Below, piece after piece: positions 1 to 41,558 of a stretch of 41,558 bases of DNA (the stretch's first letter is position 1; each line of letters starts with the position of its first letter). This stretch comes from a virus. Position numbers and translations under genes: made by a program. The notes under the pieces were generated by a model. It did no database searches, was not told the DNA's origin, and saw nothing but the letters and a program-made list of their open reading frames with translations. The stretch is taken from the IMG/VR virus record IMGVR_UViG_3300010401_000051, positions 1 to 41,558 of that record. One strand, 5' to 3'.

Positions 1-81
1 CGCGCGTCGGCGAAGGGGCGAGCGTCGGCGAAGGGGCGCGCGTCGGCTCGAGGGCGAGCGTCGGCGAAGGGGCGAGCGTCG
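1..81 (+). repeat. 18-bp tandem repeat (about 4.5 copies)
   Basis: Four 18-base units start at 1, 19, 37 and 55, with a half unit at 73-81. The consensus is cgagcgtcggcgaagggg; the third copy is the most divergent. Each unit encodes two hexapeptide rungs of the overlapping gene, so this is a coding repeat and not an origin or array. Confidence 0.85.
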
Positions 82-317
82 AGACGAACTCCGACATCCT
101 GGTCGCCTTCATCGGCAGGTTCTATCTGACCGCGACGTGCAAGCCGAAGCTCTCGATCGCGTTCGGGTGCGAGCGCCATAGCCTCGAGGACTGGCGTCAA
201 CGAAACAGAGAACTCGCGGAACAGCACGTCCCGAACGAGGTCGACTTCTACGTCGGCCGACTCAGCGCCGCCTTCGACTGGATCGAGGCGACGTTCGCGA
301 AGAAAGAGAAGTCATGA
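1..317 (+). CDS. Hexapeptide-repeat protein, 5' truncated
   Basis: Open from the window edge in the third frame to TGA at 315-317. The first ~27 residues are imperfect six-residue repeats (pattern x-V-G-E-G-A/S), encoded by an 18-base tandem repeat. This spacing is typical of left-handed beta-helix (hexapeptide transferase-like) repeats. The remaining ~75 residues are non-repetitive, mostly helical by appearance, and end in KKEKS. The start lies outside the window, so the repeat number is unknown. The stop overlaps the next ATG (ATGA), implying translational coupling. The repeat fold is inferred from the pattern only; no catalytic residues of an acyltransferase are visible, and a structural or trimerising role is as likely. 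Confidence 0.7.
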   Translation, partial: RVGEGASVGEGARVGSRASVGEGASVETNSDILVAFIGRFYLTATCKPKLSIAFGCERHSLEDWRQRNRELAEQHVPNEVDFYVGRLSAAFDWIEATFAKKEKS

Positions 318-913
318 GCACCGACAACACCGGCGACAAGAGGTCCGTCTCGACCGACGCGCTCGAGACTCTCGGCACGATTATCGACGCGACGCAGAAG
401 CGCGATGCGATCCATCTCGCGGTCGAGCCGGTCGTCGCCGGCGAGCGGCTCCATCCAGGCGATCACATCACCATCGAGAATGGCGTGGCGAGTCCTACCG
501 TGGTCGGCGCCGGACTTGGAATCGTCGATCCGTTCCTGCCGAAACCTGTTGAGCGCGGGCAACGATTCTGGTTCGTGATGTACCCGCGGCAGGTCCGAAG
601 CCTCCGCCATGTCTGGACGCATCCGGCCTTTCCGGATGAGCCGATCGCTGGCGCTACTCCCACAACTGCCGCCAACAAGGAAGCGTCCGAGAAGTGGCTG
701 CGCGACTTCGTCGATCGCTCGGAATGCCCCGGCTACGAAGCGGTGCTTGCCGCTGCGGTCGAGAGCCAGGACGACGGAGAACTCGACGAGTACCTTCACT
801 TCGAGGGACGCGGCGCGAGCGGAGAGATTCCTCCGGAGTTCTGGGTCCATGTCGAGATCGTCACCGGTAAGAAGATGACGAATCGCCCGCAGCACTTCTC
901 GTGCTCGTGCTGA
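314..913 (+). CDS. Hypothetical phage protein, 199 aa
   Basis: ATG overlaps the TGA of the upstream gene (ATGA); the stop precedes the ribosome site of the next gene. The protein is soluble, with no membrane segment. Residues ~85-110 (WFVMYPRQVRSLRHVWTHP) look like a conserved core, the middle is acidic, and the C-terminus ends in a CSC cysteine pair. I recognise no catalytic motif. It is the largest of the early genes before the methyltransferase. Reality is supported by coding character, length and overlap coupling; function is unknown. Confidence 0.75.
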   Translation: MSTDNTGDKRSVSTDALETLGTIIDATQKRDAIHLAVEPVVAGERLHPGDHITIENGVASPTVVGAGLGIVDPFLPKPVERGQRFWFVMYPRQVRSLRHVWTHPAFPDEPIAGATPTTAANKEASEKWLRDFVDRSECPGYEAVLAAAVESQDDGELDEYLHFEGRGASGEIPPEFWVHVEIVTGKKMTNRPQHFSCSC

Positions 914-924
914 AAGGAGCGAAC

Positions 925-1077
925 ATGATCCGTCGCCGAACGCTCTGGGGCGCCTACGTCTCGCTCGTCTTCGGCGTCGTGTCATGGACCGCGAAGAGCA
1001 TCGCGGCGCTCCTCTTCACGCTCGCGTTCGTGATCCTCGTCGTCTACGTCCTGGCGATCCTTGGAGTCTTCCGATGA
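925..1077 (+). CDS. Small membrane protein, 50 aa
   Basis: ATG at 925 is preceded by a strong ribosome binding site (aaaggagc) at correct spacing. The peptide has a basic start (MIRRRTLW) followed by two hydrophobic stretches (about residues 9-20 and 25-47), so it is probably one long or two short membrane helices. The stop overlaps the next start as ATGA. The product is unidentified. Holin function cannot be excluded from topology alone, but no endolysin is adjacent. Confidence 0.6.
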   Translation: MIRRRTLWGAYVSLVFGVVSWTAKSIAALLFTLAFVILVVYVLAILGVFR

Positions 1078-1193
1078 ACCGACCGCGCTTCGTCACGCTC
1101 GCGTCGCGTCCCGAGCCGATCTGGCCGAACCTCCTGTTCGGGGCGATCCTCGGGTGCCTCGTCCTGCTGATCGCGGTCATCATCGGTGGGTAA
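1074..1193 (+). CDS. Small membrane protein, 39 aa
   Basis: Starts with an ATGA overlap on the preceding small membrane gene and ends in TAA. The N-terminal half is polar and proline/arginine rich. The C-terminal ~20 residues (LLFGAILGCLVLLIAVIIGG) form a single predicted transmembrane helix ending at the C-terminus. Together with the previous gene it makes a pair of tiny membrane proteins. Function unknown. Confidence 0.55.
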   Translation: MNRPRFVTLASRPEPIWPNLLFGAILGCLVLLIAVIIGG

Positions 1194-1202
1194 AGAACCG
1201 AA

Positions 1203-1793
1203 ATGAACCAAATCGACTCGCCCGCTCGCGCTCCTCGCCTGGATGGCGACGGTCATCCGAGGTTCGGCGCGACGGCGCTGCAATCCGTTTCAAACGGCCC
1301 CGAAAGTCCCCTGTCAGGGGTCGGCCGGAGAGTGTCGAGCGCGCTTCGGTGCCCGTGGGCGATCGAAGCCTCCGCTCGGCAAGAGGTCGCACGCGGCAAC
1401 GCGAGGCCCTCACTCTTCGGTGCGGAACCGGGCGGCACGGGCGGGCGAGTCGTTCTCTTTAACCTCTTCCTCTGCGCGCTCGCCGTGGTTGCGGCGTGGG
1501 CGTTCCTGGTGATGCCGCGAGGCCACGACTCCTCGACCTGTTTTGCGGCGCAGGCGGCGCGGCAATGGGCTACTCGCGCGCCGGATTCGATGTCGTCGGA
1601 GTCGATCTCAAGCAGCAACGGCGCTACCCGTTTAAGTTTCACCAATGCGACGCGCTCGAGTTCCTGCGCGAGCACGGATACAGGTTCGACGCGATCCACG
1701 CGAGCCCGCCCTGCCAACGCTACTGCACGCTCACGCCGAAGAACGCCCGCGAATCGCACCCAGACCTCGTGGCTGCGACGCGCGCGCTCTTGA
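1203..1793 (+). CDS. Doubtful open frame with one membrane segment
   Basis: This is the only frame over 1203-1495 with a plausible protein-like element: a hydrophobic segment around residues 82-97 (VVLFNLFLCALAVVAAWAFL) encoded at ~1445-1505. There is no good ribosome binding site, the N-terminal part is arginine/serine rich and compositionally noisy, and the frame runs on for about 300 bases out of frame inside the methyltransferase gene. The stretch 1194-1495 is better described as lacking a convincing gene; it also holds two palindromes. If a gene exists here it probably ends near the methyltransferase start and has been disrupted. Confidence 0.2.
   Translation: MNQIDSPARAPRLDGDGHPRFGATALQSVSNGPESPLSGVGRRVSSALRCPWAIEASARQEVARGNARPSLFGAEPGGTGGRVVLFNLFLCALAVVAAWAFLVMPRGHDSSTCFAAQAARQWATRAPDSMSSESISSSNGATRLSFTNATRSSSCASTDTGSTRSTRARPANATARSRRRTPANRTQTSWLRRARS
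1285..1320. promoter_or_regulatory. Two adjacent 13-bp palindromes, possible operator
   Basis: CCGTTTcAAACGG (1285-1297) and CCCCTGtCAGGGG (1308-1320) are both perfect palindromes around one central base, with centres 23 bases apart (about two helical turns). They lie in the stretch without a clear gene upstream of the methyltransferase. The near-zero loops argue for protein-bound DNA and against RNA hairpins. No -35/-10 pair is obvious. The role is inferred. Confidence 0.35.
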
Positions 1794-2179
1794 AGAGGCT
1801 CGGCAAGCCATACGTCATCGAGAACGTCGAAGGTGCCCCGCTGAATAAGGCCGCGACCCGCCTGTGCGGATCCATGTTCGGACTCAGGCTGCGTAGGCAC
1901 CGCCGATTCGAAACGAGCTTCGCCGTCATCGGTCCGCCATGCGCGCATCACAAAGAACTGGCAACTGTTGGCGTGTGGGGCCACCCAGGCGGCTCAAGCA
2001 ACCGCAGCGGAAAGACACTGGCCAGCCTCGATGATTGGAAAGAGGCGATGGGGATTGAATGGATGACCGCCGCCCAATTGTCCCAGGCGATCCCGCCAGC
2101 CTACACGGAATGGATCGGCAAGCGACTGCTTCGCGTTACCTCCCCGCCCCCGTCGCCAGCGTCAGGAGACACGGCATGA
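1496..2179 (+). CDS. C5 cytosine-specific DNA methyltransferase, 227 aa
   Basis: Transfers methyl from S-adenosylmethionine to cytosine C5 in DNA. Motif I is LLDLFCGAGG (residues 12-21), followed by the acidic cofactor residue D37. Motif IV is SPPCQ with the catalytic Cys at ~73, motif VI is the ENV at ~109-111, and the C-terminal motif (IPPAYTEWIGKRLL) is present. At 227 aa it is shorter than classic bacterial enzymes, so its target recognition region is small, as in many phage-borne versions. GTG at 1496 is the earliest in-frame start that keeps motif I. The stop overlaps the next gene (ATGA). No restriction endonuclease is adjacent, so self-protection of phage DNA against host restriction is the likely role (inference). 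Confidence 0.9.
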   Translation: MGVPGDAARPRLLDLFCGAGGAAMGYSRAGFDVVGVDLKQQRRYPFKFHQCDALEFLREHGYRFDAIHASPPCQRYCTLTPKNARESHPDLVAATRALLKRLGKPYVIENVEGAPLNKAATRLCGSMFGLRLRRHRRFETSFAVIGPPCAHHKELATVGVWGHPGGSSNRSGKTLASLDDWKEAMGIEWMTAAQLSQAIPPAYTEWIGKRLLRVTSPPPSPASGDTA

Positions 2180-2394
2180 GCATCGACCTGAAGTGCCTTC
2201 GCTGCCACGCCGGTCCTGAGTGGATCCAAGGCTATCCGACCAAGGAAGCGGATGACTTCGTGAAGGCCATCGCCGCCGCCCGCGACGAGGCGCTGGACAG
2301 CGTTACCACGATGCTGTGGTACGACTTCCGAGGCATCGACGCCTACGACGCGATTGTGGAGAAGGTCGAAGCCATGAGAGCGAGGAAGCCATGA
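2176..2394 (+). CDS. Small protein with N-terminal Cys pair, 72 aa
   Basis: ATGA overlaps at both ends join it to the methyltransferase and to the next gene. The N-terminus carries a CLRC pair and a following histidine (residues ~7-12), a possible half zinc site. The rest is amphipathic helix (EADDFVKAIAAARDEALDSV). Function is not recognised. Coding status is supported by tight translational coupling. Confidence 0.6.
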   Translation: MSIDLKCLRCHAGPEWIQGYPTKEADDFVKAIAAARDEALDSVTTMLWYDFRGIDAYDAIVEKVEAMRARKP

Positions 2395-2624
2395 GCCTCG
2401 ACCCGAAGCTGGCGGCGGTGAAACTGCGCTCGTTGTCACTTCGCGCATACGATCCTTCCGATTACGTCGAGCAGGACATTTACCAAGAGGGCTGCGACGC
2501 TTTAGACCTAGGAGCCCTCGCGTTGGAATACGTCGAGGCGCTTGAAGCTGACGAGGATCTGCAACGAACCTGCATGGCCCGCAGCGCCTACCTCGCCGCC
2601 GCGCACCCGGAGAAGAAGCCGTGA
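2391..2624 (+). CDS. Hypothetical protein, 77 aa
   Basis: Coupled by ATGA to the preceding gene and by a GTGA overlap to the following one. Acidic, mostly helical composition (DLGALALEYVEALEADEDLQ), with no cysteine clusters or membrane segment. No family recognised. Confidence 0.6.
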   Translation: MSLDPKLAAVKLRSLSLRAYDPSDYVEQDIYQEGCDALDLGALALEYVEALEADEDLQRTCMARSAYLAAAHPEKKP

Positions 2625-2830
2625 GTGACAAGCGCCGCATCTACAAGATGCCCGATGGCAGCGAGATTCGCGTGCGAGGCGGCAAGCCCATGTCCACGCG
2701 CGGGATGCAGGCACTCGCGGCGATCCTTCATGATGCCTACCGCTTCGTGAAGAACGTGGACGGCAACGAGCAGCTTCGCGAGATCCAGCGCGTGCGCGAG
2801 GCGATTCATCGGAGGAAGAAAGATGCCTGA
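2621..2830 (+). CDS. Small basic hypothetical protein, 69 aa
   Basis: The GTG start overlaps the previous TGA (GTGA). The protein is rich in Lys/Arg (MSDKRRIYKMPDGSEIRVRG at the start, RRKKDA at the end) with a helical middle. It could bind nucleic acid, but no named motif is present. Its last codons overlap the ATG of the amber-interrupted gene. Confidence 0.6.
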   Translation: MSDKRRIYKMPDGSEIRVRGGKPMSTRGMQALAAILHDAYRFVKNVDGNEQLREIQRVREAIHRRKKDA

Positions 2831-3044
2831 CAAGATCCGGTAGGCGTTCCGAGCCTATTGGGGCAACCACAGCCCCGCTGACCACTCGCAGGAACTCGTT
2901 GCTCAGGCCGCTTGGAATGCCGCGATCGCCGCAGCCGCCGCGAAGCTGGAGGAGATGGCGAGCGCTTCCAAGCTCAGCGTAGATCGAGAAAACTACAGGA
3001 CAGCCGCCGACGCGGTGCGGATCTTGAAAGGAGATGGCACTTGA
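2823..3044 (+). pseudogene. Small gene interrupted by an in-frame amber codon
   Basis: ATG at 2823 overlaps the upstream stop as its neighbours do, but codon 7 is TAG (2841-2843). After it the same frame stays open for 66 codons to TGA at 3042-3044. This gives a coherent helical peptide (AFRAYWGNHS..., ...AAWNAAIAAAAAKLEEM...) whose end overlaps the next TTG start. No in-frame start lies just after the TAG. The gene is therefore a nonsense-interrupted pseudogene, a readthrough gene or a sequence error. TAG ends many other genes here, so wholesale recoding is unlikely. Confidence 0.6.
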
Positions 3045-3175
3045 ATCCATTGAACATCAAGCCGTGGCAGTTCATCGCAATCTGGATTGTCGGGATACTC
3101 GGGTCCGTGGCTCTCACGCTTGCGATGGTCTACCTTGTGGTGCGGATCGTTAGATATGCATGGGGACACGCATGA
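3041..3175 (+). CDS. Small membrane protein, 44 aa
   Basis: TTG start at 3041 is well placed after a gaaaggag ribosome binding site. After 8 polar residues there is a hydrophobic stretch of ~30 residues (FIAIWIVGILGSVALTLAM... onward), one membrane helix with a short basic tail. The stop overlaps the next ATG (ATGA). No family assigned. Confidence 0.6.
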   Translation: MNPLNIKPWQFIAIWIVGILGSVALTLAMVYLVVRIVRYAWGHA

Positions 3176-3477
3176 CGACCTCCTCCGACGTGATTGCGAG
3201 GCTGCGGGAGTCGTATCAGATCCACCTTGTCACACTTGCCCGAGGAGAGGCAGAACTCCTCCTCGCCCGGATCGACGCGCTGACTGCATTGGAAACGGCG
3301 GCGTTAACAAGGAGATCGGCGGCAAGGTTTGCCCGTAAGACGATGGAGGCAATTCCATCAACCGGATTTAACTATGAAAAGATGGAGCCGACGGCCGACG
3401 AAAAAACAATTTTCAAAGCAGCCGATGACGCAGATGACGCATTTGACGACGCCCTCGCCGCACCGGAGAAAACATGA
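3172..3477 (+). CDS. Hypothetical protein, 101 aa
   Basis: The start chosen at 3172 gives an ATGA overlap with the preceding gene; an in-frame ATG 12 bases upstream is possible. The N-terminal half is helical (LRESYQIHLVTLARGEAELL) and the C-terminus is very acidic with repeated Asp/Ala (DDADDAFDDALAAP). It ends in an ATGA overlap with the next gene. No function recognised. Confidence 0.55.
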   Translation: MTTSSDVIARLRESYQIHLVTLARGEAELLLARIDALTALETAALTRRSAARFARKTMEAIPSTGFNYEKMEPTADEKTIFKAADDADDAFDDALAAPEKT

Positions 3478-3863
3478 CCGCGCTCCCATTCGAACTCCAC
3501 GGCGCTCTCGTCGCAGCGTTCGCGCCTGGAGCAGATTCGGTTCGACGCTACGAAGAACTGCGCGAGCGCATACTCGCCGCGATCGAGGCGGAGCGGACGA
3601 AACTGAACACGCCCGAGATCAACGACTTCGCGACCGGCGTACTTCGCGAGGCTGCACACCAACGCGAGCGGTGGGGCGATCAGCACGACGCCGAGAAGAC
3701 GGACGAGGAATGGTTCTGGCTATTTGGCTACCTCGCCGGCAAGGCGCTCCATTCGGCCAAGGCCGGAGATCACGAGAAGGCGATGCACCACACGATCACG
3801 GCTGCCGCAGCAATGGCCAACTGGCACGCCAAGATCCGCGCGCGAGGAGGAAAGACACCGTGA
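3474..3863 (+). CDS. Possible nucleotide pyrophosphohydrolase-like protein, 129 aa
   Basis: ATGA-coupled. The core around residues 60-125 (REAAHQRERWGDQHDAEKTD, then WFWLFGYLAGKALHSA and HHTITAAAAMANWHAKI) resembles phage all-alpha proteins of the DUF550/MazG-like type: an R-x-x-x-WG-x-QHD opening and repeated helices. The usual E-E-x-x-E metal site is weak here, so activity is doubtful. The next gene has that site clearly, so the two may act together on nucleotide pools. Family assignment is tentative. Confidence 0.5.
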   Translation: MTALPFELHGALVAAFAPGADSVRRYEELRERILAAIEAERTKLNTPEINDFATGVLREAAHQRERWGDQHDAEKTDEEWFWLFGYLAGKALHSAKAGDHEKAMHHTITAAAAMANWHAKIRARGGKTP

Positions 3864-4105
3864 ACACAAGGGACGATCTCGTTTCAGAAGTCGTTGCGGA
3901 ACTTGAATCTGCGACCACGAAGTTCGCAGCGTTCAACTCAGCCCACGAAGGCTACGCGGTGCTGCTCGAAGAGGTTGACGAACTTTGGGACGAAGTGAAG
4001 AATAACCAGAAGACATGCAGCATCGAGAAGATGAGGCGAGAGGCCGTCCAGATCGCCGCGATGGCCCTTCGGTTCATCGAGGACGTATGCGAGGAAAAGC
4101 CGTGA
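3860..4105 (+). CDS. MazG-like nucleotide pyrophosphohydrolase, 81 aa
   Basis: GTGA overlap with the previous gene. It contains an LLEEVDELWDEV segment (residues ~35-46) followed by REAVQIAAMALRFIEDV (~61-77). This is the metal-binding E-E-x-x-E plus second-helix arrangement of short MazG-like all-alpha NTP pyrophosphatases, which hydrolyse NTP/dNTP to NMP and pyrophosphate. At 81 residues it is a minimal single-domain version. Phage homologues are thought to alter nucleotide or alarmone pools in infection. The specific substrate cannot be read from sequence. Confidence 0.6.
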   Translation: MNTRDDLVSEVVAELESATTKFAAFNSAHEGYAVLLEEVDELWDEVKNNQKTCSIEKMRREAVQIAAMALRFIEDVCEEKP

Positions 4106-4287
4106 AACCCAAGCCGCCGAAGCCGTATTACTGGGAAGGCAAGGCGTGGCTGACGCTCGACGAGAAAGGCGCGAGGTCGTGGTTCCCGTACACGCGGCTC
4201 TCGGCGCACCCGCAGGAAGCGCGATCGTTCCGCGTTCTCGTGACCATCGAATCGATCCGCAAACGCACAAGGAGGAAGGCAAAGTGA
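4102..4287 (+). CDS. Hypothetical basic protein, 61 aa
   Basis: GTG at 4102 overlaps the previous TGA; an in-frame ATG at 4087 is an alternative. The sequence is proline/lysine rich at the start (VKPKPPKPYYWEGKAWLTLD) and strongly basic at the end (RKRTRRKAK). No known domain recognised. Confidence 0.5.
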   Translation: MKPKPPKPYYWEGKAWLTLDEKGARSWFPYTRLSAHPQEARSFRVLVTIESIRKRTRRKAK

Positions 4288-4694
4288 AAACAGGAGAGGA
4301 GCTCAGACAGGAAGAACGCGCGGCACTTCTGCGCGCGGTGGACGACAGCCGCCGCTTGTTCAACATCGACGCCGGGCTGATATACGTCCGCATCGAATCG
4401 AGCGAGTACCAGACGCTTCTACAAGCAGCGCGTGACAAGCTCGCCGAGCAGGAGGCGAAGCCGAATCGGGCGACGCTGAAGGAATTGGTGGAAGTCTGCA
4501 AGGCAGCGGCGAACGTGCTCGGCGGATCGCAAAGCGCCTACTTGCGCGAAGCCGCCGACATCCTCCGCGCGCTCGACGAGAAGGTGGTGCCGGATCTGAG
4601 GAACGGACACGAACTGCCTAGGCACCCAGGCGCGACGTATTGGGACGCTTGCTTTTCGTGTCGCAATCTCCGCGCGCTCGGCGAACTGCCATGA
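4284..4694 (+). CDS. Hypothetical protein with C-terminal Cys pair, 136 aa
   Basis: GTGA-coupled to the previous gene and ATGA-coupled to the next. It is mostly helical, with a mid-region ATLKELVEVCKAAANVLGG and a C-terminal WDACFSCRNLRALGELP holding a C-x-x-C pair, which may be a partial zinc site or a redox pair. No catalytic motif identified. Confidence 0.6.
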   Translation: MKTGEELRQEERAALLRAVDDSRRLFNIDAGLIYVRIESSEYQTLLQAARDKLAEQEAKPNRATLKELVEVCKAAANVLGGSQSAYLREAADILRALDEKVVPDLRNGHELPRHPGATYWDACFSCRNLRALGELP

Positions 4695-4924
4695 CCTTCT
4701 ACGCAACCGCCAGCGTCGTCACCCTGCTCGCGTTCATCGCCTGCAAGCGCCGCGACCGTGCGCGGTGGAAGGCGGAGATCGAGGAGCGGAGGCGGCTGGT
4801 GCGGACGTGGGACCGCGAGGCCAAGTCGATCGCCGAGAAGATCCGAGCTCGAGGCGGCGGCGGGGACCCGATCCCGGCCACGGACCTCGGTCCTCGTCCG
4901 ATCCGTGGGAGGGATTATCCGTGA
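4691..4924 (+). CDS. Membrane-anchored small protein, 77 aa
   Basis: N-terminal hydrophobic segment of ~17 residues (FYATASVVTLLAFIACK) followed by a highly charged helical region (RWKAEIEERRRLVRTWDREA) and a proline/glycine-rich tail. The topology fits a type II membrane peptide with a cytoplasmic coiled coil, which loosely resembles spanin or Rz-like proteins. However, no lysis genes are adjacent, so that is speculation. ATGA/GTGA overlaps at both ends. Confidence 0.55.
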   Translation: MTFYATASVVTLLAFIACKRRDRARWKAEIEERRRLVRTWDREAKSIAEKIRARGGGGDPIPATDLGPRPIRGRDYP

Positions 4925-5010
4925 ACGGCATGAAGATCTACGTCGCGAAGGGCCAGATCTTCTGCTCTCAGCTCTGCGCCGACAAGCTCGAGTCGATGGT
5001 CGAGCCGTGA
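4921..5010 (+). CDS. Mini-protein, 29 aa, with Cys pair
   Basis: Only 29 codons, but it sits between two GTGA overlaps in the same coupled chain, which argues that it is translated. Its centre is GQIFCSQLCADKLE, a C-x3-C pair typical of half a zinc finger. Too short to assign. Confidence 0.4.
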   Translation: MNGMKIYVAKGQIFCSQLCADKLESMVEP

Positions 5011-5387
5011 GCCGCTCCGACTACGAACGGCGCCACGCCGCCGCTGACGCAGCCGAGGAGGCTCGACGGTCGTGGCCGATAGCCGAGGCGATGGAACGAG
5101 AGCTTCTCCGCCTCGAGCGGGCTCCGGACCCGGCGCTCCGAGAGGTAATGCTTTCCGTCTGCGGCGGATCGGGGATCGAGATCCTCGAGGTCCATCGCCT
5201 CGCCGATCCGCGCGATCGCTGCGACCGCTTCTTCGTCCGCTTCCGGCTACGAGGTTTCCCGACCGAGACTGTCGCGACGGTCTCCGACGTCGAGATGAAC
5301 TTCTCCGTCGACTTCGCGGACCTTCTGATCGACCGAGTCTATTCGGCCATCGAGTCGCGCTGCGCCGAGCTCGTGGCGGTCGCCTGA
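5007..5387 (+). CDS. Hypothetical protein, 126 aa
   Basis: GTGA-coupled. The N-terminal ~45 residues are a charged helix (RRHAAADAAEEARRSWPIAE). The C-terminal ~75 residues look like a compact alpha/beta fold with alternating strands (IEILEVHRLADPRD, FFVRFRLRGFPTET, VEMNFSVDFADLLIDRV). No active-site signature recognised. The stop shares one base with the next ATG (TGATG). Confidence 0.6.
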   Translation: MSRSDYERRHAAADAAEEARRSWPIAEAMERELLRLERAPDPALREVMLSVCGGSGIEILEVHRLADPRDRCDRFFVRFRLRGFPTETVATVSDVEMNFSVDFADLLIDRVYSAIESRCAELVAVA

Positions 5388-5557
5388 TGCACGCCCGCGA
5401 AAAGTCGGTCTGCAAGCGCGGGCATCGCCTCGCCGGCGAGAACCTGTACCGTTACCAGGACCGCGCCGGCCACGTCGAGCGGTTCTGCCGAGCCTGCCGG
5501 AGGATGCGGCACTACGCCGCGCGGAAGAGGAGGAGCCGTGGTCATGCTGTCGCCTGA
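5387..5557 (+). CDS. Small zinc-ribbon-like protein, 56 aa
   Basis: Two metal-ligand pairs: CKRGH near the start and CRAC near residue 40, separated by a short beta-like segment, followed by a basic tail (RMRHYAARKRRSRGH). The layout C-x3-H...C-x2-C is that of tiny phage zinc-ribbon or HNH-fragment proteins, but the HNH catalytic His-Asn pair is not visible. It overlaps the nucleotidyltransferase start by ~20 bases. Confidence 0.6.
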   Translation: MHAREKSVCKRGHRLAGENLYRYQDRAGHVERFCRACRRMRHYAARKRRSRGHAVA

Positions 5558-6287
5558 GGATCTCCAGAGCCGTGTCGACGGGCTCGTCCGGTGGGACGGC
5601 CTGCCGGGCCGCCCCTTGTTCGTCAAGGTCTGGGGAAGCTACTCGCACAACTGCGCTCACGACTCGTCCGACCTCGACATGCTCGCCGTCTACCAACTCC
5701 CGACGCACGAGATCCTCGGGCTCGCCCCGGTCCGCGAGGACGTGGTCTGGACCGCCGCCAACGGCGCCCCGTTCGACCTCGAAGCGCACGAGATCGGGAA
5801 GTTCTGTCGACTCCTCATGAAGGGCGGCGCTGCTGCGCTCGAGACGCTCTTCACCGACCGGCTCTTCTGGGCGTCCCCCGACTTCGCGACCCTGATGTCG
5901 CTCGGCAGTCGATTCCTGTCGCGGCGCTCCGTGCGGCAGTACATGGGCTACGCCGACGGCCAGATCAAGCGGTTCCAGAACGGCCAGTCGCTCCACTCGA
6001 AGGGCGGCAAGCAGAACGAGAAGTGGGGCTATCACTTCAGCCGGCTCGCCATCGACGCCGAACGTATCGCGCGCTCCGAGCCGCCGCTTGTATGGAAGGA
6101 CGGGGAGGAGCGCGAGGGACTGATGCGGATCCGCCGCGGAGAAACGTCGCCCGAGGTCGCGATGAGGCAGGCGGCCGCGCGGATCGACGGTCTTCGACAG
6201 ACCGAGGGCGCCTGGACAGTTCAGGAGGAGTCGGACGAGGCGACGCTGAACGACTGGCTGGTCAGCCTCCGGATGGAGAAAAGGTGA
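5538..6287 (+). CDS. YcgL-type nucleotidyltransferase, 249 aa
   Basis: Polymerase-beta superfamily nucleotidyltransferase. Residues 32-47 read WGSYSHNCAHDSSDLD, the G-S...S-D-x-D core with metal-binding D45 and D47. A downstream FDLEAHEIGKF (~79-89) supplies the third acidic strand, followed by LLMKGGAAALETLF, as in the predicted nucleotidyltransferase group typified by E. coli YcgL. It would transfer a nucleotide to an unknown protein, RNA or small-molecule acceptor. GTG at 5538 or ATG at 5544 are both possible starts. It overlaps its neighbours at both ends. A phage-borne host-takeover or defence-related role is inference. Confidence 0.75.
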   Translation: MVMLSPEDLQSRVDGLVRWDGLPGRPLFVKVWGSYSHNCAHDSSDLDMLAVYQLPTHEILGLAPVREDVVWTAANGAPFDLEAHEIGKFCRLLMKGGAAALETLFTDRLFWASPDFATLMSLGSRFLSRRSVRQYMGYADGQIKRFQNGQSLHSKGGKQNEKWGYHFSRLAIDAERIARSEPPLVWKDGEEREGLMRIRRGETSPEVAMRQAAARIDGLRQTEGAWTVQEESDEATLNDWLVSLRMEKR

Positions 6288-6691
6288 ATGCCGCGAAGCT
6301 CGGACCGTCGACCTGGATCGTCGTCATCTACGAGGCGCTCGACATCGTCCCGGCCGTACTGCTGATGGACGCGCCCCTACCACAGTTCATCACGCGCAAC
6401 CCGACTCGGGCTCGGATCTCCCGCGCCGCGAAGCACGGCGGCCTGGCGCTCCCGGAGGAGGCCGTCCAGTTCCGGATGCTCGACCTCCGGACCGACGTGC
6501 GCCTCGCCGTCTACATCGCCGAGTCGGAGATGGACGAGGTCCGCAAGCGGATCGAGGACGCGCGGCTCCAGAAGGAGATCGCGGCGTCCGCGGCCGCGCC
6601 GAGCGAGCCTCATCCTCCTAAGCCGAAGGTGAGCGACGAGCTCGGGACGACGCTCGACGCGATCCGGAAGCTGCCGACGGCGCCCGGATAG
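6284..6691 (+). CDS. Hypothetical protein, last plus-strand gene, 135 aa
   Basis: GTGA overlap with the nucleotidyltransferase. An N-terminal alpha/beta part (STWIVVIYEALDIVPAVLLM) is followed by a charged helix with a Pro/Ala-rich linker (AAPSEPHPPKPK) and a short C-terminal tail. It ends in TAG immediately before the tRNA on the opposite strand. No family recognised. Confidence 0.6.
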   Translation: MNAAKLGPSTWIVVIYEALDIVPAVLLMDAPLPQFITRNPTRARISRAAKHGGLALPEEAVQFRMLDLRTDVRLAVYIAESEMDEVRKRIEDARLQKEIAASAAAPSEPHPPKPKVSDELGTTLDAIRKLPTAPG

Positions 6692-6692
6692 A

Positions 6693-6766
6693 TGGTTGCG
6701 AGCCGGGGAGTCGAACCCCGCTCAGAACGGCTTATGAGGCCGACCGGATCGCCGGATCTGCTCGCG
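6693..6766 (-). tRNA. Initiator-type tRNA-Met (CAT anticodon), D arm short
   Basis: The minus strand folds as a 74-nt tRNA with encoded CCA. Acceptor CGCGAGC pairs with GCTCGCA, leaving a C1-A72 mismatch, the hallmark of bacterial initiator tRNA. The anticodon loop is CTCATAA (CAT). The T arm is CGGGG-TTCGACT-CCCCG. The anticodon stem is TCGGC/GCCGT with an end U-U mismatch, so the three stacked G-C pairs next to the loop are present as GGC/GCC rather than GGG/CCC. The D arm is about 3-4 nt shorter than normal; the best pairing (GATC/GGTC) leaves little spacer. It sits exactly where the two transcription units converge. It could be functional, decayed, or an attachment-site remnant. Confidence 0.75.
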
Positions 6767-6775
6767 TCGATGATC

Positions 6776-8161
6776 CTAACTCGCGCCGGCGTCGCCCGCG
6801 AGGACGTGGTGCCAGCGCTCGATCCAGGTATATTTGAGATCATCGCTGATGACGTCGTCGATCTTCGTGTTCACCGAGAAGCCGTGGGCCGAGGCGTAGG
6901 CGTCGGGCACCCCGTCCGCGTTCGTGTCGAGCGGCGGAGACCCGCCGGACAGATCCGGCCAGCCGCCGACGTCGTCCGTCGAGTCGACGAAGAGGTTGCT
7001 CGAGGAGTTCCAGCACGCCCGCTGGGACTGGCCGAGCACGCGCCGGTCGGCTGAATCCTGGAATGGAGCACGACACCCCGCGTTCGCGTAGACGTAGGCC
7101 GGTACGTCCTTCGCCGCGACCGGGGTGATCGCCGGCGCCGAGAGCGGCGATCCGAGACGGTGACCCAGGGTCGGGACCGTGTTGCCGTTGTCGTCTCGGA
7201 CCATGTTCCAGTTGTCGCCGCTGCCGTCCGGGTTGCTCGGGTCGATATTCCCGTCGATGTAGATCTGCGCGTCGTTCGCGTCGCTCGCGATCCGGATGCA
7301 CTGGAGGCGGGGCGCCTCGATCTTCGAGTTCGGGCCGAACCTCCAGTTGTTCCCGACGATGTTCGCCCGGTTGCCGAGGTGCTCGATCGCGTAGGCTTCC
7401 TGGCCTGGGTTGAAGATGAAGTTGTAGCGGAAGTCGATGAGCGAGAGCTCGCGCGTCCCGCTCCAGCTCGGGTCCGTGAGGTGGAGACCGAGGTCTCCGG
7501 CGATCTGCATGTTCCTCTGGTTGCAGTCTCCGAGGTAGTTCTTGACGATCGAGAGGCGGTGGGCCTCGATCCCGCAGAGCAGTGCCATCGAGTGACGCAC
7601 GCGATCGAATGGAGGCGTCTTCGTAGTATGGAACGAGTGGTCGAGCCCCTCCGCCGTGATCGAGTTCGAGAGCGTGCAGTCGTGCGACAGGTACCAGATC
7701 GTGAAGTTCTCGTCGACCGACCAGGAGACGGAGAGGTGGTCCCAGATGTTGTTGTAAGTCGTCGCCCCGCCGACGTCGTTCGGGGATCCCGTGTTCATGC
7801 AGTCTCGGTTGTCCCAACCTCCGTCGGGGTCGTCCTTGTCGCCGGTCCGGATCCGGACGTACCTCATGCAACCGTCGTGCGTCTGCCAGCGGATCTCCTC
7901 TCCGGCGAAGCAGATCCCGCCAGGCGAGGTCATGCCGGCGACGTACAGCCCTGGATTCTTGATCGTCAGCGGCTTCAGGGCGTGGACGATCGTCCCCGAC
8001 ACATCGAAGACCACGATGCGCGGTCCGCTCGCCTCACATGCGGCGCGGAAGCTGCCGATCCCGCTCTCGTTGAGGTTCGTAACGCGGATCACGCTTCCGC
8101 CGCGTCCATGCGTCGTCGTCGATCCGAATCCTTCGGCGAGTGGGAATGCCGGAACGGTCAT
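6776..8161 (-). CDS. Pectate-lyase-like beta-helix protein (putative tailspike depolymerase), 461 aa
   Basis: Resembles secreted bacterial pectate lyases (PL1-like right-handed beta-helix). The N-terminus has GFGSTTTHGRGGSVIRVTNL, then SGPRIVVFDVSGTI and an asparagine/glycine-rich helix body. The central WDHLSVSWSVDENFTIW and TLSNSITAEGLDHS are typical of the lyase groove strands. The C-terminus carries a Ca-binding DTNADGVPDAYASAHGF motif, often seen in these enzymes. There is no signal peptide, consistent with a virion protein. As last gene of the tail operon, next to the hub, it is a good candidate receptor-binding depolymerase that cleaves uronic-acid polysaccharide. Substrate and catalytic arginine are not proven. 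Confidence 0.85.
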   Translation of the reverse strand: MTVPAFPLAEGFGSTTTHGRGGSVIRVTNLNESGIGSFRAACEASGPRIVVFDVSGTIVHALKPLTIKNPGLYVAGMTSPGGICFAGEEIRWQTHDGCMRYVRIRTGDKDDPDGGWDNRDCMNTGSPNDVGGATTYNNIWDHLSVSWSVDENFTIWYLSHDCTLSNSITAEGLDHSFHTTKTPPFDRVRHSMALLCGIEAHRLSIVKNYLGDCNQRNMQIAGDLGLHLTDPSWSGTRELSLIDFRYNFIFNPGQEAYAIEHLGNRANIVGNNWRFGPNSKIEAPRLQCIRIASDANDAQIYIDGNIDPSNPDGSGDNWNMVRDDNGNTVPTLGHRLGSPLSAPAITPVAAKDVPAYVYANAGCRAPFQDSADRRVLGQSQRACWNSSSNLFVDSTDDVGGWPDLSGGSPPLDTNADGVPDAYASAHGFSVNTKIDDVISDDLKYTWIERWHHVLAGDAGAS

Positions 8162-8174
8162 TTGTCGCCTCCGA

Positions 8175-11100
8175 TCATGTCGTGTAGAGGAGCGCGAAGC
8201 CGCTCGTGCCGCCCGTAGGGGCGGTCATCTCGAGGAACCGCTCCGTGCCGGACGTCGGGCAGGTGTGCTGGAGCACGAGCGTGTCGCCGACGGTGAGCGC
8301 GAGCGTATTGCTGCTGACACCGACGCCGAGCAGGTCGGCGAAGGCCGCGCCGTTCTTGGAGTAGCGGACCTTGCCGCTGCCAGGCATCCCGCCGGCGGTG
8401 AGCAGAGCGAACGAGAACGTGCCAGTCACGTCCGCCGTATAGGTCGAGCTCGAGCTGTTCGACGGCGCCGTGCTCTTGTCGACGGCCCCGAACTGGAACT
8501 GTCCGGACAGGCTGCTCGCGATGCTAGAGATCCAGACAAGGTCGAAGAGCGAATCCCAGGTGCGCCCGAGCGGGAACTCGTGGGTCGTGTGTACCTGGAT
8601 CCCGATCGTCGTCGGGACGATGCCGTGGTTCCACCGAAGGATGTCGTCGCGCAGGATCGTGAACGAGGGGCCGTGCGTCGGAGCGAGCGAGAACAGGAAC
8701 GTGTTCGTCCCGAGCGGGTCCGCGTAGACGCTCACGGTGTAGAGCGTGTTGTTCGCCGTCGGGAAGTCGGAGAAGAAGAGGCTCGCGTCCTCGGTCGTGA
8801 AGGCGATCTCGTTGTGCGGGCCGTTGACGTCCGCCCCGCGCGAGTCGCGGCGAACGAAGGAGAAGGTCGATCCAGTCGCGTCTCCCGTCCCGGTGAACTC
8901 GAGGTTCGAACTCTGGCCGTTGAGGACGCCGTCGAGCGTGACCTGTGCCGGCGGTAGCGGGCGGCTCGAGCGGTTCTGGAGGACGATCCGGTTGGTCAGC
9001 CCCGGCGCCGTATCGCCGAACCCGGAGAAGGCGTCGAGCCGGACATCATAGGTCCCGCTTCTCGGCCCGCCTGGATCGGAAGGGTCGAGGTGGCCCTCAA
9101 GGTTCGACACGTTGAGCGACCCACCGAAGATGTAGCCGTTGACGGGCTGGTCGAGGCCGCCGAGTCCCTGGACGAAGTAGACGACCTCGCCTGCCGGATG
9201 GTTCGCCGGCTGGACCGTGTCCATCACGCCACGGTAGACGTTGTGCAGCACGAGATCCGTCGTCGAGATCGCCTCGATGCCCTGGAAGAGGAGGAACTCG
9301 TCGCCGATCTGCACGAGATGGATCAGCTCCTCTCCGATGTGGTGAAGGTCGATCGGCACGCCGGCGTTGTTCGCGTCCGTCGTGAGCGACCTGAAGAGCG
9401 CGTCTCGATACGTCACGCTGATGACCGAGATGGTGACGTCGCCGCCTGCCGTCGGTCCCTGCGGCAGGTCGTTCGTGAGCGTCGCGTTGAAGATGACGCT
9501 GTCCACCTCGGACCGCTCGAGCTGGACGCCATCTGGCGCCCCGACGAGATCGATATGGTTGATGTTGATGAAATACCCGACGGCGCCGCCGAGCGGGACG
9601 GCGCCCACCCAGACGTGGTTCTCGACCTGGAGCGGGACGAGGTGGTCCGGGTTGCGGGTGTTGAGCGCGCTCGGCGCCTCGATGACGAAGTAGCGGGCGA
9701 AGGGCTGGATCCCGGCGCTGGGGTTCGACCAGAGCGTCTGGGGCGGTGCCCCGCCGCTCGCCGGATAGGTCGCGAAGGCGTCCTCGATCAGGTCGAGCCG
9801 GATCGTGCCGTCCTTCAGCTCGTCCTCCTCGGTCTTCGCGACGCGCATCGGGAGCCGGAGCGCACCGATCTTCGGATCTGTCAGCGCGACGACGTCGCCC
9901 TGGGCCACGCTCCAGAGCGCGCGGCTCGCCGTCACGGTCGCCGCGGCGCGCGGGCGCGAGAGCAGCCGGAGGTCGCGCCACGCGATCTCGTTCGCGAGGA
10001 TCGCGTCCTTGACGCCCGGGTAGGTGAGCTGCGCCTTGACGTTGTCGCCCGTGGTGAACGTCTGGCCGCCCTGGATCTTCGCGTTCGCGAGGTCCTGCGC
10101 CCACGCGCTCGACTGGACGTAGTTCTTCTGGCGGTCGAAGAAGATGAGGTTGAGCTGGTTCTGCGTCTCGGCCCAGAGACCAGGCGAGAACTTGTCGATG
10201 GAGACGAGGTTCGTCGCCTTCGAGATCTCCGTGAGAGTCGATGGATCGTAGTCGGCGCGGAGGAGCTTGATCCGGTAGAGGCCGACGGTCGGGTCGAGGA
10301 AGAGGACGCCGCCCATCTGTCGCTCGAGCTCGTGGATGACGTCTTCGCACGTCCCCGTCTGGTCCATCAGGAACGAGAATCCGTTGCGCTCTGCGGCGAG
10401 CGTGACCGCTGCGGCGCGGAAGTTCGCCACGTCGATCAGCGCGGTCGGGACGGCCCCCATCTGGGCGTCTGTGATGACCTCGTAGAGGACGTTAGGGATG
10501 CTGGCGTCGTTGCCCCCGTTGAGCGCAGCGATCCCGGGGTCGAGCCCGAGGCCGTTCGGGATGCGCCGGACCTCGATCGCGATCGGCTTCACGCTCGGCG
10601 AGTTGCCGACGTAGAAGTCCTTCAGCACGAGCGCGGCCGTGCCCGCGTAGTTCGGCGTCCGGATCGTCCCGGCGATCGCCTGCTGGAACTGGGCGAGGTA
10701 CGGGTCGATCGGCTGGTCGAGCGACCCGTCGAGAACGTCGATCTCGCCGGCGATGCCGCCGTTGCCGTTGTGGTTGCCTCCGAAGAGGTCGAGGAAGCGC
10801 GTGATCTGTATGGACGGAACGGGGCTGCCGGTAGGCGGATCGTCGACGGTCACGTCCCAGACCTTCGTGTCGCCCCAGGTGATCGAGCGGACCTCCGCCG
10901 GGCCGCGGCACAGCCCGAGGTGGATCCCGAGGAAGTACTGGAAGCCGACGACCACCGAGCTCGACTTGAAGATCGAATACTTGATGTTCGTCGTGATCGG
11001 GAGCGGCAGGAGGTTCCCGTACCAGATGACGTTCGGTCCGAGGATCTGGACGGTGCCCCAGACGAGCGGCACCGGACGCGCCTCGGTCGCCGTCGGGAAG

Positions 11101-11249
11101 GTGAAGTCGCCAAGCCCTGCCGGCCGCGCGTTATCGATCTTCGGCGCCCGCGTCAGGAGCTGCGATGCGAGGTAGAGCACCCCGCTGACCGCGACGGAGA
11201 TCGCGAGCGCGTAGAGGAAGTCGTCGATGACGAAGACTAGGAGGTTCAT
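8175..11249 (-). CDS. Tail tip / central hub protein, 1024 aa
   Basis: Largest gene. The ATG at 11249 forms TGATG with the upstream stop (a TTG one codon earlier is possible). An N-terminal hydrophobic helix (FLYALAISVAVSGVLYLA) is followed by FPTATEARPVPLVWGTVQ and IWYGNL, a signature of the large tail proteins of siphoviruses and gene transfer agents. The middle has hub-like beta domains. The C-terminal ~350 residues are beta-rich and repetitive in style, ending near a TGGTSGFALLYTT tail. Position between the DUF2163-like gene and the lyase fits a central fibre/hub contacting the cell surface. Host specificity probably resides in its C-terminus (inference). Confidence 0.8.
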   Translation of the reverse strand: MNLLVFVIDDFLYALAISVAVSGVLYLASQLLTRAPKIDNARPAGLGDFTFPTATEARPVPLVWGTVQILGPNVIWYGNLLPLPITTNIKYSIFKSSSVVVGFQYFLGIHLGLCRGPAEVRSITWGDTKVWDVTVDDPPTGSPVPSIQITRFLDLFGGNHNGNGGIAGEIDVLDGSLDQPIDPYLAQFQQAIAGTIRTPNYAGTAALVLKDFYVGNSPSVKPIAIEVRRIPNGLGLDPGIAALNGGNDASIPNVLYEVITDAQMGAVPTALIDVANFRAAAVTLAAERNGFSFLMDQTGTCEDVIHELERQMGGVLFLDPTVGLYRIKLLRADYDPSTLTEISKATNLVSIDKFSPGLWAETQNQLNLIFFDRQKNYVQSSAWAQDLANAKIQGGQTFTTGDNVKAQLTYPGVKDAILANEIAWRDLRLLSRPRAAATVTASRALWSVAQGDVVALTDPKIGALRLPMRVAKTEEDELKDGTIRLDLIEDAFATYPASGGAPPQTLWSNPSAGIQPFARYFVIEAPSALNTRNPDHLVPLQVENHVWVGAVPLGGAVGYFININHIDLVGAPDGVQLERSEVDSVIFNATLTNDLPQGPTAGGDVTISVISVTYRDALFRSLTTDANNAGVPIDLHHIGEELIHLVQIGDEFLLFQGIEAISTTDLVLHNVYRGVMDTVQPANHPAGEVVYFVQGLGGLDQPVNGYIFGGSLNVSNLEGHLDPSDPGGPRSGTYDVRLDAFSGFGDTAPGLTNRIVLQNRSSRPLPPAQVTLDGVLNGQSSNLEFTGTGDATGSTFSFVRRDSRGADVNGPHNEIAFTTEDASLFFSDFPTANNTLYTVSVYADPLGTNTFLFSLAPTHGPSFTILRDDILRWNHGIVPTTIGIQVHTTHEFPLGRTWDSLFDLVWISSIASSLSGQFQFGAVDKSTAPSNSSSSTYTADVTGTFSFALLTAGGMPGSGKVRYSKNGAAFADLLGVGVSSNTLALTVGDTLVLQHTCPTSGTERFLEMTAPTGGTSGFALLYTT

Positions 11250-12097
11250 CAATACAAGCCCGTCACGAAGAGGTTCTTGAACGGCACCCAGGCGAATCCG
11301 CCGAAGTTCTGGACCACGTCGAATTTCGCGCCGCAGTCGCCATTGATGAGGTGGTCGCAGCCCTCGACGATCTCGATCGTCTGGCCCACCGGGTCGTCGT
11401 TGAACGACTTGAGGATCACGAGGTCGTCCTGGTCCGACGTGAGGACGCTCCCCTGCTGGATCACCATCCGAGGATCGGTCGTGCCCTGGATCGCCGCGAG
11501 CCCGCCGCGGAAGAAGAATCCCGAGGCGCTGACGCCGGGGACGGTGATCCTCGTTCCGGACGGGCTCTCGTCCTGGGCCGTGCAGATCCCGGTGAACGTG
11601 TGGCCGGCCGGGTTCGCCTGGCAGGCCCCGTCATAGAGCTGGTGGTTGCAGACCGACTGGTAGGTGAAGCGCGGCAGCGTCCTCGCGAGGAACGCGTCGA
11701 CCGAGATCGCGCCGAACGTCGCGACGTGCCCGTTGTCGTCGAACGTCATCGTCTTCAGGAACCCGACGAAGATCGTCCGCGCGACCGGCGTCGGCGCCTC
11801 GTCGCGCTCGATCCGGAGGATCTTCGCCGTCACCTGGAACGGCGACGGCTTCGGCGTGTGGAGCGCGACGATCGGGTCGTCCGCGGGGAGAGTGATCTGG
11901 GTTAGGCCGAGCCGCGAGTCGGCCGACCGCGCGATGCCCTTGCGCGAGACCGCCGTCGGGACGAACGTCCTGCCGTCGACGACGATCTCGTCCTCGGCCG
12001 AGGTGTAGCGGTAGACGGTGGGCTTCCCGACGAACTCGAAGAGCTCGACCGGGCGGCTCGTCGCCGTCCCCGCCTGGAGCGTCGCGAAGTCAGTCAA
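11249..12097 (-). CDS. DUF2163 / phage BR0599-like tail protein, 282 aa
   Basis: The C-terminus has the characteristic GCDHLINGDCGAKFD...NFGGFAWVPFKNLF arrangement of the BR0599 family, and a mid-protein VCNHQLYDGACQANPAGH cysteine motif. In gene transfer agents and related siphophages this protein sits at the tail tip just upstream of the hub, and the same order is seen here. Start is TTG at 12097, preceded by GAGGTGA. The N-terminal ~150 residues are beta-rich (VELFEFVGKPTVYRYTSAED). The cysteines probably bind metal (inferred from family reports of an iron-sulfur site). Confidence 0.85.
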   Translation of the reverse strand: MTDFATLQAGTATSRPVELFEFVGKPTVYRYTSAEDEIVVDGRTFVPTAVSRKGIARSADSRLGLTQITLPADDPIVALHTPKPSPFQVTAKILRIERDEAPTPVARTIFVGFLKTMTFDDNGHVATFGAISVDAFLARTLPRFTYQSVCNHQLYDGACQANPAGHTFTGICTAQDESPSGTRITVPGVSASGFFFRGGLAAIQGTTDPRMVIQQGSVLTSDQDDLVILKSFNDDPVGQTIEIVEGCDHLINGDCGAKFDVVQNFGGFAWVPFKNLFVTGLY

Positions 12098-12136
12098 TCA
12101 CCTCACTACTTCCGTGCGACCATCGAGCCCGATCTG

Positions 12137-12832
12137 CTAGTAGGAAGGAACTTCCGTCCAGGCGACCTCGACCGACACCTCGGCCGTCCCGGCGGCTGGC
12201 CAGACGACGCGGTTGATGACGATGATGCCCTCGTTCTGGGCGAGGATGATGGGATGCTCTCCGTTCGCGACGTTCGCGGAGAAGTCGATCGACCCTGGCT
12301 GGGTCGAGAGGAGGTACTCCGTCGCCGCGGCCGCGTTGACCACGTTCGGACGTCCGGGTCCGCCGTTCGCGAACGCCTGCGTGTCGGCCGTGATCGTTCC
12401 GGCGCCGAGCGCGGCGGTCGTCGCGATCCGGATGTCGCCGTTGGTCGCGATCTTCGACGTCGGGAACGACGTCCGCATCTTGAGGTTGTTCCCGGTCGCC
12501 GTCGCCGCCGTGCCGCCCGTGTGGTTCGCGGTGTAGGAGCGGCCGATGACGGCGGCGAGCCCGAGGTTCGCGGCGGCCGCCGTGAAGGCGGCGTTTCCCT
12601 GCATCCGGACCTTGAGGAACGTGATCGCTGCGAGCGCCGTGTCACCCCATCTGAACGCGAAGAGGACGGCGTTCGCGGCGAGCGCCGCCGCGATCGTCCC
12701 GGTCTGGCTCGCGTAGCGGTAGTGGCCGAGCGCCCCGTGGTCGAGCGGACGGTTCGACTGCCGCAGCGACTTGAAGGTCGCGTCGACCTCGGCGAGGTTG
12801 GCGGGCGTCGAGCCGGACTGGAGGATCGCCAT
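12137..12832 (-). CDS. Tail/virion structural protein, 231 aa
   Basis: Between tail genes on the same strand. Ala/Gly/Thr-rich beta-type sequence, with an N-terminal MAILQSGSTPANLAEVDATF and a C-terminal strand region (EGIIVINRVVWPAAGTAEVS) that looks like a virion assembly or carbohydrate-contact domain. No enzyme motif. A 39-base gap follows it before the DUF2163-like gene. Function unknown; virion role inferred from location. Confidence 0.6.
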   Translation of the reverse strand: MAILQSGSTPANLAEVDATFKSLRQSNRPLDHGALGHYRYASQTGTIAAALAANAVLFAFRWGDTALAAITFLKVRMQGNAAFTAAAANLGLAAVIGRSYTANHTGGTAATATGNNLKMRTSFPTSKIATNGDIRIATTAALGAGTITADTQAFANGGPGRPNVVNAAAATEYLLSTQPGSIDFSANVANGEHPIILAQNEGIIVINRVVWPAAGTAEVSVEVAWTEVPSY

Positions 12833-12843
12833 GAACTACTCCC

Positions 12844-13311
12844 TTAAGTGGCAGAGGTTGCGAACTGGAACTTGACGTTGCCGGCGAGAGGGCCGCTCTT
12901 CGACGTCCACCACGCGGTCGCGCTCGTCGCCGTCATCGCCTTCGCGGTGACGTGGACCTGGTCCATCTCGGCCTCGTCCTCGAGCGTGCCCTTGCCGGTG
13001 TAGGGCCCGGCCGCCTGCTGGATGAGGATCGCCGATCCGGCGGGCGGCCCAACGAGCAGCGGGAAAGTGAACGAGCCGGAGTAGGCGGCGACCGACCCGA
13101 GGTTGATCTCGACGACCGTCAGCGCGAAGAACGGGAGGACGAGGGCGGCGAGGTCGGCGGCGGTCGCGAGCGGGAACCCACCGAGCGTCGACCCGTCCAT
13201 GCAGACGAGCGTCATCTTGTCGGTGTCGAACCAGACCTCTCGCAGGACGCCCTTCCCGAGAGCGATCTGCGCGGTCGTCCCGCCGCGGATCTGGACCTGC
13301 TTCGCAGCCAT
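12844..13311 (-). CDS. Virion structural protein with tail-fibre-like N-terminus, 155 aa
   Basis: ATG at 13311 overlaps the upstream stop (TGATG). The N-terminus KQVQIRGGTTAQIALGKGVL followed by REVWFDTDKMTLVCMDGST is a motif common at the start of phage tail-fibre and appendage proteins (the segment that docks a fibre or describes mesh-like beta repeats). The C-terminal half is a beta sandwich-like region. It is short for a fibre, so it may be an adaptor to which longer appendages attach. Confidence 0.6.
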   Translation of the reverse strand: MAAKQVQIRGGTTAQIALGKGVLREVWFDTDKMTLVCMDGSTLGGFPLATAADLAALVLPFFALTVVEINLGSVAAYSGSFTFPLLVGPPAGSAILIQQAAGPYTGKGTLEDEAEMDQVHVTAKAMTATSATAWWTSKSGPLAGNVKFQFATSAT

Positions 13312-14681
13312 CAGCCAACGCCTCCCCAGTCGGAGCTGGAGGTAACGATGTCTGCGACCGCGCCCCACTCATCGTAATCGGAGGGCGCCTCCGCCACAGA
13401 TCCCCAATCTTCGGGGATGTTGTCCTCCGGCTCGTCCCTGACGACGACGCAGGAGGTCTGGAGCTTCGCGCGACCGCGCCCCGAGTAGTCGAACTGGAAG
13501 AGGTCCGAGGCGAAGCGGACCAGCTCGAGCCACTCGACGCGAGCGACGTCGGCCAGCTCGAGCGTCACGGGCCACGGCTCATCGATCGTCAGGATCTCCG
13601 TGCCCGCGTCAACGTCGCAGACGTCCGCGGAGATCACGGTTCGGACGACCACCGTGCCGTCCACGGCAGTGACCCGGAGCGTCGCCTTGCTCTGCCGAGA
13701 GCGCACGAAGTCGAGGTAGCCCTCTCCCTGCACCGTCAGCGTGTCATCGTTCATCGCGATCCCGTCGACGAGCACGACCTCCTGCTGCATCGTCGGGACC
13801 CAGAAGGACGAGAACCGGCCGCGGAGCGCGTAGAGCAGCTCGCGCGTCTGCCAGAGCTCCGCGCGCGATACCGAGGAGAAGCCGAGCTGGAAGCCGTGCT
13901 GGTTCCGGTCCCAGTCGCTCAGGGTCCGGACGATCCCGGAGCCGTTGTCGATCACGGTGACGTTCTTCGCCCACGCCTCGTTGAGGTCGCCGCGCGGCAT
14001 GACGTTGCGGCGGTCGAAGATCACCCGTGTCCCGAGCGTCGGCAGCCCGGAGAGATCGCCGTCCGGCGCGCCGACGTCGTTCTCGAGGACCTCGTAGCGG
14101 ACCGAGACCCTCACGACGCCCATCGGCGGACGCGCGCTCGTCACGACGCCGTCGATGCGGGCGAAGCGCACCGGCGCGATCGTCGCGCCGGCCGCGTAGG
14201 CGTTGACCGTCGGCGTCGCCAGCGTCACCTGGCTCGGCGAGATCGACTGGACCGCGGCGACGTCGAACGTGTCCGCGTCGCTGAAGACGACGACGTGGCC
14301 GCCGATCCGGAAGTCGATGGATGCGGTCGACGGGACGGAGATCAGCGTCGCTCCGATCGCGGCGTCGGCCGATGTCTCGATCCCCTCGTGAAGCAGCGGC
14401 AGCGCGACGAGCCGGTCCTGCGCGCCGAAGAGGAAGTTCGACCAGCGCCGGCGCTCGGTCGAGTCGACGTCGAAGAGATACTCGAGCCGGAACGCCTGGC
14501 GCGGCCGCTTGCGGAAGGAGGATCGCTGCTCGCCGCCGCCTCCAAGCGGAACGACGGCCGTCCCGAACTCGAGCTCCTCGGCGACGGTGCCGTCCGGCTC
14601 GTGGTTGACCATGGTCGCGCGGTGGCCAGTGACCTCGAGCTCCGCCACGTCGCCGGTGTCGAACGTGAAGCCGATCTTCAT
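13311..14681 (-). CDS. Tail protein (distal tail / baseplate-type), 456 aa
   Basis: All-beta composition. The N-terminal part (MKIGFTFDTGDVAELEVTG, then FRLEYLFDVDSTERRRWSNF) resembles distal-tail or DUF2460-like proteins that ring the tail tube. A second domain around residues 260-330 (QHGFQLGFSSVSRAELWQTR, RFSSFWVPTMQQEVVLVDG) repeats that theme. The C-terminus is acidic. It lies between tape measure and hub genes, the usual position for distal tail components. The exact family is not certain. Confidence 0.6.
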   Translation of the reverse strand: MKIGFTFDTGDVAELEVTGHRATMVNHEPDGTVAEELEFGTAVVPLGGGGEQRSSFRKRPRQAFRLEYLFDVDSTERRRWSNFLFGAQDRLVALPLLHEGIETSADAAIGATLISVPSTASIDFRIGGHVVVFSDADTFDVAAVQSISPSQVTLATPTVNAYAAGATIAPVRFARIDGVVTSARPPMGVVRVSVRYEVLENDVGAPDGDLSGLPTLGTRVIFDRRNVMPRGDLNEAWAKNVTVIDNGSGIVRTLSDWDRNQHGFQLGFSSVSRAELWQTRELLYALRGRFSSFWVPTMQQEVVLVDGIAMNDDTLTVQGEGYLDFVRSRQSKATLRVTAVDGTVVVRTVISADVCDVDAGTEILTIDEPWPVTLELADVARVEWLELVRFASDLFQFDYSGRGRAKLQTSCVVVRDEPEDNIPEDWGSVAEAPSDYDEWGAVADIVTSSSDWGGVG

Positions 14682-14682
14682 G

Positions 14683-15495
14683 TCAGAACTCCTCGTCGCC
14701 GGAGAGCTCCGCCGTGACGGTCAGCCGCACGGGCGAGTAGGCGACACTCGAGGGGTCGAGCAGCGAGGAGAACGGCGTCATGACGTAGGGCAGAGTCGGC
14801 AGTCCTGGCAGAGCGAGCCCCTCGCTCGACGTGTCCGTGACGAACGTGAGCGTGACGTGACGGCGGTAGGCGTTGAAGACCTCGTAGGTCGCCGAGACGG
14901 GCGTGACGAACCGCCCGAAGTCGATCGCCGACCTCGGCAGGACGTGGATCTTGTCGAACCAGTTCGCCCCGATCGTGAGGTCGATGTCGAACGCCGGACG
15001 GCCGAGGCTGACGTGGCCGCCCGGAGGATCCCGGCCGCCGCTCGCCCACCTCGCCTGGGCGACGGCCGCCGTGATGTTCGAGACGGACAGGCCGGGCGGA
15101 GGAACTCCGGTCCGTCCGAACGTCCGACCCGGCATCGGCAAGACCCCGAGGAGGTCCGGATGGTCGATCGGGAGCACGAACGGCGTCGCGAACGGCTGGA
15201 AGAGGACGCCGGGGAGGTTCCCCGTCGAGTTCTGGATTCGCGGCGTCCCGAAGCCGCCGAGCGCGGCGATGCTCGTCGGAAGGATCTGGCCCGGGAAGAT
15301 GATCGAGGGAGAGCCGACCCTGCCGCTCGACCCGAAGCCGGTCGGGTGGATCTCCTGAACGACGTCAGGACTCCCGAAGCCACGGCTGAACGGGATGATC
15401 GAGACGCCGTCGGACGCGAGCCGGTAGCCCGGCGGAACAGTCTTCGGCCGGATCTCTTGGACGACGGACGGCGTGCCGAAAGCATCGACGCGCAA
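14683..15495 (-). CDS. Tail protein with repeated FGxP motifs, 270 aa
   Basis: The N-terminal ~100 residues contain at least four repeats of an F/V-G-T/S-P/S-x-V/I unit: FGTPSVVQEI, FGSPDVVQEI, VGSPSIIFPG and FGTPRIQN. The C-terminal ~80 residues form a beta domain (VFNAYRRHVTLTFVTDTSS, then SPVRLTVTAELSGDEEF). One base separates it from the next gene. Virion tail location is inferred from neighbours; the repeat family is not one I recognise. Confidence 0.55.
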   Translation of the reverse strand: MRVDAFGTPSVVQEIRPKTVPPGYRLASDGVSIIPFSRGFGSPDVVQEIHPTGFGSSGRVGSPSIIFPGQILPTSIAALGGFGTPRIQNSTGNLPGVLFQPFATPFVLPIDHPDLLGVLPMPGRTFGRTGVPPPGLSVSNITAAVAQARWASGGRDPPGGHVSLGRPAFDIDLTIGANWFDKIHVLPRSAIDFGRFVTPVSATYEVFNAYRRHVTLTFVTDTSSEGLALPGLPTLPYVMTPFSSLLDPSSVAYSPVRLTVTAELSGDEEF

Positions 15496-15505
15496 GGGCC
15501 GGCTC

Positions 15506-16525
15506 CTACGGGATCACCTTGTAGGCGATGCCAGACCAGTAGGTCGACCCGACCACGTTGTCGCCGCTCTTCTTCTGCGTAGGGAACAGCACCCAGTCGT
15601 CGCCGCCGATAGAGACGACGTCGCCGGCGTTGAAGAACTGGATGTTCACGCCGCCGATGTCGCGCATGGAGCCGAGCAGGTAGCCGTCCGCCCCGCTGTT
15701 CTGGTTCGCCATGATCCCGATCGGGTAGATCGGCACGTTCGCGATGCTGGTGTCCGACTTCCAGCGCCCGAACGCGCGCGCGAGGAATCCGCCGCGGAAG
15801 CCTCCCATGATCGCAGAGCGCGTCGCGCCGCTCCGGTCCGTCCCAGGACCAGTGGAGAACTTGCCGCAGACGCCCCAGACGGACGGCGCGGGGTTCGGGA
15901 GGAACTGGGCTCGGACCGTCGCGCGGAACGGCGCGCCGGCGCCGCCGTCGCAGAGCGCGTCGAGCAGGAAGGACGAGGCCGTGTTCACGGCCGACCCGTG
16001 CTGGTCGGTCGCCTTGTAGGCGTGGCCGTAGCTGTACTCGCCTCCGGTCCACGCGTTGCCGATCCGTCCGAGCGTGCCGAACCCGAAGTGGACGAAGGTG
16101 TCCGTCGCGACCTGGACGACGGCGTGCACATAGGTGCTACTGCCGCTGGAGGTGCGCGATCCGAAGAACCAGAACGGCATCGACCCGTTGACGAGCGGCG
16201 CGCAGCGACCCGTGCCGAGCGTCGCGTTGTCGCTGGCGACCGCGCCCTGGCCCGAGTCGTTCGTCTGGTTGCCAGGAAGCGTCGAAGAGTTGACGAACCC
16301 GGTCGCCTGATAGATGCCGACGTTCGCCGGCGTGCCCGCCTGGTCCCAGCGGAAGCCCATGTAGTGAGCGATCGCGCCGACGGCGTAGTGGAGGAAGAGC
16401 CGGTCGCTCGCGACGTAGTCCTGGACCCATCCCGGCGACCCGAGCGACGTCGCGAACGCCGCGAGTCCGGACGTTCCGGTCAGGAGGTCCGCGACGCTCG
16501 TCGCCGTCCCGGTCTGGAACGACAT
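15506..16525 (-). CDS. Virion structural protein, 339 aa
   Basis: ATG at 16525 overlaps the preceding stop (TGATG). Starts MSFQTGTATSVADLLTG and ends with SGDNVVGSTYWSGIAYKVIP. The sequence is aromatic, Gly/Ser-rich beta, like virion proteins seen next to tail genes of many siphophages. It probably forms a tail-side structure together with the next upstream gene, with which it shares style (FFGSR..., WAGWSTIC-type segments). No enzyme motif. Confidence 0.65.
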   Translation of the reverse strand: MSFQTGTATSVADLLTGTSGLAAFATSLGSPGWVQDYVASDRLFLHYAVGAIAHYMGFRWDQAGTPANVGIYQATGFVNSSTLPGNQTNDSGQGAVASDNATLGTGRCAPLVNGSMPFWFFGSRTSSGSSTYVHAVVQVATDTFVHFGFGTLGRIGNAWTGGEYSYGHAYKATDQHGSAVNTASSFLLDALCDGGAGAPFRATVRAQFLPNPAPSVWGVCGKFSTGPGTDRSGATRSAIMGGFRGGFLARAFGRWKSDTSIANVPIYPIGIMANQNSGADGYLLGSMRDIGGVNIQFFNAGDVVSIGGDDWVLFPTQKKSGDNVVGSTYWSGIAYKVIP

Positions 16526-18165
16526 CAGCGACCCTCCCTCATCGCGAAGAAGGAGTAGGACTTCGTGCGACCGCCGTTCTGGAAGACGCGGTAGACCGTC
16601 GACCCGCTGACCGTGAACGTGTCCTCCGGCGCGATCGACGTCCCGTCCGCCTTGACGGCGCTGGCCCAGAAGACGTTGTTGAGCGCGCCGAGCGGGAAAC
16701 CCTCGGCCGCGAAGATGACGAGGACCGGGAAGAGAACCTGCGCGTTGCCCGACGCGTCCGGCGACGGCTTCAGGAGGATCGTCGCGGTGTCGCCGTCCGC
16801 TCGGCAGATCGTCGACCAGCCGGCCCAACCGCCGTCCTCGACGATGTAGTCGGCCGTCGTGTCGACCGTCTGGTTCTGCGGCTTCCCGACCGGGAAGACG
16901 ACGTGGTCCTGGTTGATCGTGCCCCACGGAGGGACGCCAGCGGTCGCCGACGCGTTGAAGAGCTCGACCCACGCGACGCCGGTCTGGGACCACGCGACGC
17001 ACGGCCCCGACCGGCCCCCGTGACGGTAGCACTCCGTCAGACCGGAGAGGTCGAAGTCGCCCTCGCCGTTCGAGAGGTCCGCCGTGCACGACGTCGAGTT
17101 GTGCGACGCCATGACGACCATCGGGTACGGGTTCTCGGTCGCCGTCCCGAACGGGTCGAGGAGGCCGACGTAGTAGGAGTGGTAGACCGTGCGCGACGGT
17201 CCGTCGGCACGGATCACGCCGAAGAGTGCGCGCTGGGTGCCGGAGACCCAGCACTGGATCGTAGTCCCAGCCGGCATGACGCTGACGTACTGGCCGGCCG
17301 TCGTCGATGGCGCCGAGTTGATCGCGTTCGGCTGCGCGTCGTAGCTCGAGCTCGGGTCGAACGCCGTGAAGCCGGTGAACGAGAGGAACTTCGTGTTCGG
17401 CCCGGTATGCGTCCCGGTCCGGATCCCGACGATCGGCGGGACCTGCCCAGCCGCCGCGACGCCCTGGAGGACGACCTCCTTCTCGTCGAGGACGCCGTTG
17501 AACGAGAAATTGTTCGCGTTCCTGAGCGCCGTCCACCCGGAGAACGAGAGGCCGCCGGTGAACTGCGCGCCCGAGCCACTCCCCCCGAGCGCCGTGTAGG
17601 GCGCCACGATGACGCCCTGGAGCGTCATGTTGAGCTTCATGCCGGTCCCGGTGCCGAGCCCGATCGAGCTCGAGGTCGAGGCCGGAAGTGGCGGCGGCGT
17701 GACGTAGGAACCGCCATCCTCGAAGAGCTGGACGCCCGTCGCCGGTCCCGTCCCGCCGCCGCCAGAGATGCTCGTGATCTGGACCTTCGCGGCGTTCGTG
17801 AAGACGCCGCCGAGGACCTGGACGACGTCGCCGACCGCGTAGCCGGTGCCGGCGACCACGACGGACACCGTCGCGATCCTGTTGCTGAAGGACCCGCCGT
17901 TGATGATCCGCTTGATGCGGGTGATCGGGTGGGTCGGGTCGACGTCATCGACGCCGACCACGAACTGGCACGGTGCGAGGCCGCTCGGGTGCGAGATCGT
18001 GAGGACGTCGTCCTCCGTGTAGCCGGAGCCGCCGGTGAGGACGAGGAGGCCGACGCCCGGAGACGCGTCGATGTCGTAGCCGTTCGGGAAGTAGGCCGAC
18101 GTCGCGAGCTCGACGAGCCGCGTCAGGACGTCCCGATAGCCGGTAGCGACGAAGGACTGCCACAT
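16525..18165 (-). CDS. Virion protein with N-terminal beta modules, 546 aa
   Basis: After MWQSFVATGYRDVLTRLVEL, residues ~45-190 contain three related Gly-rich modules (LTGGSGYTEDDVLTI, VAGTGYAVGDVVQVLGG, EDGGSYVTPPPLP). This is a module widely found decorating phage structural proteins and also present in the connector gene at 34657..35454. The C-terminal two thirds is a beta protein similar in style to the next gene. Tail or appendage role inferred from position directly after the tape measure. Confidence 0.65.
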   Translation of the reverse strand: MWQSFVATGYRDVLTRLVELATSAYFPNGYDIDASPGVGLLVLTGGSGYTEDDVLTISHPSGLAPCQFVVGVDDVDPTHPITRIKRIINGGSFSNRIATVSVVVAGTGYAVGDVVQVLGGVFTNAAKVQITSISGGGGTGPATGVQLFEDGGSYVTPPPLPASTSSSIGLGTGTGMKLNMTLQGVIVAPYTALGGSGSGAQFTGGLSFSGWTALRNANNFSFNGVLDEKEVVLQGVAAAGQVPPIVGIRTGTHTGPNTKFLSFTGFTAFDPSSSYDAQPNAINSAPSTTAGQYVSVMPAGTTIQCWVSGTQRALFGVIRADGPSRTVYHSYYVGLLDPFGTATENPYPMVVMASHNSTSCTADLSNGEGDFDLSGLTECYRHGGRSGPCVAWSQTGVAWVELFNASATAGVPPWGTINQDHVVFPVGKPQNQTVDTTADYIVEDGGWAGWSTICRADGDTATILLKPSPDASGNAQVLFPVLVIFAAEGFPLGALNNVFWASAVKADGTSIAPEDTFTVSGSTVYRVFQNGGRTKSYSFFAMREGR

Positions 18166-18167
18166 GG

Positions 18168-20315
18168 TCAGAAGAGCCCTCGCGACGACGAGCGGTTCCG
18201 GGCCATGACGTTCAGGATCTCGCGGTCGGCCTTGCCGCTCGCGATGTGGCGCGTGATCTCGTCGGGGTCGCTGACGTTGACGACGCTGACGTGGAAGCTC
18301 GGCGCGGCGAGCTTGTCGACCGGCGTCACCGTCCCGCTCTGGCTCGGGCGGAAGACTTCAGTCTTGCCCTTCTCGCCGACGAGATAGGCGCGACCGCCGA
18401 TGACGGGGCCGCCCTCGGCGCGCGCCGGCGGCGTGTAGGCCGTCCCGTTCCCGCCGACCGACGGCGACCCGTCGAGGTTCGTCCCGCCGCCGCCGCCGAA
18501 GAACGCGCCACCGATCCCCGCGACCGCCTTGAGCACGAGCTGCTCGGCGATGATGCGGTTGATCTGGGCGATCGCCGAGTCGGCGAGGTCCTTCCAGTTC
18601 GCCTTGCCGCTCGTCGCGAGCTGAGCGAGCCCATCGGCGATCGTGCTCGTCGCCGTCGTCCAGACGCTCTGGATCGTCTTGGCATCGTTACGCGCGCCGT
18701 CCTCGGTGTTGGCGAACGCGAGCTCGAGGCCGCTCTGCCAGTCCTTCGCGGCGGCGAGGTCCTGCTGCGCGTACTGGATCCGGAGGTCGTGGATCTGCTT
18801 CTCGGTGAAGCCGTAGGTCTTCGCCGCGTGGTCGATGTCCTCGAGGTGCTGCTGGTAGATCTCCTGGTACCGGATCGCCTGCTGGGTCTTGAGGATCTCC
18901 TGGTCCTTCTGCGTCTCGATCTGGCTGACGTATCCCGCGGCGATGCTCGGGCTCTGGAAGTTGTCGTCGACCGGACCGGCCGCGTCGCGCGTACGTCGGT
19001 CCTTGTCGAGCTCGAGCGCCCTCGCCTTGATCCGCTCGAACGCCTCGTCGAAGCTCTTCGGGAGGTTGGACTTGCCGATCTGCTTCTCCAGCTCGTCGAA
19101 GTCCGCGATCAGCGCGACGATGTCGTCGTGCACTCCACCGAGGCCGAGAAGCGAGTCGCGGAGGTCGTCCGACTTCTTCTTCGACGCCTCGAGCTGACGA
19201 CCGAGATCCAGGATCGCGTCGTTCAGGCCCTTCGGGTCCGACCCCATCTCGACGCCGTGCTGGAACGCGGCAGACCGGTCGTTGATCTCCTTGACGATCT
19301 GGGCCTGGCGCTCCTTCTCGGCGAGATAGGCCGATCCTTCCGGACCGAGCGTCGGGATCCCGAAGTGGCCGGCGAGCGGCGACGTGGCGACCCTCGCCGC
19401 CAGGTCGAGGACCTCCCTGATCCCGGTCTTCATGATGTTGAAGAAGAGCTGGGCCGCGTGGCCGGCGAGGTCGAGCGAGTGGATGAAGACGTTCCCGAAG
19501 ACGTCAGAGATCACCTCTCCGTTCGCCCCGACGAAGGAGGCGAGGTTGACGAAGATCTCCTTCGAGACGTCGTAGAACGCCTGAAGTTCGGTCGACTTGG
19601 CAAGCGCGCCGCCGAGCTCCTCCTTGAAGTCGTCCCACGCCTTCGTCGCCATGATGATCGAGCCGGCGCCGCCCTCGATCGACGCCTTCGCGACGCCGCC
19701 GATGCGCGCCTCGAGCTTCTCGAGAACCTCCGCGGACTTCGCAGCCGAGTCCGTGAGCACGGAGAGCGTCTTCGACGTCCGCCCGAACTGGATCTCTCCG
19801 GTCTGGAGGCCATGCTCGACCTTGCGCACGGCGTTGACGAGATCGCCACCGAACGCGGTCGCGTAGTCGGCGGCGATCGTGATGACCTTGTCGAGCTCAT
19901 CGCCCTGATGGCCGAACTGGATCGCAAGTGCGGCCGCATCGCGAGCGGCCTCGTCGTCGAACCGGCTGTTGTCGGCGACTCTGTGCGCGAGCTCCTCGAC
20001 GCGTCGCGCCGTCTCGGAGCTCGTGTCCCCGACGCCCTTCAGCGCGACCTGGAGCTTGATGTTCGACAGGTAGACGCGGTCGTATTCCTTGACGAGGTCG
20101 GAAGCGATGTCCTCGAGCTTGCGGAACTGCTCGATCGGCATCTCGATGATCGTCTTGATCGCCTCGAATCCCTTCTTCATGAGCTCGAGGGCCTGGTTGA
20201 CGTCGAGCGCCTTGTGCTCGACCTCATCCAGCGAGTCCTTGATGCGCTTGCCGCCGTCGACGCCTGGCCGCGGGTCGACGTCGATTACGATCCTGTAGAC
20301 CGCCTCGTCGGCCAC
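18168..20315 (-). CDS. Tape measure protein, 715 aa
   Basis: Long helical protein directly after the tail assembly chaperones. GTG start at 20315. The N-terminal half has long amphipathic helices (ALELMKKGFEAIKTIIEMP, ETARRVEELAHRVADNSRF). The C-terminus has the lambda gpH-like segment NWKDLADSAIAQINRIIAEQ followed by a Gly/Ala-rich stretch. It sets tail length and is ejected on infection. By the usual ~0.15 nm per residue it implies a tail of about 100 nm. There is no peptidoglycan hydrolase domain. Confidence 0.9.
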   Translation of the reverse strand: MADEAVYRIVIDVDPRPGVDGGKRIKDSLDEVEHKALDVNQALELMKKGFEAIKTIIEMPIEQFRKLEDIASDLVKEYDRVYLSNIKLQVALKGVGDTSSETARRVEELAHRVADNSRFDDEAARDAAALAIQFGHQGDELDKVITIAADYATAFGGDLVNAVRKVEHGLQTGEIQFGRTSKTLSVLTDSAAKSAEVLEKLEARIGGVAKASIEGGAGSIIMATKAWDDFKEELGGALAKSTELQAFYDVSKEIFVNLASFVGANGEVISDVFGNVFIHSLDLAGHAAQLFFNIMKTGIREVLDLAARVATSPLAGHFGIPTLGPEGSAYLAEKERQAQIVKEINDRSAAFQHGVEMGSDPKGLNDAILDLGRQLEASKKKSDDLRDSLLGLGGVHDDIVALIADFDELEKQIGKSNLPKSFDEAFERIKARALELDKDRRTRDAAGPVDDNFQSPSIAAGYVSQIETQKDQEILKTQQAIRYQEIYQQHLEDIDHAAKTYGFTEKQIHDLRIQYAQQDLAAAKDWQSGLELAFANTEDGARNDAKTIQSVWTTATSTIADGLAQLATSGKANWKDLADSAIAQINRIIAEQLVLKAVAGIGGAFFGGGGGTNLDGSPSVGGNGTAYTPPARAEGGPVIGGRAYLVGEKGKTEVFRPSQSGTVTPVDKLAAPSFHVSVVNVSDPDEITRHIASGKADREILNVMARNRSSSRGLF

Positions 20316-20316
20316 C

Positions 20317-21119
20317 TCAGTCGCTCCCCGTCTGGATGCCGTTCGGCGCGGACGCGCCGCTCTGCCGGTTCTCGGCCAGCCACGCGGCGTCCATCGCGCG
20401 GATCACCGCGCAGAACGTCCGGTGGAGCTGGCCGTCGAGACCGAGGCGGTCGCCGTAGTCGGCGATGAAGTTCCAGGGGATCGGTCCGACGTCCATGCCG
20501 ACCGTACGGCAGGTCTGGAGGTCGAGGTATGCCTCGAGGTAGACGCGCTCGATCGGATCGATCGCCGGCTGGTCCAGGAACCACTGCGGGAGCGGGAGGT
20601 CGCGCTTCGCGCGCTCGCGAACCTCGAACTCCTGATCCCGGAGCTTCAGCTCCCAGAGGAGCCGGCGGACGAGTTTCCCGAGACGGCCGCCGCGTCGATC
20701 TCGCCCTCGAAGTTCCTCGGCAGGATGAAGAAGACGCGGAGGTCCTGGAACACGATCTCCGGTAGCGCGCGCAGCAGCCCGGCCGCGGTCGCCGTAGAGA
20801 ACGCCACCGGCTCGCCCTTCGCGTCCACCACGCCCTCCCACCCGACGAGGACGTGCTCGGCGAAGAGGTCGAAGCTCCGCGAGCGGTCGCGAGCGATAGC
20901 CTCCCAGTCCTTCTCGTCCGGCTTCGGGTAGCTCGTGGCCGACGCGCGGAGCTGCGCCGCGGAGAGAGGCAGGTTCGACGACTGGTGCGCGCACCGGCCC
21001 TGGACCCTGGCCTTCGGCGCGACGCAGGGGATCGAGAACCAGCGCAGCTTCCCCTCGACCTTCTGCCTCGAGACGTGGGAGAAGTCGGGCAGCGAGGCGG
21101 GATCCGGCGTTTCGCTCAT
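20317..21119 (-). CDS. Tail assembly chaperone, -1 frameshift product, 267 aa
   Basis: The short chaperone frame (157 aa) carries the slippery heptamer G GGA AAC at 20679-20673, in the right phase (TCG GGA AAC). A -1 slip continues as LVRRLLWELKLRDQEFEVRE to the TGA at 20317-20319, two codons before the tape measure. The fused product has 149 residues from the upstream frame plus 118 from the extension. This is the classic gpG/gpGT arrangement of long-tailed phages, in which a minority of ribosomes make the extended chaperone that coats the tape measure. Confidence 0.85.
20646..21119 (-). CDS. Tail assembly chaperone, short form (gpG-like), 157 aa
   Basis: Starts at ATG 21119 and ends in TGA at 20646. 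Located between the major tail protein and the tape measure. Acidic/helical with a YPKPDEKDWEAIARDRSRSF segment. The last eight residues (SSAGSSGS) follow the slip site and are bypassed in the long form. Function inferred from position and the frameshift; sequence itself is divergent from lambda gpG. Confidence 0.85.
   Translation of the reverse strand: MSETPDPASLPDFSHVSRQKVEGKLRWFSIPCVAPKARVQGRCAHQSSNLPLSAAQLRASATSYPKPDEKDWEAIARDRSRSFDLFAEHVLVGWEGVVDAKGEPVAFSTATAAGLLRALPEIVFQDLRVFFILPRNFEGEIDAAAVSGNSSAGSSGS
20673..20679 (-). promoter_or_regulatory. Programmed -1 frameshift site GGGAAAC
   Basis: On the minus strand the heptamer reads G GGA AAC, matching X-XXY-YYZ in zero-frame phase. Lambda uses GGGAAAG. 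The downstream frame stays open for 118 codons to just before the tape measure. Confidence 0.85.
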
Positions 21120-21154
21120 GCGGCAATCTCGGCTCCGAGAGGTTCCTCAGCGGG

Positions 21155-22711
21155 TCACGGCAGGACGGGGAATAGGCTGATCCCGATCGAGTTCCCGAGC
21201 GTCGCGTCGCCGAACGGCATGAACGTGACGGCGATCTTGACCGACTTGTCCAGCGGGAAGCTCTTCGCGCCGTCGCCAAACGTGACCGACGGGAAGTCGA
21301 AGGCGATACCGCCGTCCCCGTTCTTCAGCATGAAGTCGAAGGTCTGCGTGTCGTTCGCGCGGATGTGCGTCGGCACCGACGAGTCGGCGTAGATCATCGT
21401 CGCCGTCAGCTCGCAGATGAACTGGCCGACGTCCATCACGGCGGCGCCGAGCACGGAGAGGATCTTGTCCGGCGAGAGGTTGTTCGTGATCTTGAGCGTG
21501 AGGCTCTTGAAGAACGTGTTCGTCGACGAGAGGCCGTCCGTCCGGAGGTTGACGAAGCTCGACGTCGTGTTGAACGCCGTCGTCCCGATCGGGGAGATCG
21601 CCGTGCTCGCGTTCGTCTTGCGCGATCCAGTCGGCACCGGCGTGTCGAAGCCGAGGTAGCCGAGCTTCGCCGTGATCTTGTTCGTCTCCGGCATGTCGAG
21701 CGTGAGCTCGTTCAGGTAGTTGGCGAACGGGTACTCGTACCCGTCGACACCGGGGCTGCCGAGGTCCGGCTCCGCGAGCTCGAAGGTCTTCGTGCGCTCG
21801 ATGTAGCGCGAGTCGTCGACGTTCTGGTCGTTCGAGACGTCGCGGAGGAAACGGCCGAAGAGGATGTCGACCGTGTCGCCCGCGCCGTTGTCGGTCACGA
21901 GCCGCGCATCGAGCTTGTCGAGCACGAGCGTGCTGCCCGGGCCGGCCGTCATCCCGATGACGCGGGCGAAGCCGAGGCCGGCCGAGAACTGCTGGCCCGC
22001 GGCGAGACCGCCGACGTGGACGAACTGGCCCTTCGTGATGCCGAGCGTCGTGAAGTCGACCTGGTTCGCCGCCACGACGCCGTTCTGGCCGGCCGTGATC
22101 GTCGCCTGGCCGGAGACCGGCGTCCCGACGTCGATCTTGAGGTCGCCCGTGATCGCGCGGACGCCCGCGATCGTCACGAAGGCGTTGGTCGGCGGCGTCT
22201 CGACGGAGTTGCCGGAGACCGTGATGGTCGTCGCGGCGAGGCCCGTGTCGGCCGTCAGCACCTTGAGGCCGTTGTTCGCCGCGATCGCGTAGCCGGCGGC
22301 GAAGACGAGGCTCTTCGCTCCAGCGCCCGCGTTGTTCCACTGGAGCTTCGCGGCCTGGCTCGTCGTCGCGCCGGGGATCGTCCAGCCCGTGCCAGACGCC
22401 ACCGGCGCGAAGAAGTAGAGGTTGGCGTTCACGAACTCGGCGAAGACGAGGCCCTCGAACTCCTTCGTGGCGACGTCCATCGTGAGGTCGCAGTCGTACG
22501 AGACGGCCGAGTCGAGGTCGACCGTCGTCCCCTTCTTGAGCTGGCGGGTCCGGCTGATCGGACGGCGCGGCACCGTCTTGATCTTGGCGCCGAGCTCGTT
22601 GATGGCGTTCGGCTCGAGCTTGAACCACGTCGGCGAGCCCGAGAGCACGCCCGGCGTCGAGGTCTCGATCGCGAAGGAGAGGCCGGTCTTGTTGGTCAAC
22701 ACGCGCGACAT
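21155..22711 (-). CDS. Major tail protein, 518 aa
   Basis: ATG at 22711 overlaps the stop of the tail terminator (TGATG). Starts MSRVLTNKTGLSFAIETSTP, a typical tail-tube opening, with PNAINELGAKIKTVPRRPIS soon after. All-beta, and longer than minimal tube proteins, so it probably carries one or two extra surface domains (for example the Ig-like Ala/Gly/Thr-rich middle around residues 130-230). Order tail terminator - major tail protein - chaperones is conserved in siphophages. Confidence 0.85.
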   Translation of the reverse strand: MSRVLTNKTGLSFAIETSTPGVLSGSPTWFKLEPNAINELGAKIKTVPRRPISRTRQLKKGTTVDLDSAVSYDCDLTMDVATKEFEGLVFAEFVNANLYFFAPVASGTGWTIPGATTSQAAKLQWNNAGAGAKSLVFAAGYAIAANNGLKVLTADTGLAATTITVSGNSVETPPTNAFVTIAGVRAITGDLKIDVGTPVSGQATITAGQNGVVAANQVDFTTLGITKGQFVHVGGLAAGQQFSAGLGFARVIGMTAGPGSTLVLDKLDARLVTDNGAGDTVDILFGRFLRDVSNDQNVDDSRYIERTKTFELAEPDLGSPGVDGYEYPFANYLNELTLDMPETNKITAKLGYLGFDTPVPTGSRKTNASTAISPIGTTAFNTTSSFVNLRTDGLSSTNTFFKSLTLKITNNLSPDKILSVLGAAVMDVGQFICELTATMIYADSSVPTHIRANDTQTFDFMLKNGDGGIAFDFPSVTFGDGAKSFPLDKSVKIAVTFMPFGDATLGNSIGISLFPVLP

Positions 22712-23127
22712 CAGCGGGTCTCCTGGTAGTCGAACGCGACCGAGACGTTGGTCTGGTGCCACCGGCCGTCGTTGCCGATGTCGCGGACGGACGCCGTGTA
22801 GAGGCGGAGCTCGGAGCCGCCGAGGTCGATCCCCTCGAGGATCGTGACGACGTCCTGCGCGAGGTCGTCGCTCGGCTTCAGGCCGGAGTCCTTGTCGACG
22901 AAGACCTGGACGAAGGCCGTCCCGGACCTCAGGAACTTGCGCGAGCCGACCGGGCCGAGGCTGTCCTGGCTCGCCGCCTGCATCTGGACGGAGACACGGA
23001 CCCAGGAGCCGCCGTCCGGCGGCGTGAACTCCTCGTTGTCGAAGCAGTACGGCATCGTCGGGTGGAGCACGGCCCACCCGATCGCGAACTGCTCGGCGAT
23101 CGCCTCTCGCGCGACGGGGAGGATCAC
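22711..23127 (-). CDS. Tail terminator protein, 138 aa
   Basis: ATG at 23127 overlaps the neck gene stop. The segment DGGSWVRVSVQMQAASQDSL followed by GTAFVQVFVDKDSGLKPSDD matches the DUF4128-like tail terminators that cap the tail tube and join it to the head. The N-terminal helix (AREAIAEQFAIGWAVL) and strand order also fit. Confidence 0.75.
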   Translation of the reverse strand: MILPVAREAIAEQFAIGWAVLHPTMPYCFDNEEFTPPDGGSWVRVSVQMQAASQDSLGPVGSRKFLRSGTAFVQVFVDKDSGLKPSDDLAQDVVTILEGIDLGGSELRLYTASVRDIGNDGRWHQTNVSVAFDYQETR

Positions 23128-23648
23128 AGGACCGGCCCTTCGGACGCGCCGACGCTCGGCGACTCGCCGCCCGGGTCGTGCCTGAGGTCCTCGCGCAGCG
23201 CCTTGACGATCGCGCGCTCTACGAAGCCGGCGGGCGCCTGCTTGCTCGATCCGTCGTTGAGGTCGCCGATGTAGGGCACGTTGTTCGAGACGAAGACGTG
23301 CTGCGCGCCAGCTTCGACGTCGATCTTGTAGCCGGTGACCTGCTCGCGACCGTCGATCTGCGGTCCGAAGTCGACGAGGCTGTATCTCGGACGACCCGTG
23401 GCTCCGCGCGTGACCGGGAGGTTCTCCTCCTTGCCGGTCGGTCTGCTCCCGACTGGCTCGAGCTGGGGCTCACCTACGCGCGGGATCCAGTTCGAGCGGG
23501 CCCAGCCGGTGTCGACGGGAGTTCCGCCCTGGATCGGCGGAGCGACTAGATTGGCGTGGATGTCGAGCGCGACCTTGCGGACCACGATCCCGAGGACTCG
23601 GTCGATCGCCTGCTTGAGCGGGGTCACCTCGTGGACGACGGTCGCCAT
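23124..23648 (-). CDS. HK97 gp10-like neck/tail completion protein, 174 aa
   Basis: Core motif GGTPVDTGWARSNW near residues 37-52 and the later VSNNVPYIGDLNDGSSKQAP are diagnostic of the gp10-like neck family. It forms part of the head-tail joint; order neck - terminator - major tail protein is standard. The N-terminal ~35 residues are helical (LKQAIDRVLGIVVRKVAL). Confidence 0.8.
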   Translation of the reverse strand: MATVVHEVTPLKQAIDRVLGIVVRKVALDIHANLVAPPIQGGTPVDTGWARSNWIPRVGEPQLEPVGSRPTGKEENLPVTRGATGRPRYSLVDFGPQIDGREQVTGYKIDVEAGAQHVFVSNNVPYIGDLNDGSSKQAPAGFVERAIVKALREDLRHDPGGESPSVGASEGPVL

Positions 23649-23693
23649 CGGTTCTTCACGGCCTCTCGCCGGCCTCCGCGATCACCCCATGAC

Positions 23694-23726
23694 GGGGAGC
23701 TCTCGGGTCGCAATCGAGAGCCCCCC
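23694..23726 (-). terminator. Strong 12-bp hairpin between head and neck genes
   Basis: The minus strand reads GGGGGGCTCTCG - 9-nt loop - CGAGAGCTCCCC: 12 pairs with one G-T wobble. It lies in the 96-base gap between the 104-aa gene and the neck gene. There is no T run after it, so it is not a classic Rho-independent terminator; an attenuator or mRNA processing/stability element fits. It would lower tail-gene expression relative to capsid. Confidence 0.5.
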
Positions 23727-23744
23727 GCCACGAGGCGCAAACCT

Positions 23745-24059
23745 TCAGTCGTTGTCGTCGGCCGAGACGCCCGCGAGCTGCAAGACGCCCATGTACCAGA
23801 GGCGCCGCACCTTGATCGGGCCGAGCGTCGCCTTCTCCTTCTCGGTCACGGGCTCGCCAGGCACGGTCGTGTAGGTCCCGTCGAAGCCGACGCCCTCGCG
23901 CCACACGAAGTCCCAGCCGAAGTCGAAGCTGGCGAGCGGCGGAGGGAGCCGCGTGGTCGGTCGGAAGGGCTTCTTCGCCGGAGCCGCGGGCGGCGTGGAA
24001 GCAACGACCGACGGTTCGGTCGTCGTCGCCTGCGGCTTCGGCGTCGAGGTCTTGCTCAC
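23745..24059 (-). CDS. Hypothetical head-region protein, 104 aa
   Basis: GTG start two bases after the major capsid stop. The N-terminal ~35 residues are Pro/Thr/Ala-rich and disordered (TSTPKPQATTTEPSVVASTP). The C-terminal part is ordered (FDFGWDFVWREGVGFDGTYT, then GPIKVRRLWYMGVLQLAG). Such short post-capsid genes are often head-completion proteins, but no family match is evident. Confidence 0.55.
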   Translation of the reverse strand: MSKTSTPKPQATTTEPSVVASTPPAAPAKKPFRPTTRLPPPLASFDFGWDFVWREGVGFDGTYTTVPGEPVTEKEKATLGPIKVRRLWYMGVLQLAGVSADDND

Positions 24060-24061
24060 GA

Positions 24062-25030
24062 TCAGGTGAGCACCGTCATGAAGTACCCGAGCTCCGACGC
24101 GACGAGCTTCTGGTCGTAGAACATCTCGATCTCGATGCGGTCCGACTTGAACTCGTCCATGCGGAACTTGAAGATCCGCTGGCCGCTCGGACCCGCGCCG
24201 CCCTGCGACGTCACCGAGAACGTGTAGCCGGCGCTCGGCTTCATGATCCCGGGGTTGTTCTCCCGGAAGATCAGGAGCGCGCTCTTCGCGGTCGCGATGA
24301 AGCCCGTCGCCTCGGTCGCGCCCTGGTTCGCCGTGTTCTGGACCGAGTCCATCACCAGCACCTCGTCGAGCCCGAAGAGGGCCGCGAGGGTCTGGGCGTT
24401 CGCCAGCGCGATCCCGCTGGTCTGGCCGCGGTCGAAGCGCCCGACGACGTCGACGTGGTCGCAGAGCACGTCGAACGTGTCGCGCCCCACGATGAGGACG
24501 TTCGGCATCTTCCCGGTCTTCGAGAGGATGGTCCGCTTACCGAGGCGCACGTCGACCACCGGGTGCGAGGACGCCTGGTCCCACTTGGTCGTCACGGAGA
24601 CGTCCGTGCCCCAGACGCCGGTCTTGAAGAACGCCGCGGCCCAGGTCGACTCGCGGGCGATGAGCGCCTGCTGCGCGAGGAACTCGGTCGCGTCGCGGTC
24701 CATGTCGATCGCCGCGTCGGAGTTGTTCCGCACGCGGTCGTCGATGTCCTTGTGGAGCCCGTACTCCTTCGCCGAGTAGCTCGGCGTGGAGTCGAGGTTC
24801 CACCCGCCACCCGCGGACTCCGTCGACGGCGCGCGCTCCTTCACCTGGTTGCGGAAGAAGTCGGCGCGGCTGTAGACGAAGTACCGGTTGCTCTCGTGCT
24901 GGACCGGGATGTTCGCGAAGGCGCGATCGGCGACGTACGCCTTCGCCTCCTGGATGTACGCGACGGTGACGTCCGTCAGCATCGCGTTGACGTGGACGTC
25001 GCTCCTCGAGGGCTGCATCAGACCCGGCAT
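24062..25030 (-). CDS. Major capsid protein, 322 aa
   Basis: The N-terminal arm has SRSDVHVNAMLTDVTVAYIQ, then AFANIPVQHESNRYFVYSR and FFRNQVKERAPSTESAGGGW, the characteristic opening of HK97-fold capsid proteins of this phage group. The body includes TILSKTGKMPNVLIVGRDTF and GLDEVLVMDSVQNTA, followed by a C-terminal beta region. A decoration-like gene lies just upstream. There is no N-terminal scaffold domain, so the scaffold is the separate upstream gene. The gap before it contains AGGTCGCG. Confidence 0.9.
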   Translation of the reverse strand: MPGLMQPSRSDVHVNAMLTDVTVAYIQEAKAYVADRAFANIPVQHESNRYFVYSRADFFRNQVKERAPSTESAGGGWNLDSTPSYSAKEYGLHKDIDDRVRNNSDAAIDMDRDATEFLAQQALIARESTWAAAFFKTGVWGTDVSVTTKWDQASSHPVVDVRLGKRTILSKTGKMPNVLIVGRDTFDVLCDHVDVVGRFDRGQTSGIALANAQTLAALFGLDEVLVMDSVQNTANQGATEATGFIATAKSALLIFRENNPGIMKPSAGYTFSVTSQGGAGPSGQRIFKFRMDEFKSDRIEIEMFYDQKLVASELGYFMTVLT

Positions 25031-25094
25031 GGGATCCTCTCGTGCGCGACCTTGTTCCTTGGTTCAGTTCGCGGACTTCTCGCAGGGCGTAGGA

Positions 25095-25496
25095 TCAGCC
25101 CGTCGTCGAGGCCGGAGACCCGGAGTTGAAGATCTGGACGACCGGGTACTCGCCCGCGGCGCCGGCGGTCCCGGCGAGTCGGCCGGCCGCGCTGATCCCG
25201 GCTCCGACCGTGTAGGCGATCGCGCGCCCGGTCGAGTCGCTCTTCACGAGCACGCCGTCGGTCGCCATCGCGGCGCCCGACTCCATCGGGATCATCGCGC
25301 CGTTCATGATGGCCATCGCGATCGAGATGCCGGCACCGGACGCCGCTTCCGTCGCGACGCCGTCGGGCACGAGGCCCGCGGCGCAGTGCTGGTAGCGGCC
25401 GGTCGAATCGCGGGCGAGGTAGCGCCCCTTCGAGACCGCCGCGCCAGCGATGACGTCGATCGTCCGAACGCCGCTCTCACCCGAGGTCGTCGCCAT
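25095..25496 (-). CDS. Capsid decoration protein-like (DUF2190-type), 133 aa
   Basis: Located directly before the major capsid gene. The Gly/Ala/Ser-rich beta sequence AAVSKGRYLARDSTGRYQHC and VKSDSTGRAIAYTVGAGISA resembles short decoration proteins of the DUF2190/head-stabiliser type. No membrane helix. Function inferred from place and style. Confidence 0.65.
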   Translation of the reverse strand: MATTSGESGVRTIDVIAGAAVSKGRYLARDSTGRYQHCAAGLVPDGVATEAASGAGISIAMAIMNGAMIPMESGAAMATDGVLVKSDSTGRAIAYTVGAGISAAGRLAGTAGAAGEYPVVQIFNSGSPASTTG

Positions 25497-25524
25497 GGTT
25501 CTCTCCCGTCCTTCTCTTCGTTGT

Positions 25525-25541
25525 GACCGGCGTGGCCGGTC
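25525..25541 (-). other. 7-bp perfect hairpin in gap before decoration gene
   Basis: GACCGGC-CAC-GCCGGTC on the minus strand, in the 80-base gap between scaffold and decoration genes. Short stem and small loop, no T run. It could be a mild attenuator or a processing site. Confidence 0.3.
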
Positions 25542-25576
25542 CGTTCAGTGGTTCGTGAGCCCGACTCCGGCGGCGG

Positions 25577-26923
25577 TCAGGACGCGAGCGCGGCGCGCTT
25601 CTCGTCCTCGTACTCCTTGTAGAGCCGCTGCCCTTCCGGCGTCTTCAGGACGCGGGACTTCGCGACCTCGATCGTGACGCTGTGGGTCTTCGCGTAGTCC
25701 TTCGCCAGCTCGGCGACCTTGTCCACCGCGAAGCCGCCGGCCTTCGAGAGGTCGGCGCCACCAGTCGTGCCGGCGCGCTGGAACGCGGGCGCGAGCGCCT
25801 GCGACGCGGCCTTGAGGATCTGCGCGTTGCGGTCGGCCTGCTTCGCGTCGGGCTTCATGCGGCCCTCGACCGTCTTGAGCAGGACCACCTTCTCGTCGAC
25901 CGTGCCCGGCAGGTTGGGCAGATCGGCCGCGCGCTTCGCGAATGCGACGTTCTCGGACTCGAGCTCCGCCTTCGCCGTGCGCTCGTTGCTCTCGTCGAGC
26001 GCCTTCGCCATCGCGACGGCGTCCGGGTCCGAGCTCTTGCGGAACTCCTTGCCCGTGGCCTTGCAGGTGTAGACCACCGAGTCCGCCTCGCGCGCCTTGC
26101 GGACTGCGGCCACGCGCGCCGTCGACTCGGCGTTGACGAACGACTCGCGCTCGCTCTCGAGGAGCGTCTTCGCGTAGTCCTTCTCCGCGTCGGTCATCTC
26201 GGCGAGGCGCTGCGCGCGGGCGAGCGACTTCTCGAGCTCGACGTTCTTCTTCTGGAGCTCGATCACCTGGGCTTCCGTGAGAGGCATCGCATCGTCTCCG
26301 TGGGTTGCGCCGTCGCCGGCGTCGTTGCTCTTCTTGAACGCGTCCGACAGTTCGCTCTCGAGCCCGAGCGCCTTGGCGCGCGACCGGATGTGCGCCTTGA
26401 CGGCCTCGGGATCGTTCGCGCGACCGATCGCCCTCATGGCGTTGTGGAGGTCGCCCGAGTTCGCGATCGGGAAGCTGCCGTCTGGCATCGCCGCGCCGGT
26501 CTTCGCCGCCGCGTCGCGCTGGTCCTGCGTGAAGTCGCGCTTCGCGATCGGCATCGCCAGGACTCGCTTCGCGCTGCGGTGCGCCTGCTGCGCGAGCTTG
26601 GTCGAGGCGGCCGACTGGTCGAGGCGACCGGATGCCGCGTGGTAGCTCGCGTCCTGCGCGTGCTGGGCGGCCATCTGCGCGTAGTGCGAGTGGAGGGCCT
26701 TCTGGTCGGCCTCGGTGAGCGGCGCCTCGCCCTCGCTGGCCTCGTCGCGGCCGCCGTCGCCGGCGTCCTCGGCATCGAGCTTCTCCGCCGCCTTCGCGAC
26801 CTCGTCGGCCGTCAGGCGGCGCTTCACGATCATCGTCGCGACCGCGTTGTCCTGCGCCGGGCTGTCGACGACGCTGATGGAGGCGAGCTTGAGGACGTCC
26901 GTCCGCTTGCGGGTCTTCGCCAT
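25577..26923 (-). CDS. Scaffold-like protein with DUF6582-like segment, 448 aa
   Basis: Precedes decoration and capsid genes. Starts MAKTRKRTDVLKLASISVVD, where SVVDSPAQ is a usual opening of XkdF-linked phage proteins. The region ~130-190 (RDFTQDQRDAAAKTGAAMPD, then GSFPIANSGDLHNAMRAIGR) matches the small DUF6582 module. The C-terminal ~240 residues are strongly charged coiled coil (QVIELQKKNVELEKSLARAQ), ending LKTPEGQRLYKEYEDEKR, as expected for an internal scaffold. The protease gene is directly upstream. Confidence 0.7.
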   Translation of the reverse strand: MAKTRKRTDVLKLASISVVDSPAQDNAVATMIVKRRLTADEVAKAAEKLDAEDAGDGGRDEASEGEAPLTEADQKALHSHYAQMAAQHAQDASYHAASGRLDQSAASTKLAQQAHRSAKRVLAMPIAKRDFTQDQRDAAAKTGAAMPDGSFPIANSGDLHNAMRAIGRANDPEAVKAHIRSRAKALGLESELSDAFKKSNDAGDGATHGDDAMPLTEAQVIELQKKNVELEKSLARAQRLAEMTDAEKDYAKTLLESERESFVNAESTARVAAVRKAREADSVVYTCKATGKEFRKSSDPDAVAMAKALDESNERTAKAELESENVAFAKRAADLPNLPGTVDEKVVLLKTVEGRMKPDAKQADRNAQILKAASQALAPAFQRAGTTGGADLSKAGGFAVDKVAELAKDYAKTHSVTIEVAKSRVLKTPEGQRLYKEYEDEKRAALAS

Positions 26924-26924
26924 G

Positions 26925-27443
26925 TCAGGCGGCTCCCGCCGCGACGTAGCGGACCCGCTGCCAGTCGTCGCTGTTGGGATCGGCCTCGAGCGGCTGCTCG
27001 TCGCCCTCGACGCGCGCGCCGCGGATCGAGAAGCCCTTGAGCTCCCCGCTCTCGAACTTCGCGAGGATCGACGGGTCCGACGGCTTGACGCCGATGATGA
27101 GGCCGCTGCGCTGGATCGTCATGCCGAGCGACTTCGCGATCGACTCGGTCATCGGCATCATCCAGACGACGGTGCCGCGGTTGATCTCGCGCTTGGCGAC
27201 GGCCGCCGGCTCGTCCTCGTGCATGAAGCCCATGACGCGCTCGGACTGGGCGAAGTCCGCGGCCGCGCCGACCATCCCGCGCTCGGTGATGTTCTCGGGG
27301 CCGTCCCGGTCGTGGTCGAAGTAGGGCCGGAGGACGCCGCTCGCGTCGCGTTCCTTGCAGACGATCCCGTACCCGATGACGATGCCGAGCTCGCGGTCGA
27401 CCTTGCAGATCGTCGAAAACGTGCTGAGGACCGACTCAGGCAT
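26925..27443 (-). CDS. XkdF-like prohead serine protease, 172 aa
   Basis: Resembles the Peptidase_S78_2/XkdF family. The N-terminal STICKVDRELGIVIGYGIVC is followed by a histidine in MGFMHEDEP and GTVVWMMPMTESIAKSLG, then the C-terminal GELKGFSIRGAR, whose serine is the likely nucleophile. Adjacent scaffold and capsid genes support prohead maturation. ATG at 27443 is the first start of this unit; the 166 bases upstream separate it from the counter-strand gene. Confidence 0.75.
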   Translation of the reverse strand: MPESVLSTFSTICKVDRELGIVIGYGIVCKERDASGVLRPYFDHDRDGPENITERGMVGAAADFAQSERVMGFMHEDEPAAVAKREINRGTVVWMMPMTESIAKSLGMTIQRSGLIIGVKPSDPSILAKFESGELKGFSIRGARVEGDEQPLEADPNSDDWQRVRYVAAGAA

Positions 27444-27483
27444 CGACGGGGGACGGATCCCTTCTTGCGACCGACGCGCGATG

Positions 27484-27565
27484 TCCTACACGCGCGCGCG
27501 CGCGAGATCAATGCAGCCGGTAGTGGTTCGATCCGTTTGATGTACAAGCGGTCGCGCATGTAGGA
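27484..27565. promoter_or_regulatory. 13-bp inverted repeat flanking a CG-alternating tract
   Basis: TCCTACACGCGCG (27484-27496) and CGCGCATGTAGGA (27553-27565) are inverted copies with one mismatch, 56 bases apart. An alternating CG tract runs 27491-27504. The pair sits in the divergent gap between the protease and the plus-strand gene, a fit for operator or bidirectional control. No -35/-10 boxes are evident. The gap 27444-27609 otherwise shows no gene I can support. Confidence 0.35.
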
Positions 27566-27609
27566 TGCGCGAGCGATCGCGGTGCATCACGCCCGGAGGG
27601 GTCCCTCGG

Positions 27610-27825
27610 ATGTCGAAGAGTTCGCGCGTTCCCAAGAACCGCCACGCCGTCGTGCTCGGAAGAAAAGGCGGAAGAATCGGAGCGAAGGTCACGAACTCGA
27701 AGCTCTCGCGCGACCAGCGCGTCGCGAACGCGAGGAAGGCTGCCGCCGCGCGATGGGCTCGGTGGCGCGCGAAGAAGAAGACAATCCCGATCGACGCGCT
27801 GCCTCTAGCCGCCATCGTCCGGTGA
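27610..27825 (+). CDS. Small basic counter-strand protein, 71 aa
   Basis: Only plus-strand gene inside the late operon. ATG at 27610 follows a ggaggggtccctcgg ribosome site, in a gap between protease and minor head genes; its 3' end overlaps the minor head gene by 21 bases. Residues 8-30 give KNRHAVVLGRKGGRIGAKV, followed by LSRDQRVANARKAAAARWAR. This is the GRKGG...ARKAAxARW pattern of small hypothetical proteins seen in many bacteria and phages, with no established function. Position and orientation suggest an independently expressed moron gene. Confidence 0.65.
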   Translation: MSKSSRVPKNRHAVVLGRKGGRIGAKVTNSKLSRDQRVANARKAAAARWARWRAKKKTIPIDALPLAAIVR

Positions 27826-28872
27826 CGCGGTAGGGACCTGGTCTGGAACTCCCGCGACCGTCGCCATCGAGGTGATCGCCCTGACCGAGATTCGCGTCGA
27901 GACGACGCAACGACATTGCAGGGTCGTTTCAGGCGGCGCGTTCGGATCCCCCGGGTAGGCCAGCTCGTTCCCGTCGCCGTCGACGAACGGCTCGTCGACG
28001 CCGACCGTCTGGCCATCCATGAACACATGGGCCGGGCGGACCCTCTCGTCGCCTGCTGTATTCCAAATTCGCGTGACGAACTCGCTCGGCACGTCGCCGG
28101 AGTCGAGCACCTGCGCGAACATCTCCTCGACGCCCTGGTGCACGGCGCGCAGGCCCTCCGTCCTCGCGATCACCTCGGCGCGGTAGGCGATGAAGTTCTG
28201 GCGGTAGCGCTCGACCATGCTGTCGATCTGTTTCGACGGGAGCGGCGCCTCGTCGGCGATCGCGTTGCGGACCGAGCGGTCTGATCGTCCGTCTCGGAGC
28301 TCGCGGCCGAGCGCGCTCTGGCGCGTCCTCTCCGCCTCCGTCGGGCCCATCGACTGGACGTCGTGAACCCTCTCGAGCGCGTCGCGGTAGTTCTGGACGT
28401 ACTGGGCCTGCCTCGGCGTCAGCCCGATCGAGTCGCGGAACTCGCGGGCCATCGCGATCGGGTTGGTGCCGCGCGCGATCCCGTTCGTGATGACGTCGCG
28501 CACGACCTGGACCTGCTCGTCCGTGAACGCCTTCACGAGCTCGAGCCGGTTCTGGCGCATGAGGTTGACCGCGCGCTCGTTGAACTGGTCGAAGGCGACG
28601 ATGGTCTTCAGCGCGCCCGAGAGGAACGTCGCGGCCTCCTCGGCCGAGAACGCGAACGATTTGGCGATGTCGTTCGAGAACGAGGTCGCGGCCGCGTCGA
28701 ACGCGTCGCTCGCGTCCTCGTAGCGCCGCTCCGCGATCATCCGCAGGATCGAGTCCGGAGAGAGGTTCGTGCGGACGCGCTGGATCATCTTCAGGAACGC
28801 GTCGCGCAGCAGCGGCTCGATCGAGTCGAGGATCGCCGTCATCTGCTCGGAGTCCATCTCGAGGTCGGCCAC
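27805..28872 (-). CDS. Minor head protein (Mu gpF / SPP1 gp7-like), 355 aa
   Basis: The N-terminal ~200 residues are helical. The C-terminal core has QNFIAYRAEVIARTEGLRAV followed by WNTAGDERVRPAHVFMDGQ and a terminal TLQCRCVV. This is the Mu gpF-like fold region that links portal and capsid and may be ejected. GTG at 28872 follows AAGGAG at six bases. It lies right before the protease and is typical for portal-MuF-protease-scaffold-capsid gene order. Confidence 0.85.
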   Translation of the reverse strand: MADLEMDSEQMTAILDSIEPLLRDAFLKMIQRVRTNLSPDSILRMIAERRYEDASDAFDAAATSFSNDIAKSFAFSAEEAATFLSGALKTIVAFDQFNERAVNLMRQNRLELVKAFTDEQVQVVRDVITNGIARGTNPIAMAREFRDSIGLTPRQAQYVQNYRDALERVHDVQSMGPTEAERTRQSALGRELRDGRSDRSVRNAIADEAPLPSKQIDSMVERYRQNFIAYRAEVIARTEGLRAVHQGVEEMFAQVLDSGDVPSEFVTRIWNTAGDERVRPAHVFMDGQTVGVDEPFVDGDGNELAYPGDPNAPPETTLQCRCVVSTRISVRAITSMATVAGVPDQVPTASPDDGG

Positions 28873-28875
28873 GCG

Positions 28876-29184
28876 CTACTCCTTCATGCGACCGACCATC
28901 GTGATGCCGAGCGGCTTCCCATCGAACTCGAAGGCGTGGAGCACCGCCGACTGCGTCGCCCACGAGCACGGCTCTGGTCGAGAGCATTTCATCGCTGGGG
29001 TCACGCAGCCGTTCCGGCTGATCGCGTGGTCGTTGCCGAGGATCATGGGATGGGCGCAGAGCGGGCAGGCGATCACGAAGTCGAGGACGGTCGCGTCTCC
29101 CAGCTTGTCTCTCGCGATCCATTGGCCCTTCGCGAGCACGGCGCCCTCACCTCTCGTGAAGACGGTCAGCTCGAGCTTGGGCAT
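28876..29184 (-). CDS. Cysteine-containing hypothetical protein, 102 aa
   Basis: ATG at 29184. Contains CPLCAHP followed by CVTPAMKCSRPEPC, five cysteines and a histidine in the centre, suggesting a zinc-ribbon or knuckle. N-terminal KLELTVFTRGEGAVLAKGQW and C-terminal AFEFDGKPLGITMVGRMKE strands flank it. The stop overlaps the ribosome site of the minor head gene. No family recognised. Confidence 0.55.
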   Translation of the reverse strand: MPKLELTVFTRGEGAVLAKGQWIARDKLGDATVLDFVIACPLCAHPMILGNDHAISRNGCVTPAMKCSRPEPCSWATQSAVLHAFEFDGKPLGITMVGRMKE

Positions 29185-29185
29185 C

Positions 29186-29546
29186 TCAGACCGTCCCGGG
29201 GATCCGCTCGCCGCTGGCGAAGGCGCGCACGTCGACGAGGTCTCGGACGGCGATCGGCATGACCGTACCGCCGCTCGTCGTCACGCGGACCTCGAGGAAG
29301 CAGGAGGGGCGCGGCGAGAGGATCGCGGTCACATTCTTCGCGATCGAGACCGAGATCGTCCGGTTCGCCGGACTCGAGACGCTCGCTACGGCGGCCGTCA
29401 CGATCGCGTCGCTCGAGTCGTAGACCGAGGCGGTGACCGTCGCAGGTGAGGTCGTTCGTGATGTCGGTCGCCGTCTTCCCGTCCGTCGGCTCGACGACGA
29501 GCGAGACGGCCCAGTCGCATCCGACGACGATCGAGTCGAGTGCCAC
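29186..29546 (-). pseudogene. Structural protein gene with an internal +1 frameshift
   Basis: GTG at 29546 after GGAGGGAC starts VALDSIVVGCDWAVSLVVEP and reaches DITNDLT. From there the sensible protein continues one base later, in the frame TVTASVYDSSDAIVTAAVAS...RDLVDVRAFASGERIPGTV to a stop at 29186. The break is at ~29443-29450 (minus strand CTCACCTGCGACG), where one extra base restores a single ~119-residue beta protein. It could be a sequence error, a decayed gene or a +1 shift site. The composite resembles small phage structural proteins following the repeat gene. Confidence 0.6.
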
Positions 29547-29565
29547 GTCTCTGTCCCTCCGCGCC

Positions 29566-30297
29566 TCAGCCCACTGTAACGATGGACACCGCTCCCGCTC
29601 CCGGCCGGGTCCTCGTCGAACCTCCGGCGGAGATCGCGTGAGCGACGCGCGAGCCACTCCCGACGCTGGCGCGCGCGGTATGGACGACGACCGGCGGCCC
29701 GACGTAGAGCGTCCCGGTAGCGACGACGGTCGCGGCGCCAAGGGTCACGGCCAGCACCCCGGAGATCGGTGGGACGCTGCCGATGCCGGACGCCACGACG
29801 GTCGCCGGCCCGAGCAGAACGGACAGCGTGCCGGCGATCGCGGCCGCGCCGGATCCAGACGCGGTCGCCGGATCGAGCTGGATCGAAGCCGTGCCGGCAA
29901 CGCCGGTCGTCCCGGTCCCGGCCGCTGTCGCCGCGCCGAGCTGGATGCTCGCCGCTCCGGCGATCGCGACGGCTCCGGCACCAGAGGCTGTGCACGCCCC
30001 CAGCGTGATCGCGGCCGCGCCGTTGACCGGGACCGTGCCGGTGCCTGCCGCCGTGGCCGCGCCCAGCGTGATCGAGGCTGTCCCGGCGATTGGAACCGTC
30101 CCCGATCCCGAAGCAACGCAGGCGCCGAGCGTGACGGACGCGGCGCCCGCGACGGCGATAGCGCCTTGGGCGGAGACCGTCGCCGCCACGAGCGTGACGG
30201 CGAGGGTCCCGTCGAAGATCCCGTCGAGCAGTCGCTTGCTCGACCCGCCCATCAGCAGACGGAAGCTGACGCCGTCCTGGAGAAGTCTCTTGCCCAT
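29566..30297 (-). CDS. Tandem-repeat beta protein, 243 aa
   Basis: After an N-terminal MGKRLLQDGVSFRLLMGGSS there are about seven repeats of ~24 residues of the type GTASITLGAATAAGTGTVPV. Each has a strand and a hydrophobic/Gly turn, likely forming an extended beta-solenoid or fibre-like repeat. It is located next to the glycine-rich fibre gene, so it may be a fibre component. The repeats are nearly identical in places at DNA level, so copy number may vary. Confidence 0.65.
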   Translation of the reverse strand: MGKRLLQDGVSFRLLMGGSSKRLLDGIFDGTLAVTLVAATVSAQGAIAVAGAASVTLGACVASGSGTVPIAGTASITLGAATAAGTGTVPVNGAAAITLGACTASGAGAVAIAGAASIQLGAATAAGTGTTGVAGTASIQLDPATASGSGAAAIAGTLSVLLGPATVVASGIGSVPPISGVLAVTLGAATVVATGTLYVGPPVVVHTARASVGSGSRVAHAISAGGSTRTRPGAGAVSIVTVG

Positions 30298-30309
30298 GGA
30301 GCGACCCCG

Positions 30310-32034
30310 TTAGAAGAAGGTCGTCACCATGACCATGCCGTGGGCGCCGGCGCCGCCGTTGCCGTTGGTGACGCCACCGCCGCCGCTACCTCCGCCCCCA
30401 GGGAAGCCTCCGTCGCCGCCCGCGGCCACGCCGCTCCCCCCGCAGGTCCCCCCGGACCCGCCGTAGGGAAGGATCGTTGAGTCGTTGCCCTTGAGTCCTT
30501 GGGTTCCGGTCGGCGCGACGGCCCCACCACCGAAGCCACCAACCGACACGTTGCCGTTCGTTCGACCGCCCGCCCCGCCGCCACCACCGCGCATCGAGTA
30601 GCCGTTGGTGACAGACGTGATCGCGGCGTCGGTGTCGCCTCCTGATTCTCCTCCACCGCCACCCCACTCGCTTGGAGATCCTCCGACTGGAGCAAGCGTG
30701 CCGCTCCCACCGGCGCCACCGATACCTCCGTAGCCGATCGGAAGTGTCGCCGCAGAGAGATCGTGTCGAGTTGTCTGGACGGCAACCGACGCACCGCCGC
30801 GCCCACTGCCGCATCCGCCGTCGCCGGCATCGAGAGTCGCCGCAGCCGTTGCCGCAGTACCAGCGACGCGACGCAGAGACGTGAGAGGCGTGCTGCCGCC
30901 CTTGTCGAACTGGCTGATGACACCGGGATTCCCGGCCTGATTGAGCCCGGTCGTCGCAGCTCCGCCCTTGCCGGCGTGAACAGTAACTCCAGCCGCAGTC
31001 GACGGGAGGTCGTCGGCGTTGTACCACGCCTCGTCGTAGCCGCCACCGCCACCGCCACCGCCACCTTCGGCCGTGCCGGTCGTGTCTCCACTCGATCCAC
31101 CGCCTCCTCCGTCGCAGATCTGAGCGAAGACGCGCTTCGCCCCGGTCGGCTTGATCCATGCGTCGTCGAGGTCGGCCGGTGAGCCGATGAACATCTGGAC
31201 GTCGACGCCGCGCGCGCCGATGTCGGCGCTCGTCGCGTCGGCAGGGATGAAATGGATGCGGCAGCAGAGGTCGACCGTCGAGTTGGACCACGTCAGCGTC
31301 GTCGCAACGACCGATCCGGCGAGCGTATTCGTTCCCGAGATGACCGTGATCCCGCCGCCCGTGCCGTCCGCCGTGCCGTCGTTGAACTGGGTCGCGAGGT
31401 TCGCGAGCCCGGCGTTCGTCGCGGATCCGGAGAGCTGTCCGCTCGCGTTGTCGACGCCCTGGAAGAAGACGTCGAGCACGAGCATGTTGTCGACGTAGGT
31501 GACCGACTTCGGTCCGGTAGCGGAGGTCGAGGCGGTGAACTTCCACGAGTTCCCACCGAAATGGAACGGGTCGCCGAAGTTCCTGCATCCGCGGATCGCG
31601 ATCATGACGCCGTAGGTGTGGTCGCCGAGATCCGTGAGCGTCGGCGCGGACTCGCTGCCGTTATCCCGCTTCCAGAAGATCGCGCCCTTCGTCGAACCCG
31701 CGGCCGCAGCCGCCCCGATCCCGTTCTGCGGCCCGATCTGCTTGTACCCGGTCGGCGCAGGGATGACGGAATCGTTCGACGACTGCATCAGGAGCAGGAT
31801 GATGTCGTCGGTCGCGTGAGTTCCTGGCAGCGTCGCCGTTGGCGTGCCCGTGCTCGAGAACTCCGCTCCAACCGAGACGACCGTCGGCACCGTCGGATCG
31901 CGCGCGAACGATCGGATCTGGGTGCCCGTGACCTTCTTCGACGTACCGCCGCCGCCGCCCTCGTTCACCTCCATCTCGTCGGCCGCGAGCATCGAGGTTG
32001 CGGCGGTCAGCCCGTTGATGGTCGAGTCGGGCAA
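30310..32034 (-). CDS. Glycine-rich tail fibre/adhesin, 574 aa
   Basis: TTG start at 32034. N-terminal MPDSTINGLTAATSMLAADE is typical of fibre docking segments. Residues ~50-290 form a beta domain (SVGAEFSSTGTPTATLPGTH...). The C-terminal ~280 residues are extremely glycine-rich with many GGGG runs and interruptions such as GYDEAWYNADDLPS, ending HGMVMVTTFF. This resembles the Gly-rich receptor-binding tips of T-even type adhesins (polyglycine II packing), where variable loops confer host range. Confidence 0.75.
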   Translation of the reverse strand: MPDSTINGLTAATSMLAADEMEVNEGGGGGTSKKVTGTQIRSFARDPTVPTVVSVGAEFSSTGTPTATLPGTHATDDIILLLMQSSNDSVIPAPTGYKQIGPQNGIGAAAAAGSTKGAIFWKRDNGSESAPTLTDLGDHTYGVMIAIRGCRNFGDPFHFGGNSWKFTASTSATGPKSVTYVDNMLVLDVFFQGVDNASGQLSGSATNAGLANLATQFNDGTADGTGGGITVISGTNTLAGSVVATTLTWSNSTVDLCCRIHFIPADATSADIGARGVDVQMFIGSPADLDDAWIKPTGAKRVFAQICDGGGGGSSGDTTGTAEGGGGGGGGGYDEAWYNADDLPSTAAGVTVHAGKGGAATTGLNQAGNPGVISQFDKGGSTPLTSLRRVAGTAATAAATLDAGDGGCGSGRGGASVAVQTTRHDLSAATLPIGYGGIGGAGGSGTLAPVGGSPSEWGGGGGESGGDTDAAITSVTNGYSMRGGGGGAGGRTNGNVSVGGFGGGAVAPTGTQGLKGNDSTILPYGGSGGTCGGSGVAAGGDGGFPGGGGSGGGGVTNGNGGAGAHGMVMVTTFF

Positions 32035-32036
32035 GG

Positions 32037-32264
32037 TCAGTCAGCCTTCGGAGGCTCGGTCGCGGACTTCCTCCGCTGCTTCCCGAGCTCGACCTGCTCC
32101 GTTCGCGATAGGGCCGCCTCCCCGAGGCGCGCCTTCGCCGTCGCGATGCGGCTCTCGACGAAGTCGCCGATCTCGCCGAGCAGCTCGATCTCGTCCGCTC
32201 TCGAGTAGTCGCCGAGGTTGGAGACGTGGATCTTGATGAGGGCGATGCGCGTGGGCTTGTCCAT
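32037..32264 (-). CDS. Hypothetical protein, 75 aa
   Basis: ATG at 32264. Helical, charged sequence (MDKPTRIALIKIHVSNLGDY then IGDFVESRIATAKARLGEAA), ending in a lysine/glutamate-rich tail. Two bases precede the fibre start. No family recognised. Confidence 0.5.
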   Translation of the reverse strand: MDKPTRIALIKIHVSNLGDYSRADEIELLGEIGDFVESRIATAKARLGEAALSRTEQVELGKQRRKSATEPPKAD

Positions 32265-32273
32265 CGTCAGCTC

Positions 32274-32681
32274 CTAGGCGTTGGCGTCGGTCAACGTGTA
32301 CCCGGTGATCGTGATCGCCTGGTTGATCGCGACGACGTTGTTGTCGAGCGTGAGATCGCCGCCGCCGCCCGTGATCGTGACGGTGCCCTGCTCGTGGCAG
32401 GTCGTCACGGTGGAGTCGTAGATCCGGTAGTGGCCGATCGTCCCGGCCGCGTCAGCGGCGACGTCCTGCCACGTCCCGCTCTTCGCCTTCGTTCCGCCCG
32501 ACGCGCTCGCCATCCAGTCGGACGGGAGGTTCAACGTGGCGCAAACGGTCCCGGAGTTGGCCGTCGCGCAGTCGGCGGGAGGCGCCCCGGTCCGGAGCAG
32601 CATGACCGGGGAGGTCCCGATCTGGGTCTCGGTCGCGTCGAGCCGGGCGTTGCGGACCGCCACGGATAACTGGAGCGCCAT
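32274..32681 (-). CDS. Conserved phage virion protein, 135 aa
   Basis: Sequence style AVRNARLDATETQIGTSPVM then PSDWMASASGGTKAKSGTWQ and HYRIYDSTVTTCHEQGTVTI is that of a small beta protein commonly encoded beside phage tail and fibre genes, with a C-terminal Gly/Asn-rich beta strand set (GGDLTLDNNVVAINQ). ATG at 32681 follows the tRNA-like gene. Exact virion role unknown. Confidence 0.65.
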   Translation of the reverse strand: MALQLSVAVRNARLDATETQIGTSPVMLLRTGAPPADCATANSGTVCATLNLPSDWMASASGGTKAKSGTWQDVAADAAGTIGHYRIYDSTVTTCHEQGTVTITGGGGDLTLDNNVVAINQAITITGYTLTDANA

Positions 32682-32704
32682 ACGGCGTTCGCTGCTTCTG
32701 CGAC

Positions 32705-33013
32705 CTACGGGCTTGAGATGGCGCGGGAGGAAGGATTCACACCCTCAACCTCCTGGCCGACCTTGGACTCTTGCGAGACCAAGGGAGCCGGGCGCTCTCG
32801 TAGTTGAGCTACCCCCGCGTTCGTTGGAGCCGGTGGAACTGTAGCGCGCGCGAGCTTCCAAGTCGAAGACGGTCTCGTGCAGCGACAGACCGTGGTGATC
32901 GGCGGCCCGTACGCCCCGAGGCGGCGCGCGCATCGCGGTTGTCCGGAGTCGTTCAGGAAGTGGACCCCGAACTCGTTGCCGCAGCCGGTACAGGGCTCGT
33001 CGTTCGGCGTCAC
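32705..33013 (-). CDS. Cys-rich small protein overlapping a tRNA-like gene, 102 aa
   Basis: The GTG at 33013 overlaps the previous stop (GTGA). The N-terminus has PCTGCGNEFGVHFLNDSGQP with a C-x-x-C and a later C, then YGPPITTVCRC, typical of small phage zinc proteins. From about residue 65 the frame crosses the tRNA-like gene (32719-32818) and runs to TAG at 32705. The natural C-terminus may therefore be shorter, or the end is decayed. The N-terminal part is believable; the C-terminal third is doubtful. Confidence 0.45.
   Translation of the reverse strand: MTPNDEPCTGCGNEFGVHFLNDSGQPRCARRLGAYGPPITTVCRCTRPSSTWKLARATVPPAPTNAGVAQLRERPAPLVSQESKVGQEVEGVNPSSRAISSP
32719..32818 (-). tRNA. tRNA-like gene with oversized anticodon arm, 100 nt
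   Basis: The minus strand has a full tRNA frame: acceptor GCGGGGG with CTCCCGC, G discriminator and encoded CCA, D arm GCTC-AACTACGA-GAGC, T arm GAGGG-TGTGAAT-CCTTC, variable AGGTT. Between flanking CCCGG and CCAGG lie 31 nt where seven are expected. These fold into one hairpin: CCGGC/GTCGG, a TCC bulge, CTTGG/CCAAG, a T-T mismatch, CTC/GAG and a GCAA tetraloop. No single standard anticodon is exposed; CCC would be the reading if 24 nt were removed. It could be an intron-bearing tRNA, a non-decoding tRNA mimic or a decayed gene. Confidence 0.65.
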
Positions 33014-33309
33014 GCCGCGGGGCCGTCCCTCGGGACGATCCGCTTCGCCCGGTGGCCGTCGCCGTAGCCGGAGTCGACGAGGTCGTGCTCCTCGAGGAGG
33101 TCGCGCGAGCTCGCGACGAAGGCGTGGGGCTTCTCGGACCCTGGCTCGAACCGCTTGCCGGTCAGCTCGAAGCGAGCCGTCTTGATCGCGTGCCCGGCCT
33201 CGAGCAGCTTCGAGACGAACTCGGTCGCGAGCTTGTCCGCGTCGCCGGCGCACTCTGGGCCGTTGTCGTGGACCCCCGCGCCCTCGATGACGATGTTCCA
33301 GTTGCCCAT
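33010..33309 (-). CDS. Hypothetical protein, 99 aa
   Basis: ATG at 33309 follows GTAGGAGAAACGC. Mixed alpha/beta (MGNWNIVIEGAGVHDNGPEC, then KLATEFVSKLLEAGHAIKTA and FVASSRDLLEEHDLVDSGYG). Its stop overlaps the next start (GTGA). No family recognised. Confidence 0.6.
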   Translation of the reverse strand: MGNWNIVIEGAGVHDNGPECAGDADKLATEFVSKLLEAGHAIKTARFELTGKRFEPGSEKPHAFVASSRDLLEEHDLVDSGYGDGHRAKRIVPRDGPAA

Positions 33310-33318
33310 GCGTTTCTC

Positions 33319-33507
33319 CTACGGTGTCGGGCCGAACGGGTCGCCGGAACCGACGCCTCCGGTCGGTCCGAAGCATGAGGACGGGTCGGCGGTCGGCGGA
33401 GTCGCCGGGACATGATCCGGCTGCGGCTCCGGGAGGTCCTTCAGCTCCGGTTCTGCGGGAGCCGGAACTGGAGCGGGAGGCGTCGGATCCTTCGTCGGGT
33501 CGCCCAT
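33319..33507 (-). CDS. Proline-rich small protein, 62 aa
   Basis: ATG at 33507 is preceded by GGAGAACGAC, a good ribosome site; an upstream in-frame ATG at 33540 would overlap the previous gene more. The product is almost all Pro/Ala/Asp/Glu (PTPPAPVPAPAEPELKDLPE) and disordered. It may be a flexible linker protein or minor virion component; no motif. Confidence 0.5.
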   Translation of the reverse strand: MGDPTKDPTPPAPVPAPAEPELKDLPEPQPDHVPATPPTADPSSCFGPTGGVGSGDPFGPTP

Positions 33508-33521
33508 GTCGTTCTCCTTCG

Positions 33522-33896
33522 TCACTTCCGCGACTGACACTCGTAGGTCGCCGCCGCCGGATCGCGCTTCACGCCGTTCTCGACGATACGGTAGGTCGTC
33601 CCCTCGATCGTCAGCTCGTCGTTCGGGGCCGGGATCTGTCCGCCCGCGATGCTATCGCCGAGGACGAGGATCCGGCGGTCTCCGACCTTGATGTTGCCTC
33701 CGGAAGCCTCGCGGTCCGTGTAGTCGGACACGACGCCTCGGCACGCGAAGTTCTGCTCGAGCGGGTTCGTGCCGGACGTGAGCGCGCCAGGAGTGCGTCC
33801 TCCTGGGACGTGCTTCCGGAGCACGCAGGGCAGGAGCTTCGAGCCGAGCGCCCGGTTGATCGTCCCGGAGATGTCGACGCCGAGGATCTTCGGCAC
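33522..33896 (-). CDS. Head-tail adaptor / neck-like protein, 124 aa
   Basis: GTG at 33896. Sequence PGGRTPGALTSGTNPLEQNF followed by ACRGVVSDYTD and a central KVGDRRILVLGDSIAGGQIP, ending IEGTTYRIVENGVKRDPAAA, is the style of small head-tail joining proteins of this phage type. It is positioned in the head-gene block with the connector at 34657..35454. The family label is from resemblance only. Confidence 0.6.
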   Translation of the reverse strand: MPKILGVDISGTINRALGSKLLPCVLRKHVPGGRTPGALTSGTNPLEQNFACRGVVSDYTDREASGGNIKVGDRRILVLGDSIAGGQIPAPNDELTIEGTTYRIVENGVKRDPAAATYECQSRK

Positions 33897-33897
33897 G

Positions 33898-34206
33898 TCA
33901 GTACGCCATCGCCGAGGACAGATAGAGCCTATGGTCGAACGTCAGCGGAGGCCGTCCCGCACTCGTCGGGTAGGACCAGATCGTCGTCGGTCTCCATCCG
34001 CATGGGAAGTTCTGGCAACGGAGCCCGGCCGTGTCCGTGACGAACGAGTGGACTCCGTTCGGGTCGCCCGGGCAGCGAGGCGCGATCTCGCCGTCGGGCG
34101 GGCCGACCGGCGCGATCCGGCCGGTCCCGTCGCAGGTCGGGCACTTGCGCGGCCCGTGGTCTCCAAAGTTTCCGAGATGGAGCATCGGATCGTCATGGAA
34201 GGCCAT
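33898..34206 (-). CDS. Zinc-finger-like small protein, 102 aa
   Basis: ATG at 34206 overlaps the previous stop (TGATG). CPTCDGTGRI (DnaJ-like C-x-x-C-x-G-x-G) near the N-terminus plus later Cys residues (RCPGD, RCQNFPCGW) suggest one or two zinc sites. The rest has no recognisable enzyme motif. It may be an accessory protein within the head block. Confidence 0.55.
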   Translation of the reverse strand: MAFHDDPMLHLGNFGDHGPRKCPTCDGTGRIAPVGPPDGEIAPRCPGDPNGVHSFVTDTAGLRCQNFPCGWRPTTIWSYPTSAGRPPLTFDHRLYLSSAMAY

Positions 34207-34580
34207 CACGCGGCTCCGTGCGCGCGCCAGAACCGGAACCAATTCGAGTTCGGCTTAGGGAGGACGTGGCTCGCGACGAAGATCGTGTCCTTCTCGTCCA
34301 CGCTCCATGAGATCGAGACGTCGGTGAGACACTGATTGACGTGGACGTCCGACGCGCGGAAGTAGTTCCCGACGAACCCCACCTCGCGGTCGACGATCGC
34401 CTTCTGCTGGAGATAGGCCGCGACGTCCTCGTCCGAGTTGACCAACGTCATCTTGATAGGCCCCGACTCGATGAGGTCCTCGAGGCGGAACGCCTTCTTC
34501 TGGCGTGGGAGCTTCGCGACTACGGCGGCCGCGACCGACGCGATCGCGAGGCGCAGAAGCTCTCGTCTGGTCATCCTCAT
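34206..34580 (-). CDS. Tat-signal-like protein with capsid-arm-like motif, 124 aa
   Basis: The N-terminus MRMTRRELLRLAIASVAAAV has a twin-arginine pair followed by a hydrophobic stretch. Residues ~76-105 contain ASDVHVNQCLTDVSISW, which matches SDVHVNAMLTDVTVAY in the N-terminal arm of the major capsid protein encoded at 24062..25030. The following segment (TIFVASHVLP) parallels the arm's helix (YVADRAFANI). The rest is not capsid-like. It may be a membrane-anchored or exported protein that mimics the capsid arm, or a fragment of a duplicated capsid gene fused to a signal. Confidence 0.6.
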   Translation of the reverse strand: MRMTRRELLRLAIASVAAAVVAKLPRQKKAFRLEDLIESGPIKMTLVNSDEDVAAYLQQKAIVDREVGFVGNYFRASDVHVNQCLTDVSISWSVDEKDTIFVASHVLPKPNSNWFRFWRAHGAA

Positions 34581-34591
34581 GCGACCGTCTC

Positions 34592-34660
34592 CTACTCGTC
34601 CGTCGTGACGACGATGCCGACCAGGGCTGCGACGCCGAGGATCACGATCATCGCGTTCAC
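34592..34660 (-). CDS. Tiny membrane peptide, 22 aa
   Basis: GTG at 34660 overlaps the connector stop (GTGA), and the frame gives VNAMIVILGVAALVGIVVTT, one hydrophobic helix with an acidic tail, then TAG. The size is below normal gene calls, but the coupling and hydrophobic profile support it. Function unknown. Confidence 0.4.
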   Translation of the reverse strand: MNAMIVILGVAALVGIVVTTDE

Positions 34661-35454
34661 GGGAGCCCCTCGGTGAACTGGTACCGCTCCGGCGAGAAGT
34701 CCGAGCAGCTCGAGAAGCCGTCCGCCGACGCCGTCACGCCGTTGGCCGCGCCCGCGAGGAACTGGGCGACGAGCTCCTGGACGACCGACGGGAAGCGGCC
34801 CTGAGCGAGCTGTGGCGCGAAGTAGTTGATGCCGACCGATCCGGCCTTCAGCGCCGAGATGTTCGAGTCCTCGTTCTTCTTCGTCTCGATCGAAGGGTCC
34901 TGCGAGAGCTCGAAGGCCCCCTGGATGTTCGCCTGGACGATCTGGGCCGGGAAGGCCGTCGAGGAGACCTCCACGCCGTAGCGGTCCGTGACGTTCGCGC
35001 GCGGCCACGCGGTCGCCTGGACGCCGAACGTCACGTTGAACGTCGCTCCGGAGCCGGGCGAGCTCGAGACCGAGACTGGGCTCGTCGGAGCCGTCATGTA
35101 GTCCCCGACGTCGGCGATCTCGAACGTCGCGACCGCTCCGCTGCTGACGGTGAGGACGCGGATCTTCGCCTCTCGCCCCGCAGTGACCGTGCCGCCGGAG
35201 ACCGTGAGGATCTGTCCCGCGGCGTAGGACGCTCCGCCCGCGTTGAGCGCAGCGGTCGCGAGAACGGCGAGCGCGCTGGGCGTTCCGGCCCACGTCTGGT
35301 TCTCGAGCATGCGGAAGAACGAGACGAGCGCCGCCTCCTTCGTCGCCGTCGAGATCGCGGCCCAGAGGGAGGCGGCCCGGACCGACGTCGCGAGAAAGGC
35401 GTCTGCGTCCGCGACGCTCGCGTAGGAGTTCGACCCGACGATCAGGCTGCTCAT
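34657..35454 (-). CDS. DnaT-like head-tail connector with inserted beta module, 265 aa
   Basis: The N-terminal ~60 residues (NSYASVADADAFLATSVRAA...SLWAAISTATKEAALVSFF) and C-terminal part (PAQIVQANIQGAFELSQDPS) match DnaT-like head-tail connector proteins. Between them lies ~80 residues of a Gly-rich beta module (GGASYAAGQILTVSGGTVTA, later SSSPGSGATFNVTFG), the same kind of module seen in 16525..18165. The insert is absent from typical connectors, so it is probably a decoration. Confidence 0.65.
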   Translation of the reverse strand: MSSLIVGSNSYASVADADAFLATSVRAASLWAAISTATKEAALVSFFRMLENQTWAGTPSALAVLATAALNAGGASYAAGQILTVSGGTVTAGREAKIRVLTVSSGAVATFEIADVGDYMTAPTSPVSVSSSPGSGATFNVTFGVQATAWPRANVTDRYGVEVSSTAFPAQIVQANIQGAFELSQDPSIETKKNEDSNISALKAGSVGINYFAPQLAQGRFPSVVQELVAQFLAGAANGVTASADGFSSCSDFSPERYQFTEGLP

Positions 35455-35466
35455 CGGCGGCTTCTT

Positions 35467-37287
35467 CTACACCAGGATCGTGGGTCGGTCGATGCTCGTC
35501 GGGAAGATGTTCTGCCCGATGTACTCGTAGGCCCCGACGTCGTAGCCGCCTCCCTGAGGGCGGAGCGTCCTGACGAAGTCGCTGTAGGCCGCCGCGAGCG
35601 CCGGCCCTACGTCGATCGCGGCCGCGCCGTCGAGCAGCGTGAAGTCGTCGCTGGCCGGATCTCGCAGGCCGGGGTTGACGAGGTCGAGGTGGTTCCCGCC
35701 GTTCGAGTTCCCGTCGTGGCCCGCGCTCGACTGCCACGTCCGGTAGGTCCGGAAGGTCCCGTTCTGGGCGAAGGCGTTCGTCGTCCCGACGTCGCCAGCC
35801 GACGACCAGAAGAAGTTGCCGTCGCTCTCGAGCGCGGCGTTCGCGTCGTGCGCCGTGCCGTAGGTGTAGACGAACGCCTTGTCGTTCGCTGGGTCGCACG
35901 CGACCGTCCGATGGATCGCGTTCCCCTTGAACTTCACGTTGGAGATGAACTGCGGGTCGTGGAAGTCGTAGTTGATCTGGAAGTCGTTGCCGTTGTTCGC
36001 GTAGAAGGTGTTGAAGTAGACGCGGACGTCGTCCGTCCCGAGCCCGTCGCCGAGCGACGTGTATCCGCTGATCGTGATCCCGGCCTGCTTGCAGAACGCG
36101 AACGTGTTGTTGAGGATCCGGATCCGGCTGCCCTTGTTGAGGTAGATCCCGAACATCCCGCTCGTGCCGCTGCCGTCCGTCACCGTGATGTCGCAGTGCT
36201 TGACGCGGTTGCGCTCGTAGATGACGTCCTGGCCCTGGGTGTTGTCGTCGTTCGCGCCCGCGTCGAACCCGGAAGCGAGGTCGTGGAGGTAGTTGTCCGA
36301 GATGTACGCTTTGCTCGTCCCGCTGGTCTTCTGGCCGAAGCTCGCGACGCCGCCGCCGAGGTAATACTCGTTGTTACGGATCTGGGCGTAGGCGAACGCG
36401 CTGAAATAGGACTGGTGATGGAAGACCGCGCTCGCTCCGTTGCCGAAGAAGATGTTGCCGCGCGAGGTCGTCCAGCCCGCGGAGGAGTAGAAGCCGGCGT
36501 AGTTGGAATTGCTCTGGGTCGTGCCCGTCATCGCGAAGTCGGTGACGAACGATCCGGACGTGACGACCGGGACCTTGTCGATGATCGAGTCGACGATCGA
36601 GCTGCCATCCGACCAGAGTTGGATCGCCTTCGTCTGATCCTGCCTCGTGGCGAACTGGAGCTTCCAGTTCCTGATCTGGATCGAACGTCCCCAGGTGTTC
36701 GCGATCTCGTAGTCGATCTGGCTCGCGAGCGTCACGACCGGCAGGTTGCCGGACCCGTAGGCGTCGAAGAAGCATGGGCCTCGTGGCTGGTCGGCTCCTC
36801 CGCTCGCGGCAGGATCCCACGAGAACGAGTCGCCGCGGTTCGCGAGGATCCTGTAGGGAAGACCGAGCGAGGGAGCGACCTTCTGGATCGCGGCGTGAAG
36901 CGTCGCGAGCGGAGCCGCCGGCGAGAGGCCCGAGTTCGCGTCGTTCCCGCCGCTCCCTGGCGCCGCGACGTAGTAGACCGCGCCGACGAACTGGACGACC
37001 GGGTAGTTGATCGTCACCTGCGCCGTCGCGCCGAGGTCGTTGTGGACCGTCAGCTTGATCGGGTAGGTGCCTGGATTCGCGAAGGTCTTGTCGGCGTGGA
37101 GGCCGAAGGTCGTCGTCCCGTCGCCCCAGTCCCAGTCGCACCAGACGATGTCGTTCGCGCCAGCTCCGGGCGTCGAGTCGAACGCCGAGAACTGGTTGAC
37201 CGTGAGCCCGGCGAAGACGTAGGGGTTCGCCGTCGGGATCCCTCCGACGAGGATCGTCGGGCGCGTGATGACTGCGGTCGGAGGCAT
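35467..37287 (-). CDS. PKD-domain plus right-handed beta-helix protein, 606 aa
   Basis: Starts MPPTAVITRPTILVGGIPTA, followed by a PKD-like domain (DWDWGDGTTTFGLHADKTF, FANPGTYPIKLTVHNDL). Residues ~110-580 form an Asn/Gly-rich beta-helix (VYYVAAPGSGGNDANSGLSP at the start), typical of parallel beta-helix lyases and tailspikes. The protein ends SIDRPTILV, repeating the RPTILV of its start. It lies among head genes, not at the tail end, so it may be an attached fibre or capsid-side adhesin. Catalytic residues are not identified. Confidence 0.7.
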   Translation of the reverse strand: MPPTAVITRPTILVGGIPTANPYVFAGLTVNQFSAFDSTPGAGANDIVWCDWDWGDGTTTFGLHADKTFANPGTYPIKLTVHNDLGATAQVTINYPVVQFVGAVYYVAAPGSGGNDANSGLSPAAPLATLHAAIQKVAPSLGLPYRILANRGDSFSWDPAASGGADQPRGPCFFDAYGSGNLPVVTLASQIDYEIANTWGRSIQIRNWKLQFATRQDQTKAIQLWSDGSSIVDSIIDKVPVVTSGSFVTDFAMTGTTQSNSNYAGFYSSAGWTTSRGNIFFGNGASAVFHHQSYFSAFAYAQIRNNEYYLGGGVASFGQKTSGTSKAYISDNYLHDLASGFDAGANDDNTQGQDVIYERNRVKHCDITVTDGSGTSGMFGIYLNKGSRIRILNNTFAFCKQAGITISGYTSLGDGLGTDDVRVYFNTFYANNGNDFQINYDFHDPQFISNVKFKGNAIHRTVACDPANDKAFVYTYGTAHDANAALESDGNFFWSSAGDVGTTNAFAQNGTFRTYRTWQSSAGHDGNSNGGNHLDLVNPGLRDPASDDFTLLDGAAAIDVGPALAAAYSDFVRTLRPQGGGYDVGAYEYIGQNIFPTSIDRPTILV

Positions 37288-37294
37288 CGTCCCC

Positions 37295-37990
37295 TCAGAT
37301 CATCAGGATGCGGAGGCGACCGCCGTCCCAGACGACCGTCTCGTTGGCCCCGTTCGGTGTGATCGGGAGCCCGGTCGCGTCGGTGATGATCGCGAGCAGC
37401 GGCGAGATCGCCGCGTTGCCGGAGATGTCCTTGTAGAGCACGATCGCCTCGGCCGCGGAGGCGTCCGTCAGGGCGGGGACCGAGGGGAGGACGAGGTCGG
37501 CCGCGTCGAGCACGCCGCCGCGCGGCACGTTGAAGGTCTTCGAAGAGAGCGCGGCGGAGACGGAACGGCAGGAGGCGTCGATGTCCGAGAGGAAGACGTG
37601 GGTCGAGAGGTCGACCGAGTTCCCGCCGCTCGTGTAGGCGCCCGTCCCGGCGATGTTGGTGTCGTCGTCGGGGTTGGTCAGCTCGAAGGTGTTCGCCGCG
37701 ACGTTCTTGATCTTGAACACGCCGTTCGCGGCCGTGTTCCCGAGGACGCCGGCGATGAGCACGATGTCGCCGTTCGAGTAGCCGTGGGACGTCGCCGTGA
37801 CGACGATCGGCGTCGCGTTCGTCGCGTTCGTGACCGCCTTGCCGTATGGCACCGGGCTCCCGGACACCTTGCCCTGGAAGTCGATGAGGACGCCTTTGAT
37901 CGTGTCGGCGCTGAGCGAGATCGCGGTCCCGTTCGCGTCGAGCCCCTTAAGGACCGCGGTGCGGCCGCTCTCGTACCAGGCGTTCGGCAT
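37295..37990 (-). CDS. Structural protein with FCCH-like module, 231 aa
   Basis: ATG at 37990 after AAGGGGAG. Residues ~57-105 (TPIVVTATSHGYSNGDIVLI, then NGVFKIKNVAANTFELT) are the small beta module often annotated as an E1-FCCH-like domain in phage structural proteins. The flanks are beta-rich (LSTHVFLSDIDASCRSVSAA). No enzyme motif. It sits between portal and the PKD gene, a head-side position. Confidence 0.65.
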   Translation of the reverse strand: MPNAWYESGRTAVLKGLDANGTAISLSADTIKGVLIDFQGKVSGSPVPYGKAVTNATNATPIVVTATSHGYSNGDIVLIAGVLGNTAANGVFKIKNVAANTFELTNPDDDTNIAGTGAYTSGGNSVDLSTHVFLSDIDASCRSVSAALSSKTFNVPRGGVLDAADLVLPSVPALTDASAAEAIVLYKDISGNAAISPLLAIITDATGLPITPNGANETVVWDGGRLRILMI

Positions 37991-38000
37991 CTCCCCTTGT

Positions 38001-39994
38001 CGTTTCCGCGACCTTGCTGCTACATCTTCTCTGGTGGCCTACATATCCCCGTGCATCGCCTTGAGACGGTTGATCGCGTCCTTGGCTCGGTCGAAGTCGC
38101 TATCGGTGAACCCTGCTCTGTCGACAAGGTCTTTCAGTCCTTCCTCGGCGTCGTAGATGTGCTGTCTTGCCGAGTCTTTGTTACCGGCCTTGAGTTCTTT
38201 GGCTGCGTTCTGAATCGAGGCCGATACGGACGCAGCCTTTTCCTTCGTTCCAGGACCTCGCCGGCCCGGCCCGCCGCTGACGAGCGACGAATCACCGCCA
38301 GAAGTCCATTCGCCATGATCGTTTCGAGGCTCCGAGTCATCGAACTTTGCGACCGCAGCTTCGCCCTCCGGTGCCTGCTTCGGCGTCTTCGGCGTCTTCG
38401 GCGTCACGCCGGCAGCCGTGCCGTTCGCGGACGGCGCCGCTCCTCCGACGGGCGCCGGAGCGACGGGGGCCGTGGGCGGGATGCGCGGGCGGCGGATCAT
38501 CGCGTCGACGTAGTCGTCCCTCATGTCCGGCGACGAGAGACCGAGGAGGTCCATGACCTGTCCGACGCGCGGGTCGTCCGGCGTGAGGAGCGCGCCCGCC
38601 TGCGCGAGCTGGAGGAGCGCGCCCGTGATCTGCTCGACGTCGCGCCACTGGATCTTCTCGACGGCGAGCGTCGGCTTGAGGTCGTCGTCGAAGCCGTTCA
38701 GCGCCCAGAGCGGCTCGATGATCTGCTTCTCGAAGGCGTGGACGAGCTCCCAGAGCACGGCGTCGCAGGTGATCGCGAACGTGGTGGACTTGTCGCGCGA
38801 GAGGGCCTGCGAGCCGCGGTTCGACCCGCCGATGAGCATGTGCTCGACGCCGAAGAGCGCCGCGATCCAGAGCGCCTCGCGCTCGATCGACTTCTGGATC
38901 GCATCGAGCGACGTCGCGCCACCAGACAGGAGGTCCATCGCCCACTTGCGGACCTGGGAAGGCGCCTGGTTTCCGCCGAGCTCGCGGTAGGTCGCCGAGT
39001 CGAGCATGATCCCCTCGCCGGCGCTCTCCTTCGCGCGGACGTGGTTCGTCATGAACTCGCGGATGATCTCGAGCGATTTGAGCGAGTCGACCGCCTGCTC
39101 TGGCGCCGTGTCCTTGAGCGTGTTGAGCTCGGCGAGCGGGACCGAGGCGACCGGGATGCCGCGGAGGTCCTTCTCGTATCCCGAGCCCTCGAGCCGCCGG
39201 TAGATCGCGATGCGGCGAGCCGACTCGACGCAGTGGCGGAAGATGCCGAGCCCCTCGGGCGAGTCCGATTCGGAGTCGTCGACGATGTGGACGCACTTGC
39301 CGGACGGGAGGTAGTGAACCGACCCGTCCTGCGGCGAGCGCTGGATGATGCCGTGCACCGTCCCGAACGCGTCGACGTCCCACCGCTCGATCGTGACCTG
39401 CGGACGGACCTCGATGTCGAGCAGCCCGATCTTCCCGTCGTCGCGGAGCTTCGCGGTCCACTCGTGGACGCAGAAGCCATGGAAGCGGTACATCGCCATG
39501 CGGCGCACGATGCGGTTGAGCGGCGTCGCGAGGTCGTCGAGGACGCTCTCGACGAAGTCGGCCGCGTCCTTGGCCTTCGAGGAGTCATCCTTCGGCTCGA
39601 CGCGCCAGGTCGGCTTCGAGACGAGGTCGAGCGTGTAGCGGACGCCGAGGGCGACGAGCGCGTTGTTCGCGAGGATGTCGCTGAAGGTCTTGTACTTGGT
39701 CCGGCCGAAGAGCGACGGGTCCTGCTCGCGGCTGAGGATGAAGCCGCCGTAGACCGCGGTCCCGCTGACGCCTGCCGTCTGTCGCGGAGCTACCCGGACG
39801 TTCTGCCGGAACTCGAGGATGCCGTCGCCGTCGGCCGAGGGTCGCGCGCCGCTGACGGCCGAGGCCGCCATCTGCCGAGCCGGGATCGCCTTCGCGAGAG
39901 GAGACGCGCGCGACGCCGGACGTCGCGCCTTCGACGGTGGGGCTGCTCGACGAGCCCGGCTCTTCGCCACCAGCTCCGATCGTTTCCGCGACCT
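38001..39994. repeat. 14-base direct repeat cgtttccgcgacct before two genes
   Basis: The same 14 bases occur at 38001-38014 and 39981-39994, each in the short gap just before a late gene (37990 start and 39970 start). Related AGGTCGC-containing sequences precede the genes starting at 25030 and 32681. A regulatory or promoter-like role is possible; length alone is not conclusive. Confidence 0.35.
38039..39970 (-). CDS. Portal protein (DUF935/Mu gp29-like) with C-terminal extension, 643 aa
   Basis: GTG at 39970. The body matches Mu gp29-like portals: YKTFSDILANNALVALGVRY, RRMAMYRFHGFCVHEW, then WIAALFGVEHMLIGGSNRGS. The C-terminal ~140 residues are an Ala/Pro-rich linker followed by RNDHGEWTSGGDSSL and a helical tail (QNAAKELKAGNKDSARQHIY). 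The RNDHGEWTSGG type motif is seen where portals or minor head proteins carry appended domains. The extension has lower GC and is probably acquired. The portal ring is the DNA entry/exit channel. Confidence 0.85.
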   Translation of the reverse strand: MAKSRARRAAPPSKARRPASRASPLAKAIPARQMAASAVSGARPSADGDGILEFRQNVRVAPRQTAGVSGTAVYGGFILSREQDPSLFGRTKYKTFSDILANNALVALGVRYTLDLVSKPTWRVEPKDDSSKAKDAADFVESVLDDLATPLNRIVRRMAMYRFHGFCVHEWTAKLRDDGKIGLLDIEVRPQVTIERWDVDAFGTVHGIIQRSPQDGSVHYLPSGKCVHIVDDSESDSPEGLGIFRHCVESARRIAIYRRLEGSGYEKDLRGIPVASVPLAELNTLKDTAPEQAVDSLKSLEIIREFMTNHVRAKESAGEGIMLDSATYRELGGNQAPSQVRKWAMDLLSGGATSLDAIQKSIEREALWIAALFGVEHMLIGGSNRGSQALSRDKSTTFAITCDAVLWELVHAFEKQIIEPLWALNGFDDDLKPTLAVEKIQWRDVEQITGALLQLAQAGALLTPDDPRVGQVMDLLGLSSPDMRDDYVDAMIRRPRIPPTAPVAPAPVGGAAPSANGTAAGVTPKTPKTPKQAPEGEAAVAKFDDSEPRNDHGEWTSGGDSSLVSGGPGRRGPGTKEKAASVSASIQNAAKELKAGNKDSARQHIYDAEEGLKDLVDRAGFTDSDFDRAKDAINRLKAMHGDM

Positions 39995-41558
39995 ACCGAA
40001 CGATGATGGGGACGCCGACGCTAGGCGCCGCCGCGATCAGCATCAGCACCTTAGCATAGGCGCGGCTCGAGGCGTCGACCTGGTCCTTCCAGTTCGCTGT
40101 CGGGAAGGCGCACGCCTCGCTCAGGTAGGCGTCGTTCCATGGAGCCTGGACGACGACGACGTTCCCGGCGTTCCACTGGGCCGCGAAGGGGATCGCGCGG
40201 TCCTCCTTCGACCCGGTCTCCGGGCTGAAGTAGCAGTTGAAGCCGCCGAGCAGCGCCGCGAGCGCCTCGCGCTGGGAGACGCCCGACTGCCCTGGGTCCT
40301 GAGGGAGCGACTGGACGACGCCGTGCCCGTCCTTCCGCGCGGTCGCGAGGATGTTCTGCTCGACCTCGTGCGGCCCCCACTGCCCTCGGACGACGTCCTC
40401 GACGTAGACCTTCCCCGCGACCAGCGCCAGCTTGACGCCGACCGTGAACGCCGCGCCCTTGTCCCTCGACGCGGCGAGGTCCCAGCCGCGCGCGCGAAGA
40501 CCGCCGCGTGGGGCGACGTCGACGAAGGTCACCGCTCCCTGCTTGAACATCCCACCGCCGCGCGGCACCGGCCGCTGCTGGAACTGGCCGGCGACCGCGT
40601 ACTCGCCTCCGATCGACGACAGCCAGCGCTCCTTCGCGACGACCTCGTCCGGCGGGAACCTCTCCGGCCAGAGCAGCTCGCCCTCTTTCGTCCGCGGGTC
40701 GGAGAAGCCGATCACGGTCGTGGTCTTCGGGCGGTCCTCCTCGTAGCGCATCGGGAGGCAGAGGTGCTCGAAACCGAGCTCCTTCTCGAGGATCAGCCCG
40801 GAGATGTCGTCCTGGTGGATCCGCTGCATGATGACGACGATCGCGCTTCGGGCGTCGTTGACTCGGGTCGGGGCCGTCTCGGTGAACCACGTCCGCGCCG
40901 CGCCGCGCTTCGCGTCCGACTCCGCCTCCTGGACGTTGTGGGGATCGTCGATCACGAGTCGGTCGCCGCGCTCGCCGGTGGCGCCGGAGACGTGGGTCGC
41001 CGCCTTCCATCCGGTGTGATCGTTCGAGAACTTCTTCGTGTTGTTCTGGTCCTCCGAGAGCTCGAAGCGGTCGCCCCAGAGCTGGCGGTATCGGTCCGAC
41101 GTGACGAGCCGGCGCATCGAGATGTTGTCGCGCACGGCGAGCTTGTCGATGTAGCTCGCGGAGAGGACGCGAAGGTCGGGACGGTTCCGCGGGCCCCACT
41201 CCCACGCGGGCCAGAAGACGTTCGTCAGCAGGCTCTTCGTACAGCCTGGAGGAACGTTAACCAGGAGGTTAAGGATCTGCCCGCTGCTCACGGCCTCGAG
41301 ATGCTCCGCGATCGCGCGGACCGCCCAGCCCTCGACGAACGGCTTCTTCGGCTCGAGCTCGGCCCACATCAGGCGGACGAACTCGATCAGCGACGACTCG
41401 GCGAGCGCCTTCTCGCGGACCAGCGGCGTCCCGATCTTGACGTAGCCCGTCTCGATGTCGCTCTTGAGCTGCCGGAACGCGCGCGCGATGAGCGTCGCGC
41501 CGACCGCCTGCTGTCGCGACTGGAACTGGCCGGCCGTCTGAGCGGCGCGCGTCGTCAC
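39993..41558 (-). CDS. Terminase large subunit, 521 aa (start may be outside)
   Basis: ATPase-nuclease that packages DNA. Walker A PPGCTKS (residues 103-109), Walker B LVIDDP (~201-206), coupling motif IVVIMQRIHQDD (~240-251), nuclease Asp in GWDLAASRDKG (~D360), later QDPGQSG and KDQVDAS. The C-terminus matches the psiM2 ORF9-type group. The GTG at the window edge may be the start or a continuing frame; no small subunit is visible, so it probably lies beyond the window. Confidence 0.9.
   Translation of the reverse strand: MTTRAAQTAGQFQSRQQAVGATLIARAFRQLKSDIETGYVKIGTPLVREKALAESSLIEFVRLMWAELEPKKPFVEGWAVRAIAEHLEAVSSGQILNLLVNVPPGCTKSLLTNVFWPAWEWGPRNRPDLRVLSASYIDKLAVRDNISMRRLVTSDRYRQLWGDRFELSEDQNNTKKFSNDHTGWKAATHVSGATGERGDRLVIDDPHNVQEAESDAKRGAARTWFTETAPTRVNDARSAIVVIMQRIHQDDISGLILEKELGFEHLCLPMRYEEDRPKTTTVIGFSDPRTKEGELLWPERFPPDEVVAKERWLSSIGGEYAVAGQFQQRPVPRGGGMFKQGAVTFVDVAPRGGLRARGWDLAASRDKGAAFTVGVKLALVAGKVYVEDVVRGQWGPHEVEQNILATARKDGHGVVQSLPQDPGQSGVSQREALAALLGGFNCYFSPETGSKEDRAIPFAAQWNAGNVVVVQAPWNDAYLSEACAFPTANWKDQVDASSRAYAKVLMLIAAAPSVGVPIIVR

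Follow-up and report, generated by a model that had tools for sequence, protein, structure and literature searches.

A phage tRNA-like gene with a covarying hairpin in the anticodon-arm position is probably a non-decoding tRNA mimic

The usual explanations for phage tRNAs are codon supply or survival of anticodon nucleases. What, then, is a tRNA-like gene that sits among the structural genes of a phage and carries a long hairpin where its anticodon arm should be? The question is raised by a gene on the minus strand of IMG/VR record IMGVR_UViG_3300010401_000051, the whole of which (41,558 bases, 67% GC) was analysed and is called the window here. A first-pass annotation had delimited this gene exactly, giving no strand, and had proposed an intron-bearing tRNA, a non-decoding tRNA mimic or a processing signal. 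Sequence comparison indicates that the gene probably encodes a non-decoding tRNA mimic, which host tRNA processing would release and which belongs to a small family of tRNA-like RNAs in phages; that it does not decode and is kept up by selection is well supported.

Read 5' to 3', the gene consists of GCGGGGG, TA, GCTC-AACTACGA-GAGC, G, a 41-nt arm (CCCGGCUCCCUUGGUCUCGCAAGAGUCCAAGGUCGGCCAGG), AGGUU, GAGGG-UGUGAAU-CCUUC, CUCCCGC and GCCA (Table 1). As annotated, the acceptor, D and T arms and the encoded CCA are intact, with 7/7 acceptor pairs (one G.U), 4/4 D pairs and 5/5 T pairs (one G.U), and a long hairpin capped by a GCAA loop stands in for the anticodon arm. The 41-nt arm begins with a 7-position outer stem, CCCGGCU/GGCCAGG, which contains one C.A mismatch, and continues through CCUUGG/CCAAGG and a single U.U mismatch to a CUC-GCAA-GAG apex. 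The C.A mismatch, the T-loop UGUGAAU and a D-loop without G18G19 are features beyond those first noticed.

Table 1. Parts of the tRNA-like gene, in positions of the window
Feature	Positions	Strand	Basis or remark
Whole tRNA-like gene, 100 nt	32719..32818	-	5' end at 32818, 3' GCCA ends at 32719; RF00005 and family model R1 (see text)
Acceptor 5' strand, GCGGGGG	32812..32818	-	pairs with 32723-32729, 7/7
Acceptor 3' strand, CUCCCGC	32723..32729	-	5/7 acceptor pairs doubly changed (compensatory) in the family
Discriminator G73 and encoded CCA	32719..32722	-	from the sequence
D arm, GCUC-AACUACGA-GAGC, D-loop without G18G19	32794..32809	-	same in 5/5 members, but this is the search pattern
Extended hairpin in the anticodon-arm position	32752..32792	-	fold energy, outer-stem covariation at 6/7 pairs, apex common with homologue L430b
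T arm, GAGGG-UGUGAAU-CCUUC, with U54-G55	32730..32746	-	G55 in 5/5 members though the T arm lies outside the search pattern

The Rfam tRNA model RF00005 recognizes the gene as tRNA-like (cloverleaf), with 38.3 bits against a gathering score of 29 (E = 2.6e-8 for the whole record). A default whole-window Rfam scan misses it, ARAGORN makes no call whether introns are allowed or not, and no match to a tmRNA was found in the window by Rfam or ARAGORN. Where a decoding tRNA has a 5-bp anticodon stem and a 7-nt loop with U33 and a purine at 37, the gene has its 41-nt hairpin, and where the decoding elbow brings G18G19 together with T54-Psi55-C56, it has the D-loop AACUACGA and a T-loop, UGUGAAU, that departs from UUCRANU. 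Folded by energy, a check that had been proposed along with the covariance model, the 41-nt arm reaches -22.1 kcal/mol, a stability equalled by 8 of 2000 shuffles; the unconstrained minimum-energy fold of the gene is 4 kcal/mol better than the cloverleaf. Stable hairpins are common in the window (67% GC), 2.5% of all its 31-mers being as stable as the 31-nt inner hairpin, so the case against chance is made by the tRNA match and the homologues and not by energy. A chance hairpin, suspected from the 2.5% figure, was ruled out by the covariation described below.

The gene lies among the minus-strand late genes of a tailed phage, which include those for terminase, portal, head closure, a virion structural protein (phrog_3758), major head protein, tape measure and a pectate-lyase-like protein as well as tail genes. 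It stands alone between co-directional late genes, is preceded by small genes, and is located ~40 nt upstream of the phrog_3758 gene (32274-32681). An open frame of 102 aa (32705-33013, minus strand) with a Cys-rich start spans it; this frame has a GTG start at 33013 and a GTGA overlap with the preceding gene. Its codon-position GC bias, an indicator of coding periodicity, fades out at the tRNA-like gene, before the tRNA part, so the tRNA-like region is not simply coding. Neither a sigma-70-like promoter nor a terminator was found around the gene, and no tRNA occurs at the corresponding site in 88 related loci searched via the neighbouring structural and capsid genes. The idea that solitary tRNA-like genes form an attachment site beside an integrase was abandoned, as ten nearby long proteins that were tested are not integrases.

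Other tRNA genes or pieces of them occur in the window and in related phages. A lone initiator-like tRNA with a CAU anticodon, C1.A72 and a normal T-loop occupies positions 6693-6766 (minus strand) of the window, and is called by ARAGORN and missed by the Rfam searches. Related phages carry a tRNA-Cys piece with a decayed 5' end, possibly an attachment site (L091, ~1501-1560), and a 62-nt tRNA in which the D arm is nearly absent (L096, ~1501-1562). An 84-nt tRNA-like gene in a relative (L089) looked similar to the window gene and reads as a class II tRNA.

Homologues were sought in IMG/VR with the unusual D arm TAGCTCAACTACNAGAGC as an exact query, which identified nine loci. Three of these (L431, L435 and L437) have no tRNA-like structure around the match. 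Two tRNA-like genes, L430a and L430b, lie in tandem in L430 with a 1-nt spacer; L429 has one, inside a tRNA array carried by a 322-kb phage; one gene is common to L432, L434 and L436; and L433 has one with the D-loop AACTACTA and a normal Lys loop. The anticodon arm is replaced in all five distinct genes with the D-loop AACTACGA, the window gene included. L430b has the same acceptor (GCGGG, Gly-like), T-loop and CUC-GCAA-GAG apex as the window gene, with U as discriminator in L430b and G in the window, and its arm is one 10-bp hairpin with a tetraloop. The L432 gene is a weaker member, with a T stem of 3/5 pairs, a weak hairpin and no full CCA. Genomic contexts differ within the family: a tRNA array with HNH genes in L429, metabolic genes in L430 and structural genes in the window. 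Within L430 1781-4793, the tandem pair occurs just upstream of genes like those for ribose-phosphate pyrophosphokinase and nicotinamide phosphoribosyltransferase (NAMPT), which presumably resemble an NAD-restoring anti-defence pair. IMG/VR searches with a 28-mer of the gene, with the hairpin alone and with a T-arm/acceptor pattern gave no matches, blastn against GenBank phages gave no homologue of the whole gene, and no members were found in isolates or plasmids. Five distinct members were found overall.

A covariance model (R1) trained on L430b, L429 and L432 only, with the window gene and L430a left out, scored the window gene at 78.6 bits (E = 1.3e-20) and L430a at 74.2 bits. The best non-member in 0.85 Mb of tRNA-rich phage loci, with some 270 other tRNA matches, was the L433 gene at 60.6 bits. 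The window gene also has the D-loop, U54-G55, variable loop AGGUU and covarying 7-bp outer stem that characterize the hairpin family. In the alignment of the five members, which was fitted to the covariance model and thus favours its own structure, 93.9% of pair cells are paired vs 74.3% in shuffled alignments and double changes occur at 13/23 pairs vs 5.7, with none of 500 shuffles equal on either measure. Sliding the pair partners by 1-3 columns abolishes the signal, and a three-sequence MAFFT alignment, not fitted to the model, gives the same result (10/23 pairs, 0/500 shuffles). The window gene and L430b are not independent here, as most of the body is common to both. Compensatory double changes affect six of the seven pairs of the outer hairpin stem, and such changes in homologues are what the first-pass annotation had proposed to look for. 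Positions 32/38 and 33/37 are paired in four of the five members (the window gene, L430b, L430a and L429), so no 7-nt anticodon loop forms or can be restored.

The elbow of these genes is also unusual. In the family, a D-loop without G18G19 always occurs together with G55. The non-proteinogenic tRNA-Gly of staphylococci has a T-loop with GUGC instead of GTPsiC, which resembles the G53-U54-G55-U56 of the window. Among 499 distinct tRNA-like genes from 344 viral loci and the window, the D-loop GG is kept in 0/21 phage tRNAs with G55 vs 453/470 with U55 (Fisher 7e-27, a value that overstates independence because phage tRNAs share ancestry and the G55 genes come from 14 loci). Base 56 tracks base 19, such that D-loop AG occurs with T-loop UGC, AC with UGG and AU with UGA; 16 of the 21 genes fit this rule vs 9.8 when shuffled, and 0/5000 shuffles reach 16. 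Genes with AACUACGA also fit, as C18-G55 with G19 facing C or U56, except for L432 (A56). These changes, first read as decay, were found to be compensated, and that reading was dropped. They suggest an exchange of G18.U55 for A18.G55 with compensation at 19-56, the pairing geometry being a prediction from sequence. No description of a systematic exchange of this kind was found in the open-access PMC literature, which yielded nothing relevant on A18-G55 elbows or insert-bearing phage tRNAs.

G55 is present in 0/144 tRNAs from cellular loci. Viral loci with the G55 elbow include L469 (G091:42500-61500), L429, L107, L167, L191, L201, L403, L408, L418 and L474 (5957-6033). In the L469 stretch, from a 120-kb phage, most tRNAs in the set combine the exchanged elbow with normal anticodons, and the exchanged elbow alone therefore does not exclude decoding. 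The exchanged elbow also occurs in isolated phages, in a gene of Brevundimonas phages Kikimora and Gurke that is annotated as tRNA-Met.

Because its relatives in unrelated phages carry matching compensating mutations, we interpret the window gene as a mimic and not as a broken gene, and homologue covariation thus supports one of the readings first offered. RNase P, the 3' processing enzymes and many tRNA-binding proteins recognise their substrates by the acceptor/T stack, GCCA and D stem, all of which the gene retains. The gene would be transcribed within the late structural operon and its RNA excised by host RNase P and 3' processing, through the acceptor/T stack and GCCA. The product may be a stable circulating RNA, accepted by host tRNA-binding proteins and unusable by the ribosome since it would have no anticodon loop. 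With the hairpin and G55 in place, tRNA enzymes or nucleases would lack their anticodon and elbow targets. Our leading guess, offered tentatively, is that the mimic acts as bait, a decoy that draws in host tRNA enzymes or defence nucleases that cut tRNA, given the kept tRNA-processing parts, the lost decoding, the staphylococcal tRNA-Gly precedent and the NAD-type neighbours in L430. More speculatively still, the family might be an undescribed class of phage non-coding RNA, with a covarying hairpin for an anticodon arm and a rebuilt A/C18-G55 elbow, that would tie up or misdirect the tRNA-cutting defence enzymes of the host, offering them neither an anticodon to cut nor an elbow to recognise. 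Codon supply cannot explain a non-decoding phage tRNA-like gene with covarying structure across unrelated phages, and a non-translational role of phage tRNA-like genes becomes directly testable.

There are precedents for tRNA-like genes leaving translation. The staphylococcal non-proteinogenic tRNA-Gly genes, whose products are peptidoglycan bridge donors, carry UU or CU where G18G19 would be, together with a T-stem that is weak for EF-Tu (PMC4052509). They share with the window gene the replaced G18G19 and a place outside translation, but are bacterial and have a normal anticodon arm, whereas the window gene belongs to a phage and has a long hairpin. The Bacillus cereus pseudo-tRNA tRNA-Other likewise lies outside translation, in which it is inactive, and may belong to a larger regulatory RNA (PMC3399842); unlike the window gene it keeps a Trp anticodon, is not phage-borne and has no hairpin substituted for the arm. 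Phage tRNAs resistant to anticodon nucleases are phage-encoded with an altered anticodon arm, the changes being thought to evade host tRNases (PMC10264068). In contrast to the window gene they still decode, and the changes described are point changes in the 7-nt loop only.

The main rival, which we consider unlikely, is a processing or punctuation element. The tRNA-like fold would mark the late mRNA for cleavage by RNase P and 3' nucleases, and the cuts would separate the upstream small genes from the 32274-32681 gene and set transcript ends, like plant mitochondrial t-elements. The solitary position of the gene between co-directional late genes just ahead of the phrog_3758 gene is consistent with this, as are the 1-nt spacer of the L430 tandem pair and the retention of the acceptor/T stack and GCCA needed by RNase P when the decoding parts are gone. 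However, cleavage alone needs no conserved covarying 7-bp stem, GCAA apex or rebuilt elbow, and family members occur among tRNA array, metabolic and structural genes alike. The tRNA-like domain of tmRNA and the plant mitochondrial t-elements combine an acceptor with a T arm and lack the anticodon arm, whereas the window gene keeps its D stem, has a hairpin at the anticodon position and has no Rfam tmRNA match.

Decay of a phage tRNA (its body nearest the Asn or Gly type) that gained a palindromic insert and lost its function is strongly disfavoured. The off-consensus D-loop and T-loop, the C.A mismatch and the rejection by ARAGORN would suit a decayed gene, and other phages of the same group do have truncated or minimal tRNAs, but homologues in other phages show the same D-loop, G55 and arm replacement along with compensatory changes, which upholds the doubt about decay voiced at the outset. 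In simulations of decay from two canonical ancestors, at least 20/21 pairs were kept and all four elbow bases lost in 0/20,000 runs at each of six divergences for either ancestor, a result that is indicative only, as the four bases were picked after the sequence was seen; the homologues are therefore the stronger argument.

It is very improbable that the gene is an intron-bearing tRNA made fit for decoding by splicing a 24-nt hairpin from its anticodon loop: one deletion does restore a fair anticodon arm (p = 0.02), intron-like phage tRNAs exist, and a hand-chosen cut after U33 gives the anticodon GUC with G73, called tRNA-Asp(gtc) by ARAGORN, but alternative cuts give GUC, CUC and CCC and specify no anticodon, the would-be loop positions are paired in L430b, L430a and L429 as in the window, L430b has no intron room and no spliceable remainder, and the insert is much too short for a group I/II intron. 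Archaeal and eukaryotic intron-containing pre-tRNAs also have extra sequence at the anticodon position, but the window gene has no bulge-helix-bulge on inspection (no 4-bp helix with 3-nt bulges) and its homologues have paired loop positions. An Asp tRNA with a 24-nt intron had been our first reading, and was dropped on the paired loop positions in L430b.

Phage contigs contain many tRNA-like genes that are mostly uncalled by standard tRNA finders. The D and T arms are 46-76 nt apart (normally ~26) in the tRNA-like genes that we sought by pattern in IMG/VR and GTDB genomes; the counts given here are among the matches listed, with good acceptor and T stems (the cellular scan also required CCA), and are not frequencies. 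Among those matches, a canonical anticodon arm can be recovered by a single contiguous deletion in 100/109 cellular genes (mostly archaeal) vs 77/157 viral genes, and 58/157 viral vs 5/109 cellular genes are clearly not restorable in this way. ARAGORN overlaps 9 of these 58 viral genes among the matches listed. Tested in this way, tRNA-like genes from which no anticodon can be recovered are common among phage contigs.

Most of the 58 non-restorable viral genes among the matches listed (L098-L217, L337-L428) lie away from other tRNAs. Recurrent inserts of 39-50 nt were also seen in the 5' strand of the anticodon stem (L099, L105, L112, L126, L141, L156 and L173; also L198, L205 and L414). Many of them consist of a hairpin followed by ACAGCAA, and in the first seven loci (L099-L173) a canonical anticodon arm reappears once they are removed; they resemble small introns of a new type. 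A different insert is common to L366, L400, L379, L179 and L101, built around CTCA-GGTGAAGGRCC-AAAYGC, with flanking stems that apparently covary and no plain anticodon loop.
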